DNA from: Desulfuromonas sp. SDB | GTDB lineage: Bacteria > SDB-A | Direction: 5' to 3' | NCBI GenBank assembly: GCA_001412365.1 | Contig: LKUE01000209.1 | Location: forward strand, 1 to 53,284 | Length of the DNA stretch: 53,284 nucleotides | Shown: positions 1 to 53,284 of the stretch, piece by piece | How positions within the stretch are numbered: position 1 is the first letter of the stretch | How the letters are laid out: the number at the start of each line of letters is the position of its first letter | Made by a program: the position numbers and the translations under genes | The notes under the pieces: model-generated | Told to the model about the DNA's origin: nothing | Seen by the model: the letters and a program-made list of their open reading frames with translations, nothing else | Database searches by the model: none

Positions 1-39
1 TTTTTCTCCTGGTTTAAATTAATGTTAATAAATATAAAA

Positions 40-57
40 GGGCAGCAAAAGCTGCCC
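40..57 (-). terminator. Intrinsic terminator of the lamin-tail/sorting-domain gene
   Basis: A perfect 7-bp inverted repeat (GGGCAGC / GCTGCCC) with an AAAA loop lies 10 bases past the stop codon of the minus-strand gene. Read on the minus strand, the hairpin is followed by a T-rich stretch (TTTTATATT). This is the usual form of a Rho-independent terminator. Confidence 0.75.
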
Positions 58-66
58 TCATTAAAA

Positions 67-2742
67 CTACTTAACGATTACCAGCTTGCCGGTGTAAGTC
101 CTGCCCGCGGCAGTTACCCGGTAAACATAGGAACCGGTTGCTTCGCTTTGAAAATCAAAGGTCCGGGATCCCTGCATGGTGCCATCGAATAGATTGGCAA
201 CTTTCCTCCCGGCGATATCAAAGATATCTACGGAAACTTCAACTTCCAATGGTGAAGAGAAGAAAATTCCGGGTCGGGTTCCCACCGGATTAATTGCCCT
301 GACCGTAAACGGAGAGTTTCCAACAATTACCGGATACTCTTCTTCTATCCCCAGTCCGGAACAGACCAATGCGCCGATAGTCCAACCGTAGTTCAATCCG
401 TAAGCGCTTAGATATTCCCATCCTCCGGTATTGGTCCAAGCCCAGTCACTCTTCTGGGCAATTAAGGATTGAGCATTGCAAGGGAAGGGATAATTACCGG
501 TTTCATAGGTAAATCCGACCATTATCCACATGTCCGTACCGTCAATGTAAACACTGTCCGGCCCCAGGTAAATCTGATACCAGCCGGAGTCACCGGTTAC
601 AGTGAAGGGCTGATCAAACAAAGTATCTCCCAGGGTGTCTCCTAAAATCATCACCCGGGCATCGTCAAGGGGATTATTGCCGTCTCTTAACTGGAAGATA
701 ATTCTATTTACATAATCTCCGGTATAAGCTCCAATCTCAGTAGGTGTAAGTAAAATCGCCATAGCCATCCATTCTGGTGGATCACCGTAGCTAATGCCGG
801 TTTCCACCAGACCGCTCCAGTAGGTCAGGGTATCACAGGATAACAATCCTCCACAGGCAATGGTGAACATATCATCGGTGTAATCATATACTCCCGGATC
901 ATTATGATTTAATACGGCTAACTGGCACTGGGTGCTGGGTGTTCCGGGGATTACCCATTCATAAGGAGTGGCTACGCTTTCCGCCACTAGTTCCATGGTG
1001 TACCAGTTGTTGTAGGTGTACCAGATATCCACATAGTCCACATTGCCGGTCCAGGTGACATCAATAGTCTCCAGGGCGAAGAACGATTCTCCTCCGTTGG
1101 GATAGGTCAACTGCAGAGTGTCATATCCATTAGGAAATCCAAAAGTTTCAGTGATGTCAAATAAAGTGATCCCTCCTCCACTGCTAATCCAGTCATAACC
1201 GTCATGAGGGGCACAGCCGTTGGGTATTCTCTGGAAGGAAGAATCACTGTATTCACCAGCATATCCCAACTGATCCACCCTGGTGGTGTCTGCAGTGAAC
1301 AGGTATGCTACATCGGTACTGGCAAAATCAAATCCAAACTGGGTCTCATCAATGACCACATATTCCAGAGGATAGATTATCAGCGAAGCAAAGGTGTCCA
1401 CCTCATCCCCGTCGGACAGCAACCATCCCGCAGTGTTGACCACCTGAGTCATGGAAGGATTGAACAACTCCACTGAATCCGGTCCGCTTGCCGGATAAGG
1501 GTCAAGTTCATTAACGACCAACATTCCGTTTAAAGGTGCAGGATGAGCATCGTTGGGAGTATCAGGAGTAGGGCTCCCGTCAATATTGAAATCCCTGGCC
1601 ATGTCTCCGGTCATCAATCCATCTGTGATCCGGGAGCAGCTCCAATCGGTGATGGCTAAAGGTGCCGGTCCCATATCTCCATAAGCCACCATATCCACCG
1701 TTATTCCGGTATTTGTTTCCAAAAATAGGGAATCTCCGGAATTGTCCATAATATAACCTATACCGGACAGTAGAATCCGATCACCAGCGGCAATACTAGC
1801 AGTAGGAATTGTATAGATATCCCCGTCTTCAGATGAATAGAGAATCCAATCAGTTATATCCACTGCAGTTGTTCCGTAGTTGTACAATTCAACCCATTCA
1901 GTGCCCTTCATCTGGAATTCATTAATACACACCTCGGGACCCTGCATAACTCCGAAGTTATCCAGCATCTCATAAGCAGCGGCATACCAGGTGCTGGCGG
2001 TATTAGGCTGCCTGGCAGGATCAGCACTCCAATATGAACCTATCCAGTCATTACTTACACATGCAGGATTGGCTGCATTGGTGGGATCATAAGCTACTAT
2101 ATGACCGCTGGCAGAGACGGTGATATCATCCGGATAAAATATATTACTAGGGTAATCGGCTATAGTCCACCAGTCATATCCGGTTAATTCATTCTGACCC
2201 TGCATGTTTATGGAATCAAGACCAAATACATAGTCATCGGTAACTGAAGTTACCCCAAAATAAGTCTGGAGCATGGTCAGAAAGACTCCTCCCCCATGAC
2301 TGTAATGGGCATCCTGCCCGATAAACCACACCTTGCCGCCCTGGCTGAGATAATTACTCATCGCGGTTATAGCGTTAGCTGTAGGCCATACTGGTGAAGT
2401 CCACCACCAGTCATAGGTGTTCCAGATCACCAAATCGTAAAGAAGCAGCGTATCCACAGGAGGACCGTCACCGGTATCCACAATGGGTCCCCACCAGTCG
2501 TAATTACCAGCTCCCAATGTTGAATCCAAAGTGGCAATCCACATGGGATCAGGCTTGGTTGTAGGACCAAAACCGGGTTGTCCAGGAGCTTCCACAAATA
2601 GTACATTACCCGCTCTTCCTCCCTGGAATATTGGTCCAAAGTAATTATTAATTGGTTCAACATCTAATCCAGCTCTAGAAGAGGGTAAAGCCCAAATCTG
2701 AACTGCAAGCAAAATCATCAACAAAACTAATAGATTTCGCAA
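67..2742 (-). CDS. Large secreted protein with lamin-tail domains and a type IX secretion (Por) C-terminal sorting domain
   Basis: The 891-residue protein starts at a TTG codon that has an AGGAGG Shine-Dalgarno site 5 bases upstream. Residues 1-24 form a signal peptide. Residues about 45-265 are rich in Trp and Tyr, carry YDWW three times (about 81, 110 and 189) and include a GGKVWFIG segment that resembles a glutamine-amidotransferase-like/ThuA-like fold. Two lamin-tail domains follow (about 271-385, with VCINEFQ and EWVELYN; about 412-530, with VVNELDP and DSVELFN). Next come an Ig/Kre9-like module (about 545-630, TYPNGGES) and a jelly-roll-like region. The last ~75 residues (VDIFDIAGRKV to YTGKLVIVK) match the FlgD-like type A sorting domain of type IX secretion cargo. 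The protein is therefore probably exported across the outer membrane and anchored or released there. The GC content looks higher than in most neighbours. Its substrate or binding role is unknown. Confidence 0.88.
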   Translation of the reverse strand: MRNLLVLLMILLAVQIWALPSSRAGLDVEPINNYFGPIFQGGRAGNVLFVEAPGQPGFGPTTKPDPMWIATLDSTLGAGNYDWWGPIVDTGDGPPVDTLLLYDLVIWNTYDWWWTSPVWPTANAITAMSNYLSQGGKVWFIGQDAHYSHGGGVFLTMLQTYFGVTSVTDDYVFGLDSINMQGQNELTGYDWWTIADYPSNIFYPDDITVSASGHIVAYDPTNAANPACVSNDWIGSYWSADPARQPNTASTWYAAAYEMLDNFGVMQGPEVCINEFQMKGTEWVELYNYGTTAVDITDWILYSSEDGDIYTIPTASIAAGDRILLSGIGYIMDNSGDSLFLETNTGITVDMVAYGDMGPAPLAITDWSCSRITDGLMTGDMARDFNIDGSPTPDTPNDAHPAPLNGMLVVNELDPYPASGPDSVELFNPSMTQVVNTAGWLLSDGDEVDTFASLIIYPLEYVVIDETQFGFDFASTDVAYLFTADTTRVDQLGYAGEYSDSSFQRIPNGCAPHDGYDWISSGGGITLFDITETFGFPNGYDTLQLTYPNGGESFFALETIDVTWTGNVDYVDIWYTYNNWYTMELVAESVATPYEWVIPGTPSTQCQLAVLNHNDPGVYDYTDDMFTIACGGLLSCDTLTYWSGLVETGISYGDPPEWMAMAILLTPTEIGAYTGDYVNRIIFQLRDGNNPLDDARVMILGDTLGDTLFDQPFTVTGDSGWYQIYLGPDSVYIDGTDMWIMVGFTYETGNYPFPCNAQSLIAQKSDWAWTNTGGWEYLSAYGLNYGWTIGALVCSGLGIEEEYPVIVGNSPFTVRAINPVGTRPGIFFSSPLEVEVSVDIFDIAGRKVANLFDGTMQGSRTFDFQSEATGSYVYRVTAAGRTYTGKLVIVK

Positions 2743-2871
2743 AACTACCTCCTGGTTAAATTTTTTATTGGAATAAAATTTGACATGCTTAAAAAGTTTT
2801 AACTCAACTGCATTAAAATAATGTTAATAATCAGTTAATTTATATTAACATAAATTTAATCTATTTACCTG

Positions 2872-3261
2872 TTATTCTGAATTATTTGCCTTTTTAAGTT
2901 CGTAATAATTTCCATCTTTGTCAATTATGAACAAGATGGTATGATCCTGCTTTCGATAACGGGTGAATTTATATCCTTTATCCTCTCCCCTTAAAACCAC
3001 TCCGGGCAGATCAGTAATTCTAAAACAGATATGATTGAAGCTTTGAGGGCTGTGCTGGTAATCCCGGTTGATAAAAACCTCGATCCAATCCTGATCTGAA
3101 CGATACACATAAACTTCAGTGGGGATGGATATGCCGAAGATTTCCTGAGCTGCTTTACGGTCAATACCGTACTTGTACAGAAATTGAAATTGCATAACTT
3201 GTTCAAAAAACTCCTGGAGGTTTTCCAGAGAGGATACAGTTACCGCAGCGTGAGAAATCAT
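2872..3261 (-). CDS. VOC (glyoxalase/dioxygenase-like) family protein
   Basis: The product has 129 residues, the usual size of a single two-module VOC protein. The N-terminal module begins with the characteristic HAAVTVSSL strand followed by an amphipathic helix (FFEQVMQF). The second module has FNHICFRI and ends with the typical GNYYELKK strand, where VOC metal ligands normally fall (a His near 77 and a Glu near 125 are candidates). The family includes glyoxalase I, methylmalonyl-CoA epimerase and dioxygenases. The epimerase would be attractive because a carboxyltransferase of propionate metabolism lies at 13.6 kb. However, the sequence is too divergent to name the substrate. It stands alone between a secreted-protein gene and a divergent operon. 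Confidence 0.8.
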   Translation of the reverse strand: MISHAAVTVSSLENLQEFFEQVMQFQFLYKYGIDRKAAQEIFGISIPTEVYVYRSDQDWIEVFINRDYQHSPQSFNHICFRITDLPGVVLRGEDKGYKFTRYRKQDHTILFIIDKDGNYYELKKANNSE

Positions 3262-3402
3262 AACCGATAATTACCACAAAAAATTTAACTGGTCAATTAA
3301 CAACTTAAAAACAATTTTTTAGATAAGCTTATATTTGCTTCACCCTAAACATTTAAAATCTTAAAAACAAAGTAAATCTGAAAATATTTGTGTTTTAGTT
3401 CA

Positions 3403-3430
3403 TTGTTTATTATTTGTTGAAGGTTATAAT
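3403..3430 (+). promoter_or_regulatory. Candidate promoter of the nudix-HhH barrel-priA operon
   Basis: TTGTTT at 3403-3408 and TATAAT at 3425-3430 are separated by 16 bases. The pair lies about 30 bases upstream of the Nudix gene, in the only AT-rich gap before this three-gene plus-strand run. The -10 match is perfect and the -35 match is partial. Confidence 0.4.
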
Positions 3431-3461
3431 ATAGTAGATAAAAAATAATTTAAAGGAAGGA

Positions 3462-3995
3462 ATGATGGAAAAACTTATCTCCACCCGGACTATTTATAAA
3501 GGAAAAATATTAGATTTATACAAGGACAAGGTTATTCTGCCTTCGGGCAGGGAATCATTTAGAGAAGTAGTGCGCCACCGAGGGGCAGTGGCAGTTTTAC
3601 CCTGGATCAACCGCGAGGTGATACTGGTAAAACAATACCGCTATGCGGTGGATAAGTATTTATGGGAAATTCCCGCAGGATTAAAAGAAATTGGTGAGAC
3701 TCCAGTGCAGACTGCTCAGCGGGAACTGGTGGAGGAAACCAAATACTTTCCCCGCAAACTTGAAAAGCTGGTGGAATTTTACAGCACTCCCGGGTTTTCC
3801 GATGAAATAATTCATATATTTATTGCCACCGAATTGATAGAAGATACCTCAAAAAATGCTGATTATGATGAATTTATCGAGGTTGAAAGTTTTTCCAGGG
3901 AAAAAATTGAAAAAATGATTTTACAGGGAAAAATTGAAGATGCAAAAACACTGGTGGCTATTAATTTAGCCATAGCCCAAAACAAACTGAATTAG
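3462..3995 (+). CDS. Nudix hydrolase, ADP-ribose pyrophosphatase-like
   Basis: The 177-residue protein has the architecture of the ADP-sugar pyrophosphatase subgroup. The N-terminal segment SGRESFREVVRHRGAVAVLP leads to KQYRYAVDKYLWEIPAG and then the Nudix box from residue 73. The box reads G-x5-E-x7-REL-x-EE-T with the catalytic Glu pair present. The Gly that usually follows EET is replaced by Lys (EETKY). Family members cleave ADP-ribose to AMP and ribose 5-phosphate in the cytosol. A strong AAGGAAGG site precedes the start, and ATG occurs twice (3462 and 3465), so either could be used. It is the first gene of a run with the HhH-barrel gene (5-base gap) and priA. Confidence 0.9.
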   Translation: MMEKLISTRTIYKGKILDLYKDKVILPSGRESFREVVRHRGAVAVLPWINREVILVKQYRYAVDKYLWEIPAGLKEIGETPVQTAQRELVEETKYFPRKLEKLVEFYSTPGFSDEIIHIFIATELIEDTSKNADYDEFIEVESFSREKIEKMILQGKIEDAKTLVAINLAIAQNKLN

Positions 3996-4000
3996 GTAAA

Positions 4001-5755
4001 GTGATGCCCGGGGTTAAATATCTTAGTGTTCTCATATTCAGTGCCTTTATTTTTCCGGTTTTCCTTTTTTCAGAGCCGCTGATAATAAGGGAAACGGAGG
4101 ATACTCCGGATATCTTAGCTCATTACCTGACTGAATACCCGGTTAATTTAAATACTGCTCCGGTGGACAGCTTATTGATGATTCCCGGTTTTGACCATAT
4201 TATCGCGGGGAATATCATTGAAAACAGGCCCTTCCGGTCAGTTAATTCTGCTTTAGTGGAAGCAGGGTTCTCCCCCGCGGAAATAAGTAATCTCATCCCT
4301 TATCTTACGGTGAGTCCTTCCCCCCGTATAATTCCCGAACAAGTTCAAGGAAATTTTTCCAGCTGGATTGATTATGGAAATCAGCCTGATGTCCTGGAAA
4401 AACCTCAACCCTGGGATTTAAAAACCAATTTATTTTTAAGATACCGCTGCTATCAAACCGGATGGTGCTTTGAACAGGACCGGGGAGAACAAAAATTTCC
4501 CGATCTCATCAATGGTTACATTGAATATCAAGGTACCTCTTTCCGGGTTTTGGGGGGAACTCAACAAATTAAAACCGGTGCCGGTCTTCTGCTGGGTCAA
4601 GGACAGTTTGGATTGAGATTATTTCCAGCATCATTTTTTTCAGCCAGAGGATACAGCGGATCAACTGAATTAGGATTACCCCTGGGGCTGTTCACCCAGT
4701 ACAGTCATAACTGGCTTAACAGCTGGGTATTCGCCGGAGTGAGATTCTATGATGCCATTTTAGACTCAAATAACCAAGCTACCAGCTTAAATACCCAGGG
4801 TGTTCATGTCAGCGATTTAGAAATCCAGAGAAGTAGAAATTTCAGAACTACCGAAATTGATGCCGGTTTGTACATCCCTGCGGTAAATGCTGGTGTTTTA
4901 GTTACTTCCCAGCATTACAGCCACCCTCTGCTTATCACCTCCTCTGTCCCCGCCAGCAATCAAACTGGTTTTGCCCTGTTATTTAAACCAGCTTTCCACA
5001 ACACTGAAATTTTTGGTGAACTGGCAAAAATCAGCACCGGTCCTCTGGGAGGTTATCTGGGTGTATTGTCTAACTTCAATAAATTTAGACTACTTATGGC
5101 GGCAAGACATTATCAGAAAGATTTCTACTTACCCACCTCCAATCCCCCTTCGGAAACCAGAGGTGAAAATGAAGAGGGAATTTACCTGGAGGTGAAAACT
5201 CTGTACACCCGGATTAAGTTCAGTACCTTTTTCAATTACTCCAGAGAGGTGGTTAGTCCATCTTCTAACTGGAGAACTGAAATCCATTCTGAACTATCTT
5301 CAAATATTGAATCAAAGACGAATCTATCTCTAAGTTACCGATTTCAATCTAAAAAAGGTGAATCAAGCGGCTTCCCCGGAATTTATCCGACCCGTCATCA
5401 AATCCGCATTGACTTGCAAAATGAATTTATAGATATTTACTATCTGAAATGCATAGCTACTGATTCCGGTTTTTACAATCAGGGGGATGCGGTGGCGGTA
5501 CAAACCAGGTTAAACCTGAATAAATTTAGTTTAGGTCTTTTCGGCGCTGCTTACCAAACTGATTCCTATGCTTCCAGGGTGTACCTGTATAAACCAGGAC
5601 TTCCCCAAACTATCAATTATATAATTGCCTCCGGCGAAGGGTCGTTTGCCCGACTTTATTTGAGTTATCAATGGGGCAATTACCGGATAAAGGCTTATAC
5701 CGACTTTAACACCCGGGAAAATTTCAGCGGAGTATATATTCATGCCACAATCTGA
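4001..5755 (+). CDS. Secreted helix-hairpin-helix protein with a predicted outer-membrane beta-barrel
   Basis: The product is about 583 residues. The likely start is ATG at 4004, with an in-frame GTG just before it at 4001. A signal peptide (KYLSVLIFSAFIFPVFLFS) is followed at about residues 45-105 by a ComEA-like helix-hairpin-helix module. That module is marked by VNLNTAPVDSLLMIPGF and a second hairpin (SALVEAGFSPAEISNLIPYL). The remaining ~470 residues alternate polar and aromatic residues, as in an outer-membrane barrel (for example YRCYQTGWCF and IKAYTDFNTRENFSG). Proteins with this arrangement occur in Bacteroidota and relatives, but their function is not settled. The HhH module normally binds DNA non-specifically in the ComEA uptake protein. 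The next gene, priA, begins inside the last 14 bases. A comEC gene lies nearby on the other strand. A role in DNA uptake is an inference. Confidence 0.72.
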   Translation: MMPGVKYLSVLIFSAFIFPVFLFSEPLIIRETEDTPDILAHYLTEYPVNLNTAPVDSLLMIPGFDHIIAGNIIENRPFRSVNSALVEAGFSPAEISNLIPYLTVSPSPRIIPEQVQGNFSSWIDYGNQPDVLEKPQPWDLKTNLFLRYRCYQTGWCFEQDRGEQKFPDLINGYIEYQGTSFRVLGGTQQIKTGAGLLLGQGQFGLRLFPASFFSARGYSGSTELGLPLGLFTQYSHNWLNSWVFAGVRFYDAILDSNNQATSLNTQGVHVSDLEIQRSRNFRTTEIDAGLYIPAVNAGVLVTSQHYSHPLLITSSVPASNQTGFALLFKPAFHNTEIFGELAKISTGPLGGYLGVLSNFNKFRLLMAARHYQKDFYLPTSNPPSETRGENEEGIYLEVKTLYTRIKFSTFFNYSREVVSPSSNWRTEIHSELSSNIESKTNLSLSYRFQSKKGESSGFPGIYPTRHQIRIDLQNEFIDIYYLKCIATDSGFYNQGDAVAVQTRLNLNKFSLGLFGAAYQTDSYASRVYLYKPGLPQTINYIIASGEGSFARLYLSYQWGNYRIKAYTDFNTRENFSGVYIHATI

Positions 5756-8108
5756 GCGGTGGGTGGACATTCTCATCATCAAACGCAGTTTGATGTTAAC
5801 CTACTGTATTCCGGAACATAAAAAAATCCAGGATTACTTGGGCAGATTAGTGGTAGTGCCGCTGAGAAAAGAAAAACTACTGGGCTGTGTGATCAGAAAA
5901 TCAGATCCGGGGCAACTTAAAAATATCCTGGATGTGGAATCAATTATCTGCCCGGAAGTATTTCTTTCTCCACTGAGTTTAAAGCTGGCTCAATTTATCA
6001 GCAATTACTATGCCTGTTCCTTAAGTAAAACCCTGGAAAAAATTTTCCCCGGGGGAAGCTACACCGTGGTTAGAAGGCAGCTGAAAGTAGTTAAAGAAAT
6101 ACCTGAAAAATATTTAAATGCCTCCCCTTCCCTGACCAGGTTAAATTCAAGGAAAGAACTTAATTATCTCACCGTAAGAAAAAATTTATCCTGTGAACAC
6201 AACCTTGATCTTCTTGCTAAACTGATCAATGAAAAATATTTAACATCCCACTATTTCATCCCTCCTCCTCAAAAATCAGTTTTTTCCACCCGCTTAATTA
6301 CCCTCACCTCCAAAATTCAACAGTATCTATCTCCCCGGCAAATCCGGCTTTTGGAAATTTTAGCCCTGCACCAGGGAGCATTGCCCCTGGACAAACTAAT
6401 TACCCTGATCGGGCCAAAAGTGGTAGATACAGTTATTCAGTTAGCCCGGAGAAGAATTATTAGAATATCCCGTATTTCTGCACCCCTTCCCCCTTCTGAT
6501 TTTCAGCTAACTCCTGAACAGAAAGCGGTGGTAGAAAAAATTATCAACCTTTATACCCCCGATCAATTCCTCCCCATTTTACTGCACGGGATAACCGGAA
6601 GCGGTAAAACCCTGGTGTATAAAAAAATAATGGAAAAAGTGTTGAGTTTACACAAAAAAGTTCTGGTGTTAGTTCCTGAAATCGGTCTTATCCAACAAAC
6701 GGTCAACTATTTCCGGGCTGCTTTCCCCCAATACCACATCGGGTTTTACCACAGTTCACTTTCTTCCCGGATTAGATTCGACCAGTACCGATTAGCTGCT
6801 CAAACTAAAATTGACATAATCATCGGCACCCGTTCAGCAATATTCATTCCCTTGGAGCCACTGGGTTTAGTGGTGGTGGATGAAGAACATTCCAGACAGT
6901 ACAAAGAACAGGAGTCCCCCCCCCTTTACTCAGCCAGGGATTTAGCGGTAGTAATAGCTAAATATCACTGCTGTCCGGTAATTTTAGGCAGCGCCACTCC
7001 TTCCGCGGAATCATATTTAAATGCTCAACAAGGAAAATATATTTACACTCAGTTAACTAAACGGGTTAAAAATGCCCGGCTGCCCTCCTGTTTCATTACC
7101 CCTATTGAACCCCAAGCTAAATTATCCCTTACTCCCGGTTTAATTGAAAATTTAGAACAGTGCGGCAAACAGCAAAGACAAGCTATTTTGCTGATAAACA
7201 GGCGGGGTTATGCAAATTTTGTTATCTGCCCCTCCTGCGGTGAAGTTATCAACTGCCCCCAATGTCAGGTAACCATGACCTATCACCGCAGTATTGATAA
7301 ATTGATCTGTCATTACTGCAATTATCAGAAAAAAATTCCCGCTAAATGTCCTCACTGTGAAAACAACCGTCTGCACATTCACGGCTGGGGAACCCAAAAA
7401 GTTGAACAACAACTTAAACAGTTATTGCCCCAGCGGATTATTGTCCGTTTGGATACTGATGTTCTTAAGAGGAAAAAGATGACTCACGCTGAAGTTTTCA
7501 ATGAATTTCAGAGGTATAATACTTCTATACTGCTGGGAACTCAAATGGTCTCCAAAGGTTTGGATTTTCCGGGAGTCTCCCTGGTGGGCATTATTGACGC
7601 CGATGAAGCTTTGTCCTTTCCCGATTTCAGATGCGGTGAATACACCTTTCAGCTGTTGGTTCAGGCAGCGGGAAGATCAGGAAGGGAAGATCAGAAGGGA
7701 AAAGTGATAATTCAAACCAGGAATCCCCGGCATCCGGTGATATTGCATGCCAGTAAGCACGATTATATAAGTTTTATTAGCCAGGAACTGAACATGAGAA
7801 AAGCAGCTAACTATCCCCCTTATTCAAAATTAATAAGAATTATTATTAAATCCACCAATTTAAACCTGGTTAAACAAACTGCCAATAAATTTAAAATTTT
7901 AATTGAAAAGAAAATTGGTGGAAAATATGAATTGCTGGGACCATCTCCCGCCCCCCTGGAAAAAATAAAAAGATACCACCGCTGGCATCTGCTAATTAAA
8001 ACTGATAAAACTGATCATCTAGGAGTAAGACTACTGAATTTAAAGGAAAGTATTAATTCATCAAAGATATCTATTATTATTGACGTAGATCCTCAATGGA
8101 TGATGTAG
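5742..8108 (+). CDS. priA: Primosomal replication-restart helicase PriA
   Basis: The 788-residue protein has the full PriA order. A short N-terminal 3'-DNA-binding domain (YLGRLVVVPLRKEKLLGCVI) is followed by a helicase core with Walker A GITGSGKT at about 283-290, DEEH at about 380 and GSATPS. A zinc module at about 496-540 has four Cys pairs (CPSC, CPQC, CHYC, CPHC). The second RecA lobe has GTQMVSKGLDFPGVSLVGI and AAGRSGR. PriA reloads the replisome at stalled forks. The start at 5742 overlaps the previous gene by 14 bases, so translation is probably coupled. An in-frame GTG at 5763 is an alternative start. The gene ends 10 bases from the convergent 8119-8412 gene with no visible terminator. 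Confidence 0.97.
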   Translation: MPQSERWVDILIIKRSLMLTYCIPEHKKIQDYLGRLVVVPLRKEKLLGCVIRKSDPGQLKNILDVESIICPEVFLSPLSLKLAQFISNYYACSLSKTLEKIFPGGSYTVVRRQLKVVKEIPEKYLNASPSLTRLNSRKELNYLTVRKNLSCEHNLDLLAKLINEKYLTSHYFIPPPQKSVFSTRLITLTSKIQQYLSPRQIRLLEILALHQGALPLDKLITLIGPKVVDTVIQLARRRIIRISRISAPLPPSDFQLTPEQKAVVEKIINLYTPDQFLPILLHGITGSGKTLVYKKIMEKVLSLHKKVLVLVPEIGLIQQTVNYFRAAFPQYHIGFYHSSLSSRIRFDQYRLAAQTKIDIIIGTRSAIFIPLEPLGLVVVDEEHSRQYKEQESPPLYSARDLAVVIAKYHCCPVILGSATPSAESYLNAQQGKYIYTQLTKRVKNARLPSCFITPIEPQAKLSLTPGLIENLEQCGKQQRQAILLINRRGYANFVICPSCGEVINCPQCQVTMTYHRSIDKLICHYCNYQKKIPAKCPHCENNRLHIHGWGTQKVEQQLKQLLPQRIIVRLDTDVLKRKKMTHAEVFNEFQRYNTSILLGTQMVSKGLDFPGVSLVGIIDADEALSFPDFRCGEYTFQLLVQAAGRSGREDQKGKVIIQTRNPRHPVILHASKHDYISFISQELNMRKAANYPPYSKLIRIIIKSTNLNLVKQTANKFKILIEKKIGGKYELLGPSPAPLEKIKRYHRWHLLIKTDKTDHLGVRLLNLKESINSSKISIIIDVDPQWMM

Positions 8109-8118
8109 CAGGGAAAGA

Positions 8119-8412
8119 CTACAAACCGTATTTCTTCTCCACCCCTTTTCTGGATTCATAATAAAGATTTGACAGTATATCATGAACTGCTAATTTTTTA
8201 TCCCCATTTTTAACTAAATTTATATCCCTGACCAGTTCATCTAAACCATAAGTTGGCTGGTAATCAGGAATAATTTTATCATTGACCGCAATAATTCCTG
8301 CACAGATAAAAGTTCTCACTGCTTCAGAAAAACTGAAATCATATTCCTGGGCATACTTCCTGATAAAACTTTCCTGCCAGCTATAAAGCATTACCTGGTA
8401 TCTTTTCAGCAT
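8119..8412 (-). CDS. Small ribbon-helix-helix-like protein, possible transcription regulator
   Basis: I do not recognise this 97-residue protein with confidence. Residues 1-42 fit a ribbon-helix-helix (CopG/Arc-like) fold: a short strand (RYQVMLY), a helix (WQESFIRKYAQEY), a turn (DFSFSEAV) and a second helix (RTFICAGII). The C-terminal half is helical and charged, with no motif I can name. The start is secure, because GGAGG lies 4 bases before the ATG. A perfect 7+7 palindrome lies about 53 bases upstream, which would suit autoregulation by such a protein. The gene follows the thioesterase gene on the same strand after a 95-base gap, so it may have its own promoter. No toxin partner is adjacent. 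Confidence 0.6.
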   Translation of the reverse strand: MLKRYQVMLYSWQESFIRKYAQEYDFSFSEAVRTFICAGIIAVNDKIIPDYQPTYGLDELVRDINLVKNGDKKLAVHDILSNLYYESRKGVEKKYGL

Positions 8413-8464
8413 TATACCTCCATTTTAGCTATATGTAATAATTTAAACTGCAGTAAATATATCT

Positions 8465-8481
8465 AGTTATAATATATAACT
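8465..8481. promoter_or_regulatory. Palindrome upstream of the ribbon-helix-helix-like gene (possible operator)
   Basis: AGTTATA-ATA-TATAACT is a perfect 7-bp inverted repeat around a 3-base centre. On the minus strand a related GTTATATAA half-site lies just upstream (about 8486-8494). The location in the leader of a putative DNA-binding protein makes an operator plausible. The AT-rich background makes chance occurrence possible. Confidence 0.35.
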
Positions 8482-8507
8482 GTACTTATATAACCAGAAA
8501 AACCTTG

Positions 8508-8888
8508 CTAGTTATCTCTAATTATAAAAGCCTGGAGATTTCCAATTGCTATAATTTTTCCTTCACTGTATGTTTCAATTTGGCAATGTCCCAAGCTGCT
8601 GCCGAGTTTAATTACTTTAGCTCTGGTCTCAATAGATTGTCCGGTGGCTTTTACCGGATTGACAAAGGATATTTGAATATTTAAAGTTACCGGATGGATA
8701 TCATCGGATGTTTTCAGGGCATAGCAGCCGCAGGTATCCATCAGTGAAGTGATAAAGCCACCGTGCAATGAACCCATGGTGTTGAGATGATCATCTTCAA
8801 CTACCTGGGTAGCAGTAGCTTGTCCCTGTTCCCGCTTAAGAATTATTCCCCGCTTCCGGTAATATTCAGTAAATTCAGAATCATTCAA
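8508..8888 (-). CDS. PaaI-like hotdog-fold acyl-CoA thioesterase
   Basis: The product is about 126 residues from a TTG start at 8888, which has GAGAAGG 9 bases upstream and overlaps the stop of the previous gene. A longer frame from TTG at 8909 has no such site. The hotdog signature NTMGSLHGGFITSLMDTCG (about residues 38-56) contains the HGG loop at the start of the central helix and an Asp in the position used by PaaI-type thioesterases. The second half (VTLNIQISFVNPVKATGQ) matches the conserved strand region. These enzymes hydrolyse small or aromatic acyl-CoAs in the cytosol. The substrate cannot be read from the sequence. The gene is probably co-transcribed with the saccharopine dehydrogenase-like gene. 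Confidence 0.85.
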   Translation of the reverse strand: MNDSEFTEYYRKRGIILKREQGQATATQVVEDDHLNTMGSLHGGFITSLMDTCGCYALKTSDDIHPVTLNIQISFVNPVKATGQSIETRAKVIKLGSSLGHCQIETYSEGKIIAIGNLQAFIIRDN

Positions 8889-10203
8889 CAGTTTTTTCCT
8901 TCTCTTCAAAAGTCATGCCTAATTTCTCTAATTCCTGCAGAATGGGCAGATAAATCTCCGGTTTAACTGGAGCCCATACTCCGCTCATCTTTATTTTACC
9001 ATCCAGATACAATTTAGCGGCAATAGCCACAGGAAGACTTACCGTCTGAGCCATAGCTGAATCTCCCCCCGGAGTTCCGTAAAACACAAAGGTAGAAGTG
9101 ATTTCTTCAGCAGGATGTTCAGGATATTCAGCGCGGAACAGATGTTTCATCACCAGCATGTCCCTTTCCTCGGGTTTAAAAGGCATTTTTTCCTTCATCA
9201 CTTCAGTAACCAAATCAATAGGAGCCGAAGAGGTAACCTTTAACCTGCGGTCGCTGAATAAGTCCAACCATTCTAATTTTTCAATTACCTCATCTTGTTC
9301 ACTGATATTAAAGTATCTGGCAAGCTCTTCTTTTATATTCTGTTGGGTGCTTCCCGGGATTAGTTTAACCATCAGATCTTTGTAAGTTGAAGAATCATCA
9401 AATTGCAGGGGTTGTTGGGAAAACAAACCCATCTTCACCATCTTACTCCACAACTTACAGTGTCCCGGATAGCGCAAAGTCCCTCTAAACAGGGTTCTTA
9501 TTTCATCCAGTTGGTAAATATCTTGGTACACGGTGGAATCCCTGTTGGGATAACCCTGGAATGTACCCACTCCTTCCACTTGGATATCCTCGCAATGGTA
9601 AAATAACTGATCTCCGGGAATTTCCTCAATTCTGCTCTTTTTTAAAAATTTAGCGGGATTGGTGGCAGCAATCAGAACTCCTTTAGGACTCCAGGAAAAT
9701 TTATAGTTGAGGGGATTATCACAGGCTTCAGGCGCAGGCAAGCCTCCGCAGTAGGAGATAAACTCGGTAATTTTTCCACCTTTTTCCCTTACTGAATTAA
9801 TAATCTTCATTGCGGACATATGATCCATACCCGGATCAACCCCGCATTCATTGAGCAGAAGTAAATCTTTTTCCCGGGCTAAATTATCTAAACTTCTCAT
9901 CTTGGGGCTGATATAAGATGTAGTCATCATCGGTTTATGGGATTCCAAAGCTATTTCCGCCACTGTAGGATGAAATTCCGCAGGGAGTAAACTGATTACC
10001 AAGTCATGTTCAGAAATAAGTTCTTTTAATTTTGACAGATCATCTGTTTTCCAAACTAATCCTTGAGACCGGGGTCTTCCTGCTAAAATTCCCTTATCCC
10101 CGCTTCTACTGGCAATACTCAACTCAATATCAGATTGAGAAAGAAAATAATCAACTAAAGGTTTGACCACTAAACCCGCACCTAAAACTAGAACTTTTTT
10201 CAA
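8881..10203 (-). CDS. Saccharopine dehydrogenase family protein (glutamate-forming type)
   Basis: From TTG at 10203, preceded by AGGGAGG with a 5-base spacer, the product is 440 residues and begins MKKVLVLGAG, a Rossmann NAD(P)-binding loop. A six-residue-longer frame from 10221 lacks that support. The conserved core includes ISLLPAEFHPTVA, NECGVDPGMDHMSA, SYCGGLPAPEACDNPL and KFSWSPKGVL. These belong to the Lys9/AASS-type saccharopine reductase family, which interconverts saccharopine with glutamate and aminoadipate semialdehyde. The size fits the family. In this organism it could serve lysine breakdown or synthesis; no second pathway gene is in the window. It sits between comEC (26-base gap) and the thioesterase gene, which overlaps its stop. 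Confidence 0.85.
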   Translation of the reverse strand: MKKVLVLGAGLVVKPLVDYFLSQSDIELSIASRSGDKGILAGRPRSQGLVWKTDDLSKLKELISEHDLVISLLPAEFHPTVAEIALESHKPMMTTSYISPKMRSLDNLAREKDLLLLNECGVDPGMDHMSAMKIINSVREKGGKITEFISYCGGLPAPEACDNPLNYKFSWSPKGVLIAATNPAKFLKKSRIEEIPGDQLFYHCEDIQVEGVGTFQGYPNRDSTVYQDIYQLDEIRTLFRGTLRYPGHCKLWSKMVKMGLFSQQPLQFDDSSTYKDLMVKLIPGSTQQNIKEELARYFNISEQDEVIEKLEWLDLFSDRRLKVTSSAPIDLVTEVMKEKMPFKPEERDMLVMKHLFRAEYPEHPAEEITSTFVFYGTPGGDSAMAQTVSLPVAIAAKLYLDGKIKMSGVWAPVKPEIYLPILQELEKLGMTFEEKEKTVE

Positions 10204-10229
10204 TTTTTCCTCCCTGATCAAGTTAAAAA

Positions 10230-12599
10230 TTATCTGTATTCATGCCACAGGTAGCGCTGATTATAACATCTACAATTAAGATGTGGTAAGTAAAATTTTA
10301 ATGCTCCCTGAACATCTGTTCTCCATCCGCGGATATTGAAAATTTCAGTCAGCCATACCAACTGCTCATGAGGGTGGCCATAAGAATTATATTTTCCGCA
10401 GCTAATGACCAGGTCCTGGGGAGAAATTGACAAAACTGTTTCCACGGGATTAGCTAATCTATCCCCATGATGAGAAGCGTGAAGCCATATCTGGCTGATT
10501 TCAGGGGAAATATCTAAATCAACAAGCCTGCCATCACCCGGAAAAATATAAATATTTGAATCTGAATTTAATTTTACCAGTAAAAACAGGGAAGCGGCAT
10601 TTTGATTTTCAGTGATCCGGCTGATCTGCAGATCACTTTCCCCGGGAGCCAGAACTTGTATCTGAAAATCCTTCCCCACAATTTTATAACCGCTTTTAAC
10701 TACTGCTTCGGTGGCTCCCCCGGCTTTTCTGAAATCATTGTAGATGCCGGTGTTTCTTCTGACTCCATTGGTTAAAACAGGACAATGGGGGAAATTCCTG
10801 ATTATTCCGGGTAAACCTCCGATATGGTCGGCATCTGGATGTGAAGCTATTATCAAATCTAAATGGTCAATTCCTTCTCTGAGTAAATATGGCAAAATAA
10901 TATTTGAAGCCACGTAATCACCTGGACCGCCGTCAATTAATATATTACTCCCCTGTTCGGTGTGGATTAAACAAGCATCCCCCTGTCCTACATCAAATAT
11001 TAAAATATAATCCGGGGAAGAGTTAAAATCAGCATAAAAAACAGTGATAATAAACAGAAGCCCCGAAATCAGCCACCATCTGAAATAGTTTCGGTAATTC
11101 AACCACAACTTAAAAAAGACCAGCATAAGGTAATATGCAAAAATCTGGTAATAGGGGGGAGGCGTAAAAGTCCAAACAGCAGTACTTAAATCAGCAAAAA
11201 AACCAGTTAGATTTATAAATCCGCCTGCCAGAAATTTTAAGGAAAGAGTGAACACCCCTCCCCCCCATTGGGGAAAAAGAAGAAACAGCAATATTGATAC
11301 AATTAATATTGAAAGATAAGGTATCATCACTAAATTTGATAGCCAGGCTACCGGATATATTTCACCGTAACTGCAGCATAAAATTGGCCAGGTACCTACG
11401 TAAATTACGGTAATGGTGAGGAAGCTGGCGGTCAGCCATTTTACCCCTTTATTTTTCAATGAATTTTTAAATAACTTCCAGACATCCGGGAAAATAAATA
11501 TCAAGGCAAAAACACTGGCAAATGACAGTAAAAAACCGGAATTCCATAATTCCAGAGGATGCCTTATCAACACTACCAATCCGGCAATCCCTAAAATCTG
11601 AAACATATCCCTGTTTCGCTGAAAAATATAGGCAAATGAATATACCACTGCAAATATCACCGCTCTCCACACCGAGGGATTAGCTCCCGCAATTAATAAA
11701 TAAAATAATAAAAGGCAACCTGCCAGAAAATATCTCCAATGCTTAGAAACCCGGATTAATTTAAAAAAAGTAGTTATCAATAAAAAGATAATACCCACAT
11801 GCAGTCCGCTGATTGCCAGGAGATGAGCTAATCCTCCCTGCTGGAAATTCAATCTCAAATTATCGCTAATTTTACTTCTATCTCCAATGGTTAAAGCATT
11901 TACCAATTCAATAATATCTGTATGGGGATAGAGGTAACGGTTAATCCGTTCACGTATTGAATTTCTCAGATTGTCCAACCAGTTATCTGATTTAGATAAA
12001 ACCTCAATATGTTGTGCACGAAAAACTGCTTGATTGCCCTGGGACAGCAGGAAGCGGCCGTAATCAAATTGATGGGGATTGGTGGCAAAAGGCAGCGGAT
12101 ATAAAACTCCCTGCGCCTTTATGATATCTCCATCCCTTAAGTCCATACTATCCCACAGACATACTTTTGAATTAAACTCAATACTATTAAAAGAATAAAC
12201 TTCTATCTGGTAATTGCTTCTGGCTACCGGCATCACCCTCCCGGTTATAATTCCCTTAGGTCTTAACGCTGCAATTCGGGCTAATTGATCACGAGGAATG
12301 ATGATCCAGGACCATTGGATGAAAAAGAAAATTGTGCTTATCAAAACCGCCGTACCCGCCAAAATCAGATGTTTTGATATTACTGCTGCCATTGACAGTA
12401 TTAAAAAGGAAAGCATCAATATAAATGCCAACCAGAAATTAAACTTATAAGAGGATATGTATATGCCTATGGCTGCAGATAAACACAGCCAGAAGGAAAA
12501 TTTGCCAAATAAAAGCTTACTTTTTAAACATGGATTTGAATTTTGAGAAAAGACCTGCGCTATCTGACCCCATAAATTTATCAAGCTGTTTGTTGACAT
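10230..12599 (-). CDS. comEC: ComEC/Rec2 DNA-uptake channel
   Basis: The 789-residue protein has the three parts of full-length ComEC. The N-terminal hydrophobic segments and OB-like periplasmic part (about 1-215) come first. The Competence domain follows, with its signature LAHLLAISGLHVGI and a further series of membrane helices. The C-terminal metallo-beta-lactamase-like domain has IFDVGQGDACLI, LIDGGPG, ASHPDADHIGGLPG and LHASHHGD. ComEC carries single-stranded DNA across the inner membrane during natural transformation. The start at ATG 12599 overlaps the J-domain gene by 83 bases and has only a weak GAAG site. No better start codon precedes the first membrane segment. Transcription probably begins upstream of the J-domain gene. 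Confidence 0.94.
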   Translation of the reverse strand: MSTNSLINLWGQIAQVFSQNSNPCLKSKLLFGKFSFWLCLSAAIGIYISSYKFNFWLAFILMLSFLILSMAAVISKHLILAGTAVLISTIFFFIQWSWIIIPRDQLARIAALRPKGIITGRVMPVARSNYQIEVYSFNSIEFNSKVCLWDSMDLRDGDIIKAQGVLYPLPFATNPHQFDYGRFLLSQGNQAVFRAQHIEVLSKSDNWLDNLRNSIRERINRYLYPHTDIIELVNALTIGDRSKISDNLRLNFQQGGLAHLLAISGLHVGIIFLLITTFFKLIRVSKHWRYFLAGCLLLFYLLIAGANPSVWRAVIFAVVYSFAYIFQRNRDMFQILGIAGLVVLIRHPLELWNSGFLLSFASVFALIFIFPDVWKLFKNSLKNKGVKWLTASFLTITVIYVGTWPILCCSYGEIYPVAWLSNLVMIPYLSILIVSILLFLLFPQWGGGVFTLSLKFLAGGFINLTGFFADLSTAVWTFTPPPYYQIFAYYLMLVFFKLWLNYRNYFRWWLISGLLFIITVFYADFNSSPDYILIFDVGQGDACLIHTEQGSNILIDGGPGDYVASNIILPYLLREGIDHLDLIIASHPDADHIGGLPGIIRNFPHCPVLTNGVRRNTGIYNDFRKAGGATEAVVKSGYKIVGKDFQIQVLAPGESDLQISRITENQNAASLFLLVKLNSDSNIYIFPGDGRLVDLDISPEISQIWLHASHHGDRLANPVETVLSISPQDLVISCGKYNSYGHPHEQLVWLTEIFNIRGWRTDVQGALKFYLPHLNCRCYNQRYLWHEYR

Positions 12600-13167
12600 C
12601 TATAGCTTCTTCACAATCCGGATCCCACTTAAGGGCATCTTGGGCAAATTTGGTGGCTTCTTCCATCCTCCCCAAAGCCAGCAGTGCCCGAGCATAAACT
12701 GCATGAAAAAAACCTTCAAACATCTTCTGATCAACAATCCTCTGTAATTCAATAAGACTTTGATCAATATCTTTTGATAAATTAATTTTTATCATATCCA
12801 TGTAGGCTACATATTCAGGAGTTTTACTTAGTTTTAAAATCCCATCCATAATTGCTTCCGCTTTCTGAAAATCCATCTGATTTACCGAATTCCTGGCATC
12901 CTGGAACAATTTCCGGATATGCATTTGGGTTCCCCGGTCAATACCTCCCCTTAACTTACGATCGTATTCCCTTCTCCTATCCTTATCAATCAAAGTACGG
13001 TAAGCCAGGGTTATATTGGCAAATCGGTCATTAGCCAGTCTCCACTTTTCTCCGCTTTTATCGGGAACATGGTCAGGGTGACATAGCTTGGCTAAAGTTA
13101 AGTAAGCATTGCGAATTTCTTCATCAGTTGAAGTTATGCTTACATTTAATATAGAATAATAATCCAT
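12517..13167 (-). CDS. J-domain (DnaJ-like) protein with a helical/TPR-like C-terminus
   Basis: The 216-residue protein begins with a J-domain at residues 1-70: MDYYSILNVS, helix II and the essential HPD (in LCHPDHVPD), then LAYRTLIDKDRRREYDRKL. No Gly/Phe-rich linker or Cys-rich zinc region follows, so this is a type III J-protein. The C-terminal part has TPR-like helices (FFHAVYARALLALGRMEEATKFAQDAL). J-domains stimulate the ATPase of DnaK. The TPR part would select the client, which is unknown. It is the first gene of the minus-strand run and overlaps comEC by 83 bases. A low-GC divergent gap separates it from the DUF3467 gene. Confidence 0.9.
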   Translation of the reverse strand: MDYYSILNVSITSTDEEIRNAYLTLAKLCHPDHVPDKSGEKWRLANDRFANITLAYRTLIDKDRRREYDRKLRGGIDRGTQMHIRKLFQDARNSVNQMDFQKAEAIMDGILKLSKTPEYVAYMDMIKINLSKDIDQSLIELQRIVDQKMFEGFFHAVYARALLALGRMEEATKFAQDALKWDPDCEEAIDVNKQLDKFMGSDSAGLFSKFKSMFKK

Positions 13168-13213
13168 TCCAAGTTATGGGCATAAGCCCGTTTTAGCATT
13201 AACCCTAAATACC

Positions 13214-13243
13214 TTGCCAGGTAATCTTTTATGGAAGTATAAT
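13214..13243 (+). promoter_or_regulatory. Candidate sigma-70-type promoter of the DUF3467-carboxyltransferase run
   Basis: TTGCCA at 13214-13219 and TATAAT at 13238-13243 are 18 bases apart, about 60 bases upstream of the DUF3467 start. Both boxes match the housekeeping consensus well (-35 four of six, -10 six of six). The position in the divergent gap suits the long plus-strand run. Confidence 0.5.
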
Positions 13244-13305
13244 AGTGCTTAATTTTTCAAGCAACATCAATTTTCAACAATAGTTAAACAATAAGAGGAG
13301 AATAT

Positions 13306-13596
13306 ATGAAAAATCAATCAACTCAGATTAACCTTGAACTTCCCGATGAAGTATTTGAGGGAACTTATGCTAACATTGTAATTATAATGTCCTCTCCCGC
13401 TGAGTTCGTACTCGATTTCGCCAGAATAGTTCCAGGCAAGCCCAAAGCCAAAATCAAGTCCAGGGTAATCATTCCCCCCCAAACCGCTAAAAAAATGGTA
13501 AAAATTTTAGAAGACCGCATAAAGGATTATGAAAACAGGTTTGGAGACATTAAAATCGAAGCAGAGGATAAAAATATTATTGGTTTTCAAAACTAG
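13306..13596 (+). CDS. DUF3467 family protein
   Basis: The 96-residue protein has the whole DUF3467 pattern: INLELPDEVFEGTYANIV near the start, SPAEFVLDFARIVPG in the middle and RVIIPPQTAKKMVKIL before a charged C-terminal helix. The family is small, cytosolic and of unknown function. AGAGGAGA lies 6 bases before the ATG. A good promoter lies upstream and the carboxyltransferase gene follows after 9 bases, so the two are probably one transcript. A run of seven C residues (13474-13480) encodes part of the IPPQ motif. Confidence 0.88.
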   Translation: MKNQSTQINLELPDEVFEGTYANIVIIMSSPAEFVLDFARIVPGKPKAKIKSRVIIPPQTAKKMVKILEDRIKDYENRFGDIKIEAEDKNIIGFQN

Positions 13597-13605
13597 AGGG
13601 TAAAT

Positions 13606-15150
13606 ATGGAAATTGCCAAAAAAATCAGTGAATTCCTTAGCCGAGTTCAGGAATTACTTCTGGGGGGAGGAGAAAAATCAATAAAAAAACAAAAAGCTCA
13701 GGGTAAATTAACCGCCAGAGAAAGACTGGAATTACTGCTGGATCAAGGAAGCTTTTTAGAAATTGATTTATTTGTCGAACACAGAGCCAGAAGTTCATCC
13801 CTTCAAAATAAAAAACTTGCCGGTGACGGGGTTATCACCGGGGTAGGTAAAATCAAACGCCGTCCGGTAACTGTATTTGCCCAAGATTTCACGGTGGCGG
13901 GAGGATCTCTGGGACAAGGCCATGCTTCGAAAATTGCAAAAATAATGAATACCGCTAAAAGTTCAGGAGTGCCTTTGATCGGCTTGAATGATTCGGGAGG
14001 AGCCCGGATTCAAGAAGGAGTAGGTGCTTTAGCCGGCTACGGAGACATTTTTTACCTCAACACCAAGCTATCAGGAGTAGTACCTCAAATTTCAGTAATT
14101 CTGGGACCCTGTGCAGGAGGAGCAGTTTATTCACCTGCATTGACTGATTTCGTAATTGTAGTACAGGGGATTAGTAAAATGTTCATCACCGGTCCGGAGG
14201 TTATTAAAACAGTGATCGGTGAAGAAATTTCCATGGAAGAATTGGGAGGAGCTAAAACTCATTCCGAAATAACCGGAAATGTGCACTTTCTGGCGGAAGA
14301 TGAGGAAAGTGCATTTAAAATAATAAAACAACTTCTATCCTTTCTTCCCAGCAGTTACCAGGAATTACCTCCGGAAATTCCCCCTGAGGAACCCTTGAAA
14401 AAATTTGACATAACTTCAGTAATTCCGGCAAATCCTAAGGAAACTTATGATGTTCTGGATATTGTGAAGTCAATAATTGATGGATCAAATTTTCTGGAAG
14501 TTCAGCAACATTGGGCAAAAAATATAATTATCGGCTTTGGGCGGTTAAACGGCAAGGTAATGGGTATAGTGGCCAATCAGCCATATTACCTGGCAGGGGT
14601 ATTGGATGTAAATGCCGCAGATAAAGCCAGCCGGTTTATAAGATTTTGTGATTGTTTCAACATCCCCCTGCTCACCTTAGTGGATATCCCCGGCTACTTG
14701 CCAGGAGTAGATCAGGAGCACGCAGGAGTAATCCGTCATGGGGCAAAAGTTCTCTACGCTTATTCAGAGGCAACTGTTCCTAAACTCACCTTAATCATCA
14801 GAAAAGCTTACGGGGGAGGATACATCGCCATGTGCAGCAAACATTTAGGGGCTGACTTCGTAGCGGCTTGGCCTACTGCGGAAATTGCAGTAATGGGACC
14901 AGAGGGAGCGGCTAATATTCTTTACCGCAGGGAAATTTCCGCCAGCGATGAACCTGAAAAGCTAAGACAACAGAAAATTACCGAATATCAGGAACAATTT
15001 GCCAATCCTTATGTAGCCGCTTCTCAGGGATTTGTTGATGCGGTAATTGAACCTGAATCCACCCGGGATATTCTGGTGGAAATGCTCACCTTGTATTATG
15101 ATAAACAACGGGATAAAACTGGCAAGCATCACGGGAATATCCCCTTATAG
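13606..15150 (+). CDS. Biotin-dependent acyl-CoA carboxyltransferase (methylmalonyl-CoA decarboxylase alpha / propionyl-CoA carboxylase beta type)
   Basis: The 514-residue length and motif order are typical. RLELLLDQGSFLEIDLFVEH is followed by VFAQDFTVAGGSLGQGHASKI, then the first oxyanion-hole region (LNDSGGARIQEGV, GPCAGGAVYSPALTDF). The second crotonase-like half has VDIPGYLPGVDQEHAGVIRHGAK, KAYGGGYIAM and AWPTAEIAVMGPEGA. These enzymes move CO2 between biotin and propionyl- or methylmalonyl-CoA. A biotin carrier gene follows after 5 bases. No biotin carboxylase and no membrane decarboxylase beta subunit is in the window, so carboxylase and Na+-pumping decarboxylase cannot be told apart here. 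The decarboxylase is favoured by the carrier-only layout and the anaerobic setting. Confidence 0.93.
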   Translation: MEIAKKISEFLSRVQELLLGGGEKSIKKQKAQGKLTARERLELLLDQGSFLEIDLFVEHRARSSSLQNKKLAGDGVITGVGKIKRRPVTVFAQDFTVAGGSLGQGHASKIAKIMNTAKSSGVPLIGLNDSGGARIQEGVGALAGYGDIFYLNTKLSGVVPQISVILGPCAGGAVYSPALTDFVIVVQGISKMFITGPEVIKTVIGEEISMEELGGAKTHSEITGNVHFLAEDEESAFKIIKQLLSFLPSSYQELPPEIPPEEPLKKFDITSVIPANPKETYDVLDIVKSIIDGSNFLEVQQHWAKNIIIGFGRLNGKVMGIVANQPYYLAGVLDVNAADKASRFIRFCDCFNIPLLTLVDIPGYLPGVDQEHAGVIRHGAKVLYAYSEATVPKLTLIIRKAYGGGYIAMCSKHLGADFVAAWPTAEIAVMGPEGAANILYRREISASDEPEKLRQQKITEYQEQFANPYVAASQGFVDAVIEPESTRDILVEMLTLYYDKQRDKTGKHHGNIPL

Positions 15151-15155
15151 GAGTA

Positions 15156-15464
15156 ATGGTGGATAAAATAAAATTAATTATAGATTTTACTGAATATTCA
15201 ACTCTCCGTTTTAAATACTCCAGACCGGGGATAATATATCCTCATAACACCCCCCATGAAATTGTAGTTCCCATACCCGGAATTATAAAACAGGTACTGG
15301 TAAAAACCGGAGATGTAATAAAAAGGGGGGATGTTATTTTAGTATTGGAAGCGATGAAATCCTACAATAAAATTATTGCTGACCATCCTGGAAAAATTAC
15401 TGAAATACTGGTAAATCCAGGAGACCGGGTGATTAAAGATCAAGTTGTAGTGAAGATGGACTGA
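15156..15464 (+). CDS. Biotin carboxyl carrier protein (gamma-type subunit)
   Basis: The 102-residue protein has a typical biotinyl domain in its C-terminal 75 residues. VPIPGIIKQVLVKTGDVIKRGD leads to the biotinylation loop LEAMKSYNKI, with the acceptor Lys at residue 68, then GDRVIKDQVVVKMD. The Met that normally follows the Lys (EAMKM) is Ser here. The first 35 residues lack the long Pro/Ala linker of acetyl-CoA carboxylase carriers. AGGAG overlaps the stop of the carboxyltransferase gene. Either ATG 15156 or GTG 15159 may be used, and spacing favours the GTG slightly. It probably carries the carboxybiotin for the preceding enzyme. Confidence 0.92.
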   Translation: MVDKIKLIIDFTEYSTLRFKYSRPGIIYPHNTPHEIVVPIPGIIKQVLVKTGDVIKRGDVILVLEAMKSYNKIIADHPGKITEILVNPGDRVIKDQVVVKMD

Positions 15465-15492
15465 AATATTTAACATTTAATTTGGAGTTATT

Positions 15493-17889
15493 ATGGATCC
15501 AATCCCCCTAAAACAACTTCACTGGGAATGTCCCCAGGAAATATTTTCTTTTAACCACACCAATGAAATCGAACCGCCCAATGAAATTATCGGGCAGGCA
15601 TCGGCTTTGGAATCCATTAAAATTGGCACTGAAATTTCCAGTCCTGGATATAATATCTTCATAACCGGTCTGGTGGGGACCGGCAGAAAAACCATGGTTT
15701 ATAAATACTTGAGATCATTAATTTCTTCTTTTCCCCCCGAACTTGAGGACATTCTTTATTTCTACAACTTCGACACTCCGGATGAACCATTGGCGTTTAA
15801 GGTTAAAGCTGGGCAAGGGAAAGCCCTGATGATTGCTCTAAATGATTTTGCAGAGAATATTGAAGATTTTATATCCACAAATTTCAGGGCGAATGTTTAT
15901 TTTGAAAATTTACTGGTTTTAGAGCAGCAGCAAAAACAAGAAGAAACTGACATATTCAACAATCTCAACGACACTGTAAAACAGTACGGTTTTGAGTGGT
16001 CTCAATCTTCTCAAGACCCTACAAAATTAATTTTAGTTCCCCTGGTGGAAGGTAAACCCATTGATTTCAATGAGCTATCCAACCTGGCAAGTGAGGATAA
16101 GATAACTACTGATCAGCTAAATGAAATTAAAGAAAAGAAAGACAAGCTGGAAAAGGTTATCACTTCTTCCCTTAATGAAGTGCGTATTATGAAGAATAAA
16201 CATCAGGAGCAACAGGAACAATTAGACCGAAAAATTGCCGAACCTTTGACCAACCTGATATTTGAAGATCTTAAAAAAATTACTGACTCCGATCAGGTTC
16301 AGGTAGCTCTGGATAGAATAAAAAATTTTATCCTGGATAATATTCCCAAATGGAAACTATTAACTCAAGATATTAACAACAAACAGCTTTGGCAGGACTT
16401 GAAACCAGTAATTATAAATAAACTTAAGACAAATTTAGCAGTGGACAATTCTACCAAAAAGGAAGCACCGATAATCATAGAAAATTCACCCACCGAGAGT
16501 AATCTTTTCGGCACGGTGGAATTAAGCGAACAGGGGGATAAAAATCATTTAAATGTCAAACCGGGAAGTTTCCTCAAAGCACACCGGGGATTTTTACTGA
16601 TAGATGCTTATGAACTTCTCCAATCCAATGAGACCTGGCAGAGATTTAAGCGGACTTTAAAAACAGGAAGACTGGAAATTTCACCTATTGCCACTCCTTA
16701 TTCAGTGAGAGGCTACTTACGCCCCCATCCTATTAAAATTGAAGTAAAAGTAATATTGATAGGTAAAGAAGAAATTTATTCCGCCCTGTTTATGAAAGAT
16801 CCTGAATTTTCTAAAATATTTAAAATCAAGGCAAATTTTGTAAATCACATGCCTCTTACCAATGATAACTTACTGAAATATGCAGAATTCACTTCTTTGA
16901 TTTCCAAACGGGATAAGCTACTTCCCTTTGATCCCTCTAGCATTGTTGCAATCTGCGAGTACGGGTACCGTTTGGCGGGTGGACAACAGAGAATCAGCAC
17001 TGAATTTGGGAAGATTTCCGATTTAATCAAACAGAGTAATTACTGGCAGAAACAAATTGATCCCCAGGCAAAAATAGTTACAACTCAAGCCGTAAAATTA
17101 GCATTAGAGAAAAAAAGAGAGCGCCATACCCATCTGGAAAGGGAAATACATAAGTTAATTCAGGATGAGATAATCAAGTTGAACCTGTCCGGGAAAAAAA
17201 TCGGACAGATTAACGGTTTAACTATCCTGGAAGATGAAGAAACTTTGATGGGTTTTCCGGTGAGGATTACTGCCAGCACCTCTCCGGGGAAAAAGGGGGT
17301 AATCAGCATTGACCGTGAATCCGAACTGTCCGGAGAAATTCACACCAAAGGGATCATGATTATCAACGGTTTCCTCAGACAAAAATATGCTAAAAATTTT
17401 CCCCTTTCCCTTCAGGCAAGCATCTGTTTTGAGCAAACCTATAATTTGATAGACGGAGATAGCGCAACTTGCGCTGAAATTTGCGCCTTGCTATCCAGCA
17501 TTACTCAAATACCTATCTATCAAAATTTTGCCATAACCGGTTCTGCCGATCAATACGGCAATGTTCAGGCAGTGGGAGGGATTAATGAAAAAATCGAAGG
17601 TTTCTATTATATCTGTAAAATGAAAAATATCAACGATGGATCAGTGATAATACCCCGGGATAATCTGCAAAATTTACAGCTTAATGATCAAGTTTTAGAA
17701 GAAGTAAAAAATCATAAATTTAAGATTTTTCCAGTGAGTAAAATTGATCAGATTATTGAACTCATTTCTGGTTGTCAAGCTGGAGAAATTGATTACCAAC
17801 CGGAAGGTCTTATAAACTTCAACCGGGAAGTTATGCAGTCTCTTAAAAAGATGTCGGAAATCGTATACCCCCCAGAAAAGGAGTTTTAA
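15493..17889 (+). CDS. LonB-type ATP-dependent protease (AAA plus Lon proteolytic domain)
   Basis: The 798-residue protein belongs to the bacterial LonB-like/AAA_32 family rather than classical Lon. The ATPase part has Walker A GLVGTGRKT at 59-67, a long inserted helical region (about 115-300) and Walker B GFLLIDAYELL near 366. The C-terminal protease domain has the catalytic Ser in GDSATCAE (Ser657) and Lys in NEKIEG (Lys700). The 43-residue spacing equals that of the E. coli Lon Ser679-Lys722 pair. It should degrade cytosolic proteins with ATP. GGAG precedes the ATG, and the stop overlaps the serS start by one base (TAATG). Confidence 0.93.
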   Translation: MDPIPLKQLHWECPQEIFSFNHTNEIEPPNEIIGQASALESIKIGTEISSPGYNIFITGLVGTGRKTMVYKYLRSLISSFPPELEDILYFYNFDTPDEPLAFKVKAGQGKALMIALNDFAENIEDFISTNFRANVYFENLLVLEQQQKQEETDIFNNLNDTVKQYGFEWSQSSQDPTKLILVPLVEGKPIDFNELSNLASEDKITTDQLNEIKEKKDKLEKVITSSLNEVRIMKNKHQEQQEQLDRKIAEPLTNLIFEDLKKITDSDQVQVALDRIKNFILDNIPKWKLLTQDINNKQLWQDLKPVIINKLKTNLAVDNSTKKEAPIIIENSPTESNLFGTVELSEQGDKNHLNVKPGSFLKAHRGFLLIDAYELLQSNETWQRFKRTLKTGRLEISPIATPYSVRGYLRPHPIKIEVKVILIGKEEIYSALFMKDPEFSKIFKIKANFVNHMPLTNDNLLKYAEFTSLISKRDKLLPFDPSSIVAICEYGYRLAGGQQRISTEFGKISDLIKQSNYWQKQIDPQAKIVTTQAVKLALEKKRERHTHLEREIHKLIQDEIIKLNLSGKKIGQINGLTILEDEETLMGFPVRITASTSPGKKGVISIDRESELSGEIHTKGIMIINGFLRQKYAKNFPLSLQASICFEQTYNLIDGDSATCAEICALLSSITQIPIYQNFAITGSADQYGNVQAVGGINEKIEGFYYICKMKNINDGSVIIPRDNLQNLQLNDQVLEEVKNHKFKIFPVSKIDQIIELISGCQAGEIDYQPEGLINFNREVMQSLKKMSEIVYPPEKEF

Positions 17890-19163
17890 TGCTGGATTTA
17901 AAATTTATTCGGGAAAATCCACATATAGTTGCTCAGGCGATTAAAGATAAACAGGAAAAAGTTGATTTCAGTCAATTTCTGGATTTAGATGAACAAAGAA
18001 GAAATTTTCTTCAGGAACTGGAATTTAAAAGGAGACAGTTAAATCAATTGTCATCATCAATGGCTAAATTTAAAAAGCAAGGTGAACCTACTGACCAAAT
18101 CCATCATCAACTAAAAGATTTATCCCAGGAAATCAAACAAATTGAACTGAACTACAAAAAAGTTTATGATCAATGGGAGAAACTATATCATTTCATCCCC
18201 AATATACCTGAGCAAGATACTCCCCTGGGCTCATCTGAACAGGATAACAAAACCATTAAAATCTGGGGAGAGGTGGAAAAATCCAAGGAGGGATTGGACT
18301 ACCACCAGGTTTGTGAGAAGCTTCATCTGGTTAACTGGCAGAGTGCCAGTATAATAAGTCAATCTTCATTTCCTCTGTATCTAGGGGATGGAGCCAGATT
18401 AGAAATGGCTTTGATCATGTTCATGCTTGATCTGCATCAAAAACATCAGTATACACAGGTTTTCCCCCCCTTTCTGATAAACCGGGATTCCATGTTTGGC
18501 ACAGGTCAATTGCCTAAAATGGAAGAAGATTCTTATGTAATTGAAAAAGATGACCTCTTCCTCAATCCCACTGCAGAAGTGCCGGTAACCAACTTATTTA
18601 AAGGTCAAATTATTCCTGAACAGAAATTACCCGTAAAGCTATCCGCATTCACCACCTGTTTCAGAAGAGAAGCTGGTTCTTATGGCAAGGAAACAAAAGG
18701 ACTTCTGAGGATGCATCAATTTAACAAGGTAGAATTAGTACACTTAGTTAAACCAGAAGATGGATTCAACAGTCTGGAACAATTATTAAGTCAGGCAGAA
18801 TTAGTTCTCCAGCAGTTAAAGCTCCCCTACCGGGTGAGAATGTTATGCCGGGGTGATATGACTTTTGCCAGTGCTTTAACTTATGATTTAGAAGTCTGGG
18901 CGCCAATTTCCAAGAAATTCCTTGAAGTATCATCAGTTAGTTACTTTAAAGATTTTCAAGCGAGAAGGATTGGACTCAAATATCAACCGGAAAACGGTGC
19001 TAAACAGTTTATTCATACCTTAAATGGAAGTGCTCTGGCTACACCTCGTACTATGATTGCAATTTTAGAGCATTACCAGCAAGAGGATAATACCGTAATG
19101 ATTCCCGAAGTTCTACTGCCATATTTTTCCGGTCAAAAAGTAATAAATTCATCTGAACAATAA
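17889..19163 (+). CDS. serS: Seryl-tRNA synthetase
   Basis: The 424-residue length is typical of bacterial SerRS. The N-terminal tRNA-binding coiled coil spans about 30-105 (ELEFKRRQLNQLSSSMAKFKK). The class II core has TAEVPVTNLF, motif 2 FRREAGSYGKETKGLLRMHQF at about 258-278, the serine-site segment ALTYDLEVWAP, and motif 3 NGSALATPRTMIAILEHYQ near 379. It charges tRNA-Ser in the cytosol. The class II catalytic residues appear intact. It overlaps lonB by one base. Confidence 0.97.
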   Translation: MLDLKFIRENPHIVAQAIKDKQEKVDFSQFLDLDEQRRNFLQELEFKRRQLNQLSSSMAKFKKQGEPTDQIHHQLKDLSQEIKQIELNYKKVYDQWEKLYHFIPNIPEQDTPLGSSEQDNKTIKIWGEVEKSKEGLDYHQVCEKLHLVNWQSASIISQSSFPLYLGDGARLEMALIMFMLDLHQKHQYTQVFPPFLINRDSMFGTGQLPKMEEDSYVIEKDDLFLNPTAEVPVTNLFKGQIIPEQKLPVKLSAFTTCFRREAGSYGKETKGLLRMHQFNKVELVHLVKPEDGFNSLEQLLSQAELVLQQLKLPYRVRMLCRGDMTFASALTYDLEVWAPISKKFLEVSSVSYFKDFQARRIGLKYQPENGAKQFIHTLNGSALATPRTMIAILEHYQQEDNTVMIPEVLLPYFSGQKVINSSEQ

Positions 19164-19204
19164 ATTTGTTAAATAAATAGTCGGATCGATAAATTTTTAC
19201 ATCT

Positions 19205-20980
19205 TTGAAATTTATTAAATATCATACATTAATTATCATTCTGGGGGGGATAGGATTGATCTCCTGTGCCAGTCATAATTCCAGCATGCAATTCACCTCT
19301 ATTGATAAAATCATCTTCCAGGGGAACCAGTCCATTCCTCCCCGGGAATTGGAGGCTATTTTATATTCAAAGTCCGGAGAAATATACAGTTCATTTACTC
19401 CCCGTGAAAACATCAAGGCAATTGTAGAACACTACCGCCAAATGGGCTTTCTCCAGGCGGAAGTGACTCAATCCTCAGATACCCTTGGTGAAAACGGTTA
19501 TATATTACTTTACACCATTAAAGAAGGACCCCGCTCTACCATAAATTCAATAACAATTATTGCTCCGGACATCGAAGTTGATTTATCCATGTTTGCTAAA
19601 CATCAAATTCTGCCCGGCCAACCCCTCAACCAGTACAATCTGTCCATGGCTTTATATATTTTGGCTTCAAGATATATTAATAAAGGCTATTATCATACTG
19701 AGATTTTCGATTCTCTTATTGCCTTGGATTATGATTCAACTGTTTTTGATATAAGCATCTTGGTTAATCCGGGTAATCAAGTGTACATACAAACTGTGGA
19801 AATAAGGGGGAACCGGAAAGTTAGGGAACAGGTTATTCAAAGAGAGTTAAATTTTGCCCGGGGGGACCTTTTTTATCCCGCTTTACTGGATATAGCAAAA
19901 ACCAGGCTTTATTACACCAGCTTATTTTCATATGTTTCATTGAGACCGTTACTTTCCAAAACAGATCAAGATAGTGTTAGGATTATTATCACGGTCAATG
20001 AATCAAAACCATCTTATATTTCCACAGGGATAAGCTACCGCACCAATCAACAGGCAGGCATTAACCTTCAGTGGGGAAATAACAATATTTTCGGGAATGC
20101 TCAAAAAGTTGATATTAAAGCTTCCTACACCTTTGATTTTTCAGGCAACTACCTGATTGACGCAGGAATAGGATACTATGAACCTTATTTTTTCAATTCC
20201 GGATTCATGGCTTCAACCAATATCAACGGTCAGCGTCAGGGTGGACAGCAGTTAAGCGCTAATTATATTGAAATAGTACAGGCATTTGGTCGAAAATTAT
20301 CTAGATTTGGGACAGCTTACCTCGCCTATAAATACCACATAGCCTGGCTGGACACTTCTTTTCAGAACCAGGTGTTCAATGAGAAGTACACTAATAGTAT
20401 TTTATTTAATTATGTTTACGATTCCCGGGATAATCCCTTTTATCCTTCCAAAGGATTTTATCAAGATTTAGGGGTGGAGTTTGCCGGAGGGATTTTAAAT
20501 GGAAACAACAATTTCATTAGACCTTCTGCTAAATGGGCTAGAATTGACAATATTAGTTCATGGGGAGGTTATCTGTTGGTAAAAGGCATATACACCCATC
20601 CCTACGGGTCAACTGCTGAGCAGGGGATTACCCCCGATCAGAAACTTCACCTGGGGGGAGTGAATTCATTGAGAGGTTATCCTGAGAACTCAATTGGAGA
20701 GGTGGATGAGATCGGAGAACACAGCGGTAATATTTTAATTAACTTCATGTCGGAAGCACATTACAAATACAATATAATTTCGTTTTGTGTTTTTTTGGAC
20801 GGGGGGGGATTATGGAATGAATATGCTGAGGTTTCAACTAACACTAATACCCAATTGGGATTTGGAGCAGGAATAAATTTTGAAACTCCTGCTGGTCCCA
20901 TAAGATTTGAATACGGAAAATCTTTAACCGAATTCAACCGACAGGGGATTTTTCATTTTGCCTTGGGATATCCTTTTTAA
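19205..20980 (+). CDS. tamL: TamL-like lipoprotein: POTRA plus Omp85 outer-membrane barrel
   Basis: The 591-residue protein starts at TTG with a signal ending in a lipobox, LISC with Cys21. Three POTRA-like repeats follow (about 30-290; for example IIFQGNQSIPPRELEAIL and VEIRGNRKVREQVIQREL). A 16-strand Omp85 barrel ends with the typical PIRFEYGKSL and a C-terminal aromatic (GYPF). The barrel keeps the LGGVNSLRGYPENSIGE loop, which is the L6 VRGF-like motif of this superfamily. A TamA-type Omp85 protein with a lipid anchor corresponds to the TamL variant described for Bacteroidota relatives. tamB starts inside its last 23 bases, as in tamL-tamB operons. No Shine-Dalgarno site is obvious. The alternative is a BamA-like protein, but the lipobox and tamB argue against it. 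Confidence 0.87.
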   Translation: MKFIKYHTLIIILGGIGLISCASHNSSMQFTSIDKIIFQGNQSIPPRELEAILYSKSGEIYSSFTPRENIKAIVEHYRQMGFLQAEVTQSSDTLGENGYILLYTIKEGPRSTINSITIIAPDIEVDLSMFAKHQILPGQPLNQYNLSMALYILASRYINKGYYHTEIFDSLIALDYDSTVFDISILVNPGNQVYIQTVEIRGNRKVREQVIQRELNFARGDLFYPALLDIAKTRLYYTSLFSYVSLRPLLSKTDQDSVRIIITVNESKPSYISTGISYRTNQQAGINLQWGNNNIFGNAQKVDIKASYTFDFSGNYLIDAGIGYYEPYFFNSGFMASTNINGQRQGGQQLSANYIEIVQAFGRKLSRFGTAYLAYKYHIAWLDTSFQNQVFNEKYTNSILFNYVYDSRDNPFYPSKGFYQDLGVEFAGGILNGNNNFIRPSAKWARIDNISSWGGYLLVKGIYTHPYGSTAEQGITPDQKLHLGGVNSLRGYPENSIGEVDEIGEHSGNILINFMSEAHYKYNIISFCVFLDGGGLWNEYAEVSTNTNTQLGFGAGINFETPAGPIRFEYGKSLTEFNRQGIFHFALGYPF

Positions 20981-23900
20981 ATCAATACCGGTGTTCAGAG
21001 GGGAAGGACGGTGGAGAAAATTCATTCCCCGGTTGAGGATCATTCTGTTTTTAGGTTGCTGTTTCATTATTGCAGTTTCCATCCAGGGCATCTACCAGGG
21101 CAAAGTATCCAATTATATTTTAGGGGAAATTAGTAAAATATTAAATCAACAATACGGATATGAATTTTCATTTGAAAATTCTTCTCTGATCCTCCCTGAC
21201 GGGATAATAGTAAAAGATATCAGTTTGTATTCACAGGATTCAATCTTACTTCTCCGGGCTGAAGAAGTATATATCAAGATGAATGTAAAGAACATCATCA
21301 GGGCATGGGAGTTGGAAAATATCTTATTTAAACAGGGAGAGATACACCTAACCCATCGTGAAAATGGAACTTCAATTTGGACCTCCCCCCAACCAAGCCG
21401 TCAAGAAACTCCACCCCCCCCCCCGGGCAAACTAAATTTCCCTAACATTTTAGTTGAAAATTTTGAAATTATGGATACGGATATCTATTTATCTGAAGAT
21501 AGTATCCTGGATTTTCAATTGAAATTATCCATTTTATCCAGTTCAAAAAAGATCTACGCGGAATTACATCAGATTTCCGGGGAATGGACTTCACCGGATA
21601 TAACTTTAACCGGCCGGGGTAATTTTAGTTTTGACCAGAATGGATATTTCAGCGGACAAATTGAAATGAACAGCTTAAAATCAAGTTTGATATCAGAGTT
21701 CAATGTAAATTTTCAAAAACACGAATACAGCATAAACTTACATCAAGCCAATGTTAAAATATCTGAATTTGTTCCTGAATTTTCTGGCTATTTAGAACTC
21801 CATGGTTATCTATCCTTTACCCCCCAGGACAGTTTTGCCCATTTCAATTTAATTGCCAGTAAAATTCACTATAGTGGGGTTAAAACAGATTCATTAACCG
21901 CAGATATTATTTTAGAGGACAATGTACTGTCAACCAATTTAACTTTAAATTTCAATCAAAAATCATCAATTAACTCTGAACTCCGTTATTTTTTACCGGG
22001 TGATTCTGTAAATTATCAAATATCTGTAGTGAACTTTGATCCTCAGTTAGTTCCCTTCACCCCTAGTAACTACATTCAGAATTTATCCGGTAATTTAAAT
22101 GGAACCATTAAATACTTAAAAAATTTAGATTCATCGGAAATATATGCTGATCTATCCCTTGTGGGAATAGATCACCATAACCGCTCCTCTCACCTGTTTG
22201 GACAGGCGAACTACTTCCGAGGAGAAGATTCGCTAAATGCCCATTTAAATCTAGAGAATTTCAATCCTTCCCTGTTGTATAATATTCCCGACTCCATTCC
22301 GGTTACTGTAAACGGAGTGATTGACGGGGCAATCAGCAATATTTCACAACAGTCTATCCGGACCATTTTCTCCACTTTCAATTTCACAAACTCAAAGATT
22401 GCAAATTACATCATTAACTCAGTTCAAGGTCAGTTCAACTATCAAAATAATAAACTAACCCTCAGTTTTATCAGCCAGTCATCAGACCTGGGCGATATCA
22501 ATGCACAGCTGCAGTATTACAGCAAAAACATGGACTTTACAGCCACCTGCAGCAATTTCCCCTTATCTGAACTACACCGTAATGGATTGATTGACCAAGA
22601 AATTTCAGGCAATTTAAATGCAACATTTGCACTGGTAAAACGAACTTTGAATATTGCCGCCGATATTGATAATTTTTATTTTCAACAACACCGGGCGGAA
22701 AAAATAAGTCTTAGATTAGTTGATTTCTCCATTAGTGACTTCTCCGGAGAACAGCTAAAACTGATTGTTGATAACTTTCAAAGCAGGGGCATAATTTTTG
22801 ACCAGATTGAACTTCTTGCCCGGGGTGAACATCAGAATTGGCAGGGAAGGTTGAGCGCGGTGAAAATTGACCAGAATATAAATCTGGGATTTTATTACTA
22901 CCCCCAGTCAGAAATAATAAATATTAACTCCTGGGAATGGACTAATCCCGCCCTAAACCTGCATCTGGACAATCCTTTTTCCATTGACTTCAGTGAAGGT
23001 CTGGAAATTGATACAATTAGCTTGACTGGTGAATCCGGAGTGAAAATTAAAGGATATTTCTCTTGGCTTGAAGATTCTCTGAACGGTTTTATACAAATAA
23101 AATCTCTGAACATAGATATAGTGGAAAAATTCTTCTACTTCGATCAGGATTTAGAAGGAACGGTTTCAGTATATTCCGGCATTAATGGAACCGCCCAGAA
23201 TCCTCATATTTCCCTGAGGGCAATGATGAGAGATTGCTTAATCGAACCGGTAAAAATTGACAGTGCAGAAATTGCAGCAATAATTTTCAATGAAAAAGTA
23301 GAAATTGATCAGTTTGAAATTTACAATCATCAGGAGATATCCACCATCCAGGGCACTCTGCCTTTAAATAGCGAAGATAATATTGATCTGTACTGTCAAT
23401 TCAACAATATCGGATTATGGCCTTTTGAATTCATTTCCGATATTGTGTCTCCCCTCAACGGTCGTATAGATGGAAATATTCAGGTGCAAGGCACCTATTC
23501 AGATTTAGATATAAATGGAAATCTTACCATTGATCAAGCCAGCATGTATGTAATTGTAATTGGGCAAGTAGTGGAAAATATAGCTGGCACTTTAAATTTT
23601 TCTCAAGACACTGCCTGGCTGGATATAAAAGGGGAAAATAATGGAGGGGATATTGATATGAACGGATTTATCCAATTCAATCGTAATTTCTCATCTATCA
23701 GCAGCAGACTGCATTTTAATTTCAATGAAATCGCCTGGGCAGGGCTGGAGGGATTGTGGGCTAATCTCAACGGTCATATTGATATCGAAATTGACACTTT
23801 TGAAAACATTTCCATTCAGGGTGATGTTGATATTAATGAAGCATTAATCATACCCCCCCCAAAAACTGCGGCTCCTCAAACCGGAGAACAGGAATTACCG

Positions 23901-24653
23901 GAAATGGATTTATTTATAGACGGATCAGAAGGGAATATCTGGTTTAAAAGCGATTTTGCCGACGCAAAATTATTTGGTAATTTATATATATCCAGCTTTA
24001 ATAATGTAATTGAAACCAAGGGTGATCTGGAAGTGGAAAGAGGGAATATATTTTATTTGGACAGGGCATTTCGAATTACCGAAGGTTTTATCTTTATCCT
24101 TTCCCAGGGAGATAAAATTGACGGCAATGTAGATATTAAAGGTGAAACTACAATTAACTACACTATTCCCACCGAGCAGGGAACCCCGGAAAGACAATCA
24201 GCTACTATATATGTTGAACTTAAAGGAAAAATTTCAGCGCCTGAATTTATATTGACCTCTACCCCCAAACTATCTCAGCAGGATATTGCCTCCCTGCTGA
24301 CTTTCAATACTACCTGGAGTAACATCTCCTCATTTTCCACCATTGCCCAGGCAGTTCCAGACCGGGCGTTGAATTACCTTCTCCGTACTCAGATTTTAAA
24401 CCGATTGCAGAGAACTATAGGATTAGATGCTATTGATCTGGAAACTGAATTTGGATCAACTAACCGGGCTAAGCTTACCCTGGGGAAATATCTGACTAAT
24501 CAGTTTTATGTTGAATATCAAAAAGATATATTAAATGATACAGATTCAGAAATTAGTCTTCAGTACAATATCTGGAAAAACGCTTCAGTATTTTTAAATA
24601 AACAGCAAGATAATATCTTCGGCTTAGGATTAAGATTTATCTGGAGGTATTAA
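20958..24653 (+). CDS. tamB: TamB-like (DUF490) translocation and assembly module protein
   Basis: The product is up to 1231 residues. An N-terminal signal anchor (IILFLGCCFIIAVSIQG) is followed by a very long series of beta-strand repeats of AsmA/TamB type. These would form a hydrophobic groove across the periplasm, rich in patterns such as LNGTIKY and LEGTVSVYSGINGTA. The C-terminal DUF490 domain (about 1000-1231) has GDLEVERGNIFYLDRAFRI, LSQGDKIDGNVDI and KLTLGKYLTNQFYVEYQ. TamB-type proteins carry lipids or outer-membrane proteins between membranes. The TTG start at 20958 overlaps tamL by 23 bases; a TTG shortly before the anchor is another possibility. An 11-C run (21414-21424) encodes a Pro stretch near residue 155, and an 8-C run lies at 23853-23860. 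Confidence 0.9.
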   Translation: MPWDILFKSIPVFRGEGRWRKFIPRLRIILFLGCCFIIAVSIQGIYQGKVSNYILGEISKILNQQYGYEFSFENSSLILPDGIIVKDISLYSQDSILLLRAEEVYIKMNVKNIIRAWELENILFKQGEIHLTHRENGTSIWTSPQPSRQETPPPPPGKLNFPNILVENFEIMDTDIYLSEDSILDFQLKLSILSSSKKIYAELHQISGEWTSPDITLTGRGNFSFDQNGYFSGQIEMNSLKSSLISEFNVNFQKHEYSINLHQANVKISEFVPEFSGYLELHGYLSFTPQDSFAHFNLIASKIHYSGVKTDSLTADIILEDNVLSTNLTLNFNQKSSINSELRYFLPGDSVNYQISVVNFDPQLVPFTPSNYIQNLSGNLNGTIKYLKNLDSSEIYADLSLVGIDHHNRSSHLFGQANYFRGEDSLNAHLNLENFNPSLLYNIPDSIPVTVNGVIDGAISNISQQSIRTIFSTFNFTNSKIANYIINSVQGQFNYQNNKLTLSFISQSSDLGDINAQLQYYSKNMDFTATCSNFPLSELHRNGLIDQEISGNLNATFALVKRTLNIAADIDNFYFQQHRAEKISLRLVDFSISDFSGEQLKLIVDNFQSRGIIFDQIELLARGEHQNWQGRLSAVKIDQNINLGFYYYPQSEIININSWEWTNPALNLHLDNPFSIDFSEGLEIDTISLTGESGVKIKGYFSWLEDSLNGFIQIKSLNIDIVEKFFYFDQDLEGTVSVYSGINGTAQNPHISLRAMMRDCLIEPVKIDSAEIAAIIFNEKVEIDQFEIYNHQEISTIQGTLPLNSEDNIDLYCQFNNIGLWPFEFISDIVSPLNGRIDGNIQVQGTYSDLDINGNLTIDQASMYVIVIGQVVENIAGTLNFSQDTAWLDIKGENNGGDIDMNGFIQFNRNFSSISSRLHFNFNEIAWAGLEGLWANLNGHIDIEIDTFENISIQGDVDINEALIIPPPKTAAPQTGEQELPEMDLFIDGSEGNIWFKSDFADAKLFGNLYISSFNNVIETKGDLEVERGNIFYLDRAFRITEGFIFILSQGDKIDGNVDIKGETTINYTIPTEQGTPERQSATIYVELKGKISAPEFILTSTPKLSQQDIASLLTFNTTWSNISSFSTIAQAVPDRALNYLLRTQILNRLQRTIGLDAIDLETEFGSTNRAKLTLGKYLTNQFYVEYQKDILNDTDSEISLQYNIWKNASVFLNKQQDNIFGLGLRFIWRY

Positions 24654-24777
24654 ATATCTTTTAATTTCAAACCTTTAAAATTCTTTCAACATCTGATGGT
24701 GACAGTCAATCCATAAATACTAAATAGATATTTAAATAAAAACTCATTGATAATCTAAATTAAACCGGGCTGAATTA

Positions 24778-26538
24778 TTAATTAATAACTGCTTGAATAA
24801 TTTTCGGATCGACATTGTACTGTTTTAGAAATTTTTCCCTGGCTTCTTTCATCTTTTGCACCCAGTTCTGGTAGTCCTTCTCCCTATGGTTATTCTTAAA
24901 ATAAATATAGGGATTAAGTATTTCCACGGGGACCTGTTCAATTAAATTTTTATTTTCAGGATTATCCACATCTACAATGTAATAATTAAAATCAGGATCA
25001 AGTTTCCATTTAATTATATTTTTAAATAACGCTTCCAGCATAGCTGATGAATGTCTGATTTTAACTTTCAGTGCATTGCCCAATTCTAAATCCCTGGCAT
25101 CCCCCCCGATATAACCGGTATTCATCAGCCAAGTTTGCAGTTTTGAAAAATTAGCCAGCAATTCCTTGAACCTTACCGGCTGCAGACTGTAATTGCGGGG
25201 AAAGAAGGGCTGGGTAAACGGAGATCTGGTTTTTCCCCGTTCCTTACCCGCAGCAGAAGTCTTGGAGGTTTCCCCCAGCATAAAATAACCTGCAGCTTGT
25301 TCCGGAGAACTGAACAGCACTATTCCCGGAGTTGCTGCGTCTGATCCTTCATCCCGATTCAGAATGCCCAGTGAACCTAAATCCGGTAATTTTTGAAAAT
25401 CAGCGGCATTCTCTATTGCGGACATGGGAATAATTGATCTTCCATTCTGAGTCCACACCACAAAATCCCAACCATCCTGGGGGATATTGTATTCATCTAC
25501 AACCTCAGATGATTTAACTTCACCGGAAATGTATTTGTTTAAATTCTCCTCGGAGCTGCCAGTCAACAGCAACATCTTTTTAAGTCTGTCCACTTCTTCA
25601 GGGCTGAGAATGTTTTTAGAAAAATCATAAGTTCCGTCAGGGTTGGGGAATACGTTTTCAATCCAGGCATCTGGATGGACCGTACCTCTGTAAATTACCG
25701 GCTCACTTTGTTCAGTTAAACCGTAGGTTTTGGCAAAACAGCCGTTTTCGGTAATGGAAAATGTACCGTCAGGCCAGAGAGCGATCATATCATCCTGAAT
25801 TGGTTCAGTGCCTTCACCCTGACGGGAAAAAGTAGTAGTGGTTTTTCCTGTTCCGGACAGCCCCATGATTGCCACCGATATTTTCTTTTCCGCTAATTTC
25901 ACTACTTTTGCCCCGGCATGCAGTACCAGCCCCCCCCGTTGATATACATATTCATTGAACATTCTCAGTTCACCCTTTTTGCTTTCTCCAAAGTAATCAG
26001 GTCCTATCACATGAGTTACATAATTTTCCAGGTCAACGATAATAGCTTGATCTCCAGGCATTCCCACCGCTCTTGCTCCCGCAGTGAACACCAGGGTTAA
26101 CTGGTTTTTAAAAGGTTTTTCCAGTTGTTCAGGAGTTTCAATTATTTCCCGGGGAAAAGCAAGAACCTGCTGCATACCGGCGATGTTGGAAACTTCCAGG
26201 TCATAAAACCAGGTAACCCCTACTGCTCTCTCACCAATACCGATATAACCGTCAATCCTGATCATGATTCCCTGCTCCACCATATATTTTTTTGCCTGTT
26301 CAATCAATTCACCAGCTTGTTGGGAGGTTATTACCTTACTGGAGTATTTTGATGATTCGCTGGGGGGGGCGATAATATAGGTCCATTCTGCTTTCCGGGC
26401 TTTGTTACGGGTGAGTTTTAATATATTACCGTAATAGCTTTTCATGGTAGCTAAACCATGTTTTAAGCTTAACTCTCTCAACTCTTCCTGATCTGGATTA
26501 TCAATAATTTTAACTTGGGAAGGAATCAGCTGATCCAT
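24778..26538 (-). CDS. pckA: ATP-dependent phosphoenolpyruvate carboxykinase
   Basis: From ATG 26538, with AGGAG 10 bases upstream, the product is 586 residues, a little longer than the usual ~540. A frame from 26568 would overlap the preceding gene and lacks a good site. Family marks are FTAGARAVGMPGDQA, the phosphate-binding GLSGTGKTTTTF, the metal-binding DDMIALWPDGTF with ENGCFAKTY, and GKERGKTRSPFTQPFFPR. The enzyme interconverts oxaloacetate and PEP using ATP/ADP. In fermentative anaerobes it often runs toward oxaloacetate. It lies 16 bases after the PPi-phosphofructokinase gene on the same strand, so the two are probably co-expressed. A G run of eight (26362-26369 on the plus strand) falls near the N-terminus. 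Confidence 0.95.
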   Translation of the reverse strand: MDQLIPSQVKIIDNPDQEELRELSLKHGLATMKSYYGNILKLTRNKARKAEWTYIIAPPSESSKYSSKVITSQQAGELIEQAKKYMVEQGIMIRIDGYIGIGERAVGVTWFYDLEVSNIAGMQQVLAFPREIIETPEQLEKPFKNQLTLVFTAGARAVGMPGDQAIIVDLENYVTHVIGPDYFGESKKGELRMFNEYVYQRGGLVLHAGAKVVKLAEKKISVAIMGLSGTGKTTTTFSRQGEGTEPIQDDMIALWPDGTFSITENGCFAKTYGLTEQSEPVIYRGTVHPDAWIENVFPNPDGTYDFSKNILSPEEVDRLKKMLLLTGSSEENLNKYISGEVKSSEVVDEYNIPQDGWDFVVWTQNGRSIIPMSAIENAADFQKLPDLGSLGILNRDEGSDAATPGIVLFSSPEQAAGYFMLGETSKTSAAGKERGKTRSPFTQPFFPRNYSLQPVRFKELLANFSKLQTWLMNTGYIGGDARDLELGNALKVKIRHSSAMLEALFKNIIKWKLDPDFNYYIVDVDNPENKNLIEQVPVEILNPYIYFKNNHREKDYQNWVQKMKEAREKFLKQYNVDPKIIQAVIN

Positions 26539-26554
26539 GTCTGTAATTCTCCTT

Positions 26555-27766
26555 TCAATATTGAACATTAATTTTAGGGGCAGAAAGTTTCGCCCAGTTG
26601 GGCAATTCTCCCACTAGAGGTTTGAGGTAGTTTACAAACTGGGTGGTTATAAAACTGTTTTCAGTATCAATGTACTGATCAGGCATTGATTTGGTTTTTT
26701 TAGCCACTTCAGTTAAGGAAGTTAATTGATATTGAATTGAATAATCTCCGGTTCTATGCATGGTAATTGAACCATCAGCTTCAATTGAGCTGGAAATATT
26801 GACTGCATATTCGGCAATTTCCCTGGCTTCCCAGGTATCCACTTGACTGGTGCAGCCTAAAAATGACCGTTGTAAATATCCAAAGGTATCCCCCCTCACC
26901 CGTTTTACCTTTAACTTTTCCTTTATCAGGTCTTTCAGCGCATCTCCCAGCATACCGGTGCCGGATAACTGAACATTGCCGTGGGAATCATGCTCCACTC
27001 TCTCCTGAAGCTTCACCATCATTGGATTTCCCTGTTCATCCACTATTCCTTCACTGACTGCGATGACGCACCGCCCCTGATCTGAAAGCACTTTTTCCAC
27101 ATCTTTGAGAAACCGGTCAATGCTGAAAGGTTTTTCAGGCAGATAAATCAAATGAGGACCATCCTCACTGTACTTCTTAGCCAAACCGGCAGCGGCAGTT
27201 AAAAATCCGGCGTGTCTGCCCATCACCACTCCGATGTAGACACCGGGAATTGAACGGTTGTCCAAATTTACCCCGGTAAAGGCTTGGGTTACAAATTTTG
27301 CTGCGGAAGGATAACCCGGGGTATGATCGGTAACCAACAGATCATTGTCAATGGTTTTGGGTATGTGAAAAACCCTTAAATCATAATTGTGAATATTGGA
27401 CTGCTCGTTGACAATACGGCAGGTGTCCGCAGAGTCATTGCCCCCGATGTAGAAGAAATACCTTATATCATGTTTTTTAAATACTTCAAATATTTTCTGG
27501 CAGTATTCCTGATCAGGTTTATCCCTGGTGCTGCCCAGCGCAGCACCCGGAGTGACCGCTACATCTTCTATGTTCCGGGAGGAAATTCTGCCCAAGTCAA
27601 TGAAATTTTCCTCAATAATTCCTCTAACTCCGTGGATTGCCCCGTACAGCTCAGATATATGATTATGCCTTTGAACCTGAAAGATTACTCCGGCTAAAGA
27701 TTGATTTATTACCGCAGTGGGACCACCTCCCTGAGCGATCACTGCCTTTCCCATTAATTTTGCCAT
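26555..27766 (-). CDS. pfp: Pyrophosphate-dependent 6-phosphofructokinase
   Basis: From ATG 27766, preceded by AAGGAGAG, the product is 403 residues and begins MAKLMGKAVIAQGGGPTAVIN. A longer frame starting at 27856 would invade the polysaccharide-export gene. The active-site motifs are GGNDSADTC and PKTIDNDL. Asp in GGND and Lys in PKTIDND are the residues that mark PPi use instead of ATP (ATP enzymes have GGDG and PGTIDND). VVMGRHAGFLTAAAGL forms the sugar-phosphate site. The reaction, fructose 6-phosphate plus PPi to fructose 1,6-bisphosphate plus Pi, is reversible. The gene lies 14 bases after the export gene and 16 bases before pckA. Confidence 0.94.
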   Translation of the reverse strand: MAKLMGKAVIAQGGGPTAVINQSLAGVIFQVQRHNHISELYGAIHGVRGIIEENFIDLGRISSRNIEDVAVTPGAALGSTRDKPDQEYCQKIFEVFKKHDIRYFFYIGGNDSADTCRIVNEQSNIHNYDLRVFHIPKTIDNDLLVTDHTPGYPSAAKFVTQAFTGVNLDNRSIPGVYIGVVMGRHAGFLTAAAGLAKKYSEDGPHLIYLPEKPFSIDRFLKDVEKVLSDQGRCVIAVSEGIVDEQGNPMMVKLQERVEHDSHGNVQLSGTGMLGDALKDLIKEKLKVKRVRGDTFGYLQRSFLGCTSQVDTWEAREIAEYAVNISSSIEADGSITMHRTGDYSIQYQLTSLTEVAKKTKSMPDQYIDTENSFITTQFVNYLKPLVGELPNWAKLSAPKINVQY

Positions 27767-27780
27767 AACTCTCTCCTTAT

Positions 27781-29025
27781 TTATCTGGTAAATGCGATAA
27801 TTACTGCAGTGAGGCTGGATAAAGCCCCGATAATGGTTATATAATCCTGCCACCATTTCAAGGTCATGGAAGGAACTTCAACAATATCTCCTCTCTCCAC
27901 AATTACATTTAACCCTCTGCCCCTCACTGTTCCCTCCGCACTGTACACTACCAGTTTATCCGCCATGCCCCTTTCGGTAATACCCCCCGCCCGGTTGATA
28001 TAATCGTAAGCAGTCATCATGGGCTGATAGATAAATGATCCCGGCTGTTCCACTGCACCGGTTACCATTACATTGTTTCTGATTTCAGGAACCACAACTG
28101 TATCTTCATGCTGTAAAACCAGTTCACTGACCAGTAGGGTATCATAATAATTTACGGGAATTACCCTTCCATCCCTGATCAACTGAATGTTTCTGCGGTT
28201 AGCCCAGGGCAGGAATCCCCCTGCCTGCTCAATAACATCCTTTAAGCTTTCCCCGGGAAGAATTTCATAAACACATTCTTTGGAGGTCAGATAGGTTGAA
28301 GAGTCATAGGCTACATTTACATTTTGGGTCCTTAATCCCTCCACCGCCCCTCTGATCACCACCGTTTTTTCCATAGGAGGGAACAGCAGTACATCTCCCT
28401 CTCCTTGAAAGAAGGGATCGTACTGATAATCTCCGGTTTCTAAAAACTTAACATAGTCGGCAGTGTCCACTTCACCCCCCGGATGAATCAGCATTATCCT
28501 CCTGAGGGAAGCGGAAGGAGTTAATTCAATCTCGGTAAGATAAAACTGTCCGATCACTTCTGATATTCTCCAAAAATTAGTAACCTCTACCGGGGTGGAA
28601 GCGGTCACTTCCCCCACCAGTGAAATTACAAAATGTCTGGGTCTAACCATGACCAGGTCAACTCCCACATTGTGGTAATATTTTCTGACAATTTGAGCCA
28701 CTTCAGCTTCCACCTGCCTGAGGGTCTTACCATCTGCGTAAACAACTCCCAGGGGAATACCCTGGGTGAAATCGGCAGTGATAACACTGGTTTCACCGGG
28801 TGTAGCGGTGGTCGGTTCGGGCACAGTGGGCTGACCTCCGATGGCTACAATCATGGTGCCATCGCTGTTCACCACTAAATCCTGGATAAAGCCTTCAATT
28901 CCGCTGACCACCAATTGCAGCCGGTCCCGGGGATGAAGAATATAGGTTTCCGGATCTACCAGAAAAGCATCGGTTGGTTCACTGCTGGAACAAAACAACA
29001 TGAATAATATTGAAACCGCAACCAT
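27781..29025 (-). CDS. Polysaccharide export (Wza/OPX-like) lipoprotein with SLBB domains
   Basis: The 414-residue protein starts at ATG 29025 with AAGGAG upstream. A very short hydrophobic leader ends in MLFC (Cys12), a possible lipidation site, followed by SSSEP. The Poly_export domain begins at YILHPRDRLQLVVSG and contains LGVVYADGKTLRQVEAEVAQIV. At least two SLBB segments follow (VVIRGAVEG and NVMVTGAVEQPGSFIYQPMMTAYDYINRAGG). The C-terminus is a hydrophobic helix (YITIIGALSSLTAVIIAFTR), as in OPX proteins whose C-terminal helices line an outer-membrane pore. It would export capsule or exopolysaccharide. No chain-length regulator, polymerase or flippase is adjacent. It precedes pfp by 14 bases. 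Confidence 0.88.
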   Translation of the reverse strand: MVAVSILFMLFCSSSEPTDAFLVDPETYILHPRDRLQLVVSGIEGFIQDLVVNSDGTMIVAIGGQPTVPEPTTATPGETSVITADFTQGIPLGVVYADGKTLRQVEAEVAQIVRKYYHNVGVDLVMVRPRHFVISLVGEVTASTPVEVTNFWRISEVIGQFYLTEIELTPSASLRRIMLIHPGGEVDTADYVKFLETGDYQYDPFFQGEGDVLLFPPMEKTVVIRGAVEGLRTQNVNVAYDSSTYLTSKECVYEILPGESLKDVIEQAGGFLPWANRRNIQLIRDGRVIPVNYYDTLLVSELVLQHEDTVVVPEIRNNVMVTGAVEQPGSFIYQPMMTAYDYINRAGGITERGMADKLVVYSAEGTVRGRGLNVIVERGDIVEVPSMTLKWWQDYITIIGALSSLTAVIIAFTR

Positions 29026-29053
29026 ATAGGAACTCCTTATAATATTTTCATAA

Positions 29054-29082
29054 ATTAAATGTTGGTTTATTAAATATTACAA
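29054..29082 (-). promoter_or_regulatory. Candidate promoter of the polysaccharide export-pfp-pckA run
   Basis: On the minus strand TTGTAA (29082-29077) and TTTAAT (29059-29054) are 17 bases apart, about 30 bases upstream of the ATG at 29025. The matches are partial and the region is AT-rich, so this is tentative. Confidence 0.33.
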
Positions 29083-29161
29083 CATACTCCATTTTGTATA
29101 AAAGTAAATCTATAATATATTTATAAAAATAAATAAAGAATTTTTAATTTTACAAAAAAAA

Positions 29162-29202
29162 CCCTTCTCAACCCAAGATAAATTAACTTAAATTGAAAAG
29201 GG
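29162..29202 (-). terminator. Intrinsic terminator of the ferredoxin gene
   Basis: Arms 29162-29171 (CCCTTCTCAA) and 29193-29202 (TTGAAAAGGG) pair with one mismatch around a 21-base loop. On the minus strand the stem is followed by an unbroken run of T (complement of the A run ending at 29161). It lies 36 bases past the ferredoxin stop codon. Confidence 0.65.
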
Positions 29203-29238
29203 ATTTTATCTAATTTTACTGATTAATACTTGTTAATA

Positions 29239-29424
29239 CTACTCTTCTTTAACTTCGATGCAGCTTACCGGGCAGTTGTTTTGACATTCCAGACAACCGG
29301 TACAGGCATCGGGATTAGCAACTTTTGCCGTATCTTCAATTTCAAAGACGTTTGGATCAGCTGGACATACATCTTGACAAACTCCGCAGGCAATACAATC
29401 AGATTCATTTACATAAGGTCTCAT
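29239..29424 (-). CDS. 2[4Fe-4S] bacterial-type ferredoxin
   Basis: The real start is one of two adjacent ATGs at 29427 and 29424, right after AAAGGAGG. The product is 61 residues (from 29424). Upstream in-frame sequence is hydrophobic and lacks a start signal, so it is leader. Two cluster motifs are complete: CIACGVCQDVCP near residues 10-21 and CTGCLECQNNCP near 40-51. This is the classic clostridial-type arrangement of two [4Fe-4S] clusters. The protein carries low-potential electrons in the cytosol. It is monocistronic, with its own terminator, and divergent from the giant TPR gene. Confidence 0.95.
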   Translation of the reverse strand: MRPYVNESDCIACGVCQDVCPADPNVFEIEDTAKVANPDACTGCLECQNNCPVSCIEVKEE

Positions 29425-29574
29425 CATACCTCCTTTATCAAACTCAATTAAATATCTAGTTAAAATTATAAATGGAATATTAATTCCAATTGCCAAAATT
29501 ATATAGATTTGCTTTAAACCGGGCAACAATTATTTAGTTTGTTTTTATAAAAATTAAAAAGTTAACGTTATTTC

Positions 29575-29602
29575 TTGATAAAAATCATAGATAAAGTAAA
29601 AT
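29575..29602 (+). promoter_or_regulatory. Candidate promoter of the giant TPR gene, very close to its start
   Basis: TTGATA (29575-29580) and TAAAAT (29597-29602) have a 16-base spacer. The -10 box ends only 9 bases before the ATG at 29612, and no Shine-Dalgarno site is present. Transcription would begin at or next to the start codon. Confidence 0.4.
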
Positions 29603-29611
29603 AAATTTATC

Positions 29612-32600
29612 ATGTTTGAATTCATTTTAGGAAAAGATGTCAAAAAGATTATAGAAAAAGCGCATGAGCTGGAAAATTCCGGTGAAGAAAAGAAAGCTTT
29701 ATCCTTGCTGGAAAAAGAAGCTAAAAACAAGGAAGAATACAGCTTATACCTGGAATTGGGCAGACTTCAGGCAAAAATGAATCTCGGGGCAGCAGCCCAG
29801 AGAAATCTTTCCAATGCTCATATGCTTGCTCCTGAAAACATCGACAATACTTTAGAAAGAGCTGAAGACGGGTATTTTCTGGGAGGAAGAGATCCTGAAG
29901 TAGCTGTATTTTTAGGGGAAACACATTTAGAACAGGGGAATGTCGAAAAAGCAATTGAGTACTTTCAGGAGATACCTAAAGAAAATCTGGAGAAAGAGAT
30001 AAAAACCAAACAATCCCATCTGAAAAACTTCCCTCCGGATACTGCAAATAAAGCCAAAAGATTGAATTTATGTCAGTCCATTGCAGTAATAACTGTGTTC
30101 ATAGACCAGGAATCTGCCATCCCCCTGCTGGAAAACTTATATCAGGAATTTCCCCAAACCAAGGAACTGATAGATAACACCCTGGGTTGGATGTCCAGAA
30201 ATGACTACCGTACCCCCTTCCCCCACATTCATTACGGAAGTTTCCTAACTAAGACCGATCAGCCCGAGAAAGCCATAGATTTTTTCAATAAAGCAATAAA
30301 TATTGACCGTAAATCAACCGAGAAAATAATTGCCATTCTTGAACAAAGAAAATCACACAGTCCGGAAATGGTTGATTTCCTGTTTAAACTTTACACCCTC
30401 ACCAACCAACCTGAACAAGCATTGGAATTAATTCAGAATGCTGATCTTCCTTCTGAAAAAGTAGCCAGATATTACCGGGAAATTATCAAAGGGGACAAAA
30501 AGAACCTGGAGGCTAGAAAAAATTACACTGAAAATTTACTCAAGGGAAAAAAATACTCAGAAGCTGCCCTGGAATTAGATTTTTTCAGTGATCAGCAGAA
30601 TTATTTTCCCTGGGTTCAGGAAAAAATTGATCAGATACTGGTTGAACCCAATGATAAGGCATTGTTCATCGGGGCAGAGATAAATATAAAACAGGATAAT
30701 TTAGAAAAAGCCATTGATTATCTAAATAGTTTATTGTCCAATTATCCTTCTTCCACTGAATCTATTGAAATGCTGGTATTGGATATTGTAAAAAACAATC
30801 CTGATTTTCATCCTGCTCTAATTTTATTGATAAAAGTTCTGATTGAAAAGCGGGAACAAATTTTATGCTTAATGCTATTCGAATATATGATTTTTTCAGG
30901 TTTTTCCCCTTTAATTGATGCAGCTAAACAGCTATTCAAAGAGTATGGAAAAAATCTGAAGGCAGACTTCCAATGGCTGACTGTTAGCTACATGATATCC
31001 CTTATCTCCGGTTCAGAAACCAGATCAAAGATAATCAATCAGATGGTGGAAAAGTTTCCTGACCAATTAGATGAGTTCATAGTTAAAATAGATTTGCTTT
31101 CCGACATTTATAAAGAGGTTATTCCCGCAGTAAACCAGGATATCATGTTCTTATTAGCGAAACATCCCAGTGAGGTTTGTTACGTGACCACGATTTTTTC
31201 TTCAATAAAAGTAAATTCACCCCAGGAAGCAATTAAAATCCTTCAGGAATACAAAAGCCAATTCCCCAGTAACAAATTCTCCCGAAAATTATTGTCTGAC
31301 ATAACCCAACATTTTCCTGATGATCCCGAGGTTCTTAAAACCAATATTATTGACAATCTCAAACAGAAGAAAATAAATTCTTCTCTGGAATATTTAAGAA
31401 CATTAATCAATTATCCTAAACAGGATACCTGGGTAATTGAGTTATTTAAGCGATTAAATAAATCCTACCCCAAGAACTATCAGGTACATTTTACCTACTT
31501 AGAGTTTTTACTTAAGAGGAAACTATACTCGAAATTGATTACAGAAGTAGATAAAGCAATGGAAGTTGTACCTTCCCAGGACAAATCCTACCTTCACTAC
31601 ATTAAAGGACAAGCACTTCTTGAAAATGATAAATTTGAAGAAGGCATCATCTGTCTAGCCAACAGTATTGAAACTTCTTCTCAGTACGCCCAGCAAGTTA
31701 TTGATTCTCTTTTAAAAGCAGAAGAATTTTACGATCATCCCAAGATAAAATATGTTTTGATAAAAGCTTATGCTAAGAAAAAAGAATACCAGCAGGCAGC
31801 AATAAATTTATTTTCTCTAAAAGACCATCCCAAAATCAAAAAAAGCAGGATAATTAGTGAATTTAAAGTTTTATTAAAAGATGCCCCTACTGATTCCTAT
31901 TTAAGATTTTATCTTGGAAAAATTCTCAACATAACCGGATCTATAGATGAAGCGGTAACTGAATTTCAATTAGCGGCAACTTACAACCAAGAATTAGCTG
32001 AACCAGCTTTCCAGGAAGTACAGCAAATATCCAAACAAATCCACTCGCCGGAAGTACTTCAGGCAATGGGTATATTAGCAGAACATTGTAAAAGATATGA
32101 TGTATTCTATAAAACTTTTTCAAGCTTATTCAAGCAGAAAGCCAACCAAAAAAAACTACTGCACTATATAACTGAAAAAATAGAGCAAAATCCCCAGCAA
32201 GCTATTTACAAAATTATTTTTTCAAAATTTCAGATCCTCACCGGTAACCCCGACCAGGGTTTGACTACTGCATTGAGTATAGGCGATTTAGACAATCTGG
32301 AACATCCAAGCTACGCAAATTTAATTTCAGAACTTATTGAAAAATATCCTGAAAATCCTGAATTATGGATAAGACAGGGCAAAATTCAAATGATCTCCGT
32401 TCAACCTGAACAGGGAATAAATTCCTACCTAAATGCATTTAAACTTAATCCCGATTTCAGCGACCAAATACTGGATGATTTAAAAAACATCGAAGACTTA
32501 AGCGCATCATTTCTAGCTATCCGCATTCACCTGAAGAAAAATAATTTCGATCAAGCTAAGCAGATTCTAGAAGAACATATTGAAAAATTTTCAGAAGATC

Positions 32601-33409
32601 ATATTCAAACCTTAACCGATGACATCATCAAAGCACCCCTTAATGAAGATTCACTCAGTTTGTATATTTTGCTGGTTGATCTTCTATACAAACTGGATAA
32701 ATATGAAGAAGTAATAAAAATTGTAAAGAACATTGAAAAATATCCATTTGAACCGGCATTAAGAGAAAAAATATATTCAAATATGATTCACGCAGCAGTA
32801 AAAATAGACAAAAACATCGCCGCTGAATATTTGGCTAAATTTAAAATTCTAGTTGGTCATCAAAAATTTATCCAATGGATCCTGGAACAAAGAGAAAATC
32901 AAATAAAACAATTATCAGTAAAATTTACTGAAAGCCAATCTGATCCGTTGATCTATTATAATTTAGCAGTTAAATTTATTGAAATGAATTATCTTGACCA
33001 AGCCGATCAAATCCTCACAAAAATTTTAAAAAACAATCTAACTTCTGAACAATTTGATCAAGAAAAGATCTGGTTTGAAAAATGCAGAATTAAAGTTTTG
33101 CAAAGGAACTACCACCAGGCATATTTTTTAATTAAGCAAAGAATGGATTATAATATTAAAAATGATCACTGGAGCAGTAAATACTTTAAACTACTGTTAA
33201 ATTTACAGATGGCGACATCTGATTACCGGGGAGCTCTCTCCACCTATAAAGTCGCATTTTCCCATCTGTCCCCAAAAGAACAGAACATCTATTATGATAT
33301 TGTATCCAGGGCATTTGGAGATAATGCTCTGATGATTATTAATAAAAAGCAGTCAGTTAATAAATTAATTAACCAAAACCTTATTAAAAACATCATGGAA
33401 AGCTTATGA
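29612..33409 (+). CDS. Giant cytosolic tetratricopeptide-repeat protein
   Basis: The 1265-residue protein has no signal peptide or membrane segment. It is built of helical pairs over its whole length. Clear TPR-like units include KALSLLEKEAKNKEEYSLYL (near 28), EKAIEYFQEIPKEN (near 112), EKAIDFFNKAINIDRKS (near 222) and the later EQGINSYLNAFKLNPDFSD (near 930). Many other units are degenerate, so it is probably a long superhelical scaffold that binds peptides or proteins. No catalytic domain is visible. Its stop overlaps the start of the next giant gene by 4 bases (ATGA), so the two products are probably made together. A candidate promoter lies immediately before the ATG. I cannot assign a function. 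Confidence 0.85.
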   Translation: MFEFILGKDVKKIIEKAHELENSGEEKKALSLLEKEAKNKEEYSLYLELGRLQAKMNLGAAAQRNLSNAHMLAPENIDNTLERAEDGYFLGGRDPEVAVFLGETHLEQGNVEKAIEYFQEIPKENLEKEIKTKQSHLKNFPPDTANKAKRLNLCQSIAVITVFIDQESAIPLLENLYQEFPQTKELIDNTLGWMSRNDYRTPFPHIHYGSFLTKTDQPEKAIDFFNKAINIDRKSTEKIIAILEQRKSHSPEMVDFLFKLYTLTNQPEQALELIQNADLPSEKVARYYREIIKGDKKNLEARKNYTENLLKGKKYSEAALELDFFSDQQNYFPWVQEKIDQILVEPNDKALFIGAEINIKQDNLEKAIDYLNSLLSNYPSSTESIEMLVLDIVKNNPDFHPALILLIKVLIEKREQILCLMLFEYMIFSGFSPLIDAAKQLFKEYGKNLKADFQWLTVSYMISLISGSETRSKIINQMVEKFPDQLDEFIVKIDLLSDIYKEVIPAVNQDIMFLLAKHPSEVCYVTTIFSSIKVNSPQEAIKILQEYKSQFPSNKFSRKLLSDITQHFPDDPEVLKTNIIDNLKQKKINSSLEYLRTLINYPKQDTWVIELFKRLNKSYPKNYQVHFTYLEFLLKRKLYSKLITEVDKAMEVVPSQDKSYLHYIKGQALLENDKFEEGIICLANSIETSSQYAQQVIDSLLKAEEFYDHPKIKYVLIKAYAKKKEYQQAAINLFSLKDHPKIKKSRIISEFKVLLKDAPTDSYLRFYLGKILNITGSIDEAVTEFQLAATYNQELAEPAFQEVQQISKQIHSPEVLQAMGILAEHCKRYDVFYKTFSSLFKQKANQKKLLHYITEKIEQNPQQAIYKIIFSKFQILTGNPDQGLTTALSIGDLDNLEHPSYANLISELIEKYPENPELWIRQGKIQMISVQPEQGINSYLNAFKLNPDFSDQILDDLKNIEDLSASFLAIRIHLKKNNFDQAKQILEEHIEKFSEDHIQTLTDDIIKAPLNEDSLSLYILLVDLLYKLDKYEEVIKIVKNIEKYPFEPALREKIYSNMIHAAVKIDKNIAAEYLAKFKILVGHQKFIQWILEQRENQIKQLSVKFTESQSDPLIYYNLAVKFIEMNYLDQADQILTKILKNNLTSEQFDQEKIWFEKCRIKVLQRNYHQAYFLIKQRMDYNIKNDHWSSKYFKLLLNLQMATSDYRGALSTYKVAFSHLSPKEQNIYYDIVSRAFGDNALMIINKKQSVNKLINQNLIKNIMESL

Positions 33410-36400
33410 AAAAATGTCCATTAAATGAATCAATAGAAGTTTCAGAAGTAAACGGGAAAATTTCCTGCAACCAAGATTGTCTGTTCTTTGACCCAGAGCA
33501 AAAGAAGTGCAAACTGTTGGAGTTTATAAGTGGAAATAAATTAATCGAGCAGCTTGAATCAGTAAAACAAGGAATCAGTAATATTTCCGATCCAGTGGTA
33601 ACCAGCTTTCAGAAAAACAATGAAAATCTCTCCACCCTCATGGAAACATTAGACAGGTTAAATGAAAAATTCAATTCCATCTACAGCTTATTGGAAAATT
33701 TTTCCGATCAGAAATCACAGATAGACCTGGAACATCGAAATCAAATCCAGGAGTATCTGGGTAATTTAAAAGATCAGATAAATTCCTGGTCGGGGGGATT
33801 AAACGATTTAAGAGATAATCTGGTGGAGATAAATGCAAAATTACAAAATGATGAAATCATAACCTTTCTAAAAAATCAACATCAGGATCAATTAAAAACT
33901 TTAATTGAAAACCACCAACAAAATCTGTCTGAACAATTTTCCACTTCAGTTAATTCAGTGGTTTCAGGACTGGAAAATCTTTCAGTAAAATTAAATGGAA
34001 TCGAAGATAAATTTCAGCATCAAGAAATTGTGAATCAGATCAAAACCAGCACTGATTCAATGCAACAGTATTTTGACCAATTCATTAACAATATTAATAC
34101 CGCCAGTTCCCAGCAGCAGCAGCAAATTATTGATCAAACCAGTGAGTTTTTTAACCAGGTGAATTTATCTCTAAATGATATTAAACAACAACTTTCGGAT
34201 CAAAGTTTAAACGATTTGCTAAAACAACAACAGCTTCAGTATCAACAAAACCAACAGGAATTAACTTCTAGTTTATCAACATTAATCAGTGAAAATCAGT
34301 CTAATTATCAACAGCAACTGGAAAATTTAATTGATCAACTGAAATCGCCGTTATCCCTTATTGACCACAGTATTCATGAAATCAATTCAAAACCTCAATT
34401 AGATGAACTGAAATCGCAGCTTCAACAAAATCATTTGCAGAATCAGCAGTTAGCTGAAGATTTTCTAGGCCGTTTGAAAAATATCGGAGAACAAAATAAT
34501 CAAATAATCACTGATCAGATAAATTCCCAACTTCAATTAATTAGCCAAACCATTAATAGTATACCGTTGAAACTAGACGAGTTAACCCAGCATCAAAATT
34601 TCGACCAAATCATTGAACTGCTGAGAACCCAACAACAAGTTGATCAACAAAAAGTGGATGAATTGTCCAATCATCTCATTCAATCACTATCTCAAAATCG
34701 CCAAATACTTGTGGATAAATTATCTGAATACTTTGAAGGTTCTTTTAATATTTTAGAGAAAATTCCTTCAGCTCTCACTGATTTGCAAAACAATTTCGCC
34801 AATCTTAATTTAGAACAAGCAATAAATACTCAAGTTCAACAAGTCAGCTCTCAGATGAAATTAATCTGGTCTGAATTTCAGCAGATTCAATCCGAACATC
34901 ATCAAAATTTAGTGGATAATATTGGGACCAGTTTAAAATTCACCGTGGATAAATTAACCAGCATCAATCAGCTGCTTACTGATATTCAGCAAGACCCCAA
35001 ATTCAGTAAATTTGTAGGCGTTTTTCAGGAATTTCAATCTGATCAGTCATTTCAGTTCCAACAACTTTATACTACTTTAAATCAGATATCAGAGGAAATT
35101 GAAAATACTAACCGCACTCTGGTTAACCAGGATATTAAACAAATTCTATTGGAGAATTTAGATAAAAATCAGCAATTTCTTCAATCTCAATCTGAACTTC
35201 AGAAAAAAGTTAATGAAGAATATTTTCTTCAAATTAATAAGCTGTACACCTCCCTGACCAACATACACCCGAAACTAGCCAATATTGAAGATATTTTAGA
35301 GAAATTGAATTTAACCGGGCTTTTCCAGCAATTTTTAACTAACTCCGCCAGCCAAAACCAAACTTTCATTGAACAATTTAAATCCGATCAAACTGCTTTA
35401 GTTGAAAACTTAAATAATAACCTCCAACAGAATTTTGGTTTGTTGGAGAATTCAATTAAACAAAATTTGGAAAGCATATTAGTGCAGATTCCTGAAAAGA
35501 TTGAACAAATCAATGAGATTTTAATTCAGGATAAATTATTTAGTTTATTAAATCAGAATTTTCAGCAGCAATCACAACAGATCAGTATTCTAGGTGAAAA
35601 TTTAAGAAATCTCCATTCACAAAATTATCAAACTATTACTAAAAATATTGAACTGATTAATGAAAATTTAAACACACTATCCGGACAGTTAGTCAGTTCT
35701 ATCCAAAATATTGAAAACAACACCGAACAACGGGAGTTGCTTGAATATCTTCAACAAAAAGAAGTAAAAGATCGAGATTACTCTGAAGCGATGATGAAGA
35801 TAATTAACGAAAGTTCACTCAGGGCCAGCGAAGATTTAAATGAAAAATTCAATCATCTGGTTCAAAATTTATATCCATCAGTAAAAATGACCGCTTCCGG
35901 CATTTTGGACATTAAAAAAGAGTTTTCAGATAATTTTATACCCACCCTGCTAGACCATCGGAAACAAGACCGGAAATTTCTCAAAGAAGCACTCTCCCGC
36001 TGGACTTCCGCTTATATTCATGAACAGCAGCAACTTTACAGTCATCTGGAAAACTTAACTGAAAAGATGAATTCACTGGCAAATTCTTTTCAATCATTGC
36101 AATCAGAACAACTAATTGCAGCAATATCAGAGACAAGCGAGAAAAATGCTGAGTTTATCAGAACTATGTTTACAGATTGGATAAATAGCTTTAACTCTAC
36201 TCAACAAAATATAAGTGATTTACAGCAGCAGTCTCTTCAAGCCGGCAATGTCCTCAACGACAAAATAACCGAACAAGTTCAAGCAATTCAGGATTCAAAT
36301 ATAAAAACCTTAAACTTTTTATCTGAAGTGACTGACAAAATTAATTCTGCATTTGAGAACATTGAAAAGTTAGCTGAAATCCAAAGTGAAACTGACCACC

Positions 36401-36975
36401 GTATCTCTCAATTAACCGAAAAAATGGAAAAGCTTACAGAATTTCAAACAGAGAGTATCGCTAAAGAACAGGAAAGAATGGAATTTATTGAGCAGGACCG
36501 AAAAATTTCTCAAGCTAAGATGCATAATGATAGAGGAGTTGGATTTTTCTATGCAAACCAAATTCAATCAGCATATCGGGAACTGCAAAAGGCAGTTCAG
36601 CTTGCCCCGGAGATGTATGAAACTTACTTAAATTTAGGAGTAGTTTTATCTGAAATGAATGAGGTGGAAAAAGCTAAAGAGCATTTCAAGAAAGTAATTG
36701 ATTTAAATCCCGAAATAACTGAGGCATACTTGAATTTGGGTATGCTGGAGATACATGATAAAAACTTGGAAGATGCGGAAAAACTAATTAATCAAGCTCT
36801 GAAAATCTCCCCGCAGTATTCAAGGTCCTATGAAGTACTGGGAGATGTATATCTTGAAAAAAATGAAGTACAGTTAGCTGAAGATGCTTATCAGAAAGCC
36901 CTTCAATTAAATCCCCTAAATCAGGAATTGAAGTTAAAACTAAAACAGTTAAGAGGTGAAGACATTGTCGAATGA
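33406..36975 (+). CDS. Giant glutamine-rich coiled-coil protein with N-terminal Cys cluster and C-terminal TPR domain
   Basis: I do not recognise this 1189-residue protein. It has no signal peptide. Cys4, Cys21, Cys25 and Cys35 form an N-terminal cluster (C-x16-C-x3-C-x9-C) that could bind zinc or an Fe-S cluster. From about residue 45 to 1050 it is predicted coiled coil, very rich in Gln and Asn. In that part, blocks of roughly 60-70 residues recur, each opening with a pattern like DQSLNDLLKQQQ, HQNFDQIIELLRTQQQ or QDKLFSLLNQNFQQQ. The last ~140 residues hold about four regular TPRs (AYRELQKAVQLAPEMYETYL, EKAKEHFKKVIDLNPEITEA and so on). It is translationally coupled to the giant TPR gene and is followed by a small proline-rich protein gene. 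It is probably a cytosolic scaffold or filament. Confidence 0.82.
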   Translation: MKKCPLNESIEVSEVNGKISCNQDCLFFDPEQKKCKLLEFISGNKLIEQLESVKQGISNISDPVVTSFQKNNENLSTLMETLDRLNEKFNSIYSLLENFSDQKSQIDLEHRNQIQEYLGNLKDQINSWSGGLNDLRDNLVEINAKLQNDEIITFLKNQHQDQLKTLIENHQQNLSEQFSTSVNSVVSGLENLSVKLNGIEDKFQHQEIVNQIKTSTDSMQQYFDQFINNINTASSQQQQQIIDQTSEFFNQVNLSLNDIKQQLSDQSLNDLLKQQQLQYQQNQQELTSSLSTLISENQSNYQQQLENLIDQLKSPLSLIDHSIHEINSKPQLDELKSQLQQNHLQNQQLAEDFLGRLKNIGEQNNQIITDQINSQLQLISQTINSIPLKLDELTQHQNFDQIIELLRTQQQVDQQKVDELSNHLIQSLSQNRQILVDKLSEYFEGSFNILEKIPSALTDLQNNFANLNLEQAINTQVQQVSSQMKLIWSEFQQIQSEHHQNLVDNIGTSLKFTVDKLTSINQLLTDIQQDPKFSKFVGVFQEFQSDQSFQFQQLYTTLNQISEEIENTNRTLVNQDIKQILLENLDKNQQFLQSQSELQKKVNEEYFLQINKLYTSLTNIHPKLANIEDILEKLNLTGLFQQFLTNSASQNQTFIEQFKSDQTALVENLNNNLQQNFGLLENSIKQNLESILVQIPEKIEQINEILIQDKLFSLLNQNFQQQSQQISILGENLRNLHSQNYQTITKNIELINENLNTLSGQLVSSIQNIENNTEQRELLEYLQQKEVKDRDYSEAMMKIINESSLRASEDLNEKFNHLVQNLYPSVKMTASGILDIKKEFSDNFIPTLLDHRKQDRKFLKEALSRWTSAYIHEQQQLYSHLENLTEKMNSLANSFQSLQSEQLIAAISETSEKNAEFIRTMFTDWINSFNSTQQNISDLQQQSLQAGNVLNDKITEQVQAIQDSNIKTLNFLSEVTDKINSAFENIEKLAEIQSETDHRISQLTEKMEKLTEFQTESIAKEQERMEFIEQDRKISQAKMHNDRGVGFFYANQIQSAYRELQKAVQLAPEMYETYLNLGVVLSEMNEVEKAKEHFKKVIDLNPEITEAYLNLGMLEIHDKNLEDAEKLINQALKISPQYSRSYEVLGDVYLEKNEVQLAEDAYQKALQLNPLNQELKLKLKQLRGEDIVE

Positions 36976-37255
36976 AATATATTTAAGTTTCTTAGATTCA
37001 TTGAAACAAAAAGCAAAACAATCAAATTTACAGGAATATTTTCCAAATAAAGTTAGCAATTTATTTCAATACCGGATACAAGATCAAGGTCCTGAAATTA
37101 TTTCAGAAACCACTTCCCAAACCCCTCCTCCCGTATCCTCTCCTGAAGAATCCTCCCCGTCTCCGCCCCCAGTTGAAAATGAACAGGGAGACCTATTTAA
37201 ATTTGCTGACGGAATTAGAGAATTGAAATTCGAGGATAAAGGAGAGGGGAGCTAA
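36965..37255 (+). CDS. Small protein with proline-rich segment, partner of the giant genes
   Basis: The product is about 96 residues from TTG 36965, with AGAGGTG six bases before it. GTG 36956 would add three residues. Either start lies inside the end of the coiled-coil gene, implying coupled translation. The first 35 residues form a charged helix (FLDSLKQKAKQSNLQEYF). Residues about 50-75 are rich in Pro and Ser (TPPPVSSPEESSPSPPP), suggesting a flexible linker. A short conserved-looking tail has DLFKFADGIRELKFEDK. No family is recognised and no signal peptide is present. It may be an adaptor for the two large proteins. Confidence 0.7.
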   Translation: MSNEIYLSFLDSLKQKAKQSNLQEYFPNKVSNLFQYRIQDQGPEIISETTSQTPPPVSSPEESSPSPPPVENEQGDLFKFADGIRELKFEDKGEGS

Positions 37256-37279
37256 CCAGCTTTAAACTTTCTCTTAATC

Positions 37280-38080
37280 ATGACTAAATGGGCAAAAATG
37301 GATATTAAAACCGAATTGGAAATAAAAAAAATGGAAAAAGCTGGAGAACTTTTAGCCAGTATTTTAAGCGAACTTTGCACTCTCTGTGTCCCCGGAATTT
37401 CTACTAAACAGCTAGATGAAATTGCTGAAAATTTAGTTTTAGACAACAATGCACTACCCACCTTCAAAGGATACCATGGATATCCTGCTACAATATGTTC
37501 GTCAGTTAATGATGTAATTATTCATGGAATTCCCACTTCCGCTAAATTAAAATCAGGAGATATTTTAAGTATTGACATGGGATTGACTCTGGAAGGATGG
37601 ATTGCGGATTCAGCCCTGACCATTCCCATTGGAAAGGTCAGCGCCGAGGCGATGAAATTAATTGAAGTAACTCAAACTTCTTTATACCGTGGTCTTGAAT
37701 TAGCCAAACCAGGTTTCAGATTATTTGATATCAGCAGGGCAATACAGAATTATGTCGAAGATAATGGTTATTCAGTGGTGCGTGATTTTGTCGGTCATGG
37801 AGTGGGTAGAAATCTTCATGAAGATCCAAGTATCCCCAATTTCATCCCACCGCTAACTTCAATTTACCGCAATATTAAATTAAAACCGGGAATGACCCTG
37901 GCTATTGAACCCATGGTCAATCAGGGCACTCATGATGTGAAAATTATGAAGGACCGGTGGACAGTCAGAACAAGAGATAATAAATTATCTGCTCATTTTG
38001 AACACAGTATTGCCATCTGCAAAGATAAAACTGTAATTTTAACTCACCGCAAAGATGATAAAATTAACAGGGAATTGTGA
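37280..38080 (+). CDS. map: Methionine aminopeptidase, type I
   Basis: The 266-residue protein has the M24A pita-bread fold motifs. CSSVNDVIIHGIP is followed by LSIDMGLTLEGWIADSA with two metal-binding Asp residues, FVGHGVGRNLHEDPSIPN with a metal-binding His, AIEPMV with a Glu and FEHSIAI with the last Glu. It removes initiator Met from new proteins. No Shine-Dalgarno site precedes ATG 37280. An in-frame ATG at 37298 would shorten it by six residues. It lies 24 bases after the small proline-rich gene, so co-transcription is likely. Confidence 0.96.
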   Translation: MTKWAKMDIKTELEIKKMEKAGELLASILSELCTLCVPGISTKQLDEIAENLVLDNNALPTFKGYHGYPATICSSVNDVIIHGIPTSAKLKSGDILSIDMGLTLEGWIADSALTIPIGKVSAEAMKLIEVTQTSLYRGLELAKPGFRLFDISRAIQNYVEDNGYSVVRDFVGHGVGRNLHEDPSIPNFIPPLTSIYRNIKLKPGMTLAIEPMVNQGTHDVKIMKDRWTVRTRDNKLSAHFEHSIAICKDKTVILTHRKDDKINREL

Positions 38081-38121
38081 TAAATTTATAACATTAATTA
38101 ATTTTATATTAAGGAGAACCG

Positions 38122-39489
38122 ATGCAGGATAATTACTCACATGAAAAAAAACCAGCTTGGGAAAAAATGCAATCATCAGAAAGGGAAATTGCGGAGAAAT
38201 TCAGTCATAACTATATAAATTTCTTATCCCAGTGTAAGACGGAGAGAGAAGCGATACAATGGTTAAAATCTGATCTTAAAAATTCAGATCAATTCCATCT
38301 TAGTGAATTCAGTTCAAAAGCGGTGGCATTAACTAAGTTTGGAAAACTGCCTGTAGAAAAGGGAATAAATATTATTATTGCTCATGTTGATGCTCCTCGT
38401 TTAGATTTAAAACCGTCTCCCCTGGTGGAAGAATCGGAATTAGCATTTTTAAAAACACATTATTACGGTGGAATAAAAAAATATCACTGGTTAAACCGCC
38501 CCTTAGCCCTACATGGCTATATGATCCTTTCCGATGGAAAATCCCTCCAATTCACTATCGGTGAAAATGCCGATGATCCTGTTTTTACTATTGCTGATTT
38601 ACTGCCCCACCTCTCTAAAAATGTGCAGTCAGATAAAAAAATTTCTGAAGCTATTCCCGGAGAAAAACTCAATATCTTAGTTGGTTCATTAAAACTGGAA
38701 AGCAATGACAAGACCAAGGAAAATTCAGTAAAATTAGCAATTCTTAAATTGTTACATGAGAAATTTAATATTACTGAAGAGGATTTTATCTCTGCCGAAT
38801 TTGAGGTTGTCCCCGCCGGACCAGCCAGGGAAGTGGGATTGGATCGCTCCATGGTGGGAGGATATGGACAAGATGACCGAATATGCGCATGGTGTGCCTA
38901 CCAGGCATTGATGAATACATCTGAATTACAGAAAACTGCAATGGTGGTATGGATTGACAAGGAAGAAATCGGATCAGCAGGAAATACCGGTGCGGATTCT
39001 GTTCTTATTTCTGATGCCATTCTGCAAGTCCTTAAAAAATCAAATTCCCCGGTTAGTTATGACTTGTTGAGGACCACTATTCAAAATAGTTTCTGTATCT
39101 CTGCTGATGTTGCCTGTGCGGAGAATCCATTTAACCCAGAAGTTTTAGATAAAAATAATTCAGCAAAACTGGGATACGGTGTAACCATTGTCAAATACAC
39201 CGGAGTTAGAGGGAAATCCGGAGCTAACGACGCTCATGCTGAATTGATGGGAAAACTACGGCTAATTTTCAATTCCCAAAAGGTAGTATGGCAGAGTGGA
39301 GAACTGGGCAAAGTTGATGAAGGAGGCGGAGGAACCGTAGCCAAATACATTGCCCATTGGGGCATCCCCACCATTGACTGCGGAACTCCCGTTATTTCCA
39401 TGCATTCCCCTTTTGAAATTTCACACAAAGCAGATATCTATCAAACCGTAAAAGGATACCAAGCTTTTTTTGAACAGGAGGAAAATTGA
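38122..39489 (+). CDS. M18 family aspartyl aminopeptidase
   Basis: The 455-residue length suits family M18. The zinc ligands fall in IIIAHVDAPRLDLKP (His88), GGYGQDDR (Asp) and WIDKEEIGSAGNTGADS (the EE pair), with a late His in MHSPFEISHKAD. These cytosolic enzymes form large dodecamers and remove acidic or other N-terminal residues from peptides. AAGGAG lies 5 bases before the ATG. The gene follows map after 41 bases, and the DegT gene starts inside its last four bases, so peptide processing and the next genes share a transcript. Confidence 0.93.
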   Translation: MQDNYSHEKKPAWEKMQSSEREIAEKFSHNYINFLSQCKTEREAIQWLKSDLKNSDQFHLSEFSSKAVALTKFGKLPVEKGINIIIAHVDAPRLDLKPSPLVEESELAFLKTHYYGGIKKYHWLNRPLALHGYMILSDGKSLQFTIGENADDPVFTIADLLPHLSKNVQSDKKISEAIPGEKLNILVGSLKLESNDKTKENSVKLAILKLLHEKFNITEEDFISAEFEVVPAGPAREVGLDRSMVGGYGQDDRICAWCAYQALMNTSELQKTAMVVWIDKEEIGSAGNTGADSVLISDAILQVLKKSNSPVSYDLLRTTIQNSFCISADVACAENPFNPEVLDKNNSAKLGYGVTIVKYTGVRGKSGANDAHAELMGKLRLIFNSQKVVWQSGELGKVDEGGGGTVAKYIAHWGIPTIDCGTPVISMHSPFEISHKADIYQTVKGYQAFFEQEEN

Positions 39490-40721
39490 AACGATTAGCA
39501 ATTAACGGGAGTCAACCAATTAATACAAAATCATTCCCCGCTTGGCCCAGATATGATCAATCAGAGCAACAAGCTTTACTGAAAGTTTTACAAAGTGGTC
39601 AATGGGGAGCCACCAAAGGAAATGAAGTTAAAGAATTTGAACAACAATTTGCTGATTTTCATCAGGCTAAATTCGGAATAGCAACTACCAGCGGAACTAC
39701 TGCTTTATCCATAGCTTTACGTGCTTCAGGAATTGGACCGGGTGATGAAGTAATTTTACCGGGTTATACTTTTGTCGCTTCCGCTACTTCAATTTTAGAT
39801 GCCCTGGCTAAGCCTGTTTTTGTTGACATTGATTTAGATAGTTTTAATATTGATACCTCCAAGATTGAAGCATCCATCACCAAACAGACCAAGGCTATTA
39901 TGCCGGTGCATTTTGGGGGGAGACCGGCAGATATGGATAAAATAAATATGCTGGCACAAAAATATAATTTAACAGTGATTGAAGATGCCTGCCAGGCATG
40001 GGGAAGCAAATTCAATGGCAAGTATTCAGGTTCTCTGGGAACTGCCGGTTGTTACAGTTTTCAATCCTCCAAAAATATTACCGCAGGGGAAGGAGGAATG
40101 ATATTAACTAACAATGAAAAAATAGCCGACCTTGCCCGAAGTATATCAAATTGCGGTAGAAATCCAGATGGTTTATGGTATGCTCATTATCTGTGGGGTG
40201 GTAATTATAGAATGACTGAATTTCAGGGAGCTCTTCTTCAAGTACAATTATCTAGATATACTGAACTTCATGAAAAAAGAGAACTTGCTGCAGACTACCT
40301 TGATCAAGCTATCCGGCAGTTAGAAGGATATAATACCTTATCCCCCATTCCTTCCTCATCAAGATCATCCTGGCATATTTTTGTGTTCAAGCTTGATCTG
40401 GAAAAATGGGATGGAATCGGTAAAAATAAAATCATTGAAGCAATCCGGGCGGAGGGAATACCGATTAGCCCAGGTTACTCCCTTCCCGTCTATCAACAAC
40501 CTTTGTTTAAAGTTAAAAATTTTGGGCTTGATCATGATTTTTCCCGGATATTTAATGATTTACCTGATTTTGAAAAATTCCACCTCCCCTGCACTGAACA
40601 GGCAGTATTCCACCAGGGATTATGGCTAACCCAAAATATCATGCTGGCTGAAAATCAACAGCTGGATGTACTAGTAGACGGTTTAGCTAAAGTTTACCAA
40701 TTCAGAGAAGAATTGAAATGA
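39486..40721 (+). CDS. DegT/DnrJ/EryC1/StrS family PLP aminotransferase
   Basis: The start is TTG at 39486, four bases after a GGAGG site and overlapping the stop of the previous gene. The 411-residue product has the family pattern: [43 protein letters not shown] and [16 protein letters not shown] with the PLP-binding Lys at 196. These enzymes aminate nucleotide-bound keto-sugars for surface glycans or antibiotics. No sugar dehydratase or epimerase is beside it. Its overlaps with the M18 gene and the HD-GYP gene on both sides suggest one transcript. The sugar substrate cannot be inferred. Confidence 0.94.
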
Positions 40722-41692
40722 CCTCAAGCAAACCACTGATATTATTGGTAGATGATGATGATTTGATTCTGGATACAATTAAAATGTCCTTAGCTGATCA
40801 ATGTTATCAATTTGTTACCGCTACCGACGGGAAAGAAGCACTGAAAATAGTTCAGCAGACCCCCCCCTCTTTAGTTATTACTGATGTTACTATGCCCATA
40901 ATGAATGGTCTGGACTTATGCAAATCAATAAAAGAAAATTATAATACCCGGTTAATACCAGTAATCGTGGTCACTGCTTTCGATGCTTTTGAGGATAAAA
41001 TCAAAGCAATTAAAGCCGGAGCTGACGAATTTTTGAGCAAGCCTTTTAATACTTTGGAACTGAAAGTAAGAATCAACGCCCTGCTCAGGTTTAAAGATCT
41101 GGTGGACCGGTTAGAGGACTTTTCCAAAGTTCTGTCAGCTTTAGCCAGAGCTATTGATGCCCGGGATCATTATACTCAGGGACATTGTACCAGGGTTTCC
41201 TATCTAGCTAAAGAAATTGGCAAAGCAATGGATCTGGAACAAAATGTCATTGATGACCTGGGATTAGCCGGATTACTGCATGATATTGGAAAAATTGGAA
41301 TTCCTGAAAGCATACTGAACAAACCAGGCAAGCTGACTCATGAAGAAATGGATATCATGAAAACCCATCCGTTGATTGGAGAAAAAATTTTAAAACCTCT
41401 AAAAACTACGGAAACTTTTAGATCTATCATCCGTTCTCATCATGAAAGACTTGACGGCACAGGATATCCTGACGGTCACCGGGCAGAACAAATAGTAGTT
41501 CCAGTTAGAGTTATTGCGGTTGCCGATGTTTATGATGCCCTTAGATCAGATCGTCCCTACCGCAATAGCCTTGACTTAAACACCACTATGGATATTATCG
41601 AACAGGAAATTGAAAGAGGTTTTTGGGACCGAGATGTGTTCTCTGAGTTAAAGAAAGTGTCCGCCAGGGATACAGTAAAATTCATGCATTAA
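40718..41692 (+). CDS. Response regulator with HD-GYP c-di-GMP phosphodiesterase domain
   Basis: The 324-residue protein has a receiver domain (about 8-125) with the acidic DDDD start, phosphoacceptor Asp56 (VITDVTMP) and Lys108 (SKPF). The C-terminal HD-GYP domain has [22 protein letters not shown] (His188-Asp189) and [13 protein letters not shown] (241-253). This is the RpfG-type arrangement, which hydrolyses c-di-GMP after phosphorylation by a sensor kinase. No kinase is in the window. The start overlaps the DegT gene (ATGA). The stop overlaps the stop of the convergent lipoprotein gene by four bases. Confidence 0.95.
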
Positions 41693-42345
41693 TAGTACCA
41701 ATAATCAAGTTTAAGCATAAACTCAGCGCCGTCAATCTGGGTTGATTCAAGATGACCGTACTGGTCCCAGACCCAATTAAACAAGTACTCCTGATCCTGG
41801 TAGAAAACTGCTGCTTTTAAAGGAAAATTATGCTGATCGAACTCCACCACATAGGTAACCTCATCAAAACAATAAGCTATATGTTTTTGATCTTCATTGA
41901 TTATATCTCCCTTGACATATCCCAGACAGAGACCAAAAAACAAATCTCCAAATGGGAGCAGGGGTGAATAAGTAGTATCTTCCCAGCTGCGGTAAGTTTC
42001 CCATTGATCCTGTTCATTTTTCCACATGGTTATCAAGGAATCTTTTTCCAATTTCACCTTCAGTACAGAATATCCCATTGGTCCGGAGACATTCATAGAC
42101 CAAAATTCTCTATGGTTTATTCTTCTGATCACAAAATCACCCTGCATTTCTGACTGATAATCCTGATAATATAGAAAACCATGCCAGCTGCTGTCTTGGG
42201 GAAGTATGCGGTAATTCCCATTGTTATATAGATCAGAGTCAGAAATAATCCTTGAATTAATCAGCATTCCACAGGAACAAAACAGCATGGATAGACCCAG
42301 CAAGAGGAGAAATTTAATAACTATATTTTCTATGGAATCATTCAA
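41689..42345 (-). CDS. Putative lipoprotein of unknown function
   Basis: From TTG 42345, which has GGAGG 5 bases upstream, the product is 218 residues. A hydrophobic leader ([11 protein letters not shown]) ends in CSCG, so Cys23 or Cys25 is probably lipidated. The mature part has many beta-strand patterns (for example [31 protein letters not shown] and [18 protein letters not shown]). This is somewhat like the open barrel of LolB/LppX-type lipid-carrier lipoproteins and DUF4292-type proteins; I cannot assign one. It follows the acyl-ACP thioesterase gene by two bases and is probably co-transcribed with it. Its 3' end overlaps the HD-GYP gene from the other strand. Confidence 0.75.
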
Positions 42346-42347
42346 AT

Positions 42348-43097
42348 TTACCTCCAAACAGTTTTTAACATCGTCAATATTTTATCATCTTCTGATCTTG
42401 TGAATTTATGAAGATAAATGGAATCAGAAATTTTCCCGGTTAGCAATTTAATTTTTTCACCGACAAATGCTTCTCCCAAATAATTTACCTCTAGATGTGT
42501 AAGGGTATGATTTTTAATAAATCTATCTTCCATGCAATCCACCAGCCATTTTATATAAGCACAATTATTTACATGATTATTTACATCCAAATCACTGTTT
42601 TTAACCGACAGTTCTTCTTGAAATTGTAATTTCCCGGTTTTAGGAATCTTGTCTAGCTTATACTTTTCCTCAATAATATTTTCCATGCAAATGATATTTT
42701 TTAATTTTGAAGTAAATAAAGGTTTTTTCTCATTTACATTTAAAACCAGCCAGTAACTAAATGCTTTTACCAGCACTTGTTGATGGGAATTTAAAACTTT
42801 AAAATTACGCCAGAAATATAAACGATCTTTACCGCTGGGCCATGTATTAACAGTAATTACATCGCCCCAACGGGGATAATCATTGAAAATGATTTTTAAT
42901 CTGGATAGAACCCAGATTAAATTTTGACTGAATAAATATCTGTATCCAACTTTTAAATCCTCGGCATGCCTCCAAGCAGCTTCCTGAAGGTACTGAGTAA
43001 TAACTTCAGCTCTTGCCCTGGAATTTATATCAACCTGAAAAGAAAATATCTGAAAATCATATCTGCCCTCTTGTTTTAAAAACTTCTTTTCTTTCAT
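42348..43097 (-). CDS. Acyl-ACP thioesterase (FatA/FatB-like)
   Basis: The 249-residue length matches bacterial acyl-ACP thioesterases with two hotdog domains. The N-terminal domain has VDINSRARAEVITQYLQEAAW and WVLSRLKIIFNDYP, then WGDVITVNTWPSG. The second domain begins at SDLDVNNHVNNCAYIKWLVD, which holds the conserved Asn and His of the catalytic network. The enzyme releases free fatty acids from acyl carrier protein in the cytosol. No Shine-Dalgarno site is seen before ATG 43097. It forms a pair with the lipoprotein gene and is preceded by a long gene-free AT-rich region. Confidence 0.92.
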   Translation of the reverse strand: MKEKKFLKQEGRYDFQIFSFQVDINSRARAEVITQYLQEAAWRHAEDLKVGYRYLFSQNLIWVLSRLKIIFNDYPRWGDVITVNTWPSGKDRLYFWRNFKVLNSHQQVLVKAFSYWLVLNVNEKKPLFTSKLKNIICMENIIEEKYKLDKIPKTGKLQFQEELSVKNSDLDVNNHVNNCAYIKWLVDCMEDRFIKNHTLTHLEVNYLGEAFVGEKIKLLTGKISDSIYLHKFTRSEDDKILTMLKTVWR

Positions 43098-43748
43098 AAT
43101 ATTTGAAAATTGTTTTGTTTTTTACCGGTTAAATTTTGTTGTTTTTCTTATCAAAACCTGTTTTAAAGCTACCTCTTAACCAATATAATTTGTTAAGTAA
43201 ACCTGCATAGTTTATACCCTTAACTAGAAGTTATTCTACCCTTTTACCTCAGTAAAAGCTAACAGAGTTATGGCAGTAATAATTTAAGAAATATTTCCAA
43301 GCAATTAGCTTAAAAATATTCATTTAAGAATTAATCAATATATTTTTTCAGATAAATAAATTGTCTGGAATTTTAACTTTTTTCCTATCTAATCCGCCAT
43401 CTCCTGATTTAGATGATATTAACCTAAATTTTCCTTTAAATTGGGTAATCATAATGGTTAACAAAATCTGGCAAAACATTTATCTGAATATGCTTGTTTG
43501 AAAACTGATGGAAATATTGCAAAAACATATTAAATCACCATTTTTCGATGATTTAATAAATTAAGAGGTCAATAAAATATACTGAATATAAAAAACTTAC
43601 GGAAATTAAGATTTTTACACACCCCTTTCAAATTTAATTTAAAAATTAGCATATTTATCTAACATTTGCAACATATATTTTACAATTTTTATAATTTAAA
43701 TTAGAAATAATCAAATCTGCTGATTATTTATTATTATACCAATAAAAT
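43098..43748. other. Gene-free AT-rich interval of about 650 bases
   Basis: No open frame of meaningful length and no tRNA-like or other structured RNA is recognised here. The interval separates the start of the acyl-ACP thioesterase gene (minus strand) from the end of the CAP-protein gene, also on the minus strand. It therefore holds the promoter of the thioesterase pair. The only structure I can point to is the inverted repeat at 43530-43556. It is the longest non-coding stretch in a window where most gaps are under 150 bases. Confidence 0.6.
43530..43556. repeat. 8-bp inverted repeat in the gene-free interval
   Basis: TTAAATCA (43530-43537) and TGATTTAA (43549-43556) are perfect inverted copies around an 11-base loop. 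No T run follows on the minus strand. It could be a protein-binding site or a chance pairing in AT-rich DNA. Confidence 0.3.
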
Positions 43749-44645
43749 TTACGGAGAAAGCAGAGTATCCCTGCGGAGGAAAATTTCCAAGACCACATAG
43801 TTCCCCACATTATCATGGAGGGCAGCTATTCCGGTTAAATTAAAATCCCCTTTAACATTGCGATTATTTTCATCATTATTCAGCCAGGTTGAGATAACTA
43901 CTGAATCAGGATTTTCCACTGCATTGAATTTCAAATAATTAAATGCAATTCCCGAAAAACCATAAATGTCAGCAACTTCATCAATGATATCTTCATAAGC
44001 ATTGCGGTTAATCTGTTGTAATTCCATCAGCATTTCACAACCTCTAATACATAAATCCTCTAGAATCCGGTCATATTTAATTGCAGTTAAATTTTCACTT
44101 AGCCGCATTTTCTTTATTCTAGTAAAAATTAACCTGCTCAGTGAATCATGTTTTAAAAAGCTTACTTCCTTGGCCGGAAATATAAATATTTGGGTAAAAT
44201 ACAATCCTCCCCCGGAATCCTGGGCAATCCCTATCCCTGTAAACAAATAATCACCCTCCATATTAGCACGGTGTCCCGGGCTATTGATCCAACCTGTCAC
44301 CGCTGCTGAGCAGGGATCATTTACCCCCAAATTATAGGCGACATTTTCAGAAGCAGATGAAATATTGATTTCATTTTTTAACCGTTCCATTCTCTGTTCA
44401 AAGCCGGCGTGGCTTATGGTCTGGAAATTTGCAGCCATATCCGACGAATGTCCCCGGCACTGCGCTGCAATTAAATCAGACCACTGCAAACCTCCCAAAT
44501 TCCGGGACAATCTGTACTGGTTAACCGAGTTGAATACTTCTTGTTCCAGACTGTCCAGGTTCATTGTCTCTCCCCACATACAGCAAGTCATAGTAATCAC
44601 TGTTATACCGGTAAGAATTGCGGTTATAGCCATACTCCTGTTCAT
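43749..44645 (-). CDS. Secreted protein with two tandem CAP (SCP/PR1) domains, the second degenerate
   Basis: The 298-residue protein has an N-terminal hydrophobic leader (residues 4-22) ending in CC. CAP domain one (about 33-155) has the usual order: VNQYRLSRNLGGLQWS, CRGHSSDMA, ISHAGF (His79), ASENVAYN (Glu100) and WINSPGHRANMEGDY (His125). Residues about 168-290 repeat the same layout, with FTRIKKMRLSENLTAIKYD and WLNNDENNRNVKGDFNLTGIA. The conserved His and Glu are lost in this copy, Asn260 standing where His125 would be. CAP proteins in bacteria are secreted; their biochemical role is usually unknown. The gene follows the terminator of the sorting-domain gene, so it should have its own promoter, which I cannot see clearly. 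Confidence 0.88.
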   Translation of the reverse strand: MNRSMAITAILTGITVITMTCCMWGETMNLDSLEQEVFNSVNQYRLSRNLGGLQWSDLIAAQCRGHSSDMAANFQTISHAGFEQRMERLKNEINISSASENVAYNLGVNDPCSAAVTGWINSPGHRANMEGDYLFTGIGIAQDSGGGLYFTQIFIFPAKEVSFLKHDSLSRLIFTRIKKMRLSENLTAIKYDRILEDLCIRGCEMLMELQQINRNAYEDIIDEVADIYGFSGIAFNYLKFNAVENPDSVVISTWLNNDENNRNVKGDFNLTGIAALHDNVGNYVVLEIFLRRDTLLSP

Positions 44646-44686
44646 GGATTAATATTACTTTAAACTATTATCAATGAAAAGAAAAA

Positions 44687-44710
44687 GCCCTTCAGCGATT
44701 GCTGAAGGGC
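44687..44710 (-). terminator. Intrinsic terminator of the small sorting-domain gene
   Basis: A perfect 10-bp stem (GCCCTTCAGC / GCTGAAGGGC) with a 4-base GATT loop lies 18 bases past the stop codon. On the minus strand it is followed by TTTTTCTTTTC. It is the strongest Rho-independent terminator in the window. Confidence 0.92.
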
Positions 44711-44728
44711 ATGTATAGCAATAAAATA

Positions 44729-45670
44729 TTATTCAACAACAATTAACTTACCACTGGTAACCTGACCATTGGCAGTTACTTTGTAGATATAGGTTCCCTG
44801 ATTGGCTTGGTCAAAGGTAAATGAACCTTCGCCCTGGAAAGAACCGCTGAACAGTTGATCAATCTGGCGTCCGGAAAGGTCAAAAACTTCCACGGTCAGA
44901 TCTACTCTGTCTGCAACTGATAAGCTGATAGTGGGGGTATTGTTGAAATCATTAACAGTTACTGAGTAAGCTGCTGGTCCTTCCACCTGCTCTTCCACAC
45001 CCAGTTCTGTTCCGATTAGGACAATACCGATTTCCAGAGGTTCTCCCCACTGGGTAACAGCAGATGTCCAGTTGGGAACACCCAAAACCTGTGATCTGAA
45101 ATAGAGAGGAGAACTGTTTCCGATTCCGGATTGACACTGCCAGCCAGTCTGTCCGTTGACGGTGAAAACAGTGGAAGGTTGAACTTCAATCCACCAAGTA
45201 CCTGCGGTGATGTTAAGGCTGTAGGAAGTCACATCCATGGTGAGGTTATATTTATCAGTGCCAATAGTAGTTGCTGTAAAATCAGCCGCTTCTACCACTA
45301 TTTCCACAGTGGGATTAACCTCGGGGGTTCCTGAATTGTCAGCATACAATAGTATATGTACGTTGGGAACATTAGCCCAGGTGGTAAATCCGTTCCAGTT
45401 TGACCACCAGGTAATCACTGTATCCACTTGCCAATCGGAAGTTGGGGAGATATCATCAGCAATATCTGCTTCAAAAGGATAAACACTGTCCAATTGGCAG
45501 GCGTATCCGTTAGCGGAAAGGGTATCCGGTACTTGCTGAAGTAGGACTGCCCGGTTGAGTTCGCCTACCGGCATTTGAGGCTGGCTGGTTCCAATGCTAT
45601 GTTCCATTAAAACCCCAGCATTTAAACTCACTGCCAGCATTGCAATTAACAACAACATCATAGTTTTCAT
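44729..45670 (-). CDS. Secreted protein with type IX secretion (Por) C-terminal sorting domain
   Basis: The 313-residue protein has a signal peptide (MKTMMLLLIAMLAVSLNA) and a middle jelly-roll-like domain rich in Thr, Trp and Val. The C-terminal sorting domain (about 240-313) begins near LTVEVFDLSGRQIDQLFSG and ends with GKLIVVE. It aligns with the same domain in the 891-residue protein at the left edge. No catalytic motif is seen. It should pass the inner membrane by Sec and the outer membrane by the type IX system, whose core genes are not in this window. AGGAG lies 5 bases before the ATG, with a near-consensus promoter upstream and a strong terminator downstream. This suggests a single, well-expressed transcript. 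Confidence 0.88.
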   Translation of the reverse strand: MKTMMLLLIAMLAVSLNAGVLMEHSIGTSQPQMPVGELNRAVLLQQVPDTLSANGYACQLDSVYPFEADIADDISPTSDWQVDTVITWWSNWNGFTTWANVPNVHILLYADNSGTPEVNPTVEIVVEAADFTATTIGTDKYNLTMDVTSYSLNITAGTWWIEVQPSTVFTVNGQTGWQCQSGIGNSSPLYFRSQVLGVPNWTSAVTQWGEPLEIGIVLIGTELGVEEQVEGPAAYSVTVNDFNNTPTISLSVADRVDLTVEVFDLSGRQIDQLFSGSFQGEGSFTFDQANQGTYIYKVTANGQVTSGKLIVVE

Positions 45671-45722
45671 CTAAACTCCTCGGTTAAGGTTTTGTTACTA
45701 TTTTAATAACTAAAATTTATTA

Positions 45723-45751
45723 ATTTTAACCTCATCAAATTTCAAAGTCAA
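45723..45751 (-). promoter_or_regulatory. Near-consensus promoter of the small sorting-domain gene
   Basis: On the minus strand TTGACT (45751-45746) and TAAAAT (45728-45723) are exactly 17 bases apart and about 50 bases upstream of the ATG at 45670. Each box matches the sigma-70 consensus at five of six positions. Confidence 0.6.
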
Positions 45752-45770
45752 ATTAATTAACACTTAAAAT

Positions 45771-45790
45771 ATTCACCATTATTCACCATT
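45771..45790. repeat. Two tandem copies of a 10-base unit
   Basis: ATTCACCATT occurs twice head to tail, immediately after the stop of the beta-propeller lipoprotein gene and upstream of the sorting-domain gene promoter. It is short, so it may be chance or a small binding site. Confidence 0.35.
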
Positions 45791-46783
45791 TTAATAAATT
45801 GGAGATAAATCAACAAACCAGATAAATCCCCGGGGAATTCTTCCTGCATGGGCTACAAATAACAGGCTATCTCCCCGGGCTAGTCTTTCCGCAGGGGAAG
45901 TTTCACTGCAGGTTGCCACCACCTGCCCTTCCCGGTCAACTGCTATAACTCCCTGAACATCTGCAGCCACCAAGATGAAATCGCCAAAACCGACAAGATC
46001 GTAAGCGGGAAAATCAATTATATTTTTTACCACTTCCGGTTCATGGGGGTTGCTGACATCAACAAGGTACAATCCTTCACTTTCTCCAGCAACAAAAAGC
46101 ATGGAATCAACTAACACCATATCCGCTATTGCTGGCAGATCTTCCAGTTGGGATAATTTTTCAAAATTACTGTCATTAAACCTGAATAAAAATAATTCTT
46201 TGCTGTCCCAACAGGCTGCAAATATTATATTATTCCCCATTTCCACCGAGGATACTGTTCCTGATAATCCTACCTTATCCAACAAGGAAAACTTTAAGTA
46301 ATCATTATCTGAATCTTGTCTGTAATACGCCTGCAATCCTGCTTTTCCTGCGGCACAGAAAACAAAGTTATCCGTAATTTCTAAATCAAAAGCAAAAAAA
46401 TTTGAATCATTGCTGTCAATCAGTCTACCTACTGCTCTGAAATTCTCTCCGCTTAGGTCAACAAATAAACCTCCATCCGAACCTTCCATTATTATCAGGT
46501 ATTGGTCAATAATTTTAAGATCCCTGACCAAATACCCCTCTCTGGTCAGATGACCGATTTTTGAATTTGATGGGTCTGCAGAAAGATCCCAAGCCTCAAC
46601 AACCTGTTTGCTCAAGCCATCAAAAGTGGCAAATAACAAACTGTCCTTGGCTGCAATTGAAGAACAGGTTCCGGTAATTGAATCCACTACATTTAGATTC
46701 ACCGGTTCAGTTTCTACCGGAGAAGAACAGGAAATCAACAGCAGATTAAACAAAATTGTCATTATCAGAATATTTCTAATCAT
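45791..46783 (-). CDS. Lipoprotein with LVIVD-type beta-propeller repeats
   Basis: From ATG 46783, with GAGGGA just upstream, the product is 330 residues and begins with a lipoprotein signal ending LLLISC (Cys about 18). A longer frame from 46822 would overlap the glycosyltransferase gene. The mature part has about seven repeats of the LVIVD/WD-like pattern. In these, a strand reporting a value is followed by a strand such as LYLVDVSNPHEPEVV, FVFCAAGKAGLQAYY or ILVAADVQGVIAVD. This predicts a propeller on the periplasmic or outer face of a membrane. The family is common in FCB bacteria and has no settled function. It overlaps the glycosyltransferase stop by eight bases. Confidence 0.83.
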   Translation of the reverse strand: MIRNILIMTILFNLLLISCSSPVETEPVNLNVVDSITGTCSSIAAKDSLLFATFDGLSKQVVEAWDLSADPSNSKIGHLTREGYLVRDLKIIDQYLIIMEGSDGGLFVDLSGENFRAVGRLIDSNDSNFFAFDLEITDNFVFCAAGKAGLQAYYRQDSDNDYLKFSLLDKVGLSGTVSSVEMGNNIIFAACWDSKELFLFRFNDSNFEKLSQLEDLPAIADMVLVDSMLFVAGESEGLYLVDVSNPHEPEVVKNIIDFPAYDLVGFGDFILVAADVQGVIAVDREGQVVATCSETSPAERLARGDSLLFVAHAGRIPRGFIWFVDLSPIY

Positions 46784-48194
46784 TGGTCCCTCGCTGAATT
46801 TTTTTTCTTCTTTGATAAGCATCTAGACGTGCTCCGTTTTTACTTTTCAATTTAAACTCTTCACTCCTCAACATATCGCTATTACCTGGATGCCTGCGGT
46901 AATGATAGAGTACTTGCGGTATTCTCAGCAACTTGTATTTTTCAGTTACCTTCAACACCATATCGTAATCTTCACCATAATTACAATAATCTTTTTCATC
47001 AAAACCGCCCATTTCCTGGATTACTGACTTTCTCCAGACTCTAACTGCTCCTGCTCCATCTACCCTTAGAATATTGTTCACTGAATATTCCAAATGCTTA
47101 ACTACCCCCATCTCTTCTATGATCTGATCATCTGGATCAATTAAATCATAGAAGCTAACTGCCAATCCTGCAGATAAATCCTGGTCCAATGATCTGGTAA
47201 TTACCTCCAGAGTTTGGGGCAGATAAACATCATCAGAATCCAACTGGGCGATGTATTCTCCTCGGGAGATTTTAATTCCTTGATTTAAAGCCCGGGCAAT
47301 TTTATTTTCAGTTAGTTTCACCAGCTTAATCCGCTTATCTTTTTTTTGCCAACTTTCCACTACCTCCACCGTATGATCGGTTGAGTTGTTGTCCACCACA
47401 ATTAATTCCCAATTCTGCATAGCCTGGGCGACCACACTGGCAATGGCTTTATTTAATAGTTCTGCCCGGTTATGAACCGGGACAACCACTGATACTTTCA
47501 CCGGATAATTTAAGTTAAGCTGAGGAACACTCTGGGCAGGTTCTTCAGCAAAATAAATTCCTTCCCTGTGCAAGAAATCAAAAAATATTTTCTCGGTTTC
47601 TGCATTAATTTCAGGAGGGTAGTACAGATAAGAAAAACCTCCTAAATCTCCCTGGGCAGGAAAAAATAACTTGTTTTTCAAATTAGTGTTATTCTCATTT
47701 TCACCATCTGCACGGTTGGAGTAATAGTAATAGAGAACTTGGGGTATTCTAAATATTTTATTTTGATTCCAAAATCTCAATTGGAGGTAGTAGTGAAACA
47801 TAAATTTATAGTGGAAGGGAAATCCCCCCATAGCTTCAATTTGTTTGAAATTGTAAAATCTTAATTTTCCAAAATTCCATCTCTCCGTCCAGTCATTGGA
47901 GTAATCTAACAATTTTATTTCCTGCTGATCCCAGTAATCAGAATATACTATTGAAGCTTCAGGTCTACGGGTAAACTCTTGTTCCACCCGGTCCAGTGCC
48001 CCTGGTTTAAGCACGACTCCATCCACCAGCACCCCAAAATATCTCCCTTTAAGTTTACGGTAAAATTCATGAATGGAGTTAATATCTATTCGGTCAGCTT
48101 GATGAATCTCATCTTGATGTAAATTTACCGCTTCTTTCAATCTTGAATAATTTTCATGTCCGTATTGTTTGCTTACCAGAATGGAAAACCTCAT
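46776..48194 (-). CDS. Family 2 glycosyltransferase with a duplicated, degenerate N-terminal half
   Basis: The 472-residue protein has a canonical GT-A fold in residues about 232-435. KVSVVVPVHNRAELLNKAI is followed by NWELIVVDNNSTDHT, the DxD-type metal site DSDD (319-322), EMGGFDE and RIPQVLYHYRR. The first ~165 residues resemble a shortened second copy: VDGVVLKPGALDRV (with DGVV where DSDD should be), MGGF at 122-125 and RIPQVLYYYY at 149-158. The N-terminal copy lacks the nucleotide-binding start and the metal ligands, so it is probably structural. Such enzymes build surface glycans. The start overlaps the stop of the lytic transglycosylase gene (ATGA). Confidence 0.9.
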   Translation of the reverse strand: MRFSILVSKQYGHENYSRLKEAVNLHQDEIHQADRIDINSIHEFYRKLKGRYFGVLVDGVVLKPGALDRVEQEFTRRPEASIVYSDYWDQQEIKLLDYSNDWTERWNFGKLRFYNFKQIEAMGGFPFHYKFMFHYYLQLRFWNQNKIFRIPQVLYYYYSNRADGENENNTNLKNKLFFPAQGDLGGFSYLYYPPEINAETEKIFFDFLHREGIYFAEEPAQSVPQLNLNYPVKVSVVVPVHNRAELLNKAIASVVAQAMQNWELIVVDNNSTDHTVEVVESWQKKDKRIKLVKLTENKIARALNQGIKISRGEYIAQLDSDDVYLPQTLEVITRSLDQDLSAGLAVSFYDLIDPDDQIIEEMGVVKHLEYSVNNILRVDGAGAVRVWRKSVIQEMGGFDEKDYCNYGEDYDMVLKVTEKYKLLRIPQVLYHYRRHPGNSDMLRSEEFKLKSKNGARLDAYQRRKKIQRGTND

Positions 48195-50347
48195 CGGGGA
48201 TAAACCCCCTGGTCTACTTTTTCATAAATTCGGGCAGTACTTAACACCTTGGGCACATATGCCCTGGTTTCCATAAAAGTTATCCCATCAATAAAATCTT
48301 CTTCCCCTAAATTATCCTTCCACCTGGCAGCATTTCCCGGACCGGCATTATAGGCAGCAATAGCAACTTCCATCCGGTCAAAGTAAGAATATTGAGAAGA
48401 CAGATAATAAGCGCCCATGTGAATATTGTGGTCAGGATCGGTTAAGCTGTAGTTAATCCATCCCAGGGTCTGGGCAATCCCCTGGGCAGTGGAAGGCATC
48501 AGCTGAGCCAGTCCGGTGGCTCCCGCCCAGGATTTTATCTGATGATCAAATAAACTTTCGGTACGAATGAGACCCTGGAGTACACTCACCGGCAGGTTGT
48601 ATTTATGGGCATAGCCTTCAATAATTAACCGATAAGCTTGGGGATAGAGTATGAAAAATAAGTCGGAAGGAAGTTTATCCGGGCAGTAACTTTTCAAACC
48701 ATAAGCAGTGCTAATTGCCCTGTACCGATCTAATCCACGATCCGCAGTGAAGGCGATTAAAAATCTTTCCCGGGGATTTAAGTCACTGGTGGCAGCTAAT
48801 TCACTTCGGGCAATATCTCTTAGCCCCGCTGCATATAGTAATTTGGCTTTTTCACAATGGAGACGGACTTCATCCCTGATTGAATATTGGGAAAACAAAT
48901 CTTCACAACTCACTGAAAAATCAACGGGCAAAGGCAGGGGAGAAATTCCCATGTCCAATAATTTATTTTCAGCTCTGCGGCTGAATTCGTTCCAGTAATC
49001 ATATTCAATTATTCTTTTGTAGATTTTTTCGGTAGTACCGGGATCACATAATTCAGCTGCGCTGTAGATTACCGGTATAATTTGATCAGACAGGGGACGG
49101 TTTAAATAATCCCCGACTAATTCCAGTTTCTCCTCTCTATCCAGAATATTCCACAGCAGGTTAAATGCGGGGGCAACCATGTCATTGGAATGGGGAGAAT
49201 TGAGTATTTCCTGCAGATGTCTAACTGCATCTGCAGTGTCCTGCTGTTGCAGGGAAATTTTAGACAGGTAATATAATCCGTCATCGTATAAATTTCCCTG
49301 ATTGCATTCGGAAATAAAAGTTCCCCACAGCTGTTTTTCCTGTTGGGTACGGTTCAACGATTGATAGCAGAGTCCAATATTGTAAAGTGCTTTGCACCTC
49401 CATTCTCCCCTGGCTGCCTGCTGAAGATATTCCAAAGCTTCAGGATAATTATTAATTTTTCGATAAGACCTGCCTAAAAGATAGTTCGCTTCATTGCTAT
49501 TTGGATGGTCATGGAGATATTGGTTAAGTAAATTAATCACAGACTGATATTCCCGCCGGGAACTCAGTGCTCTTGCCCTGGCTAAGCTATCTGCCTGCCC
49601 TATCCGGATTAAATAATTCCAGGCACTGTCCGAATAGGAGTTAGATTTAGAAAGTAAGGGAGTGAAATAAAAACTTGCTGAATTATAATCTCCACTTTGA
49701 TAATAAATTTTCCCCAATAAATAGTTAACATGATCGGAAGGATAAATTTCCTTTAAAAATCTCAATGCTTCCTGGTAGTTTTCTTTTTGTAAGTAAATCT
49801 GTCCCATTAACTCGGCAATATCTGAACTCAAATAGTTCTGGTAATTATTGACATATTCTTTTCCAGAATTTATAAACTGTACGCTGTCTGCTGACCTGAG
49901 CAGGGATATCAGGTAGTAGTACTGAACCACATCATCAAGATTATAAATTCTGTTTTGATGCAGCTGTTCACAGGCATTTAATAAAATCTGCTGAGCTTCC
50001 TCATACCGCCGCTGCTCCAGAAGTTCTACTCCATCCATCAATGATGCCAATTCACAATCATAGCTGGGGTTTTGTCTATGGGCTAAAGCTTTAATTTCTA
50101 CAGGAAGCTGATTATAGTCAGCAGTTTGGGATACCCAATACAGGCAGCTATCTAACGCATTTAACTGGTAGTAAATTTTTGAAGCCAAAACTGAAAATTG
50201 ATCGGAATTGACAGAAAAACTGTTTACTTCCCTGAGAAGATATCTAGCCCTGAGATAATCTCCCCGGTCAACCAGCTGTTCAATATCGTTAACAGAAGCT
50301 GAATGCAATGCTATGGGAATCATCAAAATAATCCATAATTTATTCAT
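48191..50347 (-). CDS. Slt-type lytic transglycosylase with a TPR-rich N-terminus
   Basis: The 718-residue protein has a signal peptide (MNKLWIILMIPIALHSAS), then about 550 residues of helical TPR-like repeats (for example YLLGKIYYQSGDYNSASFYF and YLLGRSYRKINNYPEALEYL). The catalytic domain (about 575-715) has GLIRTESLFD with the catalytic Glu at 597, AGATGLAQLMPSTA, GAYYLSSQ, AIAAYNAGPGNAARW and ETRAYVPKVL. It cleaves murein glycan strands in the periplasm to form 1,6-anhydro ends. The overall plan matches Slt70 but with true TPRs. It precedes the glycosyltransferase gene with a four-base overlap and follows the SpoIID-like gene after 54 bases. Confidence 0.95.
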   Translation of the reverse strand: MNKLWIILMIPIALHSASVNDIEQLVDRGDYLRARYLLREVNSFSVNSDQFSVLASKIYYQLNALDSCLYWVSQTADYNQLPVEIKALAHRQNPSYDCELASLMDGVELLEQRRYEEAQQILLNACEQLHQNRIYNLDDVVQYYYLISLLRSADSVQFINSGKEYVNNYQNYLSSDIAELMGQIYLQKENYQEALRFLKEIYPSDHVNYLLGKIYYQSGDYNSASFYFTPLLSKSNSYSDSAWNYLIRIGQADSLARARALSSRREYQSVINLLNQYLHDHPNSNEANYLLGRSYRKINNYPEALEYLQQAARGEWRCKALYNIGLCYQSLNRTQQEKQLWGTFISECNQGNLYDDGLYYLSKISLQQQDTADAVRHLQEILNSPHSNDMVAPAFNLLWNILDREEKLELVGDYLNRPLSDQIIPVIYSAAELCDPGTTEKIYKRIIEYDYWNEFSRRAENKLLDMGISPLPLPVDFSVSCEDLFSQYSIRDEVRLHCEKAKLLYAAGLRDIARSELAATSDLNPRERFLIAFTADRGLDRYRAISTAYGLKSYCPDKLPSDLFFILYPQAYRLIIEGYAHKYNLPVSVLQGLIRTESLFDHQIKSWAGATGLAQLMPSTAQGIAQTLGWINYSLTDPDHNIHMGAYYLSSQYSYFDRMEVAIAAYNAGPGNAARWKDNLGEEDFIDGITFMETRAYVPKVLSTARIYEKVDQGVYPR

Positions 50348-50401
50348 TTATCCCCCCTGCTTTAGGAAATATTGATTTTTAGAATTTTACTTATAAAAAA
50401 A

Positions 50402-51727
50402 CTAAAGTTCACTATACGGTGGACTCCCCTTGCAGTCAAGGGGTCCATTGCCGGATTTGCCGTATGCACATCTGTGTAGCTGATAACAATTCGCATATTC
50501 ATAGCAAGGTCTTTTTTCCTCCCAGCTTAAAGGGCTAATAGGAGGGGGCGAGAACAATTTTTTTAACTCAACTCCAGGAAAATAATGTTGTAGTATTTCT
50601 TGGAACTTATAGCCATTTACTGCCATCTGCAGTGCTCCTATCTGGCACATCCCCACTCCATGCCCCCAACCTGCCCCCTGTAGTTTAATAGAATCAGTAT
50701 AGAAAGTTAGGTTAAAACAAGCTGAAAACAGGGTTGAGTTTGACAATATTTTCCGAATATTTAGTTCTCCCTTAATCACTGCCTCCCCTTTTTCTCCAAT
50801 TATTTTAATTTCAGTATTGCGGAAGCTCTTATTAATTCTGGATATAAGGATATTTCGAATTTTTCCCACCTCATAATTAAATTGGTGAAGATTTTCTCTG
50901 ATCAACTCTAAATCAATAAATTCAGTCCATCTAAAATAATCTGGTACATATTCAAATCCGGGAATCAAACCCCGGGAAGGAGAACACCAAACCTCAGGGA
51001 AATCACCTTCAATATACTGCTGCCGGGAAATATCCGGAACCCGGTCAACCGGAGCATCCCATTTCCGGATTAGATAGGGATGGGAATTAAATTCCGGCCA
51101 TGCTTCCCCGTATTCCATGGTCAATCCTCCGCAAATTTTGGAAAATCTCAGATCGGCAATTTCATCTTTATAATGCACTACTTGACCTGATGTCTGCATC
51201 ACTGCATTTAATATGCAGCTGCTTTCTCTCAATATCCCCCGGTAATCCTGACAGTGGTCATCTGCGCAAAGATCATAGGGCTGATGGGGATGAGCAGCTT
51301 TCATCATACTCAACGCAGCAGTCCGGGCAACTACCGCATGAAGTTTCAAATATTCTCCGGGAAGATCAGCTTTCATCTCCGAACCAACTACTGAACATAA
51401 ATACTGATCCAGCCCCAGTTCATTAATTATTTGCAGCTTTTTGTTTTCATTTCTGATAATCAATGTCCCTCTGAACGCTTGATCTTCCAGATGCTCCCAG
51501 TGAAAACCTTGTCCTACGGGTATGTCTCTGACTACAAAATAATCATCAACTTTAACCTTGAACAACCGGTATAATTTCCCCCCTACTTCTACCTGATCAT
51601 CTTTGACCTTGACCTTGATATTTTCCAGGTTACCTTGTGGAATTGAAATTACTGCCTGATCACAATCAACTTTTAGAGCAACTTTGATAATGAGATCGTC
51701 ATCAACAGATTCAGATTTATGATTCAA
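50402..51727 (-). CDS. SpoIID/LytB domain protein without a recognisable signal peptide
   Basis: The 441-residue protein has a SpoIID core: LGLDQYLCSVVGSEMKADLP with the likely catalytic Glu117, KLHAVVARTAALSMM, CADDHCQDYRGI, SKICGGLTMEYGEAWPEF and GAGWGHGVGMCQIGALQMA. SpoIID-type enzymes cleave denuded murein glycan. The N-terminus is hydrophilic with no membrane segment. Its ATG overlaps the previous stop (ATGA), so a longer form with a signal is unlikely. The C-terminal ~50 residues hold four Cys (CYEYANCYQLHRC, then PLDC). The gene sits between LD-carboxypeptidase and Slt genes, a murein-processing context. How it reaches murein is not evident. Confidence 0.88.
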   Translation of the reverse strand: MNHKSESVDDDLIIKVALKVDCDQAVISIPQGNLENIKVKVKDDQVEVGGKLYRLFKVKVDDYFVVRDIPVGQGFHWEHLEDQAFRGTLIIRNENKKLQIINELGLDQYLCSVVGSEMKADLPGEYLKLHAVVARTAALSMMKAAHPHQPYDLCADDHCQDYRGILRESSCILNAVMQTSGQVVHYKDEIADLRFSKICGGLTMEYGEAWPEFNSHPYLIRKWDAPVDRVPDISRQQYIEGDFPEVWCSPSRGLIPGFEYVPDYFRWTEFIDLELIRENLHQFNYEVGKIRNILISRINKSFRNTEIKIIGEKGEAVIKGELNIRKILSNSTLFSACFNLTFYTDSIKLQGAGWGHGVGMCQIGALQMAVNGYKFQEILQHYFPGVELKKLFSPPPISPLSWEEKRPCYEYANCYQLHRCAYGKSGNGPLDCKGSPPYSEL

Positions 51728-52644
51728 GGTGTCACCGCTCCTTCTACAAAATTTATAATCCGTGAATCAGCGTTAATTTCCACTTCCACTCCCAGAGGTA
51801 AAGTAATTTTATCTCTAATATGACCAAATGGAGCATTGAGAAGTATAGGAACACTTAACCTGGATAACCGTTCTTTTACCACTTCCCACAATAAATCTGA
51901 ATTGACCGATTCTGCCCGGACATTTCCTACCACAACTCCGGCTGCCTTGGAAAACTTTCCAGCATCAAACAGATGAGTTAACATCCGATCCACTCGGTAG
52001 GGCTCTTCTCCCACCTCCTCCCAAAAAATAATTCTGTCGGTGGTATCAATTTCCCAATTAGTCCCCAGGGAAGTTTGTATAAGGGAAAGACATCCTCCGG
52101 TTAAAATTCCCCTGGCTTTTCCGGAGTTCATGCTAAAACAGTTATCAGGAAGTTGGAAAACTCCGTATCCATCCGGGGAAGTCAGCATCTTCTTCCAAAA
52201 ATTAAAAGTAAATTTTGACTGGTGCTCACCGAAGTCTGAACTCAGCATGGGACCGTAAAAACTTACCATTTCAGCTTTAAGCATTTTTAAATTTATTACA
52301 GTTAAGTCTGAGAAGCCGCAGAAGATTTTATTAAATTTTTGTAAATTCTCAAAAAAATTATCCAGCTGGGTCAACCGGCTGCATCCATACCCTCCCCGTA
52401 TTCCCATAACTATCTTGGCTTGGGGATCAGTAAATGCCTGCCGAATTCCATTAAATCTTTGCTGATCGGAGGCACAAAGGTAATCATGTTGAATATCCGG
52501 GGAAAAATCAAAATCCCTGACCTTGTATTTATTTTTTTTCAGGAATTTAACTGATTGATAAAACCGGTTGATATGTTTTAAAGGTCCCGCAGGTAATACA
52601 GGAATTATCTCATCGCCCGGTTTAAGCGAATGAGGTTTTTTCAT
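51724..52644 (-). CDS. LD-carboxypeptidase, peptidase family S66
   Basis: The 306-residue protein has the S66 order: IRGGYGCSRLTQLD, then FCGFSDLTVINLKM with the nucleophile Ser112, WEEVGEEPYRVDRML with Glu209 or Glu210, and APFGHIRDKITLPLG with His275. The spacing agrees with the Ser-Glu-His triad of LdcA. The usual HGPM oxyanion segment reads YGPM here. Without a signal peptide it should be cytosolic, trimming the terminal D-Ala from recycled murein tetrapeptides. The stop overlaps the SpoIID-like gene start by four bases. The alternative is an MccF-like immunity peptidase, but the murein neighbours favour recycling. Confidence 0.92.
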   Translation of the reverse strand: MKKPHSLKPGDEIIPVLPAGPLKHINRFYQSVKFLKKNKYKVRDFDFSPDIQHDYLCASDQQRFNGIRQAFTDPQAKIVMGIRGGYGCSRLTQLDNFFENLQKFNKIFCGFSDLTVINLKMLKAEMVSFYGPMLSSDFGEHQSKFTFNFWKKMLTSPDGYGVFQLPDNCFSMNSGKARGILTGGCLSLIQTSLGTNWEIDTTDRIIFWEEVGEEPYRVDRMLTHLFDAGKFSKAAGVVVGNVRAESVNSDLLWEVVKERLSRLSVPILLNAPFGHIRDKITLPLGVEVEINADSRIINFVEGAVTP

Positions 52645-52682
52645 TAAAGATACTTATATCAGTAAGATAATGACCTTATTAA

Positions 52683-53138
52683 TTATTCTATGACCACACT
52701 CACTGAACCACTGCAATCCCATTCTTTCTCATATCCCATGGCATCTTCACCGTAAAGGTGAATGTCCAGGATAATATCCTCGTTTGGATTGTTGGTCATG
52801 TAAGTATGAATTTCAGCAGTAGGAATTGCATAAGCATTGAGTATGCTGTAATTTGATCCAGTAGCAGGTATGACCGAATTGAAATACCTGGTTACATTAT
52901 TAACTCCAGTAATTGATGAACCATCGGATTTTAGAAATCTGAATACTACTTTTAGAAGCCTAGCCTCTACATTATTTTCAACATTGACAGATACAGACAC
53001 TGCACCAGTGGTAGTAGTAGCCACAAAATTGTCAGGAGTAATACTGTATATATTTACTTCCGGTGCCCTTACCAAATTACTACAGCTAAATAAAATGAAC
53101 AACAAGCATACTGCAGTCAATGATACATACCTCTTCAT
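52683..53138 (-). CDS. Small putative lipoprotein of unknown function
   Basis: The 151-residue protein begins with a lipoprotein signal (MKRYVSLTAVCLLFILFSC), so Cys19 is probably lipidated. The mature part (about 130 residues) is beta-rich, with a strand pattern VSVSVNVENNVEARLLKVVF that resembles an Ig-like or LEA-type fold, and ends in a further Val/Ser-rich strand. No family is recognised. AAGGAGG lies upstream of the ATG. It precedes the LD-carboxypeptidase gene by 38 bases on the same strand and may be the first gene of that run. Confidence 0.75.
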   Translation of the reverse strand: MKRYVSLTAVCLLFILFSCSNLVRAPEVNIYSITPDNFVATTTTGAVSVSVNVENNVEARLLKVVFRFLKSDGSSITGVNNVTRYFNSVIPATGSNYSILNAYAIPTAEIHTYMTNNPNEDIILDIHLYGEDAMGYEKEWDCSGSVSVVIE

Positions 53139-53159
53139 TCCAACCTCCTTATTTCAAAA

Positions 53160-53165
53160 ATTATA
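53160..53165 (-). promoter_or_regulatory. Candidate -10 box before the small lipoprotein gene
   Basis: A perfect TATAAT reads on the minus strand 21 bases upstream of the ATG at 53138. The -35 position holds only a weak TTTTAA. This would give a short leader containing the AAGGAGG site. Confidence 0.3.
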
Positions 53166-53284
53166 CTATAATTCTTTAAATTTTAAAATTATTTTTTAAA
53201 ATCAGTAATATAATTATATAAACCAATTTATATCTTCTTATTTTTATAATCACTTATATTTAATTATTTTTTCATAACTATAAC

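Follow-up and report, generated by a model that had tools for sequence, protein, structure and literature searches.

A co-encoded TPR solenoid, cysteine-tipped rod protein and small acidic protein: a candidate cytosolic scaffold in mostly uncultured bacteria

The window (the whole stretch of 53,284 nucleotides of Desulfuromonas sp. SDB DNA that was analysed, contig LKUE01000209.1) carries two very long genes and a short one, here called A, B and C, which lie head to tail on the + strand and overlap one another. This arrangement raises the question of whether the three products work together and, if so, as what. An earlier note had described an overlapping and co-directional trio, and its coordinates and gene lengths are borne out by the listing of open reading frames. 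The features of the region are given below.

29612..33409, + strand: gene A, 1265 aa in the open reading frame listing; predicted cytosolic TPR solenoid
33406..36975, + strand: gene B, 1189 aa in the open reading frame listing; Cys motif, rod and TPRs
36965..37255, + strand: gene C, 96 aa from a TTG start; acidic, partly proline-rich
33406..33520, + strand: N-terminal Cys motif of B, C4-P5 ... C21-x3-C25 ... C35, from alignments
36508..36930, + strand: C-terminal TPR domain of B, residues 1035-1175
29575..29602, + strand: promoter-like site just upstream of A, 10/12 matches
37280..41692, + strand: downstream co-directional genes (methionine aminopeptidase, M18-type aminopeptidase, DegT-type aminotransferase, HD-GYP response regulator)

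Architecture of the three genes

The A and B genes overlap by ATGA, and the genes from A through the HD-GYP response regulator (29612-41692) form one co-directional run in which neighbours are separated by short gaps or overlap. Promoter-like sites in the region showed no excess over shuffled sequences. The reading frame of C is open from a GTG at 36956; alignment with three relatives, in which MSNEI is aligned with MPSNI, placed the start at TTG 36965, which is most likely the translation start. The 11-nt overlap of C with B that results from this TTG start is identical in 4/4 genomes of the window's family. As the earlier note had proposed, none of the three products contains a catalytic domain.

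Pfam TPR models above their gathering scores cover most of the length of A (TPR_19, 86 bits versus 25; TPR_14, 80 bits versus 23.5), placing the protein in the TPR superfamily. The model of residues 1-1200 (AlphaFold/AF2, from an alignment with one relative) is all-helical, with ∼69 helices and a mean pLDDT of 73, and A is predicted on this model to be a continuous TPR solenoid. No signal peptide was found in A or B, and no clear membrane segment in A, B, C or their relatives by Kyte-Doolittle profiles in 19-residue windows; the highest 19-residue mean, 1.84, occurs only in the window's A and lies inside the TPR region. Across 17 genomes, A measures 1244-1295 aa (mean 1267, SD 14), with an identity between phyla of ∼15%. 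A near-constant length at this level of identity is unusual among TPR proteins and suggests that the end-to-end geometry of the A superhelix matters.

The B protein of the window starts with a CP-x15-C-x3-C-x9-C motif, continues with a rod of ∼1000 aa and terminates in TPR units at ∼1035-1175, the last of these in agreement with the TPR ending that had been proposed for it. Four TPRs are present at this end (TPR_2, 74 bits versus a gathering score of 27, best stretch 1142-1172), and the C-terminus of B, like A, thereby falls within the TPR superfamily. The N-terminal four-Cys motif had been overlooked previously. Its four cysteines are invariant in three alignments of B proteins and the CP...C...C...C motif is present in 15 of the 15 B proteins tested, and in general terms B has a CP[FLI]...C-x3-4-C...C N-terminus, followed by a helical rod and, at the C-terminus, TPRs. 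The Cys tip is probably metal-binding, a putative zinc or Fe-S type site. The structure model of B was poor (pLDDT 40) and was left out of the fold searches.

The rod of the window's B displays pronounced amphipathic helical periodicity (z 16 at 3.65 residues) and repeats internally every 67 residues (z of the autocorrelation, 8.4 at lag 67 and 6.7 at lag 134). One may ask whether such a rod assembles into a fibre of the cytoskeleton, as other coiled-coil rods of bacteria do, A and C serving to bundle it, to cap it or to carry cargo; the ∼1000 aa of amphipathic helix, the 67-aa repeat and the period of 3.65, near that of hendecad coils (11/3), are what this explanation would call for. However, the length of B in 15 genomes ranges from 387 to 1189 aa (mean 535, SD 200) and that of the rod from 187 to 999 aa, a five-fold variation through which both ends of B are kept, and only in the window's lineage can the 67-aa repeat be made out clearly. 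It is A, rather than the rod, that stays constant, the coefficient of variation of length being 1.1% for A versus 37% for B. We consider that a fibre is an unlikely answer.

C is an acidic protein (pI 4.5). Its start looks helical, its middle is rich in P, S and E, and its tail reads DLFKFADGIRELKFED. The tail follows the conserved pattern D-[IL]-F-x-x-F-x-x-G-I-R-E-[IL]-x-F-E-D, which in the window is not located at the extreme C-terminus (GIRELKFED-KGEGS). Two compositional traits were tried as signatures and rejected. The description of B as a Gln-rich giant is correct for the window (13% Gln overall, 14% in the rod) but the composition is local, as sister-genus rods contain 3-6% Gln. Similarly, C is partly proline-rich in the window, as had been stated, but this is lost already in the sister genus. 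Judged from the alignments, the conserved signature of the unit is the Cys tip of B together with the acidic tail of C, not Gln or Pro composition.

Conservation within and beyond the family

The comparison set from the same family consisted of three genomes of one sister genus, making four genomes with the window. One sister genome matches JAFGIG010000137.1, which is recorded as candidate division WOR-3 and was the only named relative returned by an alignment scan with A. In all three sister genomes, an A protein ∼35% identical to that of the window is followed by the ATGA overlap and the start of B; the end of B sits on another contig and is followed by C and by the same downstream genes in the same order. 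A separation of A from B in these genomes was considered and rejected: each of the three genomes has its contig break within the B rod, at one and the same position, and the two contigs of G001 share exactly 87 nt, k87 being the k-mer size named in the record of the G002 contig. Because the contigs end at the same place and the exact 87-nt overlap matches k87, we read the break as an assembly break, of which the near-identical rod repeats may well be the cause. All four genomes of the family share the A-B-C order and both overlaps.

Outside the family, single-sequence searches with A or B returned only TPR noise, and a single-sequence search of genome contigs with A gave no match. A profile built from the four A proteins retrieved two further A proteins (1262-1295 aa) in other phyla; directly downstream of each lies a B gene whose product has the same Cys motif at its start and TPRs at its end, and one of the two B genes is followed by a C-like gene. 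A widened A profile located A in further lineages, and a B profile search of the A-positive genomes found B in each of them, with its Cys motif, even when it does not adjoin A. The unit was defined as an A of ∼1270 aa and a B (CP...C-x3/4-C...C N-terminus, helical rod, C-terminal TPRs) in the same genome. The survey sample comprised 386 genomes, several of them incomplete, and in each genome no more than a few candidates were scored by the profile searches. Searching this sample with B yielded two more carriers: G175, in which A and B are adjacent with a 4-nt overlap, and G243, whose A, 1268 aa long and located elsewhere in the genome, came to light only after its B. The A-B unit was present in 15/15 positive genomes of the sample and no genome was found with A or B alone, a co-occurrence which, like the absences, is limited by search sensitivity, since the A7 profile missed the A of G243. 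Contig ends cut the start of A in G175 and the middle of B in the three sister genomes.

Could these proteins be unrelated, ordinary TPR and coiled-coil proteins, the apparent family consisting of convergent repeats caught by TPR-biased profiles? TPR and coiled-coil proteins are widespread, TPR profiles do match many proteins, many of the weaker hits are generic TPR, and A orthologues of different phyla share so little sequence (the ∼15% identity given above) that the question is a fair one. However, a gap separates the A hits outside the profile's own lineages (104-333 bits, ∼1270-1280 aa) from the generic TPR hits (<50 bits), with the single exception of an A-like protein of 827 aa in G262 (122 bits), which was set aside as too short and with no full B found in that genome. 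In addition, the Cys motif lies outside the TPRs and is present in every B, and A and B are adjacent in five lineages (the WOR-3 family, G104, G254/G117/G381, the G361 phylum and G175). Convergence thus appears quite improbable.

The phylum listings are disjoint for the G104, G254, G361 and G107 groups, and the window's family, G132, G106 and G175 are outside all of them; by these assignments, A and B therefore occur together in at least six phyla, mostly of uncultured bacteria. A is carried by 4/4 genomes in the window's family and by 1/1, 3/3, 4/8 and 2/2 in the four listed phyla. Conservation of the gene order, which the earlier note had set as a test, holds: the A-B-C order is shared by three lineages (the WOR-3 family, G104 and the G361 phylum) and B-C is found in a fourth. 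It does not hold in the strictest sense, as A and B are apart in three lineages (G132/G269, G107/G243 and G106) and in four, or about half of all lineages, a C beside B was not detected.

The lineages in which a C-like gene comes after B are the WOR-3 family, G104, G132/G269 and, in four genomes, the G361 phylum. Homology of C across all of these lineages was borne out only in part by profile comparison. The tails of G132/G269 and G104 match with an E-value of 2e-6 and a score reached by 0/60 shuffles, which supports their homology. The profile match between the WOR-3 and G132/G269 tails is weak and above all 60 shuffles, and homology is here suggestive, whereas the C of the G361 phylum gave no match to the C of other lineages. 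The C proteins of G132 and G269 carry more than one copy of the acidic motif (KIGVGAREFNLDELS, KIGTGGRVFKLDDLS and similar). The C of the G361 phylum bears an acidic FAELDDV-like motif at its end.

Neighbouring genes and the proposed assembly

In the window, the trio is found close to genes for PEPCK, PPi-PFK, an SLBB protein, aminopeptidases and an HD-GYP protein. Elsewhere the neighbours were named by eye, except the AAA+ genes: the G254 phylum has era, a Clp-type AAA+ gene, mltG and U32, the G361 phylum has CarD, and MoxR/DUF58 lies close to B in G243, as does MoxR to A in G132. A search for an enzyme gene that accompanies the trio throughout found none, and the downstream genes of the window, although in the same order in the sister genus, are probably neighbours outside the system. 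As the neighbours change between phyla, we take the trio itself to be the unit, and the genetic case for its acting as a functional unit is strong.

The AAA+ and peptidase neighbours hint at a role in proteostasis but do not amount to evidence for one. The trio might be a protein-quality-control device, the TPR grooves and a TPR-binding tail gathering substrates or peptidases, together with AAA+ machines that take part in some lineages. The Clp-type AAA+ gene of the G254 phylum, which overlaps B or comes directly after it, the aminopeptidase genes after C in the window and the M16-like peptidase genes near the trio in G104, G132 and G269 are consistent with it. However, the peptidases differ by lineage with none constant, their neighbourhood may be chance, and A, B and C have no chaperone or protease domain; we hold this role to be about as improbable as the fibre. 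TPR and coiled-coil proteins also occur in defence or conflict systems, and the patchy presence of the trio in one phylum (4/8 genomes) might reflect such a system, with an unseen effector at the centre of its TPR, coiled-coil and adaptor parts. But a PADLOC search gave no match for A or C and only weak matches to the coil/TPR regions of B (E 6e-5 or worse), no nuclease, protease or NTPase is encoded in the trio, A is present in every genome covered for three multi-genome phyla (4/4, 3/3 and 2/2), and the neighbours are housekeeping genes. A defence function is, in our opinion, very improbable. A PHROGs search with the trio gave nothing useful.

The reading that we favour, and to which we give as much credence as doubt, is that the three proteins are subunits of a single, dedicated cytosolic scaffold. 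The earlier note's suggestion of a large cytosolic assembly, such as a scaffold or filament, is supported in part. A would form a TPR superhelix of fixed length, with ∼36 helix pairs, acting as a platform. B would oligomerise through its helical rod, metal-tipped at one end and carrying a four-TPR receptor at the other, and the variable length of the rod would set the reach of the assembly. C, helical at its N-terminus and bearing an acidic motif in its tail, would be a flexible or disordered adaptor; the tail would dock in a TPR groove, most likely that of B, in the manner of acidic peptides in TPR clamps, and C would in this way link or regulate the recruitment of clients. Translational coupling would match the amounts of the proteins. 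The physical complex, the metal, the oligomerisation of the rod, the docking of the tail in the groove and the scaffold role are what we infer from these features.

TPR proteins usually vary in repeat number, and the length of the A superhelix is kept within ∼1% across at least six phyla. Taken together, the constant length of A and a B that never loses its Cys tip point to a defined bacterial multi-protein structure, which apparently has no name. Besides a list of carriers, the analysis provides a signature for searches, namely a ∼1270-aa TPR protein accompanied by a CP[FLI]...C-x3-4-C...C rod-TPR protein.

Comparison with known systems

Curated families gave no name for A, B or C, and searches of open-licence full texts turned up no description of the trio. 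The NCBIfam equivalogs PilW, Tgl, MamA, LapB, BcsC and PrsT did not reach their cut-offs, the best scores being 68 bits for B against PilW (cut-off 154) and 59 bits for A against PrsT (cut-off 312). Neither giant thus matches a characterised family above a curated equivalog cut-off. The TPR repeat sequences of PilW/Tgl, LapB, BcsC, MamA and PrsT are similar to those of the A and B arrays. Four of these proteins, PilW, Tgl, LapB and BcsC, are bound to the membrane or envelope; in contrast, neither A nor B has a signal peptide or a clear membrane segment.

A long soluble coiled coil, as in B, is also a property of PodJ and of crescentin-like rods, likened here by description; to our knowledge, none of these coiled-coil scaffolds has a B-type Cys tip or a co-encoded 1270-aa TPR partner. 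PodJ is a bacterial polarity scaffold (PMC8980812).

For C, the comparison is an analogy with the Hop/CHIP-EEVD pairs. The TPR clamps of Hop and CHIP bind the acidic EEVD tails of Hsp70 and Hsp90; C likewise has a conserved tail motif of acidic and hydrophobic residues, and its gene lies with those of two TPR proteins. Unlike Hsp70 and Hsp90, C is not a chaperone, and its motif in the window is not strictly terminal.

The closest likeness of A is to eukaryotic TPR giants. Among solved structures, A is matched best by TPRs of generic or designed kind; of the natural giants, IFT139/TTC21B (of IFT-A), Ski3/TTC37 and Ctr9 come closest, A being a TPR-only superhelix of their size class (IFT139, 1316 aa). 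Foldseek places these three first for the A model (E 2e-12 to 1e-9), and in a PDB profile search with A the top-scoring natural protein is IFT139 (72 bits); VIA-align of the A model ranked OGT and designed TPRs first. The Pfam TT21 5th-ARM model scores 19.8 bits on the window's A (cut-off 27.8), and the A proteins of G104 and G254 are above the cut-off. However, the TM-scores with IFT139, Ski3 and Ctr9 are 0.10-0.14, probably because the long-range curvature of the model is uncertain, the identity is ∼12% and the sequences align in local stretches only. We read the model-based resemblance as one in kind of fold and in kind of job, that of a platform, and not as kinship. The most far-reaching interpretation, which we put forward tentatively and regard as improbable, is that the trio is an undescribed intracellular organising machine, made of an invariant TPR platform, an extensible metal-tipped rod and a motif-bearing adaptor, either ancestral in uncultured phyla or exchanged among them, which would work like eukaryotic TPR scaffold trains or coats without necessarily being related to them.

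Contig breaks inside the B rod

The gene B, which encodes the Cys-tipped rod with TPRs, is interrupted in the assemblies of the window's same-family relatives:

Window 33406-36975: B, whose sister-genome counterparts are split over the contig pairs L039/L040, L003/L041 and L042/L043

The contig ends at an identical point of the rod, SSLPSSV[GS]EIE, in all three sister genomes and, in one of them (G001), the two contigs broken within B share an exact 87-nt overlap. This common position and the overlap suggest that near-identical repeats in the sister-genome B were collapsed in assembly, and that the breaks hide variation in B length.

Neighbours of the trio genes

In the G254 phylum, outside the window's family, a Clp-type AAA+ gene (Clp_N, AAA_2) begins adjoining or overlapping the end of B, and its product is a possible functional partner:

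L048 3755-5935: Clp-type AAA+
L055 2064-4256: Clp-type AAA+
L056 10768-12948: Clp-type AAA+

The MoxR, DUF58-like and M16-like neighbours were named by eye. A MoxR-type AAA+ gene adjoins A, the TPR solenoid gene, in G132 (L072 11748-12731), and a MoxR gene together with a DUF58-like gene lies near B in G243 (L112 5776-7837). M16-like peptidase genes, assigned without a profile, are found near B-C or A-B-C in G132, G269 and G104:

L077 4341-5699: M16-like peptidase
L080 3378-6060: M16-like peptidase
L047 1-2078: M16-like peptidase

A small ferredoxin-like ORF (29243-29428, minus strand) separates the SLBB gene from A in the window. The sister genus has one as well, at L042 4587-4853, again upstream of its A.

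T9SS-type sorting domains

Two window proteins (67-2742 and 44729-45670), one of which also has lamin-tail domains, carry T9SS-type C-terminal sorting domains, their Por_Secre_tail matches being just under the Pfam cut-off. These proteins suggest that the window organism possesses a type 9 secretion system.
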